A DNA stretch of 64,000 bases from Diplosphaera chodatii. Lineage: Eukaryota > Chlorophyta > Trebouxiophyceae > Prasiolales > Stichococcaceae. The stretch lies in the NCBI GenBank assembly GCA_032358165.1, contig JAALGY010000014.1, positions 124,001 through 188,000 on the forward strand, given 5' to 3'. The notes beneath the pieces were generated by a model that saw nothing but the letters and a program-made list of their open reading frames with translations, was not told the DNA's origin and made no database searches. A program made the translations under genes and the position numbers. Of the stretch, positions 1-64,000 are shown one piece after another (positions within the stretch are counted from its first letter, which is position 1; every line of letters begins with the position of its first letter).

Positions 1-1863
1 AGCGTGGAGATCTACCCCGTGGGTAAGGCAGTTGCCTTCGAACCTTCCAATACGACAACAGCTCTTCAGGTCACCAAGTGCCTGCGCAGCCCGCAAGAAC
101 CGAGGCAGTGAATGTGAGGGGCACATACACTTCTGCAGGTCGCAGCCGCATCAAGCTCAAGTCCACCGGCGAGGTGTTCACGCTGCGGCCGTGCAATGTG
201 AAGGCGCACAACGTCATTGTCGGCGGCGTGTGGTAAGCGTCTGCAACCGCCTGGAGCGTCGCTGTCAAAGCACGCTGTAAAATGGCACCACATAATTGCA
301 GGGATCGTCAGGTTGCTCTGCAGATCGTATGTGCGGGTGTATTCACCATCATGTGACACTGCAGGGTGGACAATGAGGGCGACTATGTGCTGGAGAACAC
401 CAACACAGGAGCCCGCGCCTCAATGTACTTCACGCCCTGCGGCTGGTTCAGCAGCGGACGCTACGAGGTGCCTAGCAACTCGCCCCGCCCTGAGCGTGGC
501 CAGCATCGCTGGGTAGACAAATGTGGCTGCCATTGAAATGAGCGTCATGTGTGTGGATCCAGGCTCTCTAGACATCAGCACACTGCTTGCAGGTGTCAGG
601 GCACATCTCAACGGCGGAGGGCAAAAAGGTGTTTGCGCTGGGCGGCAAATGGAACGAGTACCTCGATGCGCAGCGCTGCGATGAGGAGGGCAACCCGCTG
701 CCTGACGCCGAGAAGCTGCACCTCTGGAAGGTGCGCACCTGCCTGCAGGTGACCTCTGCTAGCGCTGCAATCATGCACCTGGGTGGAGGTAGCACATGAG
801 CCTCCACTTTCAAGCAACACACCGCGCCTCTGTGCGGCCACCGGAATGTGCTGTAGGCACACTGGCATAGGTCACAACAACGACATGACACGACACTGTG
901 CAATATGCCTGCAGGCTGCAGCAAAACCTGAGGGCGACAAGTATGGCTTCACGCACTTTGCGCGCAAGCTGAACAGCTCTGAAGGTGTCAACCCGCTGCC
1001 GTCAGACTCGCGCCGTCGGAAGGATCGCCATGCGCTACAGGTGTGCTGGGCATAGCGACAGAGTGTGCACGATTGCAAGGCCGTGATTGGCATAACCGGG
1101 TCGTGTTGCCGTGAGACATCCGTGCCACCAGACTGTACTCAAGATGGTCCAGGCACTAGGGTGTTTGGTGCATCAGAAGGGTTCAAGTCAACATGCAGTA
1201 AACCATCGTGTCTTGGTCTGCAGCTGGGCGACAACTCGGCGGCAGCAGCAGAGAAGGCAGCAGTGGAGGAGGTGCAGCGGGCTGAGAGGCGGGTGAGTCG
1301 TTGGTTCACATCGTCTCTGTCATGCCTCGCATGTTTCCGTCGCATAATTGTTTTGCAGCATTCGTCATCCAGGTTAGCCGAATTCGTGCATCCACCACGA
1401 CATATGAGACCAAATGGTGTGCAACACCAGGAGCGGGAACGGCGAGGTGACAAATGGGTGCCAAGATGGTTCCGCGCCACGCCTGAGGCCAAGGCGAGTT
1501 TGCTCTGTCAGATTTGATGTGCAGCCTGAGGACCCCGGTGCCACTGTCACGTTCAACATTAAGACGCTGCAGCACATTGAACAGGTGTTGTTGTCCACTG
1601 TGTTTAGGTCTTCGACCTGGAGTTCACAGCAGAGGAGTGCCCGCTGTGGGAGTTCACTGGCGAGGCTCTCGCTCGGCCGCCGGCCACTAAAGCGTCTGCC
1701 AGTACGTCTCTACCATTCCTTGCTGGCTCCGCTGCCTCCGCTGCCCCGACGAGTCGCACAGTAGCATCACAGAATGCTGAACTCCATTGACGTTGTTGCA
1801 ACTGCAGGCGAGGTTGCCGGAGAGGGCTTTGCACCATGGCAGTATCCGGAGCTGCACAAGTGA
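1..1863 (+). CDS. Oxysterol-binding protein-related protein (ORP), 5' partial
   Basis: The C-terminal part of the OSBP lipid-binding domain is spread over about eight exons. Family landmarks appear in order: EIYPVG at the window edge, NVIVGGVW (about 210-233), the CGWFSSGRYEV block (about 438-470), FALGGKWNEYLD (about 634-666), KYGFTHFARKLN (about 940-975), SDSRRRKDRHAL (about 1003-1038), RRGDKWVPRWF, and a last exon ending FAPWQYPELHK with TGA at 1861-1863. ORPs move sterols or phosphoinositides between membranes at contact sites. The lid and the sterol/PI4P signature lie upstream of the window, so the sub-type cannot be judged. The intron at 1494-1607 appears to use a GC donor (GCGAGT). A TGTAA element, the usual green-algal polyadenylation signal, occurs at about 2084. 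Family assignment is secure; individual exon edges are inferred. Confidence 0.88.
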
Positions 1864-2285
1864 TGCAGCTTCTTGACTGCCAACACCCAACAGTGCCCCT
1901 GCTTGGTGATAAGGTTGCAGTGCCCCTCCCCGTTCACTGCAGTGGGTTCGTAGAGCTCGCACAGCTGTTCTGAAGTGAGCTACACAATTGCTTGCGTCAG
2001 CGATTCTGCTTTCCTTGTGAGGAGTGTACCATACTATAGCTCACCAACAGTATCTGATTCAGCAGCAGACACAGCAACTTGGCTGTAAAGCCCCAGCCCT
2101 GTCCTGCCGCAGATGCCGCGGCAAGCTCCACAACAAATGCAACAACCTACATGGGACTCACGCGCAGGCAGCAGAGGGAGCTGATTGGCATTCCATTCTG
2201 ACATGGCTAATGCTAGTTTGCCGCAAAGCTAAGACCAGTTCGCCGCAAAGCTCCGACCATTTTTCAGGAAGTAACATCCTTCCCG
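1864..2285. other. Convergent intergenic/3' UTR region
   Basis: Space between the stop codons of the ORP gene (+) and the EF-hand gene (-). It should hold both 3' ends. It contains a 22-bp tandem duplication at 2215-2258 and a TGTAA at about 2084. No gene is seen. Confidence 0.6.
2215..2258. repeat. Imperfect 22-bp tandem duplication
   Basis: Two adjacent 22-nt units share the core CCGCAAAGCT and both end in GACC. They differ at about three positions. The repeat lies in the shared 3' region of two convergent genes. It has no evident function. Confidence 0.7.
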
Positions 2286-3221
2286 TCATGGGCTGATGCG
2301 AAAGTTGGAGACAAAATCCGGCGCATGCTGTAGTATGCTCTGGAAGTCCTGGAAGGTGAGGCCGTCAGCATCTGGATCCGCTTCCGATGCAATTCTGGCA
2401 AGCACCTGCGAGCAAGTGCAGAGTACCAGAACTCACCTGATCATGAGCAAGTGCATGATGCATAGACAGGTAGACGAAGCTCCGACCGACCACATACCTG
2501 GTTGACCTGGGCAGTACTCAGCACATCTGCTTCGTCCTCTGCCACATCCACTGCAACGCTAGCATCCACCGCAGGCGCTGCCACTGCCGATGGCTCACTT
2601 AGCAGCAGCTTGAGACCTTTATGTATGTCTGTCGTGCCCAGTAGATCATCACCTGTGACGAACCTCAACATACTGCTCAATGCACGTGTGGCAAGACTGA
2701 CACATACAGCCTGATGCTCAGCGTCTCTTCGACGAACACAGCGTTTGCGACTGGACAGCCTGATGTATTTGCGCACCGTCAAAGTCCCAGATGGCAAAGA
2801 GAAAGATGACCTTCACATCAAAGTTTGCTTGCGGGCTGAACACGGCAAAGAGCTCGAGGAAATACTTGAAGGTCAGCCTGCCGGTGCCGTCATCACTGAA
2901 CACCTCAGCGATACGGCCGGCGAAAGGGTTGTAAAGCAGCTCGTCAATGTTTCTAAGATCCTGCATTATGGAGCAGCACGCACTTTGACGCTGTGCTTGA
3001 GCAGTATCTCGGGGTTGCTGATAGCGGGGTGCACCGTCAGCAGTGAGCGATCTGGTTAGCGGTGCCGCGATGCTCCGCACCGCTCCTGAAATCGAGCCTG
3101 AACCGTCTGTATCCAGTGCACGGAAGCGCGTCCACAGCCGACCAAGCTCTCTGCTGGTGAAAGGTGTCTCGGCCTGCAACTCCTTCAGCAGCGCTTTCGG
3201 CAACTTGGCTGGCGCTTGCAT
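2286..3221 (-). CDS. EF-hand protein of the CIB/calcineurin-B type
   Basis: The start is the ATG at 3221 and the stop the TGA at 2286-2288. At least four exons can be joined. The N-terminal part contains a canonical EF-hand loop beginning DTDGSGSIS. The next exon (about 2795-2967) carries NPFAGRIAEVFSDDGTGRLT and then FAIWDFDG, matching the CIB/CnB core. A further exon (about 2504-2655) holds DDLLGTTDIHKGLKLLLSE followed by an acidic insert. The last exon has DPDADGLTFQDF and ends APDFVSNFRISP, which closely resembles the CIB tail. The family comprises small calcium sensors that dock on membrane or kinase partners. CIBs usually have a degenerate first EF-hand, whereas this one looks calcium-competent, so calcineurin B-like is the alternative. 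The partner cannot be inferred from the neighbours. Confidence 0.75.
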
Positions 3222-3493
3222 GCCTACATATATGTGGTAATGCTGCGTGCGATCTGTGAACTTGGAACGCCCCTTAGTTCGCCGCGTGTTGCGCAACAGC
3301 GGGGAGGTGCGCACATGGTGTTCCCGGATTCTCGGATGGGTACATCGAAAGGCAGCCTGCGGCAAGCCCCCGATCAAGCACAGTGAGTGACATTTTGCCA
3401 TCAGTGCGCTATTTGACCCACACCATATCGAAGTGTTATTGGTTGTGACTGAGCAATTCTGCTGTTCCTGCCTGGTGACACGGAGCAACAACG

Positions 3494-5230
3494 TCATTCC
3501 TGTTGGGCTGCTTGCTGCTTGGCCTCTGTGATGCCCACCCAGTCCCTCAGCCAGTTTGCCGGGATTTGCTCCCCTTTCTCCAGCATCTGATTGGCCAACA
3601 GTGCCCGGATGTACGAGTCTGGCACTGGCGGCCGCCGTGGCCGTTGTTGCTGCTGCTGTTGCGCTGGGTGCTGCTGCTGCTGCTGCTGTTGCTGCTGCTT
3701 GGGCTGCTTTGGCTTGGCTGGATCCCGCTGCCCAGCGTCTTGCTGCGTGTCCTTCTGTGGCTGCTGCTCTGCTGCTGTGTCCTTGCCCGCCTTTGGCGGC
3801 GGAGGAGCCTGTTTCTGCGAAGAACTCTGGGCTGGCTGCGTGCTGCCTTCGATGGCCGCTAGGACATCGCCCTGAGCCAGCAGAGACTAACCTGTTCAAA
3901 ATGTTCAGACGTCCAGCAATCTGCCAAGGTAGTGTACAAACCCAGGTATGCATGTCTGCCAGGTGATATCCCCCACGCCCTTCGTCAGGATCCTGTGTGT
4001 GCACCTTCGTGATGATGCCCCTGGGGCCGGTAGGCCGCACATCGTCGGCTGACAGGCCGGCTTTCTGCAGCAGCATGCGCGCAGCAGGGCCCATCACACC
4101 GCTCGCCTTTTGGCCCCCTGCTGGCTGGTCGTGCTGCTGCTGGCTGTCACCTGCAGCACGCAAGGCGTTGGCATTGGCAGTGCTCTTCCATCAGAACGAT
4201 GCGCGACGCCCACCCTGCAGCACCACTGCCTCCTGCCCAGCCCATCATCCCGAGTCAGACCACTGCTGACGCACAGTATGGCGCACCAGACCGCACACAC
4301 TGACCTGAGCTGGGCTCCTGGCTGCTCCCGGCTGCTGCCTCTTCTGACTGCTGTGCTGGTGCGCTGCTGCTGTCTGCCTGGTAGTCCTTGAAAGCGGCAA
4401 CATTATCCTCATCTTCCACCAGGATCAAGACAGGGGTACCGACGGGAATGTCCTGCAATGGATGCAAAAACGACACCGATGAGTGACATTGCATGCCACG
4501 CCTAGCCGGGTACCGAAATCTTTCATGAGTTACATTCGGCTCTGATCAAGCCTCCAGCCCACCTTTGAACCAGACTCCTTCAGCAGCTTAGCAACAAAAC
4601 CATCATCCTGGTTTTCCCATGCCATCGTGGCCTTGTCCGTCTCAACTTCGCACAGCACGTCGCCTGCTGTGACCTCATCGCCCTCTTTGACCTGCCAGCA
4701 GCACATTCACAATCACGGAGGATGGTGCCCGCACTTCAGACGGTACGATGCACCCAGGTGGGTATGCTGTCTACAAGTGCTACACTTGCAGGTCGTCAGG
4801 GCCATTACCTGCCATGATGCAATGTTGCCCTGTTCCATCGTTGGCGACAGGGCAGGCATGGTCAGCTCCTGCACCGTATGAGTGTCAGCGGTCAGATTGG
4901 CATGTGTAGTTCCAGTTGCAAGCTGTCTGCCGCTGGTGTCCGGCGCATATAACATCGAACTCACCATGTGAGGGGGCAGACTGCTCATCAACTTGGGGGA
5001 AGCTGCACATAGCGGCTCGTGCCATGCCTCCCTCGACAACAAGCCACCGCTAGATCTGCAGCCAGATGATGCGCATGTTAGGTTTGAGCGGGAGTGCACT
5101 GTGACACAGCATGACAAAACTCATCGTCTACAGGCGATGCGCTGCAATCAGACCTCTGTGCATATTGCCCGAACGCAACAGTGATGGCACGTAAGGATCC
5201 ACCAGCCGCTGGTCGAAGGAAGCCCAACAT
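3494..5230 (-). CDS. Lipoyl/E3-binding-domain protein of the PDH E2/protein X family, no catalytic core
   Basis: The start is the ATG at 5230 and the stop the TGA at 3494-3496. Order of parts: a basic presequence ([20 protein letters not shown]) typical of mitochondrial import; a lipoyl domain ([19 protein letters not shown], then [11 protein letters not shown], with lipoyl lysine in ETDKATM, then [17 protein letters not shown]); an acidic Ser/Gln linker; an E3-binding domain ([20 protein letters not shown], then GPRGII and [10 protein letters not shown]); a Gln/Pro/Lys-rich stretch; and a C-terminal segment with [11 protein letters not shown]. The acyltransferase domain of E2 (DFG and HRxxDG motifs) is absent, since the stop follows directly. 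This layout matches fungal protein X (Pdx1), which tethers E3 to the E2 core. A lipoylated scaffold of mitochondrial pyruvate dehydrogenase is therefore more likely than an active E2. Confidence 0.82.
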
Positions 5231-5646
5231 CAGGGGTGGATTTGCGATGAGATGTTGCGGCTGTTTACCTCGGATGCGGGACACAGCAATCAGCTCTGCA
5301 TGCTGCGTTGCGTAGGCGATGCCAGATTGATGCACTTGGGGGTTCGGATCAAGGGCGAGCCGGTGAGGATTTGGGCCGTGGGGCACCGACATGGATGCAG
5401 AAAGGCGACAGGACGCAGATGCCGCCCGTGCTGCTCTGCTGCATCAACGCGACCAAGCACTTACAATTTTTACAAGCATCAGTAAACGTTGATGCATGCT
5501 GCTGATGCTTTGCGAGATGGCGCGGCGTGGCGCTGGTCGTAGAGGCACCAGGGTAGCAGTCCTTTCGGACGTGTGCGGTCAGTTTTCGCGGGCAGCAGCC
5601 AGCCAAGCGACCTCGTAGCCGTGCTCAAGCGGCAATTGACGCCTTC
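5231..5646. promoter_or_regulatory. Divergent intergenic region upstream of the E2-like gene
   Basis: 416 bp upstream of the E2-like start (-), with a possible gene reading away on +. It should contain the E2-like promoter. No recognisable box could be picked out. Confidence 0.3.
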
Positions 5647-6442
5647 ATGTCCGTTGCCAGGCAGTTGCAGGTGGCTGGGCAGCAGTATGATGTGCAGGCC
5701 ACCCTGCACACCCACTGGACCGCGACGCTGCAAGCTGGCCTGCCTGCTGTCCTGCACGTCAACGACTGGTGGTGAGCTTTGCTTTGCAGCTTCATTTCTG
5801 ATGCCTCAGCCCATCGAGGCTAATACATATAGTGACAGGCGGCGCTGGGCTCCAGTCATCCGCTACCACCCACCTCCGCACGCAGCAATCAAGGGCCAGG
5901 CACACACCGTGCCCGCACACTGCCGCAAACGCTCTCACGCTCATGCATACCGCATGCCCGGACGCACCCACTTGGAGCGGGCGGTGCATGTCAAACTTTT
6001 ACATTTTGCTGGTCTGGGCATTGGTAAGCAGGGCAGCGGCAAGGCGGCAGGGGGGTGTCGGCCACTGGACAGACTTACCCACGTTTCAGCCTCACTGCCA
6101 CCCTGCCTGCTGCTCACTGCCTCATCGCACTTGGCGAGCTGATGGCAGGTTAGCCATCAGCAAGATTGCCGCCAGATGTCGTGGGCACCATGAACGACCT
6201 CTGACCAGTAGGAAGTGGCATGAGCATTCGCACCAGCTCTTTACACACTGTTCACGTGACAGTCGTTGGCCATTGGGACCGTTGTGTCTTTCACGAAGGC
6301 TACATCACAGTCATGTACCTGTATGCTGGAGCTGCTGCTTCATACGGCACTGATGCAGCAGTGTGCCATCGGTCACTTGGCTCCCAGTGTTGATGCTGTC
6401 ACAAGCTGGTGCCGCATCATTGCGACGCTTCTGTGGATGTGA
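5647..6442 (+). CDS. Possible small gene of unknown function
   Basis: Weakly supported. A coding-like exon runs to 5772 and contains MSVARQLQVAGQQYDVQATL followed by LPAVLHVNDWW just before a GTGAGC donor. A short stretch at about 6090-6144 reads LTATLPAAHCLIALGELMA before a GT. A final block at about 6305-6442 reads QQCAIGHLAPSVDAVTSW and ends ATLLWM with TGA at 6440-6442. I could not join these exons in one consistent frame, and no family is recognised. The ATG at 5647 is the first usable one in the first exon, but an upstream exon is possible. The exons may belong to different genes, or some may be chance open frames. Confidence 0.3.
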
Positions 6443-7252
6443 CGTGCTGACCTCGGTGTATCAGTGGTGTCTGGCGATGGACAGAAGTGCGCCTCTGCAG
6501 AGCTTTGGCTGACAACATAGATGCGGAGCCTGTGGGCTGCGCAGTATCTGGTCAGTCAAACACACGCAACATCATGCAAGTCCGGGAAGGCCGTGTATTT
6601 TACCAGCTCGCGATCGAGTGGCAGCATCCTTTTCAACGCACTGGCGGACAACATAGCATCAGTTTTGGCCTGCATCATCAGCTCCAGTTCAGCGCGGGTT
6701 CACACATCAGGGAGCCCGCCTCGGAAAGTACTGTATTGCCGTCAGCCTGATAGTTTGTTAGGACCGGCACCAGGTTTCAGCTACGACTGCAGAGATATAG
6801 TGCCTTCGTTCAAGGATGGTTGCAGCGGGACTGCTGCAGCAGACCTATCCCAGCGTGGTGCAGCTTCGGCTGACATAGATCCATGTGATACTGCCTGGGA
6901 AGGTCCCACTGTGTAGTAAGCAACTCATGCAGTTTGGCGGCACAATCGCCGGCACAAAATGTATAGCAAACCGCGAATTGCTGGGCGTCGTGGCAGCTGT
7001 GTCTCTTGTGTTGCGCATCCTTGCTGCAAGACGTTGCATTTGCTGGAAGACAGCGCAGATCATTTCCACAGGATGTTCTGTTGGCGCTGGGCTTGCCAGA
7101 GCTCAGGGTCTCGTGACTCTGCACTGCCAGCAGAGCCTGATATGCAGCTCTCAATCCATGATGCAGGAGCAGTCGGCGCATGCCAGCACTTGCGGTGCTA
7201 CAGGTGTTGACCGGAGGTGCGTGGTCATCCACTTGCAGGCTCCCTCTTGCGC
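6443..7252. other. No gene seen
   Basis: About 0.8 kb before the CPL-like gene. Both strands have open frames of 70-150 codons, but none resembles a known family or has convincing codon use. It probably holds the promoter and 5' UTR of the downstream phosphatase, and perhaps missed 5' exons. Confidence 0.4.
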
Positions 7253-10200
7253 ATGGACAGGGTATCAAGGCAACTCTGCACAATCAGTCCCGACCACAGC
7301 GCACGTGATGCTGTTGCAGGGCCTTGCTTGACTTTGGAGCCGAGCGCGTCTGGAGGACTTGACAGGTGGAGCTTGACTACACGACTACAACAGGGGATGG
7401 AGCTTTGCAGTTGCAGGATGTGCACAGCAGTTGTCGTACTCACATGCTGTCATGGCAGCAGTCTGCCACTGATCAACCAATGTATCATGTTGTTGCTGCA
7501 GTGAAGCAGCTTTGGCCGCAATCAGGTTACAGTGCAGCTCAGGCAACCAGGCGCTGGTGTGCCACCTGACAGACACATGCGACCTGCTGCTGGTCCCGCT
7601 GCCCGCCTCAGGTGCGTGTGGCTGGGCTGCCTGCGCGCTCAGCACATGCTATTTCTTCTGCCAGGATGACACCCTGCATACACAGATCGGGTCATGTTCA
7701 CTGCGCTGAGGTCATGACCTCCAGGACAAGCGGCTCCAGCTGCATTGCAGGTCTTGCGACTTGTGCATTTTGGGGGTACTGCGTGGGGAGTGGTGCTGTC
7801 GGGCTTGGGCATGCCCTGCTGGAAGCCAGCCGCCTGCCCATCGTGTTTGACCTCGACGAGACGCTGCTGGTCGCCTACTCCCTGCACACGCTGGACGTTC
7901 GCCTGGCCAAGCTGCGCGACAGCGGGTATTGGACATTCCCAAAGTTTTGCCCTGTCTTGCCACGTTGCTCGAATTTAGTGGCCAGTCGGCCCATGAGAAG
8001 GGTGCCATCGGGCTGTGACCCTGGCTTGGTGTGCATCGTTATGACATGCATGCCCCGTGCGGACTACCGACTGCACATGTTGCCCTTCGTCCGGCAGGCG
8101 GGACAGGGGTGCAGCTGCCGCCGAGGAGGCCGTAGGGCTGGCGCACGATCGTGACATGTTGCACCAGTTTGCAACCACCAACAGCGTCACAGTCTCCACT
8201 CCCGACGGCGGCGTGGAGACCGTCTTTGCCAGGTTTGCCCACCTTTCGCAGGCTGCTGCAGATGTCCCAGTCATCCAACCTACAGCGCACGCGCCCGTGC
8301 GGCCACCTCTACCAAGCAGCTGCAGGCTTGCTCACACTGCCACGCAAACAGCAAAGCATCCCAAGATGTGCGGCAGATCATGCGACTAAGCACAGCCCAC
8401 CAGACAAAGGTAGCGCCTGCAGGGTGCTATGACGGATGCGCAGCACCCACTGCTGCACCTTCAAAGCTGATGCTTGCAGCGCGGCCCAGCTTGTCATATC
8501 TCATTGATGTTCAGTACAGGGCCTCGATTTTCAAGGCTGCCAAAGGCATATCTGCATGGTCCATGTCTATGCAATCGGATCGGCAGATAGGGCACAAACA
8601 GTCCTGTGGGGCCTCGTGCTGAATTCGGCACTGCTGAGCAATGCCGAGGTCCCTGAGTCCCTGGGTGGCATGGAGCGATCCAGTGATGTGAACTCAGATG
8701 ACAGCTGGCTCTTGTCATTCGCTTTGCTAAGGGCTGCAGTGGCTGAGCAATGTTGGGTTCAGGCAGTGTCATCATCCGCACTTTGCCTTGCACAGCATGG
8801 AGCCTGTGAAGCCTGAGGGAGGTGGGCCGTCGATTATGCGGCCGGTGTTGCGGTTTCCGGAGCTGGGCCTCGTGTTCACCCGCATCGCGGCAGAGCGCCG
8901 GGAAACGTCCATGATCATGCACATACGGCCGGGGTGGACCAGCCTGCGGGATTACCTGCGGCCGCAGACAGACATGTCCACAGGGTACCTCTTTGAGTGG
9001 TACCTCTTCGATTGAGCACATCTGCACATGCTGAAGGGTGCATGCTCAGGTGTGCGGATGTACCAACAGGCGGCCCTTGCACCGTGCAGGCGTCCGCTGC
9101 TGAAGCAGCGGTTTGAGGTGTATGTCTGCACAGCAGCAGAGCGTGGGTATGCACTGGAGGCCTGGCGCATACTCGACCCCCAGGTAGTTTCCGAGGGACC
9201 TGGCACGGGGAGCTGCCTCTGTGAACCTGCTTTCATCAAGTGGAGTTTCCATTGACCTGTAAACACTGCACATGGTGCTGGCGTGTGACCGTGATGATGT
9301 CACAATGGCGACAGGCAGAGTTGATCCCACCTGAGCAGCAGCAGCAGAGGATCGTGTCGGGCAAACGGCGCAAGACACTGGGCGAGTGCCTGTCGGTCGG
9401 TAGCATACCAGATCGTTCGGCAGGTGAACACCATCATGTCGCTGTGACGCCTCCCTGTTGTGCCTGCAAGGCGTGGCTGACAGCAGCGCTGGTGCAGGCG
9501 CTGATGCAGTGCTGCGTGATCGCAGATGAGGCGGCTTGCCAGGAGCCCCTGGAGCAGGACCACCCGCTGTACAACTCGGAGCTGCCGCTGGCGGTGGTGC
9601 TGGACGACCGGCTGGAGGTGCGCCCGGGGCGGCCAGCTCCGCTTGACAGACTCTCCCCGGACACCCACCAGTTGTGGAGGTTCACTGGTCTGTTCCAACC
9701 GCACCAACACATTCCCTGACGCATACCCGAAATATGGGCATATGGGCAGACATATGGGCAGACGGTCGTCATCTGCGGGGCATGTCCACAGGTGTGGGAC
9801 AAGCGCGCGCAGGCGCAGGTGCTGCAGGTGGCGCCCTTTCTGCCCCGGCGCCCCCGCTCCGCCGCCGCCGCCTCCGCCCAGGAGATGGCCGCCGAGATGG
9901 AGCGCGTCCAGGTGCGGCGCCCCGCCACCCTGCATGTCGCAGCACAGTCCCGCAGCCCGACGACTGCGTGTCGCGGGATCCAGTGGCACACGCAATAGGT
10001 TGGTGGTCCACTGACACCCTGGGCAGGCAGCATGGCGACGTGTCGGCCACCGCGCTGCAGGGGGCGCTGCAGGACCTGCGGGCGCGGCTGTACTGGGGCT
10101 TCAACGAGGTGCTGACGCCGGATGTGCAGAGGCTGGCGGCGGCGTGCGCACGGCCGGGCGCCTCGCTGCACGCCCCCGCCACGCTGCTGCCCACCACGCC

Positions 10201-13200
10201 CCGCATCTCCGCGCTGCTCAAGGTCCTGCCCGCCCAGCGTGTGTGCACCTGTTGTCGGCATACGCTTTGCATGCACCCGTCTGCAGGATGCCGATACATC
10301 GAGCTGTGCTGTGATGAGGGTTTTGCTGCTGCAATCTCGGCTTGCTGCCAAAACTGGTGACTTCTTTGAGGTGTTGCTGGGTCTGGCCCTGACCTCAAGT
10401 TCACCACTTTCCTGTCCTGTACCTTCCAGGCGAGCGGCCTGGCGGTGCCGCGGCTGGTGCAGCAGCGCACGCGGCAACAGCCGGCACTGGATGCAGGCAG
10501 CCGCGCGCAGAACCTGGCGGCGCTGTCGCATGACACCGCATCCCTGCTGCCCGTGGTGCGTCAATGCACATGCTGATCTGACATGTATAGATGGGGAAAC
10601 CAGGTGTCCACGGTTTGCCCCAACTCATACGGTGACTTGCCAAATCCCCTTCTTAACAGGATCCACGGGCAGCCCGACAGCAGCAGACGAGCGAGGCTGC
10701 TGGTGTCACGGCAGCCACCAAACGCAGCCGAGAAGACAGCTCTGCAGCCACGGCAGTGACTGGCGGCTTGCATGCCCAGGACGAGCGCGCCCAGAGGCGT
10801 CAGCGTGTGGAGGCAGTCCCCAGCGGCAGAGGCCCGGTCACGCAGAGCGCTGCAGCGCTGGTCAGCAATGGCGGCACGCCTTCGCTTGCGCCGGGTTTTG
10901 AGCCGCCCCTGGGACGTGGCCACCCCAGGGGCCTGTCACAGCAGGGTGCGGCCCCCCCTCCTCAGCCCAAGCCGGCGCTCCAGCCTGCACCAGCGCCTGC
11001 AGCCTTGCAGCAGCCAGCAAGCCAGCCTGTCAAGCGCCCGCCGCCATTGGCAGCTTCGACCGCAGCAGCCCTGCTGGCCGGCGGCCTGACGAGCGAGCAG
11101 GCAAAGGCTCTGAGCGATGCCATTGCCGCGGCGCAAGCGAAGAACGCTGCGGCCCAGCAGCCGTCAGCAGCAGCTGCAGTGCCACCTGCCGCTGATGCAG
11201 TCCCCCTGCCGCTGCTGCAGGCAATGCCACAGCTGCAGACGTTCCTTCAACAGCAGGCACCACCTCAGCAGCCGGTGCAGCAGCAGCCAGAGGCGAAGCA
11301 GGTGCCGCCAGCGCAGCCAGGCCGACATTTGCCCGGTCGGTTGTCGCCAGCGGCCAGCTCAGCCCCTGCGGAGCGGCCTCAGCCTCCTCAGCAGCCACTG
11401 CAGCAGCAGTTGCAACAGCTGCAGGGCTTGCAGTCTCTGCTCAGCCAGCTGCCCAAGGTCACGCCACCTGGTCGGCCGTCGCAGCCATCAGCAGCTGATG
11501 TACAGCTGATGCAGTCTGCAGTGCCACCACTGTCGCCTGTGCACCGCAGCAGCCCGCTTCCCAGTCAGCGACCGGCACTGGGCGTGGCATCAGCGCCACT
11601 GGCGCCGACAGTAGGGACATCGCAGCACCAGCCTCAGCAGCCGCTGCAAACCCAGTCGACTGCGCTGAACAGCAGCAGTCGTCCGACTGGCACGCCGCCA
11701 CCTGCACAGCCACGAGCAGCAGTCTCGACGGCGTCGCCGCGGCCGCCGCCCACTGCCCAGGACATCTCGCAGCTCGTCCAGCAGCTGCGGCAGGTGCTCA
11801 AGGAGCCCGACCTGGTGCAGGTCCAGAGCGCGCTCGCCGGCCTGCCGCCTGCCAAACGCTGGCCCCTCATGGACCAGCTGCGTGCGGAGTTTTTGCCGAC
11901 AGCTGCGGTGGCTGGCACAGCACTGACATCAGCAGCTGCGCCGCCCAGCTCGCCAGATGCAGATGGACCAGTGGCAACCACAGCAGCTGAGATGCCAGCA
12001 GCAGGGGCTGCCGCCAGATCACCCCCAGCAGCGGTTCAAAAGCCACTCAGTGAGTAACAATAGCACGCAAGTTGGCATGCGAGTTGCAGGTCCGCTACAT
12101 CATGCAGCCACTTTTATGACGCTGAGAAGCCCATCTGCCTAAGTCCTGCCTCCTCTGCATGCAGGTGGCCCAGTTGCGCAATTGCAGGCAATGCTGGCGC
12201 GTCTGCCAGCAGACCGCGTCACTGCTCACATGGCAGAAATCCGGCAGCTGCGCCCGCTCCTGGACAAGGTGTGTGGCACGTGTGCCTCACAACATGAACG
12301 CTCTGTCACTCCACACCGGACCTGCCTGTGCAGCGGGCTGACCCAACCTACGTCAATCCAATAGTTGCTGATATGCAGGTGCCAGCGCAGGCTGCAGCAG
12401 ACCTACTGCAGCAACTCGAGGATGTGCTGACTGCTCCTGCAGCCAGGACACTGGTCACAGACCTGCATGGGGGTGATGACGTCCCGACTTCAGCACACCA
12501 TGGCCAGCCTGGGCACCCAGGTGTGCATGTCAGTCGGCTGACAAAAACACCTTCAGATGCACTCCGGTGCTGCCATGTGCTGTTTGGTCGTAATCATCTA
12601 TGGTCCACATATGCTTGATGCACACAAACACAGCCTGGAGGGTTTGACGTACCTGGACGAGGCTGGTTTGTGCGAGCACGTGCTAGCTGAGTATATTCCA
12701 AACAAGGAGAAGCCTTATATGCTGCGGGCTAGTGATCCGTTGCAGGCCATGCACCAATGACTAAATATTTCGCCATATCATATCCAGCACTGTTGGGCAC
12801 AATGCAGCCAGGGACTGGTCCAGAAGTAACAGCACGCAACTTGATCGGATCCTGCAGTGCCCGTGTCGTCGTCCCCAGCTCTTCAAGGTGTTCAATGAGT
12901 CGCAGACCAACTTTGTGCAGGCGCGGTCGGCAGCAGTGAGCAGGTCGCCATCCCTGAGGGCCTTGCAGACGCGCTCAGTCTACTGGGACCAAAGCCGAGC
13001 GGCACACCCTCACCCAGCTCTGCACCCAGCACAGTCACTGCTGAGGCAGTGCAGCATGACAGGCGGACCCCTCCAGCAGAGGGGCTCGATCCTCAGGTCG
13101 CTCATGGACAAGGCGCCTTCGTTGGCGCCGCACCACGACAGCAGCAGCCGCACCACGCCACAAGCCTCCCGCCGTGGCTTGCACAGCGGGTCGCACAGGA

Positions 13201-16200
13201 CGGCGGTGCCAGCAGGCTCCCTGCACTGCCAGCGGCTGCTGGGCGGGCAGCAGCGCAGCGTGGCCAGTCTCGCTGGGACACAAAACCTGTGGCAAGTGCG
13301 GTGCCTGAAGTACTGCCACAGTTTGGCAAGCCGGAGGTCCTGCCCCCGAAGAGCAGCAACCCCGCAGCGTGGGCCGATGCGAGAGCCTCGCCCGCGGTCA
13401 CACCGCCGCCTGCCGGCCGCTCGAAGCGGTCACGGTGGGAAGCCGGTGGCGACACACCACCCTCGGCATCGCCCCCGCCAGCGCAGAGGACTGCCCCGCA
13501 GGGGGATGGCACGGCCCATGCCCCTGGTCCCAGTCCCGGCAGGTGGAAGCGCAACAGGTGGAGCCCGCCGGTCGATGCAGGCACCCCGGGCGCCGCCTCG
13601 ACCCCCGCTGGCGACAAGGGGTCGGCAGACGCCGCGGACGGCGCGTTCTCCTCGCCCCTCGAGCAGTGGGCCGCCAGCGGCCACTCCAGCTCGCCAGGTC
13701 CTTTCGCCTGAGCCACGCCTGCGTTTGTCATGTCATCGCACATCTCAAGTCAAGCCAAGAACAACGAATCACACATACAGGGTGTGTCATGTCCCTCCTT
13801 ACTCGTGTAGCATTACCCTCTCATGACGTGCCAATGCTACATGATTCCCCAGGGCCTACTGAGCCGCCGACGCCGCTCAGTCCACGCCTCGGTGCCCAGA
13901 TAGGCTCGGTGAACTCATGGCCCATGGTGCGGGAGGCCGCAGCAGCTGGGGCGGCGGGTGAGCCGCAGATGGCGCGCGACTGGTCTCCGCCGCTGCGTCA
14001 GCCGTCTCCACTTGCCGTCCAGCGGGTGCCATCACAGCCGGCACAGCCGGCAGCGCCCCCAGCCGCAGAGCTGCCACCCTGGGTGCGGCGACAGCAGCAG
14101 CTGCAGGAGCAGCAACAGCAGCAAGGCCAGCAGCAGGGGCCGCCGCCTCCGCAAGCACCCCTGGATGCTCCGCAGCAACAACATAGCGGCAGCACGGCAG
14201 CGCCCAAGCCAGCAGAAGCTGCAGCGCCAGCGTCCAGTTCTATATTGGACGCGGCCAAGCTGGCGGCTGCGGCTGCCCAGCGGCTAGCGCTGCAGCCGCC
14301 CGGCGGCCAGCCGGCAGCAGTTGTTGCGGGCGCGAGGGAGTGGCGGCCGCCGCCGTGGCACGACCCTTCGCTGCTGGGTGGCCGCCTCGCGCCTGGTGCA
14401 GCACCCGCACTTGTAAGTGCAAGGGCGCCCGCCGGGGTGCCGCCGCCGCGTCCGCCCCCCGGGGCGCCTCCTGCTGCGGCGCCGGCAGCACAGCCGCCGA
14501 GGGTGCCATCATCACCGCCCACCAGAGGGCGCGGCCATGCGACCGCACAGGCTTTCCCACAGCCCCCGCCGAGCGCGTCAGCCTCGCAGCTGCTCACCCG
14601 CAGCGGCAGGGAACTTGGCACGGTTCGGTCGCCGCTGCACACCTCATCACAGACCACATGCATTGCAGGCTTTGGCAAATGCGGCCATTTGTGGCACATC
14701 AGCATGTGCACATGCAAGCGACAGGCGTGTGCAGCATTGCCTGTGTAGCATGTGCATTGTGGCGGGAGGCAGGACAGTTGCTCAACATCCGCGCGTGGCT
14801 GCAAGCACATTCTGCGTGGGCGCAGGCGTGCGCGGTGTCGCTCCTGGAGGAGCTGGCGGTGAAGCGGCGGGCGACTGTGGAGGTGCAGTCCTGGAGGGAA
14901 ACGACCGGCACCAACGGACAGCAGAGGCAGCTGCGCTTCGTGGCCAACATACTCTGGAACGGCGAGGTGCACGTGTGCTTGGCATGCTGCACCTATGCAA
15001 GGATGATGCTGCACGCTGCTCTGCCTGCAGCCAGTCCTGCATGCTCGGCTGCCCGTCTGCAGGGCTGCGACCTTCTCCCTTGCCTTTTGTCGTGGCTGTG
15101 CAAGCAGGATGTGTTCACCTTGTGTCGCTGGTCCTATCTGCAGGTGGTAGGCACAGGTTCCGTGAGCATGGCGGCTGAGAAGGGCGGCAGGGGGACAGGG
15201 GCCAGAAACCACAACCGGGGGAAGCCGGGGAAGCGGATCCGTCAGGCTGCAGCCGAAGACGCAGCGGAGCGTCTGCAGCTGTTTCAGTGCGAGTCGTCCA
15301 CCCTGGACCAGCGCAACATGGGGCAGCAAAGGTGCCCGTTGTGACGCACATGCCTCAGTGCCGACTTGCAGCATGCCACAACAGCATTTCATCCGCCCTG
15401 AGGAATGCGTCTGCATGCAGGGGTGCTGTGATGGTGGTTTCTTGCTAGGCACGCTCAGTTAGAGCAGGGTTCTGTGCGTTGCTTTGCAGGCTGGCAGCCG
15501 GCAAGGACATCACGCCGGCGGATGAGCCCGTGCTGGCCGCCATCAGTGATGCAGCACAGGCGGCATGTGGCGCCAACGTCGCACTCGTCTACGTGTACAG
15601 CAACCTGCTTGGCTACAGTGACGAGTGAGCAGCCTGAAACAACCGTTTTGTCCTCTCCGCTGATTACGGGCACCCTTGACTGCTGCAAACAACACATCTT
15701 GATGCCGACGCCAAGGGAGCCCGGACCGTCAGGAATACACCTTTCCGCTGTCGACCCATGCAGTGACGCAAGGGATAACCGGTGCTGACCTTGAGCAACC
15801 TCTGGGCAGGCACAAGAGCGAGGCGAAGGTGGCCATCCAGGGTGCCGGGGGTGAGGAGGTGCTGGCTTCAGGCGGCTGGGGCAAGACGCCCGCGCTGGCT
15901 GTGCGCATGGCGCTGCACGTGATGTGCCGCCGCATGAGTGAGCTCCCCGCTGCACCACTCCTGTCTCGTGCAGTGTGTGCCGCTGCGCAGTCGAGCCATT
16001 TAGCAATGGCCGGCTTCCAGATGTCAGTGCTTTTGCCTTCGAGTTGCACGTGCGTTCCCCCCTCATTGGATGCTCATGTGGTGTCAGGCGCGACCACAGC
16101 ATGTCAGACTGGACGTGTGCAACTGCAGGCGCTGTGCCGAACTACAGCATCCAGCAGCACCTGCGGCAGCACATCCGTCAGGATGCAGCAGCCGCGCTCT

Positions 16201-16286
16201 TTGGCAGCCTTGCGGTGGCAATGCTGGATGCCACTGCCCATGTGCCAGGTCTGCCGCCGCCAGTGCTACTAGGGCAAACACGCTGA
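7253..16286 (+). CDS. CPL-type RNA polymerase II CTD phosphatase (FCP/HAD, dsRNA-binding C-terminus)
   Basis: It resembles plant CPL1/CPL2. N-terminal exons give [18 protein letters not shown] and [18 protein letters not shown]. An FWxF-like stretch precedes the catalytic DxDxT motif ([13 protein letters not shown], about 7838-7876). Then come [16 protein letters not shown] (about 8840), [20 protein letters not shown] (about 9112-9171), [11 protein letters not shown] (about 9590-9620, second HAD acidic motif) and [16 protein letters not shown] (about 9790). A very long Gln/Pro/Ala-rich region follows (10670-14640). It includes helical segments ([34 protein letters not shown]) and [18 protein letters not shown]. 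The C-terminus (about 14780-16286) has a dsRBD-like pattern plus a second possible one ([19 protein letters not shown]). The enzyme dephosphorylates the pol II CTD in the nucleus. The start ATG (MDR spliced to VELDY) is tentative. Two separate genes, split at a TGA after 13700, cannot be excluded. Confidence 0.75.
9732..9760. repeat. Short tandem repeat, ATATGGGCA x3
   Basis: Three copies of ATATGGGCA (9732, 9740 and 9752) within a presumed intron of the CPL-like gene. Confidence 0.7.
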
Positions 16287-16695
16287 GGGTGAGATGCAAC
16301 TTGGGTATTGGCAAATCTGCATCTTCGGGCTACCTGCTGCCATGCAGAAGGCATGTATTACGTCTGCCCATTCGTAGAGCAGGAGTGGATAGTAGAGTTG
16401 CAGTGCTGAAGCTGTGTTGACAGCTTACATCCAGGAATCTGCCAATTGCACAAAGACCCACAAAAGTCGCCCTTGCCTCTGGGTAGATCTACTGCAAGAG
16501 CTATTGAGACTCACTGGTCGCATCGTTGTTCGGGTCTGGGAGCATTGTCATGAATCAAAGGAGGCAGCCAACTGCTGTGACGCACGCCTGTCTCTCAAGC
16601 GGGCCACATGAGCTGGTCAGCCATACGCACATCAGGTGCGGGCTCCACATCTCGCACAGGCTCCGTCCTGGCGTCATGACATCTGGGGTCTACAC
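16287..16695. other. Convergent intergenic/3' UTR region
   Basis: About 410 bp between the CPL-like stop (+) and the GIP1-like stop (-). TTACA (reverse TGTAA) near 16425 could be the poly(A) signal of the minus-strand gene. No coding feature is seen. Confidence 0.5.
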
Positions 16696-19600
16696 TCATT
16701 GCATCTTGAAGGCATCGCCATTGGGCGCATGCCCATACCCGCCATAGCCTCCGCCAGTGTACCCACTAAACCCACCAAAGTTGCCTTGCTGCTGCCGGCC
16801 CTGCAGCATGTGAAACTGCTCATCAATGAACAGAAGCCAGTGGCAGAGACAGCAAGGAGGACAGCGGGCAGTTCTAACAATACGCTGTCCGACAGAAACA
16901 GCTGCCATACTGATCGAGACGTCCTGATAATGGCACTTGCCTGTGGGGCGCCGTAGCCGGAGTACTGGCCCTGCATGTGGAAGGCCTGGGCGGCGCCTGC
17001 ATAGGCGTTGGACTCCGGCATCCCCTGAGCGCCGCTCATGCCAGCGCCACCGCCTTCCTTGAGGCCGCCATACCCAGCGGTCCCTGTGAACAGCAGACGG
17101 ACACCCAACCTGAGGCCACCACATGCATTTCGCCCTGCAGAGAGCGATGTGTGCAGCCATGCGCACGACAGTACAGGCAGTGTGGTCGTGTGCTGAGATC
17201 AAGGACATCCAGTGTGGTGTCATGTGATATGGTCACCTTGTGAGCCGTAGGCAGAGTACTGTTGCTGTTGTTGCGGCTGCTGCTGCTGCTGCTGCTGCTG
17301 TCCTTGCTGCTTGTTGGGCCGCCCCGGGGCACCATAGCCGCCCTGCTGCTGCTGCTGGTTGCCATAGGCCCCTAACAGACAGAAGCTGCTTGCATCAGGT
17401 GCCCATGGTCGCCTGGTCATATTGCTGCATTGCTCGCCTGGTCAATTTTGTTGCAAAAAGACCACAAGACATTGTGTGAGGTGAACCTTAGAGGAGCAAA
17501 AGGCGAAGCCCTGCACCTTGGTAGCCGCCGCCAGCTTGGGGTCCATATCCGTAGCCATAGTTGGGCGGCGCCATGCCATACCCCGCAGCCTGGTAGCCAT
17601 ACTGAGCGCCCTGGGCACCATAGCCATAGCCTGTCATGCCCGGCGGCCCATAGCCCTGCAGCAGAACAGTGCACCTGCTCGCCACCTGGTCCGAGGTGCA
17701 CACACCCGCCATGTGCATCGAAGCTGTGGCCATTGCATTCATTGACCACTTGCAGATTCTGCTATGAGCGGCCAATCGTCACCTGCTGATGCAGCTGACC
17801 CTGCCCCTGGCCGCCAGGAGCCGAGGCATTGGGCGCCGCCACATCGGTGCCAAACCCTGAGCTGGCGCTCGTTGCGCTTTGCAGGTTGTCTTGCTTGCCC
17901 TGCAAAGCGGCAGGAAGGTCGTCCATGTTCCTCAAGCCTCACGACTACCATTTTGTGAAACAACACGAGTGCCACTGAGGCACAGAATGCAAACAAGATA
18001 TGGGTGATGCTTTGCACAGAGGATGACACAACCTTCAACGTTTGCATGTGGAAGGGCATGCACAGCATGAAGGACGCCAGGCACACCTGCGGCTGGCTGT
18101 AGCCAGTGCCGAGGTTGGATGACTGGAAGCCGTAGCCAGGATCAAAGCTGGGGGTCCGCTTGTCAGCCCCCGCGCCCGCTCCAATGGCGCCGCCTCCAAA
18201 CGCGTCATATTGACCCTGGAGATGAACAGAGACAGAGGCGATGTTGATGAGACTGACCATAACAAAGTGCTGGAGCAAGATACACTCAGCCGCCAGCCAG
18301 CCAGCTGGACAGACAGGACAGCTGTGGACGCAGCTGTGGACCTGTGCAAAGGCGCCTCCATATTGCTGAGCGTAGCCAGACTGCTGACCGCCATAGCCTG
18401 ACATGTCGTCGTAGCCAGTGCTCGCATACTGGCTTGTTCCAGCAGCAGCCGCAGCACCAGTCCCGACGGCAGACTGAGCGGCAGGCTGCTGCTGCTGCGG
18501 CTGGTGCTCCGACACCGGACGGTTGGACATGCTGCCTCCAGCACTCGACCGCTGCTGCTGGTCTTGAGGCTGCGCCTGCTGCTGGCCCTGCCACACCACA
18601 CAAGGTTTACTGGCAGCAGCTGTCGGCATGGGGCTTGCTAAGTTGCATGGAGTAGCATCAATCGACTGAGTTCACAGCATGCCATGATGCTCACATGCTG
18701 CTGGCCAGTCGATGAGACGTCAGAGCTCTTGTTGAAGGGGTGCGCCATGCCCTGGTTGCTGCTCAGGCTCGTGCTCAGCTGGTCCTGTTGCCGCAAGTGC
18801 CCTGCGCATGGCGAGCAGACCCCTAGTATGCATTGACCACACAGCAAGACAAGCAGATGAAGCTGCGGAGCACGCAGGGGCATGGGGTGCATGTTGAGCC
18901 TATGCGCCCACCTGTGTGGTCAGACGGCTGGCTGCCGTAGCTCGTGGACGCAAAGTTTGTGGCCTGCTGCTGGAATGATGGCCCCTGTGGGTCGGGGCTC
19001 TGCTGCGGGGCTGCTGACGACTTTGCAAAGCTGGAACCATACTCCCCACCCACGCCAAACTGGCCGAATTGCAGCCGGACACGATCCACGCCAGAGTCAA
19101 CCTGCTGCTGCAGTTGGTGTCACCAGATTTTCAGGGATGTGCACATGAACGCAGTCCTAGCACTCGACAGTTCAAACCATCACCTGTTTACCTCGAACAC
19201 GCTTTCACGCGCAACAAGCACGAGGACGCTGCAGCAGCAGACGGTGTGCACAGTGGCATCAACAACACGCCTCTTCAGTGAGCGGACCTGCTGCGCAGAG
19301 GGTGGCATGATCACGGGCGCCGGCTGGACGGCCCCTGGCTGGCCGCCAGCCAGCGGGCCAAGGCTTCCACTGCCGCCCAGCGAGTGCGACACGATTGCGG
19401 GGTCGTTCAGCGGCGGCGAGGGCTGCGGGAGGCCACCAGACCCCGCGCCACCCCCCAGCGAAGCCATGAGCGAGGCGCCAAGGTTTGGGCCTGGGGCAGC
19501 CTGCAAGTACAGCAAACAACAGCAGTCGATATGAGCATCATCCATGCAGCATGGCATGTCATACGCATGTACCACCAGCACGGCGGTTGCCAGGGCCAGC

Positions 19601-21665
19601 ACACCGGAGGTGCCAAAACTTGAACACGCTTTTGGCAGCGTGAACTAGTAATCGTGAATGTCCCAGCAGTGCACCTGCGCCGGCTTCTGCGGTCCAGCAG
19701 TCCATGTGTTGCCCAGTGACCCAGCACCCGGTGTGGAGTCGGCAAAGCTCGGCGCCTGCCGCGGCGGCGGCTGCACTGGGACTCCACCAAGGCCCTGCAC
19801 CGTCGGCTCCTGGTGCTCAATAACCTCAGCATAGCATCATATGCACATCTGTGCTACATGTCTTCGGATGAGATGTTGACCTTGTTCGAAACCACAGCTT
19901 GCAAGCAATGCTCGACGCAATGGTTGGCTTCTCACCTGCGGCCGGGGCCCCGGCGCAACCGTGGCGTGCTGCGGCACATGCTGCTGCACAGGCTCCTGCT
20001 GCGCATGGTGCTGCAGCCCATTCACGCTTTGCGCCATGGTTGACGCTTGCGGCGCGTGTGAGATCGGCACATCCGACAGGTTGGGTGCTGAGGCCAACAT
20101 GTGTGCCTGTGCTGCCACAGCAGCTCCCTGCAATGCACATTGTCATAGTGTGAGCTCCACGCAGCATCAACGGGGTACCATTACGTGCAGGAGCAGATGG
20201 CAGCTGGAGGTCCCCCATGGAAAGTACTGACAGGTGTCTCTGGGGACAGTGAGGTGCCCACCTTTTCAATCACAGGGTCTGAGGTGCCCAACTGTGGCTG
20301 GCTGGCTGGTGGCTGCTGAGACTGGGGCTGAGGTGCAACCGGGGGCAGGGATGTAGCCGGCTGCTGCTGGCTTGCTGGCTGCTGCGGCGTGTGCTGCGGC
20401 GTCTGCTGCATCTGCTGCGGCGCCTGCTGCTGCTGCTGCTGCTGCGACGGCGACAGAGTCGGGGCACCCGGTGCAAGTTGCGGCTGCTGCTGCTGTTTGA
20501 ACAACCGCTGTGCCATGCTCATATTGGCATCATCGTTGGGTTTGATTGCTACCGGCGGCATTGCCTGCTGCATCGGCTGTGTTGCCTCTGCAGCTGCGGC
20601 TCCAGTTGACGCAGCAACTCCTGGTGCCCTCGAGAATCTGAGGGCGCCATCGGTAGCATCAGCCGACAATATTGCGATGCAGCGCACACCATGACAAAAG
20701 GGCACACGTGCTGGTGCTCGTGGCAACTTGAACAGAGCGGGCTTGTAGCTCGCGCATAGCACACAGCAGGCCTCCAACTCACGTAGGCGGTGGGGGTTCG
20801 GCAGCCTGCGCCCCAGCGGGTACCTCCTGCGCTGCGGCCTGTGCAGAAGCTACCTCGGCAGCCGGTGCATCCTCCCCTGCCTCCACGCCAGACGTCGGAG
20901 CCCCACGCAGACCGCCTCCTCCTCTCCCTGCACTCGATGCCACCCGGGTCACATCTGCACGTGCATGCTGAAGCTAGCGTATGCAGCGTTTTCGAGTGGC
21001 TTTTTCAGAGCGCTGTGGCAGAGCCTGAAGGCTGTGGCAGGGTTGCACTCTGGCCGGCAGGCACCTCTGCCACCTCGTGAGCCGCCGCGGCTGCCTCGTT
21101 CCCGGGGCGGCCCCCCGCCGCCGGGCGGCTGCCGCCTCACCTCCAGCACCTTGGGCTGCGCTGGCGTGGTCTCCTTCTGCAGCGACTGCCTCCGCTCCTC
21201 CTCCTTCTGCAGGGTGGCTCGCCAGACAGCCGTCAGTACTGAAAGGTGCCAAAGGCGGGGTGCTGTGCATCTGCGCAGAGCAAGCTCATGTGTTCCGCTC
21301 AGCTGGACTCACCTGCTTTTTCTTCTGCCGTTTGTTGACGACCGAGGAGAAGACGCCACCTGCATGGTGTGCAACAGCACGTCTCGGCACATTCGGAAGA
21401 CAGTGTGATCTCGTCTCAGACATCAGGTGTACAGCTGCGCTTGTGGGTGCTGCGTAGGCGTTATCACGTGTGCTGGACGTGCGTTAAGAGATGGGACTTG
21501 CATATATGAGATGATATGGGCAGCGGGCCCGGCCTCACCATCAATCAGCATGTTCGTGGCCTTATTGACATCATAGTCACACTCCTCCAGTGTGTGTTTG
21601 ACATCCTCCTCGGACGCCCCTGTTGCCTCCTTGACTAGCTCCACCACGGACTTGTTGGTAGGCAT
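16696..21665 (-). CDS. GBF-interacting protein 1-like (N-terminal DUF1296/UBA-like; Q/G/Y-rich)
   Basis: The start is the ATG at 21665 and the stop the TGA at 16696-16698. The first exon has the short helical domain of the plant GIP1 family (SVVELVKEATGASEEDVKHT, then LEECDYDVNKATNMLID). This compares with the plant 'mLkEcnmDpneAv..LL' pattern. The next exon has VVNKRQKKKQEEERRQSLQK and an Arg/Gly-rich stretch, equivalent to the FHEVKSKREKKKE segment of plant members. The remaining exons are low-complexity: Gln tracts near 20430 and 17275, and many GYG/YGxQ repeats near 16745-18500. The protein ends PNGDAFKMQ. Plant GIP1 proteins bind G-box factors and act as chaperone-like co-activators. The Tyr/Gly/Gln-rich body suggests a condensate-forming RNA- or transcription-related protein. 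Exon count in the repetitive part is uncertain. Confidence 0.65.
20430..20452. repeat. CTG (polyGln) microsatellite
   Basis: Run of CTG triplets on +, reading as Gln codons in the minus-strand GIP1-like gene. Similar short runs occur at about 17276-17301 and 3650-3690. Confidence 0.7.
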
Positions 21666-22216
21666 GGCCTGTGAGCAGACTACACCTGTGAAGCGAGCCA
21701 AGGTGCCGGCAAAGGGCGCAGGAGCGTGACGGCTATCATGCGTCATCAATACGTGATGCATGCAGGTGAGTTTGCTAATAGCAATGGCGCCCCAGTGGCG
21801 TGTTTGTGATCCAATTGCACAGCAGCAGATCACACGACGTGCCGCACCCCGACGGCCGCCGGCTGCTGGCGGACGACCAGCCGGCCGGAGATACAGTTCG
21901 AGCCGCCAACTGGAGTTCAGTGTTCCCTCAACTTGGCAGCCATCAGAGCGCAGCAATCGAAGGTCGGCCTTGGCACAAGCAGAGGCGATGCAGGACTCCA
22001 GGGGTGAGGATTGTCCTTAACTTCCACATTCAAAACCCTAGCCTCAAGTCATGACCTCAACTCGATGCCTGGATACAGTTCCTGCATTTCACCGCAAGGT
22101 TTCACTACACGCGCGTGTGACCTTGCTCTATCTTCATCAGCAACCACACCGAAGGTATCCGCAGCTGCTTATCGTGCTGGCAACCGAGTGGTCACCCAAC
22201 ATCCCGGAGTCCGCCA
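21666..22216. promoter_or_regulatory. Divergent intergenic region
   Basis: 550 bp between the start codons of the GIP1-like gene (-) and the coiled-coil gene (+). It is probably a shared or back-to-back promoter, but no motif could be singled out. Confidence 0.35.
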
Positions 22217-23642
22217 ATGTCAGTCCTGGTCATGCAGCAGGACCCACAGCATGGCCTCGGGCCGACAGGCATGCCTCCTGCTTTCGGAGTGCCGTCAGCA
22301 GGCTTCGCGCCAATGGGCCCTCCTCCTGCTTACGCTCCGCGGTTGGCTCCTAGCTTCCAGCAGGTTCAACAGCCCACGCAGCAGCCGCAGCGCCTGAAGC
22401 AGCAGCAGCGCGGCCGTGGCCAGCAGCAGCAGCAACAGCAGCAGCATCCTCAGCAGCAGCACTCGCAGCCGAAGGCGCTTGGCCCACGGACCAGCAGGGG
22501 TAAGAAGCGAAAGCACAGATGGCACAACAAACAGCAGGCAGCCAACAGCGGGCTACAATCCCTGGCAGCGTTGTCGGCACAGAATCGCAGCCGGGCGCAA
22601 CAGCACTTTGGCAACGGTAAGAGTCGTGGGCGCCGTATTGCCAGGCAGGCCCCTGGTTACACACACAGAGCGCGCTGGGCTGATGCCTTTGACCCCATTG
22701 CAGACACGCCAAATGAGGCTCCGCGCACCGTTCCGCACGCGCCTCACAATGACAACGATTTCATCCTCAGCCAGCACTGTGGTACTGGTACGCTGTTCGG
22801 TTGCTCATGTCTTTGGCCATCCATGTCATCATTGTGCTGTGCAAAAGTAGCTTACCATGACCTTTGGAACAATTCCAACTGACACAGCCTTTCTTCAATG
22901 CAGGAGAGACACCGGGTATGACTCCAGGCTTTGCCCCACCAAACAGCATGCAATGGACGCCAGCTCGCGATGGAGCTGCCGCAGACTACTCGTCTCTTGA
23001 CAAGGATGCAGCTGACCTTGGAGCCCAGCTTGACTTCTTTGGTGAGTAGCCGTGTTATTCTGTAATGACATGGGCACTAGCGCTGATTGATCTGCTGCAT
23101 GCATCAGCGAGACAGACATGCATCAGCGAGACCACACACTGTGCTGCACACCGTGCTTGACGCGGAACGTTGCTGGACACAGGCACCAACGAGGGCCTGG
23201 TCGCGCGCTACAGCAGTGACGACGAGTCGTCGGATGGCGAGGGTGAGGGCAGCGAGGAAGACGGGGAGCTGCACCACGGCTGGCGCCTGCGCACCACAGA
23301 CGAGGCTGACGGCACGCTGCCAGCCTATGTGCGCGAGCGACTGTCCGACCAGTCTGCGTACATCCAGAAGCTGGAGGCGCAGAACCTGGACCTGCAGGAG
23401 GTGCGACCTGCTGTGTCTGCACTCCTTTTTCTCCATGGTGTCACTTCTGTCATGTTTCATGCCTGAGTTCACGAGTGGTGTGCAACCATCATCTACAACT
23501 GAAGCCACCCGTGTCCTTGCATCTGCAGAGGTGCTCACTGCTGCAGCACGAGCTCCAAGAGTTGAGAGCAGCCCGTACGACGTCCGCAGCAGCATCAGAA
23601 ACCGCGCAGGGAGACGTACTGCTAGGGGAAGACCAGGCGTGA
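22217..23642 (+). CDS. Uncharacterised Gln-rich protein with C-terminal coiled coil
   Basis: The start is the ATG at 22217 and the stop the TGA at 23640-23642. Five exons join in frame with clean GT-AG borders. Exon 1 encodes Pro/Gln-rich sequence (MPPAFGVPSAGFAPMGPPPA, Gln runs at about 22420-22450) and a basic patch GKKRKHRWHNKQQ that could be a nuclear signal. Exon 2 contains PHAPHNDNDFILSQH. Exon 3 contains TPGMTPGFAPPNSMQWTP and DLGAQLDFFG. Exon 4 contains TNEGLVARYSSDDESSDGEG followed by RERLSDQSAYIQKLEAQNLD. Exon 5 continues the heptads (RCSLLQHELQELRAA) and ends GEDQA. I do not recognise the family. The NDNDFI, TPG and NEGLV blocks look like short conserved motifs in a disordered nuclear protein with a dimerising coiled coil. 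Confidence 0.65.
23101..23132. repeat. 13-bp direct repeat in an intron
   Basis: GCATCAGCGAGAC occurs at 23101-23113 and again at 23120-23132, in the fourth intron of the coiled-coil gene. Confidence 0.7.
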
Positions 23643-24713
23643 AGCCTGACGATGGGCTGACCAAGCACCCAAGTCAGGAAGTAGCCTGAGCATTGCGTGC
23701 AGTTGCGCACAAGAGCACCCACCCAGCGTCTGCTGGGGTCCATATGTTGGGGCTGTGCTGTGCTAAGCTGTGCAGGACAGGCCAAGCCCGTGGTCCCATG
23801 CGCACAATCAAGTGGCGCACGCGGCTGCATAAGAGCTGAAGGGTCACACGTCGGGTGAGCGCCGATGGACACATGTCCTGTGCATATGTTGTGCTGCTTG
23901 GTGACGCCTGCCACTTGATCCACGCTGGGGAGTCTCACACGTTATGTCATATGGTGGCCAGTGGTGGCTACGATGAGCTGCCGGCCAGCAAGCTCGCTCC
24001 GCGCCGTGACCTTGAGCTGGGGTAGGGTGGTGCCATGCTCTGCTTGTGTTATATCATGCGCATCTGGGTGTGGCATGCTGCGCACGTTGTGGCACTGTTG
24101 TGACGCTGGCAAGCATCGGGCTATATGCATGTGCTACCATGTAACATACAGTTTGGAGGTATCTTGTATGGTCTGACACCGGTAAAATTCTATGTAACGA
24201 GTCGAGCATCATCATCCATCAGGGTCCACCAAAGTGGTCTAAACGATTTCATGCAAGCACAAGCGCAGACTGCCTGAATCATTTTGGCCGATTCCGTCAT
24301 ACTATTCCGTCATACTCTCCCACCTCTCGCGAGGCCACGTTGATCGATTGGACATTTTGGCGCACGACTCCATCTTTGAAAGGAAGTCCCGATCGCAGGT
24401 GGCGCCACGTGACAACCCCTGTCCACCTGGCATGCTCACACTGCCTGCCAGCTGTGCGCTTTGGCAGAACGCCTGATGGCAAGCGGTCGGTGCAATCCCC
24501 ACAGTTCGACGTGTAGCTAGCAGTGTGTCAAGCCTTGGACACAGCGCATGGTGTATTGTTCTGCTACTGTGTTTCTTTCGCATCTGCACCTTTGTCTGTC
24601 ACGAAATATGCGTCCATAGGGACAACATTGCGTTGGTGCCTACGGTGTGCACGTTGCCGCGCCATTGTGTACTCTGATTGAGAATTCTGACTGCTCGAGG
24701 CGCTCAGCTTGCG
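23643..24713. other. Intergenic region, 1.07 kb
   Basis: Lies between two + strand genes. TGTAA at about 24140 and 24193 could end the upstream transcript. A perfect 13-bp tandem duplication sits at 24291-24316. The rest should include the promoter of the DOMON/b561 gene. No RNA gene or ORF of substance is seen. Confidence 0.5.
24291..24316. repeat. 13-bp tandem duplication (ATTCCGTCATACT x2)
   Basis: Two perfect adjacent copies, about 400 bp upstream of the DOMON/b561 start codon. Confidence 0.8.
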
Positions 24714-27700
24714 ATGCGGCGCTCCGATCACCGCCTCCTGGGTTTGCTCGTGCTCGCGGTCGTTGGGGCGTCAAGCGCGTCGCTGGGCGCTGCACAGGAA
24801 GCCGCTGCAATTGAGACTCCTTCAGATGTTGCCACCAGCTTTCAGCAGGTTCGCGCTGGTCTATTGCTGCATCCTGGGTACTTCTTTTGCAGTGGCACTG
24901 CGCTGATTGGCTTCGAGGTTGATAGTCGACACATGACTCTTTGTGCCAGCAGGAACGGCTTCATTCATCGTTCTCGGGCAGAGGGCTTCTACAGGTGCCC
25001 CTTCTCATTCCCATGGCATGGTGCTGTGCATCCGAGCCCCAGTGGGCTAGCTGTCGTAAAACAAATGTGCGCACGCAGTGCGACAACACATGTAGCTGCA
25101 GAACGCAGCGTGTGTGCTGCAGTATGCTACAAAGGTTTTCTGGGCATCGGCGCAGGCCGGCAACTGCGCTCTGGCGCTCAACGGCGTCAGCACGACGTAT
25201 GGCGCCTGCGCCACACTGCAGGGCCAGCCGTCGCCATACAGGCTGTACTACACCTACGACGCAGCAGCATCGACGATCACCGGCGCTTTTGCGTACCCCA
25301 ATCCAACTGGCTGGGTGGCGTGGGGCGTGAACACGGCCGCGCCGGGGCAGATGCTGGGGGGGAGCGCACTGGTGGTCAAGTCCAATGCATCAGCACCAAG
25401 CGGTGAGGTCATCCATCACTCATGCAGCTCAGAGGTGGTAAAAAAGGTGCCGTATACCAATTTTGATACCGATCTGGTTGCTTGCTTGTCTTGCAATAAT
25501 CATCAGCTGTGGAAGACAAAGTGTAGTTGTTCTCTACACCATATCGCCTGACGACAATTGGTAGCTGGATATGGACCATGGCACTGAATGACATACAAAA
25601 CCGCAGGCGCCTCCATTGACGACTACTATCTGGGAGGTTACTCGTCGGCAGCTGTGCTGCCGCCGGGCCGGCTGACTGTCACCCGCATGAGCGCCGCCAA
25701 GACGGACGGCGAGCTGATTGGCGCCTTCACCATGGAGCTGCCGGCGGGCGCCGACCCCAGCGCCTTCGGCTTCCTGTACGTATTCGGTCCACTTTCCCCA
25801 AGCGGCGGGCTCATGTCGCATGAGGTGCGCAACTCCTGGACTGACTTGGCAGTATTTGTACGGAAAGAAACCACTCGATCCTCGGAGTGCGTCAACCATG
25901 CATCCTCATATTGCTGTCTGCGTTGAACACAGATTCCAGACGGGCTGTCCGACACAGTCGACCTGACAAGCGCAACTGCTCCCGCTGTGCCGGGCGCTGC
26001 ACCAGCCGCCGCACCAGCGCAGGGTGAAAACCCTGGATGTGCACAGCAATGCTGACCCAGCAGATGCTGCGTGTCCTGCCAGCACAACAATTTGTCCGTG
26101 TCAGTGGGTTCAGCCTTGGTTGTGTTGTCTACTGCAGCGGCGCCGGCGCCCGCACCCGAGGCAGGCGGTGGCTCTGCAGGAGCGGGGTCCGCATCAGGCT
26201 CGAGTGAGGACGAAGGCGAGTCTCCCGCTCCCGCACCGTCAACCGACACCTCGTCTCCAGCTTCACCCTCGTCGGCTGCCGCCGCTGCGGCCGGCACAGC
26301 AGCTGTGTCCGGGGTGAGTGAAGCAGCGACGCTCATTTCTTCACCCACCCCAAAACGTGCATCGAAGGTGCAATCGTACGTTGGCTGGAGCCCGGCTGAG
26401 GCGAGCTGCCGTGCTGCTGCCACAGAACGCCACAGGCAACTGCCTGCTGACGGTGGATGGCACCGAGGAGGCCTTTGACACCTGCACCACGCTTACCGGC
26501 ACGCCGGGCGCCTTCACCTTCCACTGGACGCTGCTGCCGGGCAACAGGCTGCGGGGCGGCATCGATGCCGTCAACCCGAGTGGCTATGCCGGTGCAGTCC
26601 GACTGTAGCTTTGTGTGTTCTTTCGAGCATTGAATGTGGGGCATGCTTAGCCTCGCTGCAGCCACTGACCAGTCTGTTACATAGCACATACCTCTGCTAC
26701 CAAGCGGCACACAGGAGGCAAGGGTTGTGCTTGAAGCTGCTTTGGTCTCACACTGCAGGGTGGGGTCAGGGCCCGGGCGGCCGCCAGATGGTGCCCGGCA
26801 ACGGCATCATCGTCAAGCAGGACGCCGCGGCGGCCAGCGGCGCGTCAGTGGCGGACTACGCTCTCTCTGGCTACGGCACCGAGGATGTGACGCAGCCATC
26901 GTCCTGGACGGTCACTGACACCAAGGTGCGCCGTGCTGTGGTCCCAATGCCGGTTGCAGCAGGCCGTCAACCGCCACGACCTGCTGCGGCCCGCTCTGAG
27001 ACAATTAAGCCGGACATTGCGTGCCCATTCAGATAGAGGGTTCTATGGGGAAAATAACATGGTTGATCTGCTCCTTTGCAGGCCGCAGCTGCCAGCGGTG
27101 GCCGCCTGCTCGCAGTCTTCACACTTCAGATGGATGCAAACGACAACATGGAGAATTATCCGATCATCTACACCATGGGCCCCGTCTCTGATGGCGTCCT
27201 GCAACCACATGCAGTGAGTCCTGCTCGTCGTTTGCAGTGGCAGCAACGCATCCGCTGCTGAGTGCCTGCTGGACTGGGTGCAGTTGTCGCCACTGACTCT
27301 GTGCACTGAACGTGCAGGCGTCCAACGGCAACTCTGCCACGCTCGACCTGTCCTCGGCAACACTATCAGGCGTATCATCTGGTAACAACCGCAGGGAAGG
27401 ATCCTTGCCCACGGTGAGTACGACGACCAATCACTGTTGTCGACTGCTGCATCATGCTGAAGCCCATTCCAGCATCGACAGTGGCACGGTGCAGACCAGC
27501 TCTGTGACATGCGGCAGGTGCATGGGTGGCTCAATGCTGTGGGGCTTGGCTTGCTGCTGCCACTGGCGGTGGCCATTGCCCGCACGCTGAGGGAGCACCC
27601 AAAGGTATGGACTTGGATCAGAGAAAGGGGGATGCATGACCCTAGTGAGGCAACATAAGCAGCACCATTGACGTGCATCTGACCGCGGTCTTGCTGGTGA

Positions 27701-28756
27701 CAGGCGTGGTTCAACATGCACCGATCCATCGCAGCGCTTGGGTATGCCTTGGGTGTGGCAGGCATTGGTGTGTCCCTCCTCTTTACACATCTACCTCAGG
27801 CTGCTACTGATGCACAGCCATGCCTGGACTTCGACACCCATGGGTGATCGTCCTTGTGTTTGACTGAGCCTGCTGCGGTGTGCCACTGCAGCCATTGGAT
27901 ACTACCTGCAGCCGTTCTCGGGGACCCTGGAGAAGTGCCACGTCGCACTCGGCAGCATCGCACTGGGCCTGGGCTTCTTGCAGGTCTTGGCCATCCTGGG
28001 GCGCCCTGCACCGGTGCGCCCAGCCTGCCCGTGGTTGGCTGCATTCGCAGTCGATTGTGCGGTACCGTCACCATCGTTGGGCACTGTGTGGTCTGGCTCG
28101 ACTGCTGCCATAGCATACGCGTGGCTGATGGGTTGCCAGTTCTGCAGTGCTGCCTGTGATCACAGCAATCACTTCCCGGGTGCAGGACCACAAGTACCGC
28201 AAGTACTGGGCGGCCTATCACAAGAATGTTGGGCGGCTGCTTATTGCCGTGGTCGTGGTGCGCTATGCACAACTAACTTGCCCATTTGCCGCCGTTAAGG
28301 GGTCGCGCACTGTACCAACACGCACAGCAGCTGCTGTCCTGCACTTGGGCTGCTGCTGGCAGCTGATGTTTACCTGTCGACCATGTTTCATGCAGGCCAA
28401 CGTCTACATCGGCGTGCACATGTCCGACCACATCGCGTCCAACCACCGCAAGAACTGGTACATCGTGTACAGCGTGCTGCTGGGCGCCATTCTGCTGCTG
28501 GCGCTTGGCAAGGAGACCTTCAATGCAACTGCACTGCGGGGCAAGCGGGTGCGCACAGCCAGGCACAGCACTCGGGTCTTGTGCATTCCATAGTAGAAGG
28601 CCTCACTCATTCTGGCACGCCGCCCACAGTGTGTCTGCAATATTCTGAGCACCCTCTTTACTACAGGAGCACCAGGCAATCGCGGCGGTGCACCCAGGCG
28701 ACAAGGGCCAGCAGAATGGACAAGGCAACGGCTATGCAAACAGTGATTCGGTTTGA
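24714..28756 (+). CDS. Cytochrome b561 with two DOMON domains (CYBDOM)
   Basis: The start is the ATG at 24714, followed by a signal peptide (LLGLLVLAVVGASSASLGAA). DOMON 1 (about 25135-25830) includes PTGWVAWGVNTAAPGQMLGG and GELIGAFTMELPAG. An Ala/Pro/Ser-rich spacer with acidic patches follows (about 25970-26315). DOMON 2 (about 26450-27215) has AVNPSGYAG, GWGQGPGGRQMVPGNGIIVK and GRLLAVFTLQMDAN. The b561 core starts at about 27520, with candidate heme-ligand histidines in VHGWLNAVG, WFNMHRSIAALGYALG, KCHVALGSIALGLGF and YHKNVGRLL. A further helix is YSVLLGAILLLALGK. The hydrophilic tail ends NGYANSDSV with TGA at 28754-28756. Such proteins carry electrons across a membrane, usually from cytosolic ascorbate to the extracellular DOMON heme, for metal or radical reduction. 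Confidence 0.88.
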
Positions 28757-29547
28757 GATGCTGCTCACCAGGTTTATGCAGAGTCGCCCGCCGGACGGCG
28801 GGGTAACAGGGTTGATGTGTCAGGTTTCAGGGCTGCCAGCCAGTCGCAACATGGATGATTGCAGTAGCCATTGTTTGCAGGGTGTGCCACCACCAATTGC
28901 TGGACATGCAGTGCAACATGACTCACTGCAGTCCTGTTCATCGGCTTGATGTACATTACGCATGCTCATGTACAGGACGTCTGCGGTGTACACTGTATTG
29001 TTCAGGAAGCCTCGACAGCTTGACATGGACTGCACCTTTGACCTTTGACAATGACGCAACATCGATGACTCGTAAACACAGCCTGAAGCACCCAAACCTG
29101 ACACAAACCCTGAAGTATAAAGGCCTGCCTTGCACAAGTGCAGGACACAGTAAGCAATGAGTGGGGATGGCCCCAGATTGTCTTGCTGCTCTGCCCAACG
29201 CTGCCTCTCGAACTGGTCTCGGACACTCTCGCCATGCTTCTATACGCACCAAGTCCCTCTGAATGTTGTAAATGCAACTCCCACACATGCGGCGCTCCAT
29301 GCCGCTGCTGGCGGCAGCTCGCTAATGCTGTCTCACGTCGCTACTCTCCCGCGCTCTGCTGTCTCAGCGGCACTGCAACTGAATACCATTCCGGCTAACT
29401 ACCAAGCAGCCTACAGTAGGTCGACATCTTCACCCCCAGCTTACTATATGTACTGTCAATGCAATGGGTCACTGCCAATTGCTGCCCTTGCATGTTGGCA
29501 GGCTTGCTTTTGCGTTGCCGCTGCGCCAAGGTGTCAGCAAGCTGCCT
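28757..29547. other. Convergent intergenic region
   Basis: 0.79 kb between the stops of the CYBDOM (+) and lipase (-) genes. TGTAA near 29266 may end the CYBDOM transcript. No gene is seen. Confidence 0.5.
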
Positions 29548-32500
29548 TCAAGCTGCGGGCTGCAGTTCGGGAGTCCCGCCAGCGCCAAAGCTGTGGTCCG
29601 CATGTAGTGGCTTCACGTACGGCAGCACCTGTGTTGCAGCAATGCCACTTTGCGCTGGCTCCTCTGCAGCTCGACTGAAGCCACACCATCGGTGCAGCAG
29701 GTTCCAGCCGAGCAAGGCTTCACTTGCTGGTGCCCGCCAACATGGCAATACCCTCATGCACACAAGTCGCTCCTACCTGGTTGATGGGCCCGTCCAGTTG
29801 CAGGGGCTGGTCCCCGGGCGCAGCATGCTGCACTGATGCAGCCGCCGAGAAGGTGCGCGGGCCCGAGCAGGCCGGCGGCGAGACGGTAGGCCCCGCCGCC
29901 ACCAGCTCCCGCCACCATGGCTGCGCACGCAGCACGCCTGCCAGCACGTGGATGATCAGTAAGCTGGGGCTACATTGCTCACCACGGCATGTGCCACAGG
30001 GATGATGTAGCCATCGAAGGGACAAGAAGGTCCCAAGACCACCAGCCAGCGGTGCTGGGCGCGCACCCCCGAGCGACTTGGTGTAGTTGTCGGGGTTGTG
30101 GTAGCGGGAGATGGCGCCGTTGTCGCCGTAGGCCGCCGGGTCGCCCAGGATGTCCAGCGGGTGCGGGTTGTCCATCAGCGCGCTCAGCGCCGCCCGCACA
30201 CTGACCACCTACGGAGTTTGTACGGTACGAGCGTGTCGGCGCCTGAGCAAGAGGAGCAATGCTGTACTACACAGCAGTCATCAGCAAGCTGTCGCGCCGA
30301 ACCCGGGCCACACACATCGAGGCCACAATATGAGCACAAGCGGCAGCACCAATGGTGCAATTGTTCACCTTGGGTGCCGCACGCTTGGCGGCGGCATTTG
30401 CAGCGGCGGCGGCGGGCTCCTCCGCGCGGCTCAGCGTCTGCACCGGCCCAAAGACGTCGTCCACCGTCACGCGGCCGCCCTTGCCGGTGATGCCGCCGCC
30501 ATCGTCCAGGCTGGCGGCTGTGGAGCTGGCCAGCGAGGCGACAGGCGAGGCGGCCGGGGACCCCGCAGGTGAGGCCTCATCCAGGGAGCCCACCAGCTGC
30601 GCGGCCGGCGTCAGCTCGGGCCACTCTGGCAGCGGCGGCACAGCACCTGGCGGCGCAGGCAGCGGCGACATGTCCTGCAACGGCATCACATACAACGCAT
30701 CAGGACCTGCAGATCGTGTGCCACGAATAGCGCCCGACATATGGCAGCAACATTGACAGACAGACGCGAAAGCTTGTGTGATCACCTGAAGCACATACAG
30801 TCCGGCCTGCGGTGGCAGCATAGGGTGATAAGGGTCGCTGGCAGAGAACCAGTGGCCCTGACCAGGCTGCAGAATAAGTGACCGCCCAATGGCATAGTAA
30901 AGCACCTGCAGGTGGGTGCACATGAGTTGATGACGACTCCAGTCACGCCAGCACTACCAGCAGAGCACAGCAGGTGCGAATCAGGTGTCACGTGGAGCAT
31001 GACAGCATCCTCCAACGAACCAACGCTCACCACACGCGCGCCGTTGGACAGGCAGCGGTGTTCCCGGAAGGAGGGGCTGACGCGCTTCAGAATGTCAGCG
31101 ACCAGGGTGTAGTCGCACGCAAAGGCGCGGGGGACGATGTCGCGCGCCAGCAGCACATTGCGCACCGCGCCCTCTTGCAGGCCCACTCTCTCCAGCAGTC
31201 CTGAGCCGGGCTGCAACGAGCAGCAGGGAGTTCAGCTAACATCCGTGGCTGCCATAGGCGCCAGGATGCAACGAAGAAGTGTTGAATGGCCTTGTCAGCC
31301 ACCGTGCATGCACCTGGCCTACACCCAGGTGTTAGGCCAGCAGATGGTACACCACTGAAACGCCTTCGAAACTCACCGCATGGTCGGCCGTGTCAGGCAC
31401 ACGGCAGGCGGCGGGGCTGCAGTTGCCCTCGCAGAAGATGGCGGGGGCGCCAAAGGTGTAGGTAGGGCTGGTTGCCACTGCGGGCAGCACGCCGCGGCGG
31501 ATGTACATGACGAGCAGCAGCGTGGCAAGGCTGCCGCCCAGGCTGTGACCCTGCAGGGATTGCAGTGCCTTGCCTTTGAGACTGAGGGCTGTCGAACCAC
31601 CAGAGATGTTGGCTGATCATACATGTTGTATCGTTCATGGCCAGCTGTGCCAAACATACACAGTGCTTCTGAGCATCCAGGAGCACCCGCAGTGCACTTG
31701 AAACACCAAGTGATGCTCACGGTGAATGCGATCTTGGCAAAGGGCGATGTAGCGAGGTGTTCCTCGACCAGCGGCTGGAAGCGCTCGTACAGCGCCAGTG
31801 CAGTTTGATACACCCCGCGGTGCACCTGCAACACGCCACTCCTTTGTAAGCACCACGCTTGCTGTACATCTAGGAGGCTTGGAGACACTGCACCACTGGC
31901 ACGGTCTGTGCAGCCACAACAGGAAACCCGTCGACAGCAGAAAGTTATGACACTGCAGCGGCAAGGCAGCAGCACAGAGTGCACCTTGACGCCGAGCGCC
32001 TCGTCTTCAAACACCATAGGGTCGAACGTCAGGTTGACCTTCCAGTGGTCAAAGTTGTCGGAGCCCTGGATCACAAAGTAGCGTGTGTGCGTCTCCGGCT
32101 CGTCAGCGACGAACCACTCCACCGGGCTGACTTTCACTTTAGGCGGCTCGCCACGTCCCCATGATGCCGTGATAGCTGCGATGTCAGCAGGAGGCCGTCA
32201 GCGCACATGGCGGCCACATCACTATGATCAGGAGCTTTGTCAACCCCAGGTAGCTGACAAGCTGTTGCAGACCAGTGCCCAACCAGGCGGTGCAGCCACG
32301 CAGCAAGGGGGCAGCAGCACCTGCTGAGACGGTGGCAAAGGTCGCCACCGCAGTGCTGGTGCCTGTGCTGGCTGCGGACTGGAGCTGGCTGGCGATGCTG
32401 GCGCCGCCTGCGCTGGCGAGGCTGCTGACGCTGCCGGCAAGCGGTGCGGCGGCGGCGGCCGCCGCTGCGGAGGCAGCCGCTGCTGCGGCGGCCAGCTTGC

Positions 32501-33680
32501 TGGCGACCAAGCGTGCGCCGCTGAGCTGCTGCTCGGCCTTCTGCAGCCCTGCCTTCTGCAGCTTCTGCTCTTTCACCACCGCCGCTGTGACGCCCCTGGC
32601 GAGCTTGCTGCGGGGGTCCATGGCAACAGCGGAGATTGCGGGCAGCGGGGCCTCGCCGGCAGGCGGCTGCTGGTCTGCTGTGCTGGATGCCTGCACGTGG
32701 TTCAGGCTGGACAGCACCTCGAGCGCTGCTGTGAACTCGGCCTCATCGGGACTGGCTGGCTGCTCGCGCAGCTCTGGCTCAGGCTCTCCGTCAGCAGTCT
32801 GCTGCTGGGCTGTCAGCGAGCCGAGCGGCGGAGGCACAGTTGGGCCAACTGGCTCCTCATCATGAGCAAGGTCGGGGCTGACAGCCATGGCATCCGACTC
32901 GCTGAAGATCTGGTCTGGTGTGCGCGGCACTTCAGCCACTCCACGCTCGCAGGCATGTGACGATGTGACCAGCTTCAGCCGGAAGCGGCGGAAGAGTGAT
33001 CGCGGCGTCATCTTGTGCATGACGTAGGTCTGGGCGCAGAGGCTGGAAAGCAGCCGCACATAGCGCGTCTCCATCATGCCGGCGGGCTTAATGAAGTGTC
33101 TGATATCTGGCAGCGCCTTTTTGTCGCCCCTGTGGCGGTCCTCCTCCCGCTTGGCCTCGGCAGCCCGTTGCGCGGTTTCCTCAAGCAGCTCGACGCTGCC
33201 GTTGGTCTTGCTGCCCTGTTGCATCCAGAGCTGCGCGATGCCCGAGATGGCGGACGCCAGGTACGCCAGGACCGGATTGGCTTCATTTTCCCTGTGATTG
33301 CTAGGCTGCTCGGGGCACTGCGTGACTGGGATGTCCCTGACCGCCTGCTTCTGCTTCGCCGCTGTGCTGGCGTCTATGGGAGCGAAGGCCGCCGGCGCGA
33401 TGCGCAGGCGGCGAGCTGTTGGGGCGCATGGGCGCCACCGAAAAATAGTCGAGCTGTCGCGCTGCAACGGCAGGTAACCAGTGTTCTGCAATAAAGTCAG
33501 GCCGAGCATGACTGTTGGCGATCCCAAGCGGATGGTGATCGCCGCCTCGTCGTCTGGAAAGCTGCAACTGAGCGCTTCCCCACATGTCGGCCATTGTGCC
33601 GGTCCAATTCGTCCAGTCAGCATGATGTTATGGAGCTGACGAGTGCTGACGTCAGCACTTCCAGCTTCCAGCTGCGACAT
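29548..33680 (-). CDS. PLIP-type plastid class-3 lipase (galactolipid/phospholipid A1 lipase-like)
   Basis: An N-terminal exon (about 33680-32200) is long and Ala/Gln-rich. It contains ETRYVRLLSSLCAQTYVMHK and LKLVTSSHAC, resembling the start of the plant PLIP domain. Then come WFVADEPETHTRYFVIQGSD (about 32040-32130) and VHRGVYQTALALYERF. The nucleophile elbow GHSLGGSLATLL (about 31517-31552) is followed by TFGAPAIFCEG and ARDIVPRAFACDYTLVADIL, with a likely triad Asp. LYYAIGRSLILQPGQGHWF precedes a likely His in DPYHPMLPPQAGLYVL. Near the end are NPHPLDILGDPAAYGDNGAI and SRYHNPDNYTKSLG, and a final exon ends GGTPELQPAA (stop 29548-29550). Plant PLIPs release acyl chains from thylakoid lipids for oil or oxylipin synthesis. 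The start is uncertain: ATGs at 33680 and 33623 are both in frame, and the open frame above 33680 has only a GTG. Confidence 0.82.
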
Positions 33681-34007
33681 TCTCCTTGGCCAGCTCACAA
33701 CCCAGATCCTGATAGCAAGGTACACAAGAGCAGCTGATGGGGTGTCGGACCTAGCTCAGCCACGTCGTGATACTGTCCCTGCCACGCATGGCCCCTGGCC
33801 ACAATGCAGCTGCATCCTGCATGAGCCCAAAATCACGTGTGTTGTTATAAATGAGTGTGGCGGCACGGCAAGACCTACACAGCCCCTGTCGGCTAGCGCG
33901 ATGCCAAACGACCTGATACAGCTGCTAGCACTGACAAAAGTCGGTCACAGACTGCAAGAGCCCCATGCAGTGGGTGTCATAGCCGCAGCAGGGTTGCAAC
34001 AGCTGCA

Positions 34008-36454
34008 TCATGAACCAGCATCCCCATCAGCAAGCCCAACCGGCGTTCTGTCATCGCCTTCAACGATCGCACTGTCCACACCAGAATCTGTTGCCACCCA
34101 CTCGCACTGCAACCTCCACACCAGCAAGGCATTCTCCAGAGGCTGTGTCGTCTCTGAGGCTGGTGGCTGGGCCCCTGCAGGCTGTGCCATGTCATCCTCC
34201 GAGGAGTCATCCAGAGCTGCGGCTGTGCTGTACTGGCGGTGCCCTGCAACACCCAGTCTTGAGTTGCAAGCAGTTGCACGAGGTCTACCATGGCCGGATT
34301 AGGGAGCACCACACGAGCAGGTTGCCTACCAGAAGCTGTGCCAAGCAGCGGCAGGAAGGGGTGGTATGCGCAGCCATTGACAGTGTCGTGCGAGGCCACA
34401 AATGTGGCAACCTCAGAGCCGTCGGTAAGGTCGTATACCCTCAGACGGCCATCATTGCCACCTGCATTCTGCAGTCCGGCACGTGAGCGGTCCCTTCATC
34501 GTGACAGCTTCACACCTGCTGGCTGTCCACTGTACCTCCGAAAAGACACGGCACCAGCTGCAACATGCAATGCATTGTTGATTGCACATCTCACCGGTGA
34601 CCAAGTGCCGGCCACTGGGTTCAATGCTGAACTGTACCCGCTGGTTTGTGGACCGTGTGTCACGCTGCATGGCGTACAACACCTCCCCCGTGTTTCGAAT
34701 ATCCCAACACAGTATGCTGCCGTCCTGCCGCGCACCCGTGTACAGGAAGTTGCCGTCCTGTGAGAATTGCACCTGTGGCACCAGCAAGCTGTGTCACACG
34801 GATGCACCAGGCAGCACGCTGGCAGACCACGTTTACTATTTCTCGTGTTGTCGGCCAGCAACCTTAGAGTTTTGATTGGAGCATGCAACAAATTTTGGTA
34901 CGCACCTGCGTGATGCCGGCACTATGGCCACCAGGCAGCAGCGCGATTGGCACCAGAGTGCCTGAATCATAAAGCGCAGCCACGCCAGAATAGGCGCCCG
35001 CAGCTAGCATACCTGTGAGGTCTGGGTTGTATGACAGGCACGAGATGATGCCTGCAATCATTTATGCAGTTAGTATCAGTAAGCGTTTGGTGTGTCAGAC
35101 AACCCAAACATGGGAATGTCAGCCAACCCAATACTGCTCCAACCCCATTGCAGCCAAACACGAGTAAGCGTGCAAATGTTGAGCAACTGACCAGGCTGGC
35201 CGCCCTGCTTGCGAGCAAAGGTTTTCACAGACTGGCAGCTGCGGCCGGGCGTGGCTGTGTCAAACACTCGCAGACCCTTGTTGAAGCCTGCAGCCAGCTG
35301 CGCGCCGTCCGGGCTGAAAGCAATACTGTTTGCTGCTGTGACCTGTGTGCACACAGTCATGAACTGTGCCCTCCCAACGCATCAACCACACGATGCGATA
35401 TGTTGCATCGGGATATGTCTTGGTCCAGAAATGCTCCCACCTCATCATTGTCATCGAAGGCACGATATGAGCAGCGCAGCTCGCCAGTGCATGCGTCCCA
35501 CAAGTGCAGCGGGTGTGCCCGGGTTGTAGTGGCAAAACAGCATGATGCCGGGTCTCCTGCTGACATAGCTGAGTACCATGTGTAATCATAGACGAGTTCG
35601 CCTTCCTGCTCATGGTGATGAAGACAGTGTGAAGCACTTCGAAAGACACAACAAAATCAATCATGCAGCTGTTCGGTGCGCAGTATGCGTGCACAGCAGT
35701 TTCAAAGTGGACCTGGACAGTGAGTGCTGGCGTGATGGTGTCCGCAGCTGCAGCAAGGCCTTCCGCTGCCAGCTCGGTGGCGTTACCAAGGCTGCGCGCC
35801 TCGAGCACGTCCAGTGGCAGGTCAAAGATGCGCAACCTGCAAGGTGCTGCGATACATGATCAATGCAAGCCCATTGCGAGCCCATTGCATGCTGCTTGCA
35901 TGAGAATACTGTTTGATTGTTTGGGGGAATCCTGATCCGAGCACTGCGTACCTGTTGTCATCACTGGCAGTGAGCACACATGCACCGTCTGGAGACCAGG
36001 CCATGCCTGTGACGATGCAAACGCTGGTATGCTAAACAATGTCAAGCAACATCCAGTTTTACAGGTGGATAGATGTTTTGATCGCGTGATCTGTATCATG
36101 CAGGCGTAGCGGATGGTTGCCTTTGAGAAAGTTGCCGTTTGCACAGAAGCCGCCAGCATCTGCGACAACAGTGTTTCATGTTTCTGAAGGTTTGACGCCA
36201 TGATCAATCAACCTGATGCATACATTGCGAGGGGGGAAGGCAGTCAGTTGCACACCGCTGAAGGCTTGCTGCACTTTCAGGACGGCTTCCGGTGGCGACG
36301 AGTATTGTAGGCTGGGTAGCAGCGCCATGTCAGGCCAGCGCACAGTGTCATTAACTGGCGACCCGCATGCTGTTTCACTGTGAGGCCTTGCAGGTTTGTT
36401 GCTGTCAGTCGCAATATCAGGGTAGGTGTTCAAGAATGCAATGACACTTGACAT
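34008..36454 (-). CDS. WRAP53/TCAB1-like WD40 protein
   Basis: The start is the ATG at 36454 and the stop ends at 34008. WD repeats read through in the same order as human TCAB1. They are [169 protein letters not shown] and [19 protein letters not shown], then ALLVWRL near the end. WRAP53 binds the CAB box of scaRNAs and telomerase RNA and guides them to Cajal bodies. The stretch between the third and fourth repeats (TFARKQG) is a hallmark that distinguishes it from generic WD40 proteins. The C-terminus beyond the propeller is short and acidic. The gene is head-to-head with DEX1. Confidence 0.85.
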
Positions 36455-36842
36455 GCAAGTGTGTTACTGGGTGTGCATCTGTGCAAGCTTATGTACCTGC
36501 ATGTACATAACATGTGCATCCAAGCTGCACGGCATGCCACCGCCTAGGTCCTTCTGTCTGCAATTGCGCATCATTTCAATGCAGGCCAGTGCAGCTTCGT
36601 TGGTAGGCAGCAGGCTGACGTTGACTGACGGCACATCTACTTTGACGTGATCAAGCCGGAGTGGTCACCACCCTGCAACAGTTGCCAACAGTGTGCGAGT
36701 TGGGTGTGCCATTGCCTTGTTTCTTTTCCACGCCACCATCACAGCGACAGTTGACATTACCCACTCTACAAGCAGAAGTGGGCAGCTGGATCATAGCGCT
36801 CGCTGTTGCAGACTGGGCCAATGTCGTCTGCATTGCTAGAAC
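36455..36842. promoter_or_regulatory. Divergent WRAP53/DEX1 intergenic region
   Basis: 388 bp separate the two start codons, so both promoters must overlap or adjoin here. A minus-strand open frame with LLPTNEAALACIEMMRNCRQ lies at about 36540-36640. It could be a missed upstream exon of the WRAP53-like gene, but no splice joining it in frame was found. Confidence 0.4.
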
Positions 36843-39800
36843 ATGTGTAAAGCCTGCTCCTCCAGCACAATGCTGCGCAGTTATCGCAGCAGGAGGATAC
36901 AACCGCGGCATACAGCATGTCCGCCATGCGGCTTGCTGCTCCTCGTGCTGCTGCTCGCAGCGGGCATGCCCGGAGCCAGGGCGCAGCTCAGCAAGGGCAT
37001 TGTGGGCGACCACAGCATCATCACGAAGGGCAACAAGTTTCTGCAGCGTAACGCCCACGAGGACACAGCGGCACCAGGACCCAAGTACGGCAGCTGAGCT
37101 GTAGCATGTCGTCTGCCACCTGCTTGCTGCCGGCCTGCATGGCACAGTACTGACTATGAAACACTAGAAGGGCAAGAAGTGGACCATCGTGTAGGAGTGA
37201 TGAGGTGGAACCTGAGGGCATCTGCCCCCAGAATCTGGAGCTGCGCTGGATGAGCGAGGTGGCCAGCAGCGTGTACGCCACGGCGCTGATCACTGACCTG
37301 TACTCGGATGGCCACAAGGACATTGTGGTCCCGTCCTTCGTGCACCACCTCGAGGTGCGGCAGTCCTCAGACAAAGAATTGTTGCAACAGACCCAATTAA
37401 GTGCACTGATGGCGTTTGTATCGACCCAGCGGGCTGATTGGCTGTACAAGGACCCATGCAGGTGCTGGAGGCAAGTGATGGAGCGCAAGCAGCAGGGTGG
37501 CCTGCATTTCACAAGTCCACGGTGCACACCTCGCCGGTCATGTACGACCTGGACTTCGACGGCGTTCAGGACATCCTGCTGGCCACGTATGGCGGCGAGA
37601 TCCTGGCATTCCGTGACAATGTGCGTCTTTTACGCATGTACTTTGTACCACTGATATTGCTGAACATCTGGTAGCCTTGAAAACGAATAGCAGGACCACT
37701 GTAAGTCTTGAAATTTCTTGTGCCCGCTGACGTGTGATCTGCTTCTGAAACCTGCATTGTACACCGCTCAGGGGGAGCAGATGGCGGAGAGGCTTCAGGT
37801 GCCAAAGCTGCGAGTGCGGCGGGACTGGTACAAGGGTCTGGCAGCAGACCACGTGGACCACTTGCACCCAGATGTCGGCAATGGCAGCGATGCTGCGGCG
37901 CTCAAGCCTGCATCCACAGCTCAGGTATATGGGGTGTTGCTATGAGATTGGGGACGAAAGGCTGTGCCCATGCCGATTGCAAACTGCACGTTGCAAAGCA
38001 TCGCTACCAGCATGGTATTGTAGATGCAGGGTCAAGGTGGGCGCCGCTTGCTCATGGTCCCAGAGGACAGCAGCGGTGACAGCGGGCAGAGCTCCCGTCG
38101 GCAGCTGCTGGCAGACAATGAAGCAGAGCACCAGGCCCTGCTGCAGAAGCTGGCAGCAGAGCACAAGGACCGGCTAGCGCAAGCGGAGCAGACAAAGCAG
38201 CAGCAGACGTCAGATCAGCAGCACACAGCGCAGCAGCTGCAGCAACAACAGCAGCAGGAGCAGCAACAGCTGCACAAGGGGTCTGCCTCAGGGCAGCATC
38301 AGGCAGACCAGCAGCAGCAGCAAGGCGAACAGCAGCAGGCACACCAACAGGGAGGCAGCGTCTTTGCAGAGGACGCCGGGCAGGTGAAGCAGGACGCCAG
38401 GCAGGCCCGCACCTCGTTGGGCGCGGAGAATGCAGCCGACAACGAGCTGTCTGAAGAGGTACCCAACCTGTGATTTTGCAACTGGTACCAGTTTGATGCC
38501 AGTTTTCTGTGTGATCATGCGCTGCATTTTCGCTTGTATTCTGTCAACAATCGCAAAATTGACACACCATTTCCTGGACTGCTGAGCACAGGCCACCGAG
38601 ACCTTTGGCGAGCTTTTCGAAGATGAGGAGCATGGCAGGTGACCACTGTAGTAGCCATTGAGACTTGTCACGGCCAGGGACACAGCTCACAGCCAGTGCA
38701 CGACTCTGGCCCTTGTCACTGCCGACCCTGCCAATGCAGCGAGGAGCATGGCGACCATCTGGACGAGGATCTGGACACGCAGAGCGAGGAGGGCCACGCC
38801 GATTATGACCCGGATGATCTGATTCATGAGGAGGATTTGAATGATGTGCACGGGTGCGCAGCGTAAACGTAGCTATATGTTGTGACACAGGTGTTGCATT
38901 CCTTTTGAACGACGCTCCTGTGCGTCCACACGCAATGGCAGCTTCATGTGGCTGCAGTGTCCAATTAGGGACCATGGGAAGCATCCTCTCAAACGATGTA
39001 TTTCTATCACTGACTCTGCGCTGTGTCACATCAGAAATGCCGACTACGAGGAGATTCTGAAGGCGCGGTGGGAGGCAGAGAACCGAGAGGAGGAGGCGGA
39101 GGCGATGCTGGCCAACGGGACGCTCTTTGGAGGCAACGGCACGGTAGGCCGCACCGGGCCAGCCTACCGACCGAAGGCGAGTGCAAGTGGGACTGCTCAT
39201 ACCTGAGATGCAGTGCTCGGCTGCTGTCAACTGAAAGAAACAGTGGTGTTAGTAAGCTCACCGTAGCTGCTGATTTATGCATGCCGGTTGACCTAGCAGC
39301 TGGGGTGCAGCTGCAAAAATAAATGATCTCGAGTGTGGCTGCTGCAGCCCCTGTCGGAGGATGACCTGTGGGAGGACGAGGCGTTCCTGGAGACGCCGCA
39401 CCAGCGGGAGGAGGGCTTCGTCTTCGTGGACCCGCACATCCTGTGCAACCCTGCGATTGGCGACATTGACGCAGACGGCCACGACGAGCTGGTTGTTGCT
39501 GTTTCCTACTTCTTCGATCAGGAGTACTACGGCGACCCGGTGAGACTTCATGCCACTACATCATCCGCAGGTCATCTGCGTCTTCTTGCTGCTGAATAGT
39601 CGCGCCTTTCAAGACCGACAAGGGCATTGATGCTTGACCAGGCCTATTGATGCAAAGACTACTGCCGCAGCAACAAAGGACTGCCAGGCCACCTGGCTCT
39701 GGCCTGCCCTGCGGTTTTGTCCCGTAGTGCGCACGCCACGGATACATGCCTGCCCTGACGGATGCCATCATAACGAATGATGGCTACAGGGTCCGGCCGG

Positions 39801-42653
39801 GCCAGATATCTATCACGTTTTCTCCAACAGGCGCATGCAAAGGAGCTGCCGGAGGGCGTGGACAGGAGCAAGTACATCGCCAGCGGGCTGGTGGCTTTTG
39901 ACCTGCGCACACGCATCGTCAAGTGGTCCACACACATGGACCTGTCCACGGACTCCACAACGTACCGCGCGTACGCATACAGCGCGCCCACGCTCGTGGA
40001 CATCGACCGCGATGGGAAGCTGGAGGTCATCGCCGGCACAAGTGTGGTGAGCTGCTCTGAACCTGTTGGATAGCACAACGCAATATCACGAACTGTGCTG
40101 TTGCTCGTGCAGCATGATTGGCACACCTCACTTGCTGTCACATATGCGCCATTGCAACAGCTGCACAAGTAGCGTATATTTCTGCATGAATCATGCTTGC
40201 TGCGATGCAGGGCTTCCTGTACGTGCTGGACTGCAAGGGGCAAACACGTGAGGGCTGGCCCATCCAGATGGGCGAGATACAGGTGACTGCATCAGGCTGT
40301 CAGCATCCACAGGTTACAGCAGATGTGCGGAGTGTGAGCAGGATATGTTGACCAATGCCTCAGGTGACCCTGCCCCCGTGCAGGCCCAAGTCATTGCTGC
40401 TGACATCAATGGGGACGGAGAGACGGAGATAGTGGCGGCAGACACACGTGGCAATGTGGCGGCCTTCACACCGCGCGGCAAGGAGGTGTGGGAGCGCCAC
40501 CTTGCGTCACTCATCTCTCAGGTGCGTCTAAAGGCTTGAGCATTGTACGCTGGTCTTCTGTGGACATGATAGCGACTCTTGGCAACCTGCAAAGCTGCCT
40601 GTGGTGTTCCAGCCGTGTGCTTGCAGTCCTGAGACCAGCTGCATCAGCAGGCCTGCTTGCAGGCTCGACACTATACCATGCTGCACCACTGCGGCGGCTC
40701 TAGCCGTTGTGACTGCATTGGAAACCTGGAGCTACGTGTCCTTGAGATCTACTGTGGCGAACCTGTAGGGTGCAACAATCGGCGACATCGATGCGGACGG
40801 CGAACTTGAACTTGTCATTGGCACCACGTCTGGCAAGATCTATGCGCTCAGCGGCAAGACCGGCCAAGACACTGGCGCCTTCCCCTTTGAGACACGCGGC
40901 CGCGTGATGGCGCCGGTGCGGACTCCAAGAAGTGTTTCATGTTGCTTATGTCATGGTTTGTGTCCATGCCAGAACCAGCGCTGCCTGAAATCTTTACTTA
41001 CCAGGTTGGCCTGCCAACGGCCAATCCAGTAGCACGGGATGGTGCGCAGGTGCTGATCACACGGCTGACAGGCAGCATGGACAACAGCCTGCACCTGGTG
41101 GTGCTGTCTTTCGACGGTTTCTTGTATCTCATCGATGGCATGACGGGTATGGATCGACCTCAAACACCTTGGCACAAGCCACAGCCTGCATACTTATCAC
41201 ACCAAACCCAGTAATCGAAAACCTGATGTGAGCGCTCGTAGGCTCTGCAAACACGCAGACTATCTAATGCCCGTCTCATCGTCAATCTGTTTCCGCTTCA
41301 GGCTGCGCGGATGTGGTGGACATCGGTGAGACCAGCTACAGCATGGTGCTGGCGGACGACCTGAACCACGATGGCCGAACAGACTTGCTTGTCACCACCA
41401 TGAACGGCAACGTGTACGTGTTTGAGACGCCGGCGAAGCACCACCCGCTGGGCTCCTGGACGTCCCAGGTGCCACTCAGGAGGTCCCAGCTGGTTTTCAA
41501 TTCCTTCAGTGTACGGCAACTGCGCATGCTCCACAGGCAGTCTCACTGCTAGTGGAAATTGCCACCGACAATGGCAGGATGGTGTGATGCAGGTGCATGG
41601 GCGCAACAACAACATGGTGCGCCTCAACACACGTGGGGTGTTTGCCACACCAGCGACACGTGCGCCGCGGGATGTGCGCGGCAAGACGCTGCCGGTGTGT
41701 GCATTCAGCCCATGCCAGAGACGCTGCATAGCGCTGAGGGAATGAAGCTGTCAGCTGTCAGTCGCAGGCGTCGTGTCTTTCCCCAGCATGCGGTGGCCGG
41801 CCATGAGGCTGCTGAAAGCTGTTTGCGACACCTAAAGCACCAGGATGCGGTGGCTGAGATGCCATGGCCCAAGTGCATAATCAACTGCTTTTGTACATGT
41901 GCAGGTGCGCTTTGAGATTGTGGACAGCCGCGTCCCGAAGGCAGATGCCCAGGCGCAAGCCGCTGGCAGGGCTCTGGCAGAGAAGCCGGCACACGGGCCC
42001 TACACAGTGTCCGTCAGCCTCCAGGTGTGTAGTATGATGTGCATGACTGGCAGATGCTGGGATCTGTGCTGGCATGACGCGCCCCATGGTACAGCCTTGC
42101 GGAACCTATCTGCCAGAAGAGGGTAACTTGCAGGCGCTGCAGCATTGCGACTGCTCCATGATCATGGTCATGTGAGCAGCGATGCATTTGCATTACTGCA
42201 CCTGAGCAGGGGGTGGGCCTGGATGCCATGAATGCGGGAGAGCAGCCGGTGATCGGGCTGACGGATACATACACGCAGCCTGGGGTATACACACTGGAGA
42301 TCCCGTGCCCACGCACGCGCTCGACTGCCACAGTCCACATAGAAATGACAGACGAGGTAACACTGGTCCTGTGTCAGCCAGCCAGCAGACATTCGTTTGA
42401 TTGTGGTATGAAAGCGATCTTGTACCCAGTTTGCAATGCTTTGATGCTGCCTCTGCAGGCAAAGACTGTGTTCGTGGACGACTTCTCGCTGTCGTTCCAC
42501 ATGCACTACTACCGGCTGCTGAAGTGGCTGGTGGCAGTGCCGTTCACAGCTGCGGCGCTTGCAGTGCTCAGCATGAAGCTTGGCAGCTTCAACGACCTGC
42601 TGCCGACGCAGATGGGCAGCAGCAGCGTGTATGGCAATGGTGGCCTGCCGTGA
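36843..42653 (+). CDS. DEX1: DEX1-like integrin-alpha/FG-GAP repeat membrane protein
   Basis: The start is the ATG at 36843 (a second in-frame ATG at 36870), followed by a signal peptide core [19 protein letters not shown]. The match to plant DEX1 runs the whole length. Blocks are [144 protein letters not shown], [39 protein letters not shown] and [19 protein letters not shown] (C-terminal transmembrane helix), ending at 42653. DxDxDG loops suggest calcium-binding FG-GAP propeller blades. A Gln/His-rich, highly charged insert occupies 38027-38460. In land plants DEX1 is needed for primexine/pollen wall formation. Its algal role is unknown, probably cell-surface or secretory-pathway wall assembly. 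Confidence 0.9.
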
Positions 42654-42685
42654 TAGTAGAGGTTCCTTACATCATGGCCTAACTT

Positions 42686-42690
42686 TGTAA
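42686..42690 (+). terminator. TGTAA polyadenylation signal for DEX1
   Basis: TGTAA lies 33 nt after the DEX1 stop. TGTAA is the main nuclear poly(A) signal of chlorophytes. The convergent gene below has a TTACA (reverse TGTAA) at 42667-42671, so the two 3' ends interleave within about 180 bp. Confidence 0.45.
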
Positions 42691-42832
42691 CGGATAGGCC
42701 TCCAATTAGGGTGGTAAGCACCGTGCCCTAGCGAAACACGATGCACCAGACTATTCTGCAGCACTGCGAATCAGACTTGCTGTCGGCTGCCGTCCGCAGC
42801 ACCTATTGCCCGACAAACTGTCTAGCATGTCC

Positions 42833-43627
42833 CTACACCTTGCCGCTCTGCAGCTGCTGCAGGACCTTGTCGATGCGGTACTTCATGACGGGCTGCCCGG
42901 TGCGCGTGCGCTTGCGAAACTGGGCCGCCTGCTGCTTGCGCCGCTGCTGCGCACGCACCTGCTCCTCCTTCCGACGTGCTGCTTCCTGCAGCTGCTGCTC
43001 TCTCAGCCGCTGCGCCTCCGCCTGTTGCATCGTTACGAAGCTGAGTAGCTGTGCCCATGCTAACTTCAGGCACAGTGCCAGCAACGACCATCCAGAGCCC
43101 CCTATCTCTCGACATCGTCTTGCAAGAGACGTACCCGCTCGGCCTCCTTCTCCTGCGCGATGCGCTGCAGCTGCGGCATGGGTTTTCTGGCAGGCTTGCT
43201 TCGGTGCCCTGTAGCACATGTCAAGGAGCTGCTTGAGGGATGGTCGCATTACTGTTTGTCGGCATGGACTGCACCACTGCACGGCCTTGCCTGCTGGGAC
43301 ACCATCATGCTGCCTCTGCGACTGACCAGGCGGCTGCGCCCGCTGCAGAGTTGCCTGCTGATCTTGCTGCATAGCCGGCTGTGCGCCCACAGTGGTGCCA
43401 TCTTGGCGCCCCTCCGAAGTGTTAGTCAGCGGCACGGCTGCGCCAGTGGCAGAAAGCCGGGCCTTGAGCTTGCGGTACTTGTTGACGACCTTGCTGTTGA
43501 GCGCCCGCTCCTTGCGTTTCCGGCCCTGCTTATCGTATGTCGAGGCTTTGGCCGATGCAAAGCTGCTGAGCGCCGCCAAGCTGGGCTTCCGAGGACCACA
43601 TTTCCCACGTTTGTTGGACTTTGGCAT
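42833..43627 (-). CDS. FYV7/TAP26-family rRNA-processing protein
   Basis: The start is the ATG at 43627 and the stop is at 42833. The protein is small and very basic. The N-terminus is MPKSNKRGKCGPRKPSLAAL and RKRKERALNSKVVNKYRKLK, a nucleolar-type basic region with the VNKYxKL motif. A Gln-rich middle stretch lies near 43300-43400. The C-terminal helix is long and charged (LREQQLQEAARRKEEQVRA) and ends KRTRTGQPVMKYRIDKVLQQ, then LQSGKV. The terminal GQPxMKxRIxxLL block is the hallmark of the FYV7/CCDC59 (TAP26) family, which acts in 40S precursor maturation. One or two introns lie in the middle; their edges are not certain. The neighbouring + strand gene starts 365 bp away, head-to-head. Confidence 0.72.
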   Translation of the reverse strand: MPKSNKRGKCGPRKPSLAALSSFASAKASTYDKQGRKRKERALNSKVVNKYRKLKARLSATGAAVPLTNTSEGRQDGTTVGAQPAMQQDQQATLQRAQPPGQSQRQHDGVPAGKAVQWCSPCRQTVMRPSLKQLLDMCYRAPKQACQKTHAAAAAHRAGEGGRAGTSLARRCREIGGSGWSLLALCLKLAWAQLLSFVTMQQAEAQRLREQQLQEAARRKEEQVRAQQRRKQQAAQFRKRTRTGQPVMKYRIDKVLQQLQSGKV

Positions 43628-43991
43628 AGAACCCGCTTCGACTAATGACCACGCATAGCGTCTTGCTGCATATGCTACAACATGTTCAAGCCGCAAGAAA
43701 CGTGCCGCAATACGAAAGGCGCAAATGCGCCACCGACCAGCAACAACAAGCACAACGCAGCGTTCTGGGAGAACGGAGCGCAGTGAGTCGCAAGTGATTG
43801 GACTTTCTCGATGGTGGCACCTCGTCAGTATGCAGAGCTGTGGAGATGTCTGTGGCTGCTGCAGCATTGCATGTAGCAAATGTTTAGGCGATCATGTGTG
43901 CATCCTGCATGGACTACTTCTCTATTGGCACTGCCAATTTGGCAGGAGTCGCCGTTGCCAGAGGATAGTTGCATGGTCAGAATCCATCAGC
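43628..43991. promoter_or_regulatory. Divergent intergenic region (rRNA processing / mitochondrial protein genes)
   Basis: 364 bp between the FYV7-like start (-) and the start of the mitochondrial-type gene (+). A bidirectional promoter is likely. No individual element was identified. Confidence 0.35.
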
Positions 43992-44958
43992 ATGAGACAA
44001 GCTCTGTTGTTGGCGGGCAGACGAGGCACAAGGCACACGGCACCTGTATGCCAGTTCAGTTCTGCATGGCAGGCATTGCAGGATGCACGCTTCGCCACAG
44101 ATGATGGGTCACACGCAGATAACAGCCAGCCGTCGGCATCTGGAAACCAGGCGGCAGCTCCAGCGGCAGGCAAGTGCACAGCATTTGTTTTGGCGGTATG
44201 CTTGCTCTTGCGCCGCGGACGCCTGCCGGGCGGTGTACTTGAACCAGAAGCCGGACTGTCTGCAGCAAGCGACGCCGAACACGCGGAGAAGAGGTTCCGC
44301 ATCATGCAAAGAAGGAGCGTGCAGTGCACAGGTCTGTGGTAACGGTGCCTGAGCGCTTGGCGCATTTTCAAGCAGGGCGCGGTCGAGGGGTGCCAGCGGA
44401 GAGGCGGCCGGCATCAGCACCCGGCGCACCCCCTGCAGCGCAACGCACCTTCCGCGATGCAGGCCCAGGAACAGCAGCAGCTGCGGGGCCGTCCCAGGCC
44501 GGCGGCGGCCGAGGCCGCGCTACCAGCAGACTGGCAGACAATCTGGGTGAGTGAGCCATTGCTGGTGAAGTGCGCTGAGCGGAGGCAGCACTGTCCAGAC
44601 AGCTGGACACGCACTGTGCATGCATGTTGCACATGTTGTTTGTCTACTCCGCAGGTCTGAAGGATGCTGCGCAAGGCGCCCAGAGGGTTATCCCGCCGAT
44701 GCCACTTGTCAGGCAGCCATATGAGCGCGACTCGCGCCGACGCCCGCCCGAGGGCCGGCGGGCTCCAAGTGGTGAACGCGACCAGCCGTGGGCACAGGTC
44801 GGCCCATGGCCAGAAGCTGCTCGATCGCATTTGGACGCAGTGTGCATATGCCCAAACGAATTGCTTGCATGCACCATGCGCTTGTTGTTCGCAGGCAGCT
44901 GCAAGGCAAGCAAGCAAGCAAGTTTTATGATGCGTCTCCCCCCGCAGGCGCGGCCGTC

Positions 44959-44990
<32 letters not shown>

Positions 44991-47154
44991 GCAGCCGTGG
45001 CGAGCGCCAGCCGCCGGTGGCCATGTCCCAGCGCCGGCCACGAGGCCCTGGCGACCAGCAGCCAGATCAGCGCCGGCGCCGGCGGCCGGCGGCCGACCCG
45101 TCGGGCGCGCGTCCGCCGGTGCCGGCCCACCTGCAGAGGCCCAGGCCGGGCCCCGGCCTGCCGCCTGGTGACCGGCCCCGCCCGGCGGGCCGCCAGCCGC
45201 CCAGGATGGCGCAGGGGTACGCTGCTAGGGTTTAGTATTTGGCATACAGCACAACCACAACATGCCAGAGATGGTCCCGTGCTTGCGCGCAACCTTCATG
45301 GTCATGTATTCAGCAGCAGTCGTGTGATCCCCAGGCCGTCAGACCCCGATGCGGACTACCGTGACTACCGCCCGCCGCGCCGCTCCCGGCAGTTTGACGA
45401 TGAAGATGACGAGCCGTCTGAGAGGGAGCTGGACACCATCAGGGCTGAGTACATGGGCTTCCCGCCCAGGGAAGAAATACAGAAGGTGCGCAAAGTGTAG
45501 AAGCAATCGTTGTCGAGTCGTGCTCGTGTTGTTGGTGGCGTCATTGGCCTTCAGTTGCCTGTGGCCAGCAGCTCTTTGCAACTCCTGCCACTATATCAGC
45601 ATGCTGGATGTAACAAAGGTCTCGACTAATGCATGGAGTGTGCCGTTTGCAGCTGTTTGATGAGCAGCGGAGGCTCGACGAAGCAGTGGCAGATGATGCG
45701 CTGGAAGCAGAACGTGCTGTCGTTGATGAGGCCACCATCGAGGTGAGTTCACATTGTGCATCCGCCCAACTGCTCCTCCTCTGGTCCTGTTCAGCAGACA
45801 ACTGTCCTGTTAGGGCTACCTCATATCCTGATTGGTTCCAATTATGGCGTCGTCATGGTGACATCACACGGTCCCATGCAGGCACTGACGGAAGAGGACT
45901 GGGAAGAGCTTCAGGAGCTCAACGAGCAGCTGGAAGAGTTGCAGGAGGCGGGCCTCATCCCGTCAGAAGAGCAGGTGACGCTCACATGGCTCAGCCTTCA
46001 GATGTCAGACGCAGCAAATGAGTGTACGCCCAGGCACCGCTGTCCTCCAGACGCCCTGTGCATGCACTTGCCGCCACAATGTGCTGTGCGGCAACCTGCA
46101 GCCGTCCAAGGAAGCCTGAGCTGAAGGGTCCTGACGGTCTGTAGGTCAAGCAGTACGAGATGCTGACCATGGAGGCGAACCTTCCGCCGCCCGACCCTCA
46201 GCAGGCCGAGTACCGATGGGACACCGAGGAAATCCGAGACTTCCATCGCGCCATTGAGGTGCGCGGCGGCTGGCCCTCTCGAGCGCATGCCTGAGCACGT
46301 GCTCACGCTCGTAAGCAGTTTGCTGCTGCCAATTTGGCCTGGTTGCACCCTTCTGTGGCCACACTGCGGCAACCCACGCCAGAGCAAGGTTTTGGACATG
46401 TAATATTCAAGTGGGCAACTTTGATGGCACGACTGGCCCGAGGGCAAGGATTCGAACTGTGGCGACAGAACCATGTATGTTGCACTTGCAGATGGATTAT
46501 GACCAGGAGTACAACATGCCCATTGGCATGACTCCCCAGCGGCGAACTGAGGAGCAGCGCGACCCCGCAAAGGTGGACCCCGAATTCTGCGTCAATCATA
46601 TACCATCTCCGATATACATTTGCAGCCAGTGGGCGCTATTCACGTGGGTACTCTGAACTGCTCTTGCTCAAGTGTGCAGGTTCTTGAGGAGTTCAAGCCG
46701 ATGCTCATGGAGCAGCTGGGGATCAACAGCGAGACTGAGTGGGCGCAGCAGGCCGCGACGGCGCTGGTCGGCCTCGATGACGTCAAGAGCCTACTGGAGG
46801 GTCACGATGCGCAGGTAGCCTGGATGCAAGTGATGCCTGCGAGTGTGCAATCGGTACTGTGTATATGTGTCAAGGCTAATATGTTTGCCAACGATTCAGA
46901 TGCCCATCTGAGATGTGCACACCAGGCCTCAGTAGCATCCTGCTCTTTTTGTGCACACTTTCAAAGTGTGAACACCTGCGTCGCAGCGGGAGGAGTCGAC
47001 GCTGGATGAGATGGTGGCCAAGGCGCTGCCGCGGGATCATCCCATGTATCCGCACATCGCGCTCAGCCTGGAGGAGGTCAAGCGCAACCCCTTTTGGCGG
47101 CCGGAGCAGAAGCAGAAGTTTGTCGACGGCCTGTTAAAAGAGGTCACTAGCTAG
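43992..47154 (+). CDS. Probable mitochondrial protein, possibly mS35-like
   Basis: The start is the ATG at 43992, with a Arg-rich presequence MRQALLLAGRRGTRHTAPVC and a plausible cleavage around DARFATDD. A GC-AG intron (44170-44324, donor GCAAGT) joins it to VHRSVVTVPERLAHF. Then comes a disordered Arg/Pro/Gln region with (CAG)10. Ordered exons follow: EYMGFPPREEIQK, LFDEQRRLDEAVADDALEAE, LTEEDWEELQELNEQLEELQ, YEMLTMEANLPPPDPQQAEY with IRDFHRAIE, DYDQEYNMPIGMTPQRRTEE, VLEEFKPMLMEQLGINSETE, and a last exon DHPMYPHIALSLEEVKRNPF with WRPEQKQKFVDGLLKEVTS (stop 47152-47154). The final block resembles the 'S-x-F-x-x-x-x-x-N-x-x-x-L' end of mitoribosomal mS35. That is suggestive only. Next to it lies another probable ribosomal-protein gene. 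Confidence 0.6.
44960..44989 (+). repeat. (CAG)10 microsatellite
   Basis: Ten perfect CAG triplets. In the frame read by the surrounding gene they encode Gln. Confidence 0.9.
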
Positions 47155-47495
47155 CGATTCGGACGCATGAACAGGCAACACGCCGCTCCACGCTGTGACT
47201 TGGTGCAAGAATGATGGCATGCCCTTCTCCAGCTGCCGCTCTCCCTTAATCCCATGCAGGAAGGCAAAATCCCGAAATGGCTACGCCAGTCCCAATCAGC
47301 CAACTCCACTGCCAGCATGTGGCCCCGTCCGGCCAGCGGCCACGGCCTCATTGTCTCAATGCAGCATTCTTTAAGATCCTAGCAGCATCCTTCAACCTTC
47401 GAAAGGCCTTCACTGCGCTGGTCCAGAACGCTTGCACTTGCTGTGAACTGTGATCCTTCACAGCAGTCTTTGCACGACGCGGGGTGTGGCCGGTG
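47155..47495. other. Intergenic region, 341 bp
   Basis: Lies between two + strand genes. It should contain the 3' UTR of the upstream gene and the promoter of the ribosomal protein gene. No further gene is seen. Confidence 0.4.
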
Positions 47496-48283
47496 ATGCT
47501 GCACCTGCTTAGGAGCGGGCGGGTGTACCTCTGGTCGTCTGCAGTTCCGATCGTCGCGGGCGTGGTATATGACGGGGTATTGCACTGGCAAGGCACGCAG
47601 CAGCTATGTGCATCAGCGGCGCCCATTGGGTGGCACCAGCCGCAAGTGTCCAGCAGCGCGTTGTTGCCAGAAGCTGCAGCGTTTGGTGACGCCGCTGACT
47701 CGCAGCTGCTAATGGGCCGAGGCGATCCACGAACAAGGAGGGGCAAGGTATGTGATGCAATCCACTACATTGTGACAACGATGAAAGTTGCGGCACGACA
47801 ATTGTTGCGGGTGTGTCTGTTTGGTAGGCACTGCGTGGTTCATCTAGTGCTGCAACTGATATTCCCCTGTTCATGCTACGTAGATCTTCAAGGGTTCGTA
47901 TGGAAAGGTGAGGCGCGCCAGCAACTGATGAAGCACATGACCAATCGACCTTGCATTGAACTGCAGCACAGCTGTGTGTATCTTGACAAGAGCAGCACTC
48001 GTACGCATGCATGCAGGCTCGACCAAAGAAGAAGATCGATTGGCGGGCGTGGTCAGAAGCGCAGCTGGATCTGCCACCTGCTGATATAGCAATTCCGCAC
48101 CCGCCCCCTTCCAGGCGGACACCGCTCATTCCTTCGCTTGAAGATGCGCCGGCGCAGCTGTCAGACGATGTGGAGCCACGGAATCGATTAGAAGATGGTG
48201 GGCTCGACCTCGACGAGCAGCAGGGGCAGCAGCAGGCTGAACAGCAGCGAGATACTGTACGGCCTACTGAGCAGCACACATGA
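47496..48283 (+). CDS. Organellar small-subunit ribosomal protein bTHX (S31/THX type), probably mitochondrial
   Basis: Three exons. Exon 1 starts at the ATG at 47496 with LHLLRSGRVYLWSSA, a plausible presequence, and ends with GRGDPRTRRGK. Exon 2 is a 24-nt micro-exon (47884-47907) encoding IFKGSYGK. Exon 3 begins ARPKKK. Together they rebuild the THX core GRGDxxTxxGKxFxGSYGxxRP, a very small basic protein at the head of the bacterial-type 30S subunit. The FKGSYG version is closer to the mitochondrial S31 form than to plastid PSRP4. After the core comes an extension of about 80 residues, acidic and Gln-rich, ending TEQHT (stop 48281-48283). Bacterial THX has almost nothing after the core. Confidence 0.78.
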
Positions 48284-48682
48284 TGCAACCACGGGATACA
48301 GCCTTTCTAGTTGCGTGCTTGGCCATGTTGGCCACCTGAAACACCAGGCCAGGATGGTACACCATGTGTGTTGGCCAACTGCTGTACGACGTCTCACAGT
48401 GGTGATGGTTCTTCAGTAACCAGAGCATGCGGCAGTAGAGCATCCGTGCGGCTGCAAGCAGGCATACTGAGCATGAATGAAGATCTGATGATGCCTTTCA
48501 CACGAGCCGTGTCCGACCGTGCATAAATTCTCAGCATTGCCGCACCAGCCCTTGAGCACTCATCATGAACGCATCCGCAGATGGCAACATCCGTGAAGAA
48601 CTCCACGTCATTTCGGGTGTCACCTCCTCTCAGTAAATTTGACTGGTGCTTGTCCAGCACAGACGCAGCAAGCAGCGAATCG
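48284..48682. other. Intergenic region, 399 bp
   Basis: Between the bTHX gene and the next small + gene. A minus-strand open frame (48394-48786) crosses it but starts with GTG and resembles nothing known. It is treated as non-coding. Confidence 0.4.
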
Positions 48683-49198
48683 ATGTGCATGCGCATGGCA
48701 TCACCTCTAAAGGCACTGTTAGGTGCGACGATCTCACTCGTGCTGTTCACGTGGCGCACTTCACCTGCGTGAGGTGGTGGATGCACACTCTTTCACCTTC
48801 ACTGCATGCAGGGCCCCTTGTGCGACGCGCGAAGCAGCAAATCAGGCGAGTGTTCTGCGGGTGTATGCATGCATGCTTGGCAATGCAGATGTCTTGCGCC
48901 GATAGCCTCAGACACCGCCATATGTGTGGACCATCATTCACCATCTGCAGGTCGTTCGATCAGGGCGTTCAGCAGGTGGTGGAGATCATCTCACCGGGCA
49001 CCATAGAAGTGCGTCAGGCGCAGCGTACCGCACATGGTGACTGCAATATTATAACTCAAAGTATGTCGGCATCCATGGAAATCAGTACGCTAACTGCAGG
49101 GTCGTGAGCGCTGGGACAGCAAAACTCAGCAGGCTGCCGATAGGGCGGTCCACCGCGCGATAGCCAACTGGCGGGCACAGCAGCAGGAGGCGAAGTAG
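48683..49198 (+). CDS. Small uncharacterised protein, four exons
   Basis: Four short exons join in one frame: 48683-48722, 48812-48845, 48951-49008 and 49100-49198. The product is about 76 residues, reading MASPLKALLGPLVRRAKQQI, then RSFDQGVQQVVEIISPGTIE, then GRERWDSKTQQAADRAVHRA and IANWRAQQQEAK. Phases agree at every junction (1, 2, 0). The second intron appears to use a GC donor (GCGAGT). In-frame ATGs are at 48683, 48689 and 48695. The basic, amphipathic N-terminus suggests mitochondrial import, as for its two upstream neighbours. No family is recognised. The stop lies only 29 nt before the ATG of the next gene on the same strand. Confidence 0.6.
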
Positions 49199-49227
49199 TG
49201 CCCTCCCGCCGCGGCTAGCAGGGCTCA

Positions 49228-51316
49228 ATGCTTGCAGTGGCGCTGCTGCAGCTGCCGCCGCAGTGCAGGTGTGCTCACAGGCAGAGGCCAGTGTGGCATC
49301 GCCGTTCACACGGGCGCCTGGCCGCAAAGTCAGCCGATGACCAGGAGCCACAGCAGCACCTGGAGAACGCGCAGAAGAGCGAGTCCCTATCGGACTCAGC
49401 GGAAGCGCGCGGCGCAGCCTCGACTGACGATGCCCCTCGGCCCAGCAGGCGGTCTATCGTTGCGCAGGGCACCGTGGCCGCTGCTGCTGCAATTGGCGGG
49501 CAGTACCTATGGCTGCGGTCAGGTGACTTTTCAACTTGTGACGGTCCAGCAGTTCGTTCGTTCGTGCTATCAGAGCGTCAGCCTAGCGCCGTTTAAGTCT
49601 GCTCAGAAACCTGCTGAGCACAATGTCTTGAATGTGCCAGCGCGCAAGGCTGGGGCAGCAGAAGATGTGTGTGAGCGGGTGGCGATGAGCCCTGCCTTGT
49701 TGCGTGAGCAGCTGAGTGGCCCGCAGCTGCTCAAGCAGCAGATATACTACCCCCAGGTGTTGACCATGCTTGCAGTCTTGACAGCTGTCTTGTGGACGAC
49801 ATCCTCGGCCTCATCTGCGTGTTGCTTGGTCAGCTGCTTCACTGTAGCAATTGCACCCTGCAGTGGCTGTTCGGGGAATGGAGGGTCACAGAAAGGTATA
49901 TTGGCAACCCAGTAATGGCGGGTGCTCCGATCCTAGCCGTCCACAGCATGCAGGTGCCTGCTGTTCAACGTTTTGCAGACTGCTGTGCCCAGTGCCGCTG
50001 AAGCCTTGGCAGCATGCTGATCTGCAGGCTCCTAGTCGTCATGTGGTGTGATGCCTGTGCTCATTACGATGTGACATGTGTATCTGTCACGCCAGGCATC
50101 AGGCCGGCTCGTAAAGCCAGGAGACACTGTGGCCTTCACCCAGCGTTTCTATTCCACACTGCCCGATACATTTGAAAACAGTTTCCGCATGAACGTGGGC
50201 CAGATGCCTCAGGATGCCATCATTGCCGACAGGTAATGGCACCTGCGAATGTCATGTACTGAACAGGAAGTTTGTGTGTATTTGGGTGCACTTGCTGGCA
50301 ATAAGCGTGATCGCGGCTTGCAGGGCCTTCAATGTCACGCAGGCTGTCAATGCGCATGGCGGGTGAGCTGATTTGACTGAGGGCTCACGCACAGTTGGTC
50401 AGAGAGCCAGCCGAGGTGCTGCCAGGTCCAAGTCTGGCAGAGCATCCATCCGCACGGTCGCTGAAGGGCCTTGCTGACATTGACATGCAGGTACGAGGTG
50501 GTTACAGACGCCGTATATGACACGCGAGAGCCTGCCACCCAGAAACTGCTGTTCACAGGTGAATTAAACGCTTACTTTATGTTTGATTAGCAGAAACTGA
50601 CAGGGTTGTGTGCCATACCCGCATTAGTAGCAAAGAGAGATGTGCTCGATTCGAAGTCGTTGCACAGCATCTTCCACAGGGCCTGCTGGCGGCGCACCGC
50701 AGCTGGTGCAGCTGCAGCTGGAAGTGCTCAAGGGTAGCTACATTGTTTCAGACCTGATCGACAGCGGTGAAGCAGACAACAGCAGCTTCTGTGCCCGTGA
50801 GGTATACTCACAGGTGAGCGATAGTTACCTAGGTGCATGGGTTGGAGACTGCGCTTCCTACCTGAAGTTCAACACGCATGTAGCCATAGACCACCAGCCA
50901 TGACACCGCTGCTCAGCTCGGACATCATGTGCAGGCGCAAGCAGGGCAGGACAGCTCGTTCGAGTTTCTGACCACTTATGCACGAGTGTCTGCAAACCAT
51001 GTGACCGCAAAGCAGCGAGAGGTGTACTACCCTCCCCGCGATGGCCTGGCAGGTGAGGACCGGTCATGTTGGCAGTTTTGGTGGACCTGAACGATAGCAT
51101 TCGCTCGGCAACATCCTGGTCTGCACCACTGTATGTGCAGTGGCTGACACATCCTCCTGTAAACATTCTCTAAAGCACGCAGGTGTTGTCTTGGGACGGG
51201 AGCCAGAAGCTGTATTCGAGTACACGATCGACATGCGCCGTGTAGAGCCACCAGCAGATGCGACTGGCGCCACCAGCTGTGTTGAGACTCCGAAGGGCTT
51301 TACACAGTGCATTTGA
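49228..51316 (+). CDS. Plastid-targeted protein, possibly thylakoid-lumenal (DUF6816-like)
   Basis: The start is the ATG at 49228. The first exon encodes a Ser/Arg/Ala-rich transit region, then RPSRRSIVAQGTVAAAAAIG, which looks like a thylakoid twin-arginine signal. Later exons are WLFGEWRVTERYIGNP, GDTVAFTQRFYSTLPDTFEN, SFRMNVGQMPQDAIIADR, YEVVTDAVYDTREPATQKLL, LQLEVLKGSYIVSDLIDSGE, SSFEFLTTYARVSANHVTAK and VFEYTIDMRRVEPPADATGA, ending ETPKGFTQCI with TGA at 51314-51316. The alternating beta-strand pattern with a GEWRV opening and RFYSTL resembles the small plant/cyanobacterial family DUF6816. That match is from memory and tentative. Function is unknown. Confidence 0.62.
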
Positions 51317-51411
51317 TGGTAGTGCTCACAGCTATGTATAGATCAGGCTAATCCTGAGGCTGACAACGTGTCGGCCTTCACGTGCATGACCATCAAAACC
51401 CGAGGTTGCCA

Positions 51412-52500
51412 TCACAGTCCGGGCAATGATGGGAGCCCTTCATCATCGTCGCTGCTGTCCGATTCGTCGCCTCTCTTGAGCGCCCAGCCGCTGTCTTCCA
51501 AAACGTTGAAGATCTTCTCAAATGCCCGCAAGTACATGCCGCTGAGTTGCAACGACTCTGCAGCAAGGTTGCCAGTGAAGGCCTCACATCATCTCAAGCA
51601 TCACGTGCAGCATCAAAGAGTGCCCTTGCACTATCTGTTAACCCTGTTGGCGCACCTGTGGGCAGCTTGTGCTCTGACATCTGGTACAGTGTGTAGATGA
51701 ATATCGCTGCGTCACGATTGCCTTCCTCTCCGAAATGCGATCCGTACTGCATAGGGACAAGCACCATCAGTGCATAGCAGCAATAAACAAACACATAAGG
51801 CTGCAATCCCGCGTCCACATTGACACAGCGCTCAGTCAGCACGAGGTACATGGAATACCTTGTTCAACTCGTCCTGCCATTCGCTGACTTCCCGATTCTC
51901 GTCACGAAGCATTGCTTTCAGGCCAACATTGCACAGTCTGTTGATGTCCTCCTGAAACACCGGATCCTCTTCTGGTACATATGCCTCATCGCCACTGAGA
52001 GTTGCCAAATCCGCCCACTGTTGCACGGCCTTTGATCCAAGTGAGCCCTGCAAGCGTCACGCGGTTGGGGTGAGCAACGTTCGTGGCTGCTGTAGGCGTG
52101 CACCACATCAAGGATCCCGTGCTGCAGTCACACAACACCAGCCACCGCGCATGTGGTCGGCTGACGGCGTTGGATCCGCTGGCAGCTGCTGTCGGTGGCG
52201 TTATGAGTGAGTCTCGCGCTTGTGAGGCAGGTATGCGACGTACAGGCTGCTGTCAATAATTCTTGCTGCACAGCGGCTGCGCCCCCAGAGAACGGACGTG
52301 CAAATGGCATACATCTGTGCGGCAGAATGCAATTTGTCAACTGGGCCATGGTGCCTCTCACCACACAGTTGATGGCGCTGTACTCGCTGTGCTGCGGAGA
52401 AGCAGGAACATGACCATCTGTGGAAATGCAGCACATGCCAATGACTTGAAGAATGTGCACGTGCCTGCACGTGCGACACCCTGCAGGTTTGAGCAGCACT
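51412..52500 (-). CDS. Uncharacterised protein, 5' end unresolved
   Basis: Three minus-strand exons look coding. They are GSLGSKAVQQWADLATLSGD with YVPEEDPVFQEDINRLCNVG and ENREVSEWQDELNK (51866-52047); YGSHFGEEGNRDAAIFIYTL with YQMSEHKLPT (about 51596-51687); and LAAESLQLSGMYLRAFEKIF with NVLEDSGWALKRGDESDSSD, ending PSLPGL (stop 51412-51414). The acidic Ser/Asp tail suggests a casein-kinase-2-type site. Upstream, MYAICTSVLWGRSRCAARII with SSLYVAYLPHK (about 52210-52320) and SEYSAINCV could be further exons, but I could not join them in frame. No domain family is recognised. Confidence 0.45.
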
Positions 52501-52809
52501 GACATCGTGACATGATTACAAGCCAGCTGCCAATCCTGTACGTCCTCTGCGGTGATGCATGTTGTGCATAGCCTTCAGGAGGCCGATAGTGAGAGCAGCA
52601 CATCAGCACCCCGCACAGCCTTGTAGTTGCAGCCCCTACGTGGTTCAAACGGTCAGTCTGACGGTGCCCTTGCGGACAGCTGCATTGACGCTGCACACCT
52701 GACATCTACTGTCCCACTCTGACGATGCACAGCGGTCTCAGGGGATGCCCACCAGTATGTCACAGGCAGCTCCAGCCCAGCTGTCATTGGCGCACGCTGC
52801 CCGGCAGAC

Positions 52810-54785
52810 ATGTCACGAACACAGCATGCTCTCTGGCGAACGCACCCGGCAGACATGTACGTGTTGTCGTTGGACCCTACTTGGTGCTGCCCTACATGCG
52901 TCCAGAGTCATGCACTTGCACTGTCTGGTGCATCGAATGCTGAGCGCAAAGCATAGTGCTCTGGCTCACCGCAGGCAGCCGCAGCAGCCATATCCAGCGC
53001 CACGCCGGCCAGCAGCTGGACGGTGGGAGACATGCTGGCCAGTCTGCAGAATGCAGAGCGGTATGACCCGCAAGTGGCTGCGCTATGGGACGAGCATGAG
53101 GCAGCCACCGCAGTCAACCTTGCCAAGCAGACGCTCATGTCGCTGGGCTACAACATGCCGCTGCAGTCGAATGTGCGCGACAGGTGAGAACTCGCCACAC
53201 TCAGCATCTCAAGCTTGCAGCTCACGACAGCATATGTGTGGCAAGCGCACCCTCAACCCTGCAAATTGTCGATGTGCACCTGCAGACAGGAGGGCAGACA
53301 TCCTGTGCAGCAGAGCTGGCAAGCAAGTTGGTGGACGTGAACCTCTGGTCATAAAACCTGCACACTGCTGTCCTGCACCTGCAGCTTCTGCGAGGAGGGC
53401 GGACTAGAGATTGTGCTGCGGCTGTTGCAGCACCCAGAGTTGCAGTATCTGGCCACCACCGCGCTGCTGTCACTCCTGGGCACCTGGACACGGAGCAATG
53501 CCGTCAGCAGCGCTGCAGACCGTGCTGCACAGGCCGCAGCCCAGTCTGACATCGCGCAGGTGGGCCATGGCAACGGGTGTTCAGCAGACGCAGTGGCCTT
53601 CCTGTGGACCGCACACAGTGCGGCGTATATAGCTGGGGTTGCAGTGCATGGAAGCCTGTTGACTGAGTTGAAACCAAGCAACATCGGCTGACTTCACGGA
53701 TGCGCTTCAGGCGCTGGTGCCGCTGCTGGCGCCTGGCACCAGCTGGGTCATCCAGGGGCGGTGCTGCGGCATGCTGACGCTGCTCATTCGCCACGAGCTG
53801 CGCACCCACGTACGTAGGCGCAGGGATGTGCCTCTTGCTGGTTGCACGCAATTGTGTGGAGGTCCTGCAGTGCGCAGCCCTTCCATGATCAGCTGAGTGT
53901 GCAAGTGTTACAACGACAGTGTACTTCAGTGCTGCCCGGGGTTGTATGGTCAGGGTGCATCGTGCGATTGCAATGCAGGACCCGGCGCGGCAGGACGGCC
54001 TGCGGCAGGGGGTGCGGTGGCAGCTGCTCGATGGCGGTGCCGTCACCTCCCTCACCAGCCTGCTCCACAGCACCAGCCAGGTGCTGGATTTTGTCTGGCA
54101 CATCATGTGACGAGGTCGGTCGTGGGGGGGTGATGCTGCCATGTGCTTCTTGAAAGGAGCCCAATTCAAGGAGGCTCAACTGAAACCATGCTTCATCCAT
54201 ACATCGCAGGAGGCACAGCACCAGGCCAGCACCACGCTCTCAATGCTGACACGGTTCCAGGGGCGGTACCATGCAGCGCTGCTGGGGGAGTCTGCGGTGC
54301 TGGCATCGCTGGTGGACTTTGCAGCCATGCTGCCGCCGCACAGCCCTTTGGTTGATGTATCCATAGCAGTCGTCAACCTGTGCAACACCGACAGCCCAGC
54401 CTTGCAACAGCAGGTGCAGTTTGCAACTACATTCTTGCCAGGCTGCATCCCAAGCACAACATGATCGCACAATCGTTGCCCTCACCTCTTAGTGTATTGA
54501 CACCTGCATTGCTCTCTGCATTCAGCAGTCTTACTTGCAAAGCGTGTGTGGCTGCAGGTGGTTGCAGCAGGTGGCATCCAGGCACTGATGCAGATGCAGA
54601 GCCTAGATTTTACGGGGCCGTGCCAGGATGCGGCACGCAAGTGCTTGGCACTCCTGGCGGCGGGCCACCCTGCAGCACGGCGCCAGATCCTCGACACTGC
54701 TGCGGTGCGGCATCCCGAAGGCACACAGCCTGCCGAGTGGTCGGCCTGGTGGCAGCAGCTGCGTTTGGACGTGGGCTTGGCATAG
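52810..54785 (+). CDS. Armadillo-repeat-like helical protein
   Basis: Helix-rich exons read in ARM style. They are WTVGDMLASLQNAERYDPQV (about 53018), NLAKQTLMSLGYNMPLQSNV, CEEGGLEIVLRLLQHPELQY with LATTALLSLLGTW (53390-53485), DALQALVPLLAPGTSWVIQG with MLTLLIRHEL (53695-53810), LLDGGAVTSLTSLLHSTSQ, STTLSMLTRFQGRYHAALLG with LVDFAAMLPPHSPLVDVSIA, and VVAAGGIQALMQMQSLDFTG with ARKCLALLAAGHPAARRQIL. The stop is at 54783-54785. The repeated GGLxxLLxLL pattern supports an ARM/HEAT scaffold. The 5' end is unsure: an ATG at 52810 opens a plausible exon (MSRTQHALWRTHPADMYVLS), but its splice to the next exon is out of phase. The partner is unknown. Confidence 0.6.
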
Positions 54786-55167
54786 GTGCCACAGCAAGAA
54801 GAAGGGCGCCATTTGCAACACATCAGCCAAAGCATGGCAACTCATGTTTTGAAGATAATAGCGACCACACTGCCAGGTCGGCTAGAGTAGTCAGGGGCCA
54901 CGAGCCATGAGGTGCTCATTTTGGATTGTCTCTGCTCTGAAGACACGCTGTTGCAAGTCGTATACCTGTACTGTATGCTTTGCCATTGAGTATGTACGGG
55001 ATCATTGGAAAGCGCGTCTGAGGGTCTACAATAGCATTTAAAGGGAGGTCCCCAGCCGATGCAGTGCTTTACTGTGTGAAACATTCCGCTTTCATGCGTT
55101 CACCTGTACTAACGTGTCAATCCTGTGCTCCACAGCAACATCATTGCCATGGGTTGTTTGCCAGGTT
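54786..55167. other. Convergent intergenic region
   Basis: 382 bp between the ARM-repeat (+) and hydroxypyruvate reductase (-) stops, holding both 3' UTRs. No gene is seen. Confidence 0.5.
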
Positions 55168-57413
55168 TCAGTATGCGCTGCCACCTTCGGACTGCGTCTC
55201 TAGGCCCAGGTCCTCGGCGTTGACAATGCTGGGCGCCGCCTTCGGGATTGCGCTGAACTCGCCGTCCACCCAGGCCAGCACGTCGGGACTGGTGGACACC
55301 GGGCACTTCTTCAGCACGCTCGACACATTGGCCGCTGCCAGCGTCGCCTGCGTGCACAAAAGAGGAGGAGGCCATCTTCAGGCGGCCACAGTGAGGCCAC
55401 TGCAAGCTGTGTCTTGGCGCGATAGTCTGATGCAACCTGTGCCCAACTTCAGCGTGAGGGCATGGCAAGTAGCAACCGCACCATGCCGGCGCGTGTCCAG
55501 AAGGAAGCGGAGGCGATGTGGGGCACCACCACCGCATTCTCGCAGTCGAGCAACCCCGGCTTCGTGTCTGGCTCATCCTCAAACACGTCCAGGCCCACCC
55601 TGCAGAAGACCGATGCCCGTCATTCACAGTGCTGCAATTAGTTCAACACCCAACGCTGATATGATCATGTGTTCATACTGTCAGAAATTGGCACACTGGA
55701 AAACACTGCAGGTCTGCACACATGATAGAGCATGCCAGATCGTCGTTGTGTCGGCCACCAAGCTGTGCACCTGAAGTTGGGGTTGGCCTTGAGGTGCTCC
55801 ACAAGTGCGACCTCGTCGATCACGGGCCCCCGTGCAGCGTTGACCAGCACCGCGTCCTCCTTCATCATCCCCAGCCGCTCCTTGTTGATCAGGTGCTTCG
55901 TCTTCTCGTCCAGCGCGCAGTGCAGGCTGACGACCTGCGGTGCACAGGAGTTGCCAGCCGTCAGGCTGACACCATTGCACGCGGTGATGAGAACCAGTGG
56001 TGGTGCGGTATTTATGGCCTTGAGGTGACAGAACTGTTGAATGTATCGGTGCGACAGTGCAGACCATCAGTCTCACGTCTGACTGCTTCAGCACATCTTC
56101 GACGGTGTCGAGGCGGCGGGCGGAGATGGGCTCCTCGCCATGCGACTCCAGCAGCCGGCTGTACTCCTTGCTATACTCCTCCAGCCGTGAGTTGGGCATC
56201 ACGTCATAGTACACGATGTCGCACTTGTGGCCCTGCGCATGTGCAGTGTGCTGGGTGTGACGAGCGCATGAACTGAACAAAGTCCGCGGGCTGCAGAACA
56301 CTGTTCTGCACCTCACCCGCATGCTGCGTTGCCTGCTTTTCAGGCCGCCGATCCCACTGTTATTGAGCTGGTGCTCACCTCCATCATCATGCGTGCATAT
56401 GCTGTCCCGATCCTGCCAGCACCGATGATGCCCACCGTCTTACGCTGCAGCAGGTTGCCTGTTGCGAAGGGAGCATCATCACGAATGCAGAGTGATTGAT
56501 CAGGTTGAGCAGCGTGAGGAGGCTTTCGTCCTGCATCCTGCACTTACGTGACAGCAATGTTGGACTCACCGACAAACAGGTTCGGCAGCCAGCCCTTGTA
56601 CTGCCCAGCCCGCATGAATTTGTCCCCCTCCACGACTCGCCGTGCCGCTGCAAACGTCAGCGCCAAGGCAAGCTCTGCCGTGGTCTCTGTCAGCACACCT
56701 GTGCATATGTAGCGGGATCTGTGAGGATCACCAATCAGGGTGTTCCAGAAAGGGCTGGGGCACTCGGTGCATGCCGCCATGGCACTCGGAGGGTTTGGCA
56801 TGGAGTGTCACCTGGTGTGTTGCCCACAGCGATGCCCCGCTCTGTTGCAGAGGGCACATCAACGTTGTTGTAGCCTACTGCATAGTTGCTGTACGCTCTG
56901 CCGCCCGCCGCCTTCAGTGGCTCGAAGAGGTCGGCATTCCATCCCTGCGGCATGGTGATCATTCAGCCCCTGGATCAGGGTCTGCGTCAGGAGCAACGAT
57001 CGGCACTGCTGCACCTCTTCGCCACCCACCTCTGTGAGCTGGCCAATGACGCCGTCGCACTTGTCGCCGATCAGCTTCTTGATGTCTTCGTTGCTGAGGA
57101 TGGTCTTTTCCGACGTGCACACCTCCACGCGGCAGTCGCTTGCTGTGAGCAGTTTCAGCCACCGCTCGCCCGGCAGATTCTTTGTTACCAGGACCCGCTT
57201 CTGACCACCCTCATTGTGCACCTGATCGACACGAACGACGGACATCAAGTCGCTGCATGCATGCGGCACACAAACACACTTGATCAAGGTACAGCAGCAC
57301 ACCTGAACGGGCAGATCGCCGGCTTCCGAAGCCATAGCACGGATGCCGGCGCACAGGCGAACCGGTGCTGCCTTGCTGCGGAGTCCGAGCAGAGCACTCC
57401 GCAGGAGGGCCAT
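55168..57413 (-). CDS. HPR1: Hydroxypyruvate reductase (glycerate dehydrogenase), mitochondrial type
   Basis: The start is the ATG at 57413 (MALLRSALLGLRSKAAPVRL, a mitochondrial-looking presequence) and the stop the TGA at 55168-55170. Catalytic-domain exons give KRVLVTKNLPGERWLKLLTA, SNEDIKKLIGDKCDGVIGQL, SNYAVGYNNVDVPSATERGI, AVGNTPG and TAELALALTFAAARRVVEGD. The NAD fold is KTVGIIGAGRIGTAYARMMM and CDIVYYDVMPNSRLEEY. Catalytic residues are Arg in VLVNAARGPVIDEVALVEHL, Glu in GLDVFEDEPDTKPGLLDCEN and His in VVVPHIASASFW. It reduces hydroxypyruvate to glycerate with NAD(P)H in photorespiration. The C-terminus reads ETQSEGGSAY, so the SKL-type peroxisomal signal of land-plant HPR1 is missing. 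This fits the mitochondrial photorespiratory route of chlorophytes. Confidence 0.9.
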
Positions 57414-58089
57414 CACCTGGCGACCTGCCCTCTAAGCTGCTTGATCTGCTTTCAACGACTGTGGGGATGATCAGGTGTTTGATGTGTGTTTGATGTAAGG
57501 GCAAAACACCAATGTGGGTACACTATAACGCGACACAAGTTGCAAGCAGGAGGTGTGCACTTGGCGTGAGCCCTGATCTCAACCAATCGTTTCGGGACTC
57601 GATTAGAGGGAAGGTGGATGGCAGAGGTAGGTACGACAATTTACAGCAGAGATAACACGAAACACAAGGACATGACCCATGTCTTGACTGAAACGTTGAT
57701 ACCTGTTGTCAGTGTGTGCCTGACTGTGTGCAGATAGCGGTTCTCAAGCCACGCTGGGTGCGTGGCACACAGGACGTGCAACTGTCAGCTGTGTTTGCGG
57801 TGCAAAGAATGGTGCGGTCCAGCATCTGCAGACCCTGCCTTTGCAACTCTGATTCTGACCGTGCTCCCCCAAATTCAAAGGTCTACTTGGTTGTCAGCTC
57901 CCGGCCGCGGATGGACTTGGCAGTGGACTGCATTGGCATGAAGAACATGAGCGTTCATGTTGCAGTACAGAAATGCTGGCAGCCGTCAGATGCAGGCAGA
58001 AGCTGTGTTACGTCAAACGCCTGCTCACATAGCATATACATGGACGCAGGTGTGCATGGCGTGCAGCTGTACAGCATAGGAGGATGTTC
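57414..58089. other. Intergenic region between HPR and SGAT genes
   Basis: 676 bp separate the HPR start from the SGAT stop; both genes are on the minus strand. A TTACA at about 57645 may end the SGAT transcript, and the rest probably holds the HPR promoter. A + strand open frame at 57716-58159 looks non-coding. Confidence 0.45.
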
Positions 58090-60460
58090 TCAGCTCAGGT
58101 TCACCTGCCAGTACTTGACGGCCTCCCCGACACCTGCGCCGGGTGTGAAGTTGGTGTAGCCGGCATCGATCAGCGCCATCTCTGCACCCGCAATCGCGCC
58201 CAGCATCATCACCTCGTCGCTGTTGCCCAGGTGTCCGATACGGAACACCTTGCCTGCGACCTGTGCGCGTCGCAAACGTGAATGATCAGCCGGGTGTGAG
58301 CTGGCTCCTGGCTGACATGACAGCACAGGTTTCTTAACAGCAAAAGCATTGCGTATGTAACTTCCTTCCAAAAAGTACCTTGGCAAGGCCGACGCCCAGT
58401 GACAGGTTGTATCGCGAGTATGCGCTGACCACGATGTCGTCGGCGTTGACCGAGGATGGCACCTCTACCACCGTCAGGCTGTCGCTCTTCCACCGGTCCT
58501 CTTTGCACAGCAGCTCCAGTCCCCAGCCGGCGACGGCGCGGCGGGTGCCCTCTGCCAGCCTACAGTTCCATATGCCAGACAGGTTTCCACTCACATGCGG
58601 GTAGCCCCAAGGACCGGCCATGCTCATTCTGCAGATGCTGAGCTGCTGCTGCAGTCAATACGCTAATACGGGGCCCTGCAGCACCCCAGTGTGGCTCACC
58701 GTTCGTGGCGTGCCACGACCTGCGCAATGCCCTCGTCTTTTAGGAGGTCCAGTGACTCCCGGAGGCCAAAGAGCAGTGGGATGGATGGGGTGTAGGGCAC
58801 GCCCCCCGACGCATTCTGGCCCAGCTGCCAGTCCCAGTCAAAGTACTTGCGCAGCATCTTGGCGCCCTTGCGTGCAGCCAGCGCCTGCATTGGAAACATG
58901 CACACAGTGATGCGCACGCATCCAGCCTTGGCCAGTTGCAACTTAGTTGCAGAATACTCCTCTTCATGTTGCACAGCAGACAGCAGAGATATGTAGTGTC
59001 TGGGCTATACGCACCTTCTCTGATGCTGCCATGACTCCGAGGCCTGTTGGCAACGAGAGCGCCTTCTGGGAGCCGGTGACAGCGACGTCCACTCGCCACT
59101 TGTCCATCTCGAATGGCAGCGCGCCGATCGACGACACACCATCGACCTGCAGGCATCAGCAAGGGTGAACATCCCCCCACATCCCACCACATTGGGGCTG
59201 TATCTGATCATCAACTCAACTTGGCATGGTCCCACGGTCTCACCAGCAGCAGGGCGTCTGAGCCCGCATCATCCATGGTTTGCCGGATGCGTGGGATGTC
59301 GCTGGTGACGCCCGTGGCAGTCTCGTTGTGTACCACGGCAACTGCCTTGATGTCTGGGTCTGCCTACGTGTGCATCACAAGGAGACAACGTTTCGAAACG
59401 GTCTCGGTGCTTGGTTCATCACCTTCCAGAGAGTAGATGGTCAATGTGCCCACTGTGCACGCATGATGACTGACAAACCCAGAACCGCACCTTGAGAGCC
59501 TGTGCCAGCTTCTCCTCGTTGGCACCCTCGCCCCACCGTGAGTCGATCACCTTCACTTCCAGGCCCAGCTCCTCCATCATGTCCACCTGCACATCCACCA
59601 CATGCATGGTCAATCAAGGGTGCCACATGATGCGCAGCACGCTGGTCCAGAGTCACTGTAGAGCCATGCACGGCCATCATGTCCCTACTGCAACGTGCAC
59701 GTACCCAGAGCTTGGAGAACATGCCGTAGCGGAAGGTGACGACTTTGTCGCCTGGTGACAGCGTGTTCTGCAGCGCTGACTCCCAGCAGCCGGTGCCCGT
59801 GCCAGGGAAGATGAACGGCGTGATCTTCGAGCTCGGCGCCACGTCGGACGTGTTGAAGATGACCTTTACGTCCTCAAGGATCTTGATGAAGAAGTCGGCG
59901 AACCAGGGGTCCCGGTGGTTCAGCGACGGCACCGCCATCGCCCGCTGGACGCGGTCGTGGATGTTGACAGGGCCTGCGATCCCCGGGCAATGTGAGATGT
60001 TTGCACATGCTGCCATGTCTCCTTGGCCTCTGCTGGCGTTGTGCATGGCACGAAGTGCTGCAACAACGGATGGAACCACTGTTGAAAGATCTCACCCGGC
60101 ACGAACAAGTGGTTGCGCCCCGGCGGGACATACTTGAAGTCTGCCGAGCCAGCGTATGTCACCGCTGTCCTGAGCTGCGAGCTGCTGCTGCAGCCCTCCT
60201 GCACGCGAGAGCACAGCGTGTGCTGAATGCTGCTCCAGCTCCTCTAAGCGATCTGTAGCCCCATGCAGTGCGATCGGCATGCGATACCGCATATGACGAT
60301 CGTGCACCATGCAAGACCTGCAAACCTGTTTGCCGACACGGCGCACCTGCACGCTGGTGAGCTGTGCGGCGCTGCATCCGCAGGCTTCGCCGTTGCTCAA
60401 CCCGGCTCTGGCGAACAGGCTCAACAGGGCCCCACGGCGGCCTGCCGCCTGTCGAAGCAT
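58090..60460 (-). CDS. SGAT: Serine:glyoxylate aminotransferase (alanine:glyoxylate aminotransferase family)
   Basis: The start is the ATG at 60460 with an Arg/Ala-rich presequence (MLRQAAGRRGALLSLFARAG). The mature enzyme begins ADFKYVPPGRNHLFVPG. Conserved exons follow: NIHDRVQRAMAVPSLNHRDP, ITPFIFPGTGTGCWESALQN, GDKVVTFRYGMFSKLW, VDMMEELGLEVKVIDSRWGE, AVVHNETATGVTSDIPRIRQ, VDGVSSIGALPFEMDKWRVD, VAVTGSQKALSLPTGLGVMA (PLP-binding Lys in GSQKAL), QNASGGVPYTPSIPLLFGLR and GKVFRIGHLGNSDEVMMLGA. It ends VKYWQVNLS (stop 58090-58092). It transfers the amino group of serine to glyoxylate, giving glycine and the hydroxypyruvate used by the neighbouring reductase. Land-plant enzymes end in SRI (peroxisome); this one does not. 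It is head-to-head with the glycolate dehydrogenase-like gene. Confidence 0.92.
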
Positions 60461-60553
60461 CGCGGGGATGTTGATGCTAAGACGGGGGTGTGCGCCTGCG
60501 CTGCTGTGCTGTATGGACGGGCACGAGTACCGTAGATCACCCAGGCTTCGCGA

Positions 60554-60578
60554 GTGGCCAGAACCTCATCGAGGCCAC
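60554..60578. promoter_or_regulatory. Inverted repeat GTGGCC-n13-GGCCAC
   Basis: Perfect 6-bp arms with a 13-nt spacer in the middle of the SGAT/glycolate dehydrogenase intergenic region. It could be a dimeric factor site; chance occurrence is possible at this GC content. Confidence 0.4.
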
Positions 60579-60638
60579 GTAGTGCTGATCCCTTATCACG
60601 CCCCCTGTGCTTCCTAAACATCCTGAGGCGCAGAGATT

Positions 60639-60664
60639 GGCGTTCCTCAGCGCTCTGGAACGCC
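60639..60664. promoter_or_regulatory. Inverted repeat GGCGTTCC-n10-GGAACGCC
   Basis: Perfect 8-bp arms with a 10-nt spacer (one helical turn between the arms), ending 39 nt before the + strand ATG. A third GCGTTC half-site follows at about 60671. It is the best candidate operator-like element in the window. Confidence 0.45.
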
Positions 60665-60703
60665 CTCAAAGCGTTCTCCAGCAGGTCCGGCACAACTGCA
60701 ACC

Positions 60704-63700
60704 ATGGGCCGTCGTGGACTAGCTCGCCTCGCACGGCGCTCCGCGGTCCTGTTTGGCAGCGGCACTGCCAACGTGGTCGCCGGTGAGCAACAGCCGCTGG
60801 TGCGGCTTGCCCACTCTGGGCTTCTCGCCTCCAGAGGCTCTAGCATCCGCAGCGCAGTCGACAGGAGCACCCCTGCCACGCGCGACGCCCTGTCAGCGCC
60901 GCGGTCGCTGGTGTCAGCCCTTCCAGCACGGCAGGAGGAACTGTCAGATGAGGAGACCATCAGGGTTGTCCCCAGCTCGGGCTCTTCGCCAGAGATCATC
61001 ACAGACCATGTTGGTGCCATCAGCATGCTCTGCGACGACGGCAGCGCAGAGGTGCGGGGCAAACGTGCTCGTTGTGCCCAAGAGATGCACGCGTATCTCG
61101 GCTGCAAAACTTCCTCCGGAACATGCATTGCGCTCGAGGTGGCAGTCATCGTCCCGTTTCAGCTACACATCGTGCAAGGGCCTGGTACTACGCACCACTC
61201 CGTGTCAATACTTGACATGTGCAGTGGGTGCGCGCCACCTTCACAAATATCCCACACGTTTGCTGCAGGTCACCTCCGTGTGGCAGAACAAGGACGGCAA
61301 GCGCATCGAGGACGGCCGCTACGCAGCCTTCAGCGAGGCCATCAGCCCCTTCATCCCCAAGGAGCGGCAGTTCACGGACCCTGTGCGCACCTTTGCGTAC
61401 GGCACGGACGCCAGCTTCTACCGCCTGAACCCCAAGCTGGTGGTCAAGGTGCACAGCGAGCAGGAGGTGGCGCGCATCCTGCCCATCGCGCGGAAGATGC
61501 AGGTGCCCGTCACCTTCCGGGCCGCGGGCACCAGCCTGTCGGGCCAGGCCATCACCGACAGCGTCCTGCTGAAGCTCAGCCACACCGGCAAGAACTTCCG
61601 CAACTACACCATCCACGTGAGTCCACGTTGCCATTCGCACCTTTCTGACTTTGGCATTTGGCCATGTCGTGTAACCTGCACGATTTCGGGCGCTGACAAC
61701 TGTGTGGAGCTGCTGGGCAACGTCCCTCCACCCCCCTGGCCTGTGGAGGGCCTGTGTCCGACATGCATTGCTGCCCACTGCAGGGTGATGGCAGCCAGAT
61801 CACGGTCGAGCCTGGACTAATCGGTGGCGAGATCAACCGCATCCTTGCAGCTCACAAGAACAAGCACAACCACCCTGTTCAGTACAAGATCGGGCCTGAC
61901 CCATCATCCATCGACAGCTGCATGGTGCGACTACCGGAGCAGGCTGTGCTCCAATGGTCTGCTGGACGTGCAGGTGTCCAGCACTTGCTCCGCTGCGATC
62001 TGCTCTGTTTTTGCTTGCCGTCACCAAATTGTTGTCTGTGTGATGCAGGTCGGTGGCATGGTGTCCAACAACTCCTCTGGCATGTGCTGCGGCGTTAGCC
62101 AGAACACGTACCACACGCTCAAGGACATGCGAGTCGTATTTGTCGATGGCACCGTCCTCGACACCGCTGACGCGGACTCGCGCGCTGCATTCCTGGAGGT
62201 AAGCAAGCTTACACAGGCTATACGTTGCATGCTTTGCACGATGCCTATGCTGTCACGCCTCGACGTCCTGGGGTTGCCCATGACAACCTTGTGATTACCA
62301 GCCAGCTGAAGTCGTGTTTCATTCCCTCCTGGCAGTCGCACAAGGAGCTGTGCGATGGCGTGGTCGCCCTGGCCACCGAGGTGCAGTCAGACCAGCTGCT
62401 GACCAACCTCATCCGCCGCAAGTTCGCCATCAAGTGCACCACAGGTGCGCTGCTTCATTTTTGTCTGGGTTCACATGGGGTGCTGACTGCCGCTGCAGAA
62501 GATGTACCAGGTTGTTCGTGCTGATCGGTCGCATCTCATACTGCAACTGTCCTCACCTTGTCAGCATGCATACAGGCTACTCGCTCAATGCACTGGTTGA
62601 CTTCCCAACGAGCGACCCAATCGAGATCATCAAGCGGCTGATGATCGGCAGCGAGGGCACTTTCGGCTTTGTGGCACAGGCAACCTACAACACTGTGCCC
62701 GAGTGGCCCAACAAGGTGTGGAAGGGTGGCTTGCAAGAGCAGAGCCAAGTTTACTGGCAGCTGGGTTACCTGGTCTGCTGGTGTTTTCATTGAGAACCTA
62801 TCCATCGAGGGTATGTCGACTGACTCTGCTTTTTCTTCTGTGCAGTCGTCTGCATTTGTGATGTTCCCAGATGTCCACTCAGCCTGCGCCGCAGCATCCG
62901 TGCTGCGCGACAACACTGCAGTGGACGCTGTGGAGATGTTCGACCGTGCTGCCCTCAGGTACACTGAGATACTGCAGGTTTCTTGCAAGAATCAGCCATC
63001 CGATGGCAGTGCTGGTCGTGCGCATGCGTATGGCAACAATCTGAACCCTTCTGACTTGTGTATGCACATTATTCAGGGAGTGCGAGATTGATGAGGACCT
63101 GAAGCGCCTGGTGCCAGACATGAAGGATGCTGGCCCCACCGCAGCTGCGCTGCTCATCGAGTGCCGTGCCAATGGTCCTGAGGGTCTCAAGGTCGGTCTA
63201 TCCTGAGCTCGGCATCCAAACACTGTGGTGCATCCGCTGTTGTTTACATTACTGTGTTACTTGGGTGGCGATCAGTCTTCCCTGAGACCTGAGACCTGTT
63301 GGAAGGTGCGTTCACAACCTTGGTGTTCTCACATGTAGGCTCGCATCAACGAGGTCAACAGTGCTCTGAACGACAGCGGCCTGCCTTTTGGAGCTCACTC
63401 AGACCAGCAAAAGGGCCTGGACAACTACCCCTTCCGCAAGGACGATGCCGAGTCCAAGGTCTTCTGGGACGTGCGGAAGGGCCTCATCCCAATCGTTGGC
63501 GGCGGTCGCGAGGCTGGTGAGTGTCGACAACGAAGTGTCTTGCGCACAGCTGCGTGTGTCAGCGCAGCATGGGAACCACCTGCTTCGATGTCCTTGTAAG
63601 CAGCAATGACGACCTCTGGGCAGCTGCTCCGATGCATGCGATGACATGTGTGAGTATGCAGTGCAGCACCTTAATGCAATGTTACCCTGCAATGCAGGCA

Positions 63701-64000
63701 CATCCTTCCTGATTGAGGATGTGGCGTGCCCTGTGGACAAGCTGGCAGCCATGACGACGGACCTGGTGGAGATGTTCGAGAAGTATGGGTACAAGGACGC
63801 ATCCTGCTTCGGCCACGCGCTCGAGGGCAACCTGCACCTGGTGTTCTCACAGGTGTGCGCCCGCGCTGAGCCGCAGCGTAACATCTGCTCACTGAACTCA
63901 CTGCATGGCCCTCAAAATGATGTCATGTTGCATCAGTCCCTTTGCTCAAGTGCGTCTGCGATTCGAGCGGCATTGGCGCTGCAGGGTTTCCGCACCCCAG
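60704..64000 (+). CDS. GYD1: Glycolate dehydrogenase-like FAD-linked oxidase (GYD1 / D-lactate dehydrogenase family), 3' partial
   Basis: The start is the ATG at 60704 with a basic presequence (MGRRGLARLARRSAVLFGSG). The FAD (PCMH) domain follows: WQNKDGKRIEDGRYAAFSEA, RTFAYGTDASFYRLNPKLVV, PVTFRAAGTSLSGQAITDSV, GDGSQITVEPGLIGGEINRI, QYKIGPDPSSIDSC and VGGMVSNNSSGMCCGVSQNT. The FAD-oxidase C-terminal domain starts around LNALVDFPTSDPIEIIKRLM and IGSEGTFGFVAQATYNTVPE. It continues through LPFGAHSDQQKGLDNYPFRK, VFWDVRKGLIPIVGGGREAG and CFGHALEGNLHLVFSQ, to GFRTP at the window end. The Fe-S half expected of this family lies beyond 64000. In chlorophytes GYD1 is mitochondrial and oxidises glycolate to glyoxylate. 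D-lactate dehydrogenase is the alternative, but the two photorespiratory neighbours favour glycolate. Confidence 0.82.

Follow-up and report, generated by a model that had tools for sequence, protein, structure and literature searches.

Five contiguous genes of glyoxylate metabolism, probably a photorespiratory cluster, in two subgenomes of a chlorophyte-like alga, and the absence of all introns from two of them in one subgenome

Gene models and family searches identified five contiguous genes of glyoxylate metabolism, HPR, SGAT, GYD, AAT and AGXT, within 19 kb, and the models contain no intervening gene in this run. We consider it quite probable that these genes form a nuclear photorespiratory cluster in a chlorophyte-like alga with two subgenomes and that they encode the block of the C2 cycle leading from glycolate to glycerate, minus the glycine-to-serine step. 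The same five genes are found in a second, homeologous copy on another contig, in which two adjacent members, GYD and AAT, have no introns at all.

The window analysed here is the whole stretch of 64,000 nucleotides, C12:124001-188000, taken from a genome of 85.6 Mb in 55 contigs that include a plastid-like contig with rbcL. Coordinates above 64000 carry the window numbering on along contig C12, the contig position being obtained by adding 124000.

Layout of the cluster and its homeologous copy

The genes and the intergenic stretches within or reaching into the window, and the two genes that follow, are arranged as listed below.

55168..57413, minus strand: HPR, hydroxypyruvate reductase-like 2-hydroxyacid dehydrogenase, 420 aa, 9 exons
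57414..58089, no strand: HPR-SGAT intergenic stretch, 676 bp from the HPR start codon to the modelled SGAT stop codon, 83% identity with C32
58090..60460, minus strand: SGAT, serine-glyoxylate aminotransferase, modelled with 9 exons and 456 aa, 3' end uncertain
60461..60703, no strand: SGAT-GYD intergenic stretch, 243 bp from start codon to start codon, putative bidirectional promoter, 86% identity with C32
60704..64000 and on to 67437 (C12:191437), plus strand: GYD, glycolate-dehydrogenase-like protein with fused FAD and 4Fe-4S halves, 1126 aa, 23 exons in all
67870-71289 (C12:191870-195289), minus strand: AAT, alanine/glutamate:glyoxylate aminotransferase, 528 aa, 13 exons, wholly beyond the window
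71632-74111 (C12:195632-198111), plus strand: AGXT, 12 exons, wholly beyond the window

Four of the five genes form two divergent pairs, SGAT/GYD and AAT/AGXT, whose start codons are 243 bp and 342 bp apart, respectively, and HPR stands in tandem with SGAT. The original prediction had placed three adjacent genes, for HPR, SGAT and a FAD enzyme, in the last part of the window, and had proposed that an Fe-S half of this enzyme and more pathway genes might lie beyond 64000. The three genes were recovered at these places by gene models together with Pfam and PDB matches, the Fe-S half was found beyond 64000 within the GYD gene itself, and AAT and AGXT, both aminotransferases of glyoxylate metabolism, follow.

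The left neighbour of HPR resembles an armadillo-repeat protein, as judged by eye only. On the right-hand side, the neighbour of the cluster gave no Pfam match and the next gene beyond gave a match to HARE-HTH only, below the cut-off. As no pathway gene was recognised on either flank, the run of pathway genes amounts to five. Further genes were located outside the cluster: GDC-P on C46 and C49, SHMT on C51/C1, and a second SHMT pair on C21/C32, of which the C32 member lies about 0.68 Mb from the cluster. SGAT and AGXT belong to one fold family but are distant members of it, so the cluster is not the product of tandem duplication. The run therefore shares two properties with eukaryotic metabolic gene clusters: its genes belong to one pathway and are contiguous, and they did not arise by tandem duplication. 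Elsewhere in the window, positions 36966-42653 hold a gene for a DEX1-like FG-GAP protein (Pfam Beta-sand_DEX1).

Contig C32 is colinear with C12, with 78.5% identity across the 103 kb compared, and carries all five cluster genes, ordered and oriented as on C12. The gene order is thus no accident unique to one place in this assembly, and an assembly artefact was ruled out, as the alignment runs unbroken through the flanks. Contigs C1 and C51 form a further homeologous pair, and we read such pairs as two subgenomes. Across the five C12/C32 gene pairs dS is 0.22-0.30, and the bootstrap ranges overlap; the dN/dS ratios are 0.04-0.11. None of the five genes contains an internal stop on C32, where the end of SGAT differs from that on C12. 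AGXT was modelled with a splice site that is conserved on C32, and with that site no frameshift occurs on C32. These results demonstrate purifying selection on the cluster genes, which exist as two homeologous copies, and this excludes chance as an explanation of the gene calls. The unchecked gene models g29956, g36966 and g44721, with dS of 0.46-1.00, dN of 0.15-0.89 and stops on C32, were taken as faulty and left unused, and two others, g-291 and g-7488, yielded no values because they lay beyond the part of C32 that was compared.

Between C12 and C32, the two divergent intergenic stretches show 86% and 89% identity, more than the convergent stretch (80%) or the tandem stretch (83%), a comparison of four stretches in all. 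The higher identity of the divergent stretches would fit shared promoters and is no proof of them.

Enzyme families and the proposed pathway

The family calls rest on Pfam and PDB sequence searches. Among the NCBIfam families shown, from a library built for bacteria and archaea, no cut-off was passed by any of the five cluster proteins. HPR carries both 2-hydroxyacid dehydrogenase domains (PF02826 and PF00389) and its closest PDB entries are glyoxylate reductases. The GxGxxG motif and the Arg/Glu/His residues, which we take to be the hallmark of D-2-hydroxyacid dehydrogenases, are visible in the PDB alignment and place HPR in this family. Its best score against the curated equivalogs of NCBIfam (bacteria and archaea) was 242 bits, for glyoxylate reductase, below the cut-off of 455 bits.

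SGAT aligned over its full length with a solved SGAT (PDB 6pk1, 425 bits, E=1.9e-126), the next best match reaching 152 bits, and by family it would be a plant-type serine-glyoxylate aminotransferase. The nearest NCBIfam model, that of the aspartate-glyoxylate aminotransferase BhcA (469 bits for a cut-off of 650), counts against this assignment. The last codons of SGAT show no conservation on C32, so that its 3' end at 58090 is to be taken as a model.

AAT matched the solved alanine aminotransferase 3tcm over its full length (458 bits), in a search that cannot separate alanine aminotransferases from the glutamate:glyoxylate aminotransferases that this family presumably includes. No other gene of its family was found, all 14 genome matches obtained with the C32 copy as query lying in the C12 and C32 copies. 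AGXT matched the solved AGXT enzymes 2huf (403 bits) and 1h0c (347 bits) over its full length and the SGAT structure 6pk1 with 102 bits; the clustered gene is thus of the animal type, nearer to AGXT than to SGAT. A second, more distant AGXT pair was observed at C1:1034522-1036753 and C51:968437-970677 (47-70% identity by exon match), which means that the genome has AGXT genes besides the clustered one.

Pfam detected FAD_binding_4, FAD-oxidase_C and 4Fe-4S domains in a single protein, GYD, in which the Fe-S motifs are present. This fusion of a FAD half to an Fe-S half is what we take to be the GYD1 architecture. With NCBIfam, GYD scored 156 bits against GlcD (cut-off 568) and 156 bits against the D-2-hydroxyglutarate dehydrogenase YdiJ (cut-off 1350), both far below the cut-off, and the sequence therefore does not decide its substrate. 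When bacterial and archaeal contigs were searched for relatives of GYD, 10 pattern matches came up, none of which was a relative. We infer that glycolate is the substrate of GYD.

In the pathway that we propose from these family assignments, GYD would convert glycolate to glyoxylate and AGXT would convert glyoxylate to glycine with alanine. AAT would remake alanine from glutamate, or would act directly as a glutamate:glyoxylate aminotransferase, also yielding glycine from glyoxylate. SGAT would convert serine and glyoxylate to hydroxypyruvate and glycine, and HPR would then convert hydroxypyruvate to glycerate. Regulation by low CO2 might be common to the five genes, through the two putative divergent promoters.

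All five proteins probably act in the mitochondrion. Among the first 30 residues of each of the five cluster proteins, 4-5 are basic and 0-1 acidic (5 and 1, respectively, in HPR), a composition shared with mitochondrial presequences. In a simple test of amphipathicity (helix moment), none of the five N-termini exceeded 90% of the shuffled sequences, with HPR at 41% and SGAT at 21%, so that by this measure the presequences are weak. The C-terminus of HPR is SAY, and no SKL-type peroxisomal signal is present there. The mitochondrial reading leans on two reports, that HPR1 of Chlamydomonas is mitochondrial (PMC8264790) and that the glycolate dehydrogenase used by chlorophytes such as Chlamydomonas is located in mitochondria (PMC7020209).

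Two other explanations of the gene run were weighed. The FAD/Fe-S gene could encode a D-lactate or D-2-hydroxyglutarate dehydrogenase, in which case the neighbourhood would be a general module of 2-hydroxy acid and alanine metabolism and not of photorespiration proper. This agrees with the fact that NCBIfam puts GYD equally near GlcD and YdiJ, and other FAD_binding_4 genes could supply the glycolate enzyme, the nine genome matches being on C25, C19, C15 and C47 besides C12 and C32. We nevertheless judge this reading unlikely, because GYD sits between SGAT/HPR on one side and AAT/AGXT on the other, four genes whose common currency is glyoxylate, and because a glycolate dehydrogenase of the mitochondrion has been reported for chlorophytes such as Chlamydomonas (PMC7020209). 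Far less credible still is adjacency of the five genes by chance, through neutral drift of gene order and without selection for clustering. Gene order is indeed kept between two subgenomes whose contigs stay colinear over all of the 103 kb compared, so that the kept order is not special to the cluster genes and little can be concluded about selection for clustering from the second copy by itself. The case against drift comes instead from the contiguity of five genes that belong to one short pathway and have no gene between them in the models, from the distance between SGAT and AGXT within their fold family, which speaks against tandem duplication, and from the photorespiration cluster reported as conserved in green algae (PMC7826186).

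Absence of introns from adjacent gene pairs

On C12, GYD has 22 introns and AAT has 12, whereas on C32 each gene is a single open frame in which the exons are joined at the former intron sites, so that 34 of 34 introns are absent. These homeologs of the window cluster are located as follows.

C32:910001-919000, local 167-1753 and 2178-5561: intronless AAT and GYD

The introns of the three other cluster genes are kept in both copies (8/8 in SGAT, 8/8 in HPR and 11/11 in AGXT). The removal in GYD and AAT is exact at the splice sites, consecutive introns are concerned and the flanks are in place, as expected for mRNA-mediated intron loss; a 3' bias cannot show in these two C32 genes, as no intron is left. 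Retrocopies elsewhere in the genome were ruled out, the intronless genes being at the syntenic place with their flanks aligned. Recent conversion of C32 by cDNA from C12 was ruled out as well, as the dS values of GYD and AAT are not below those of their neighbours taken as a group, and so were similar, mobile introns, the 34 introns being without similarity to each other at E 0.01.

In the rest of the 103 kb, two stretches are cleanly missing from C32 and one from C12; at the other gaps, both contigs have sequence but of unequal length. By a loose test, each of the three clean gaps allows at least one splice-like reading. At window positions 20128-20261, a single clean gap on C32 has splice-like ends (GTGGGC...TTGCAG, minus strand) and is a candidate for the loss of one intron. 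As a scale for these counts, 14 ad hoc gene models over window positions 7000-90000 predict 190 introns, these models being unchecked and that of GYD over-extended.

A second pair of intronless neighbours was found on C51.

C51:79001-87000, local numbering: GrpE, minus strand, 1614-2630, and SHMT, plus strand, 3225-4793; divergent, intronless

These genes lack 24 of the 24 introns of their C1 homeologs, 8 in GrpE and 16 in SHMT. The GrpE frame on C1 stops some codons before the end of the C51 frame.

It is very improbable, in our judgement, that the intron difference arose by gain on C12 and not by loss on C32, even though the comparison of GYD and AAT sets C12 against C32 only. The lack of mutual similarity among the 34 introns at E 0.01 means that no intron-spreading element was seen, and the intron density of GYD on C12 resembles that of its neighbours. 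SHMT offers a parallel, as three of its 16 intron positions (83, 308 and 337) coincide, to within about 3 residues, with exon edges of the C21 paralogue and look old, which favours loss; other exon edges of this paralogue (near 157, 213 and 269) have no match to SHMT intron positions.

Whole-gene intron loss does not seem to be common in this genome, as estimated from four hand-picked, non-random families. Scoring of 87 of 134 candidates for Cpn60/TCP1 gave 113 matches, none of which extended beyond about 150 of the 490 positions, and none was whole among the eight matches to GAPDH-N and the 14 to GDC-P. The fourth family was tubulin, in which one of 24 matches (C37:538814-539302) lies in one long open frame of 507 aa, most of the others being exon-sized; this copy is a possible third whole-gene loss.

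We infer that, on C32, copies made from the spliced transcripts of GYD and AAT replaced the two genes where they stood, and the pattern of GrpE and SHMT on C51 would fit the same process. Replacement in place via reverse-transcribed spliced mRNA is a known explanation for the loss of consecutive introns (PMC2395259). The mRNA-mediated loss described for Cryptococcus in that work is alike in that several consecutive introns of a gene were lost, whereas here every intron is gone, the first and the last included, from two neighbours on opposite strands and at two separate loci. Both pairs consist of genes on opposite strands, and neither pair can therefore be spanned by one transcript. Pairwise loss might have come about by independent events in highly expressed genes, their expression being assumed, or in one event with several transcripts. 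We raise tentatively, as possible but rather less than probable, the idea that whole-gene intron loss goes by region, one event stripping two adjacent, oppositely transcribed genes of one homeolog. An example would be the repair of a double-strand break in which several spliced transcripts, or the cDNAs made from them, serve as templates together. GYD/AAT on C32 and GrpE/SHMT on C51 would then be two records of regional loss, with the intron-bearing homeologs as built-in controls. A limited literature search found no earlier report of whole-gene intron loss in adjacent genes.

Known systems and significance

In plants, the peroxisomal block comprises the reactions from glycolate through glyoxylate to glycine and from serine through hydroxypyruvate to glycerate, and it uses glycolate oxidase in peroxisomes. 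The cluster would share these reactions but differs in its dehydrogenase-type enzyme, in an HPR without an SKL-type C-terminus, in the basic N-termini and in an animal-type AGXT beside AAT. By the Cre06 numbering convention, GYD1 and HPR1 of Chlamydomonas presumably lie on one chromosome. This alga shares the pathway, but its GYD1 (Cre06.g288700) and HPR1 (Cre06.g295450) have non-neighbouring numbers among the loci quoted here from PMC12174325, which also give GCSP as Cre12.g534800.

Of the functional clusters recovered in green algae, five had been reported before, and photorespiration is named as one of them, with reference to Foflonker et al. 2016 on Picochlorum (Foflonker and Blaby-Haas 2020, PMC7826186), and a photorespiration cluster is restated for Picochlorum SENEW3 (PMC12198440). 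The clustering of photorespiration genes is thus not new in itself. The original prediction of a nuclear cluster of linked photorespiratory steps is borne out, and the cluster is wider than proposed, with five genes; the idea that such clustering is unknown finds no support in view of these two papers. The Picochlorum and green-algal cluster is an object of the same kind, in which photorespiration genes are likewise co-localised in the nucleus, though its members and their order may differ. In Chlamydomonas, significant co-expression was reported for 11 neighbourhoods, including four previously described ones, and the statement to this effect does not specify photorespiration among the four (PMC7826186).

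A block of one pathway kept together in a eukaryotic nucleus is a natural system in which to ask what keeps metabolic genes side by side, selection or regulation. With 34 introns in GYD and AAT on one side and none on the other, the matched copies allow a measurement, inside a single cell, of how introns influence the speed of induction and the level of transcript. The mechanism of intron loss could further be tested directly on the two adjacent gene pairs that have no introns left.
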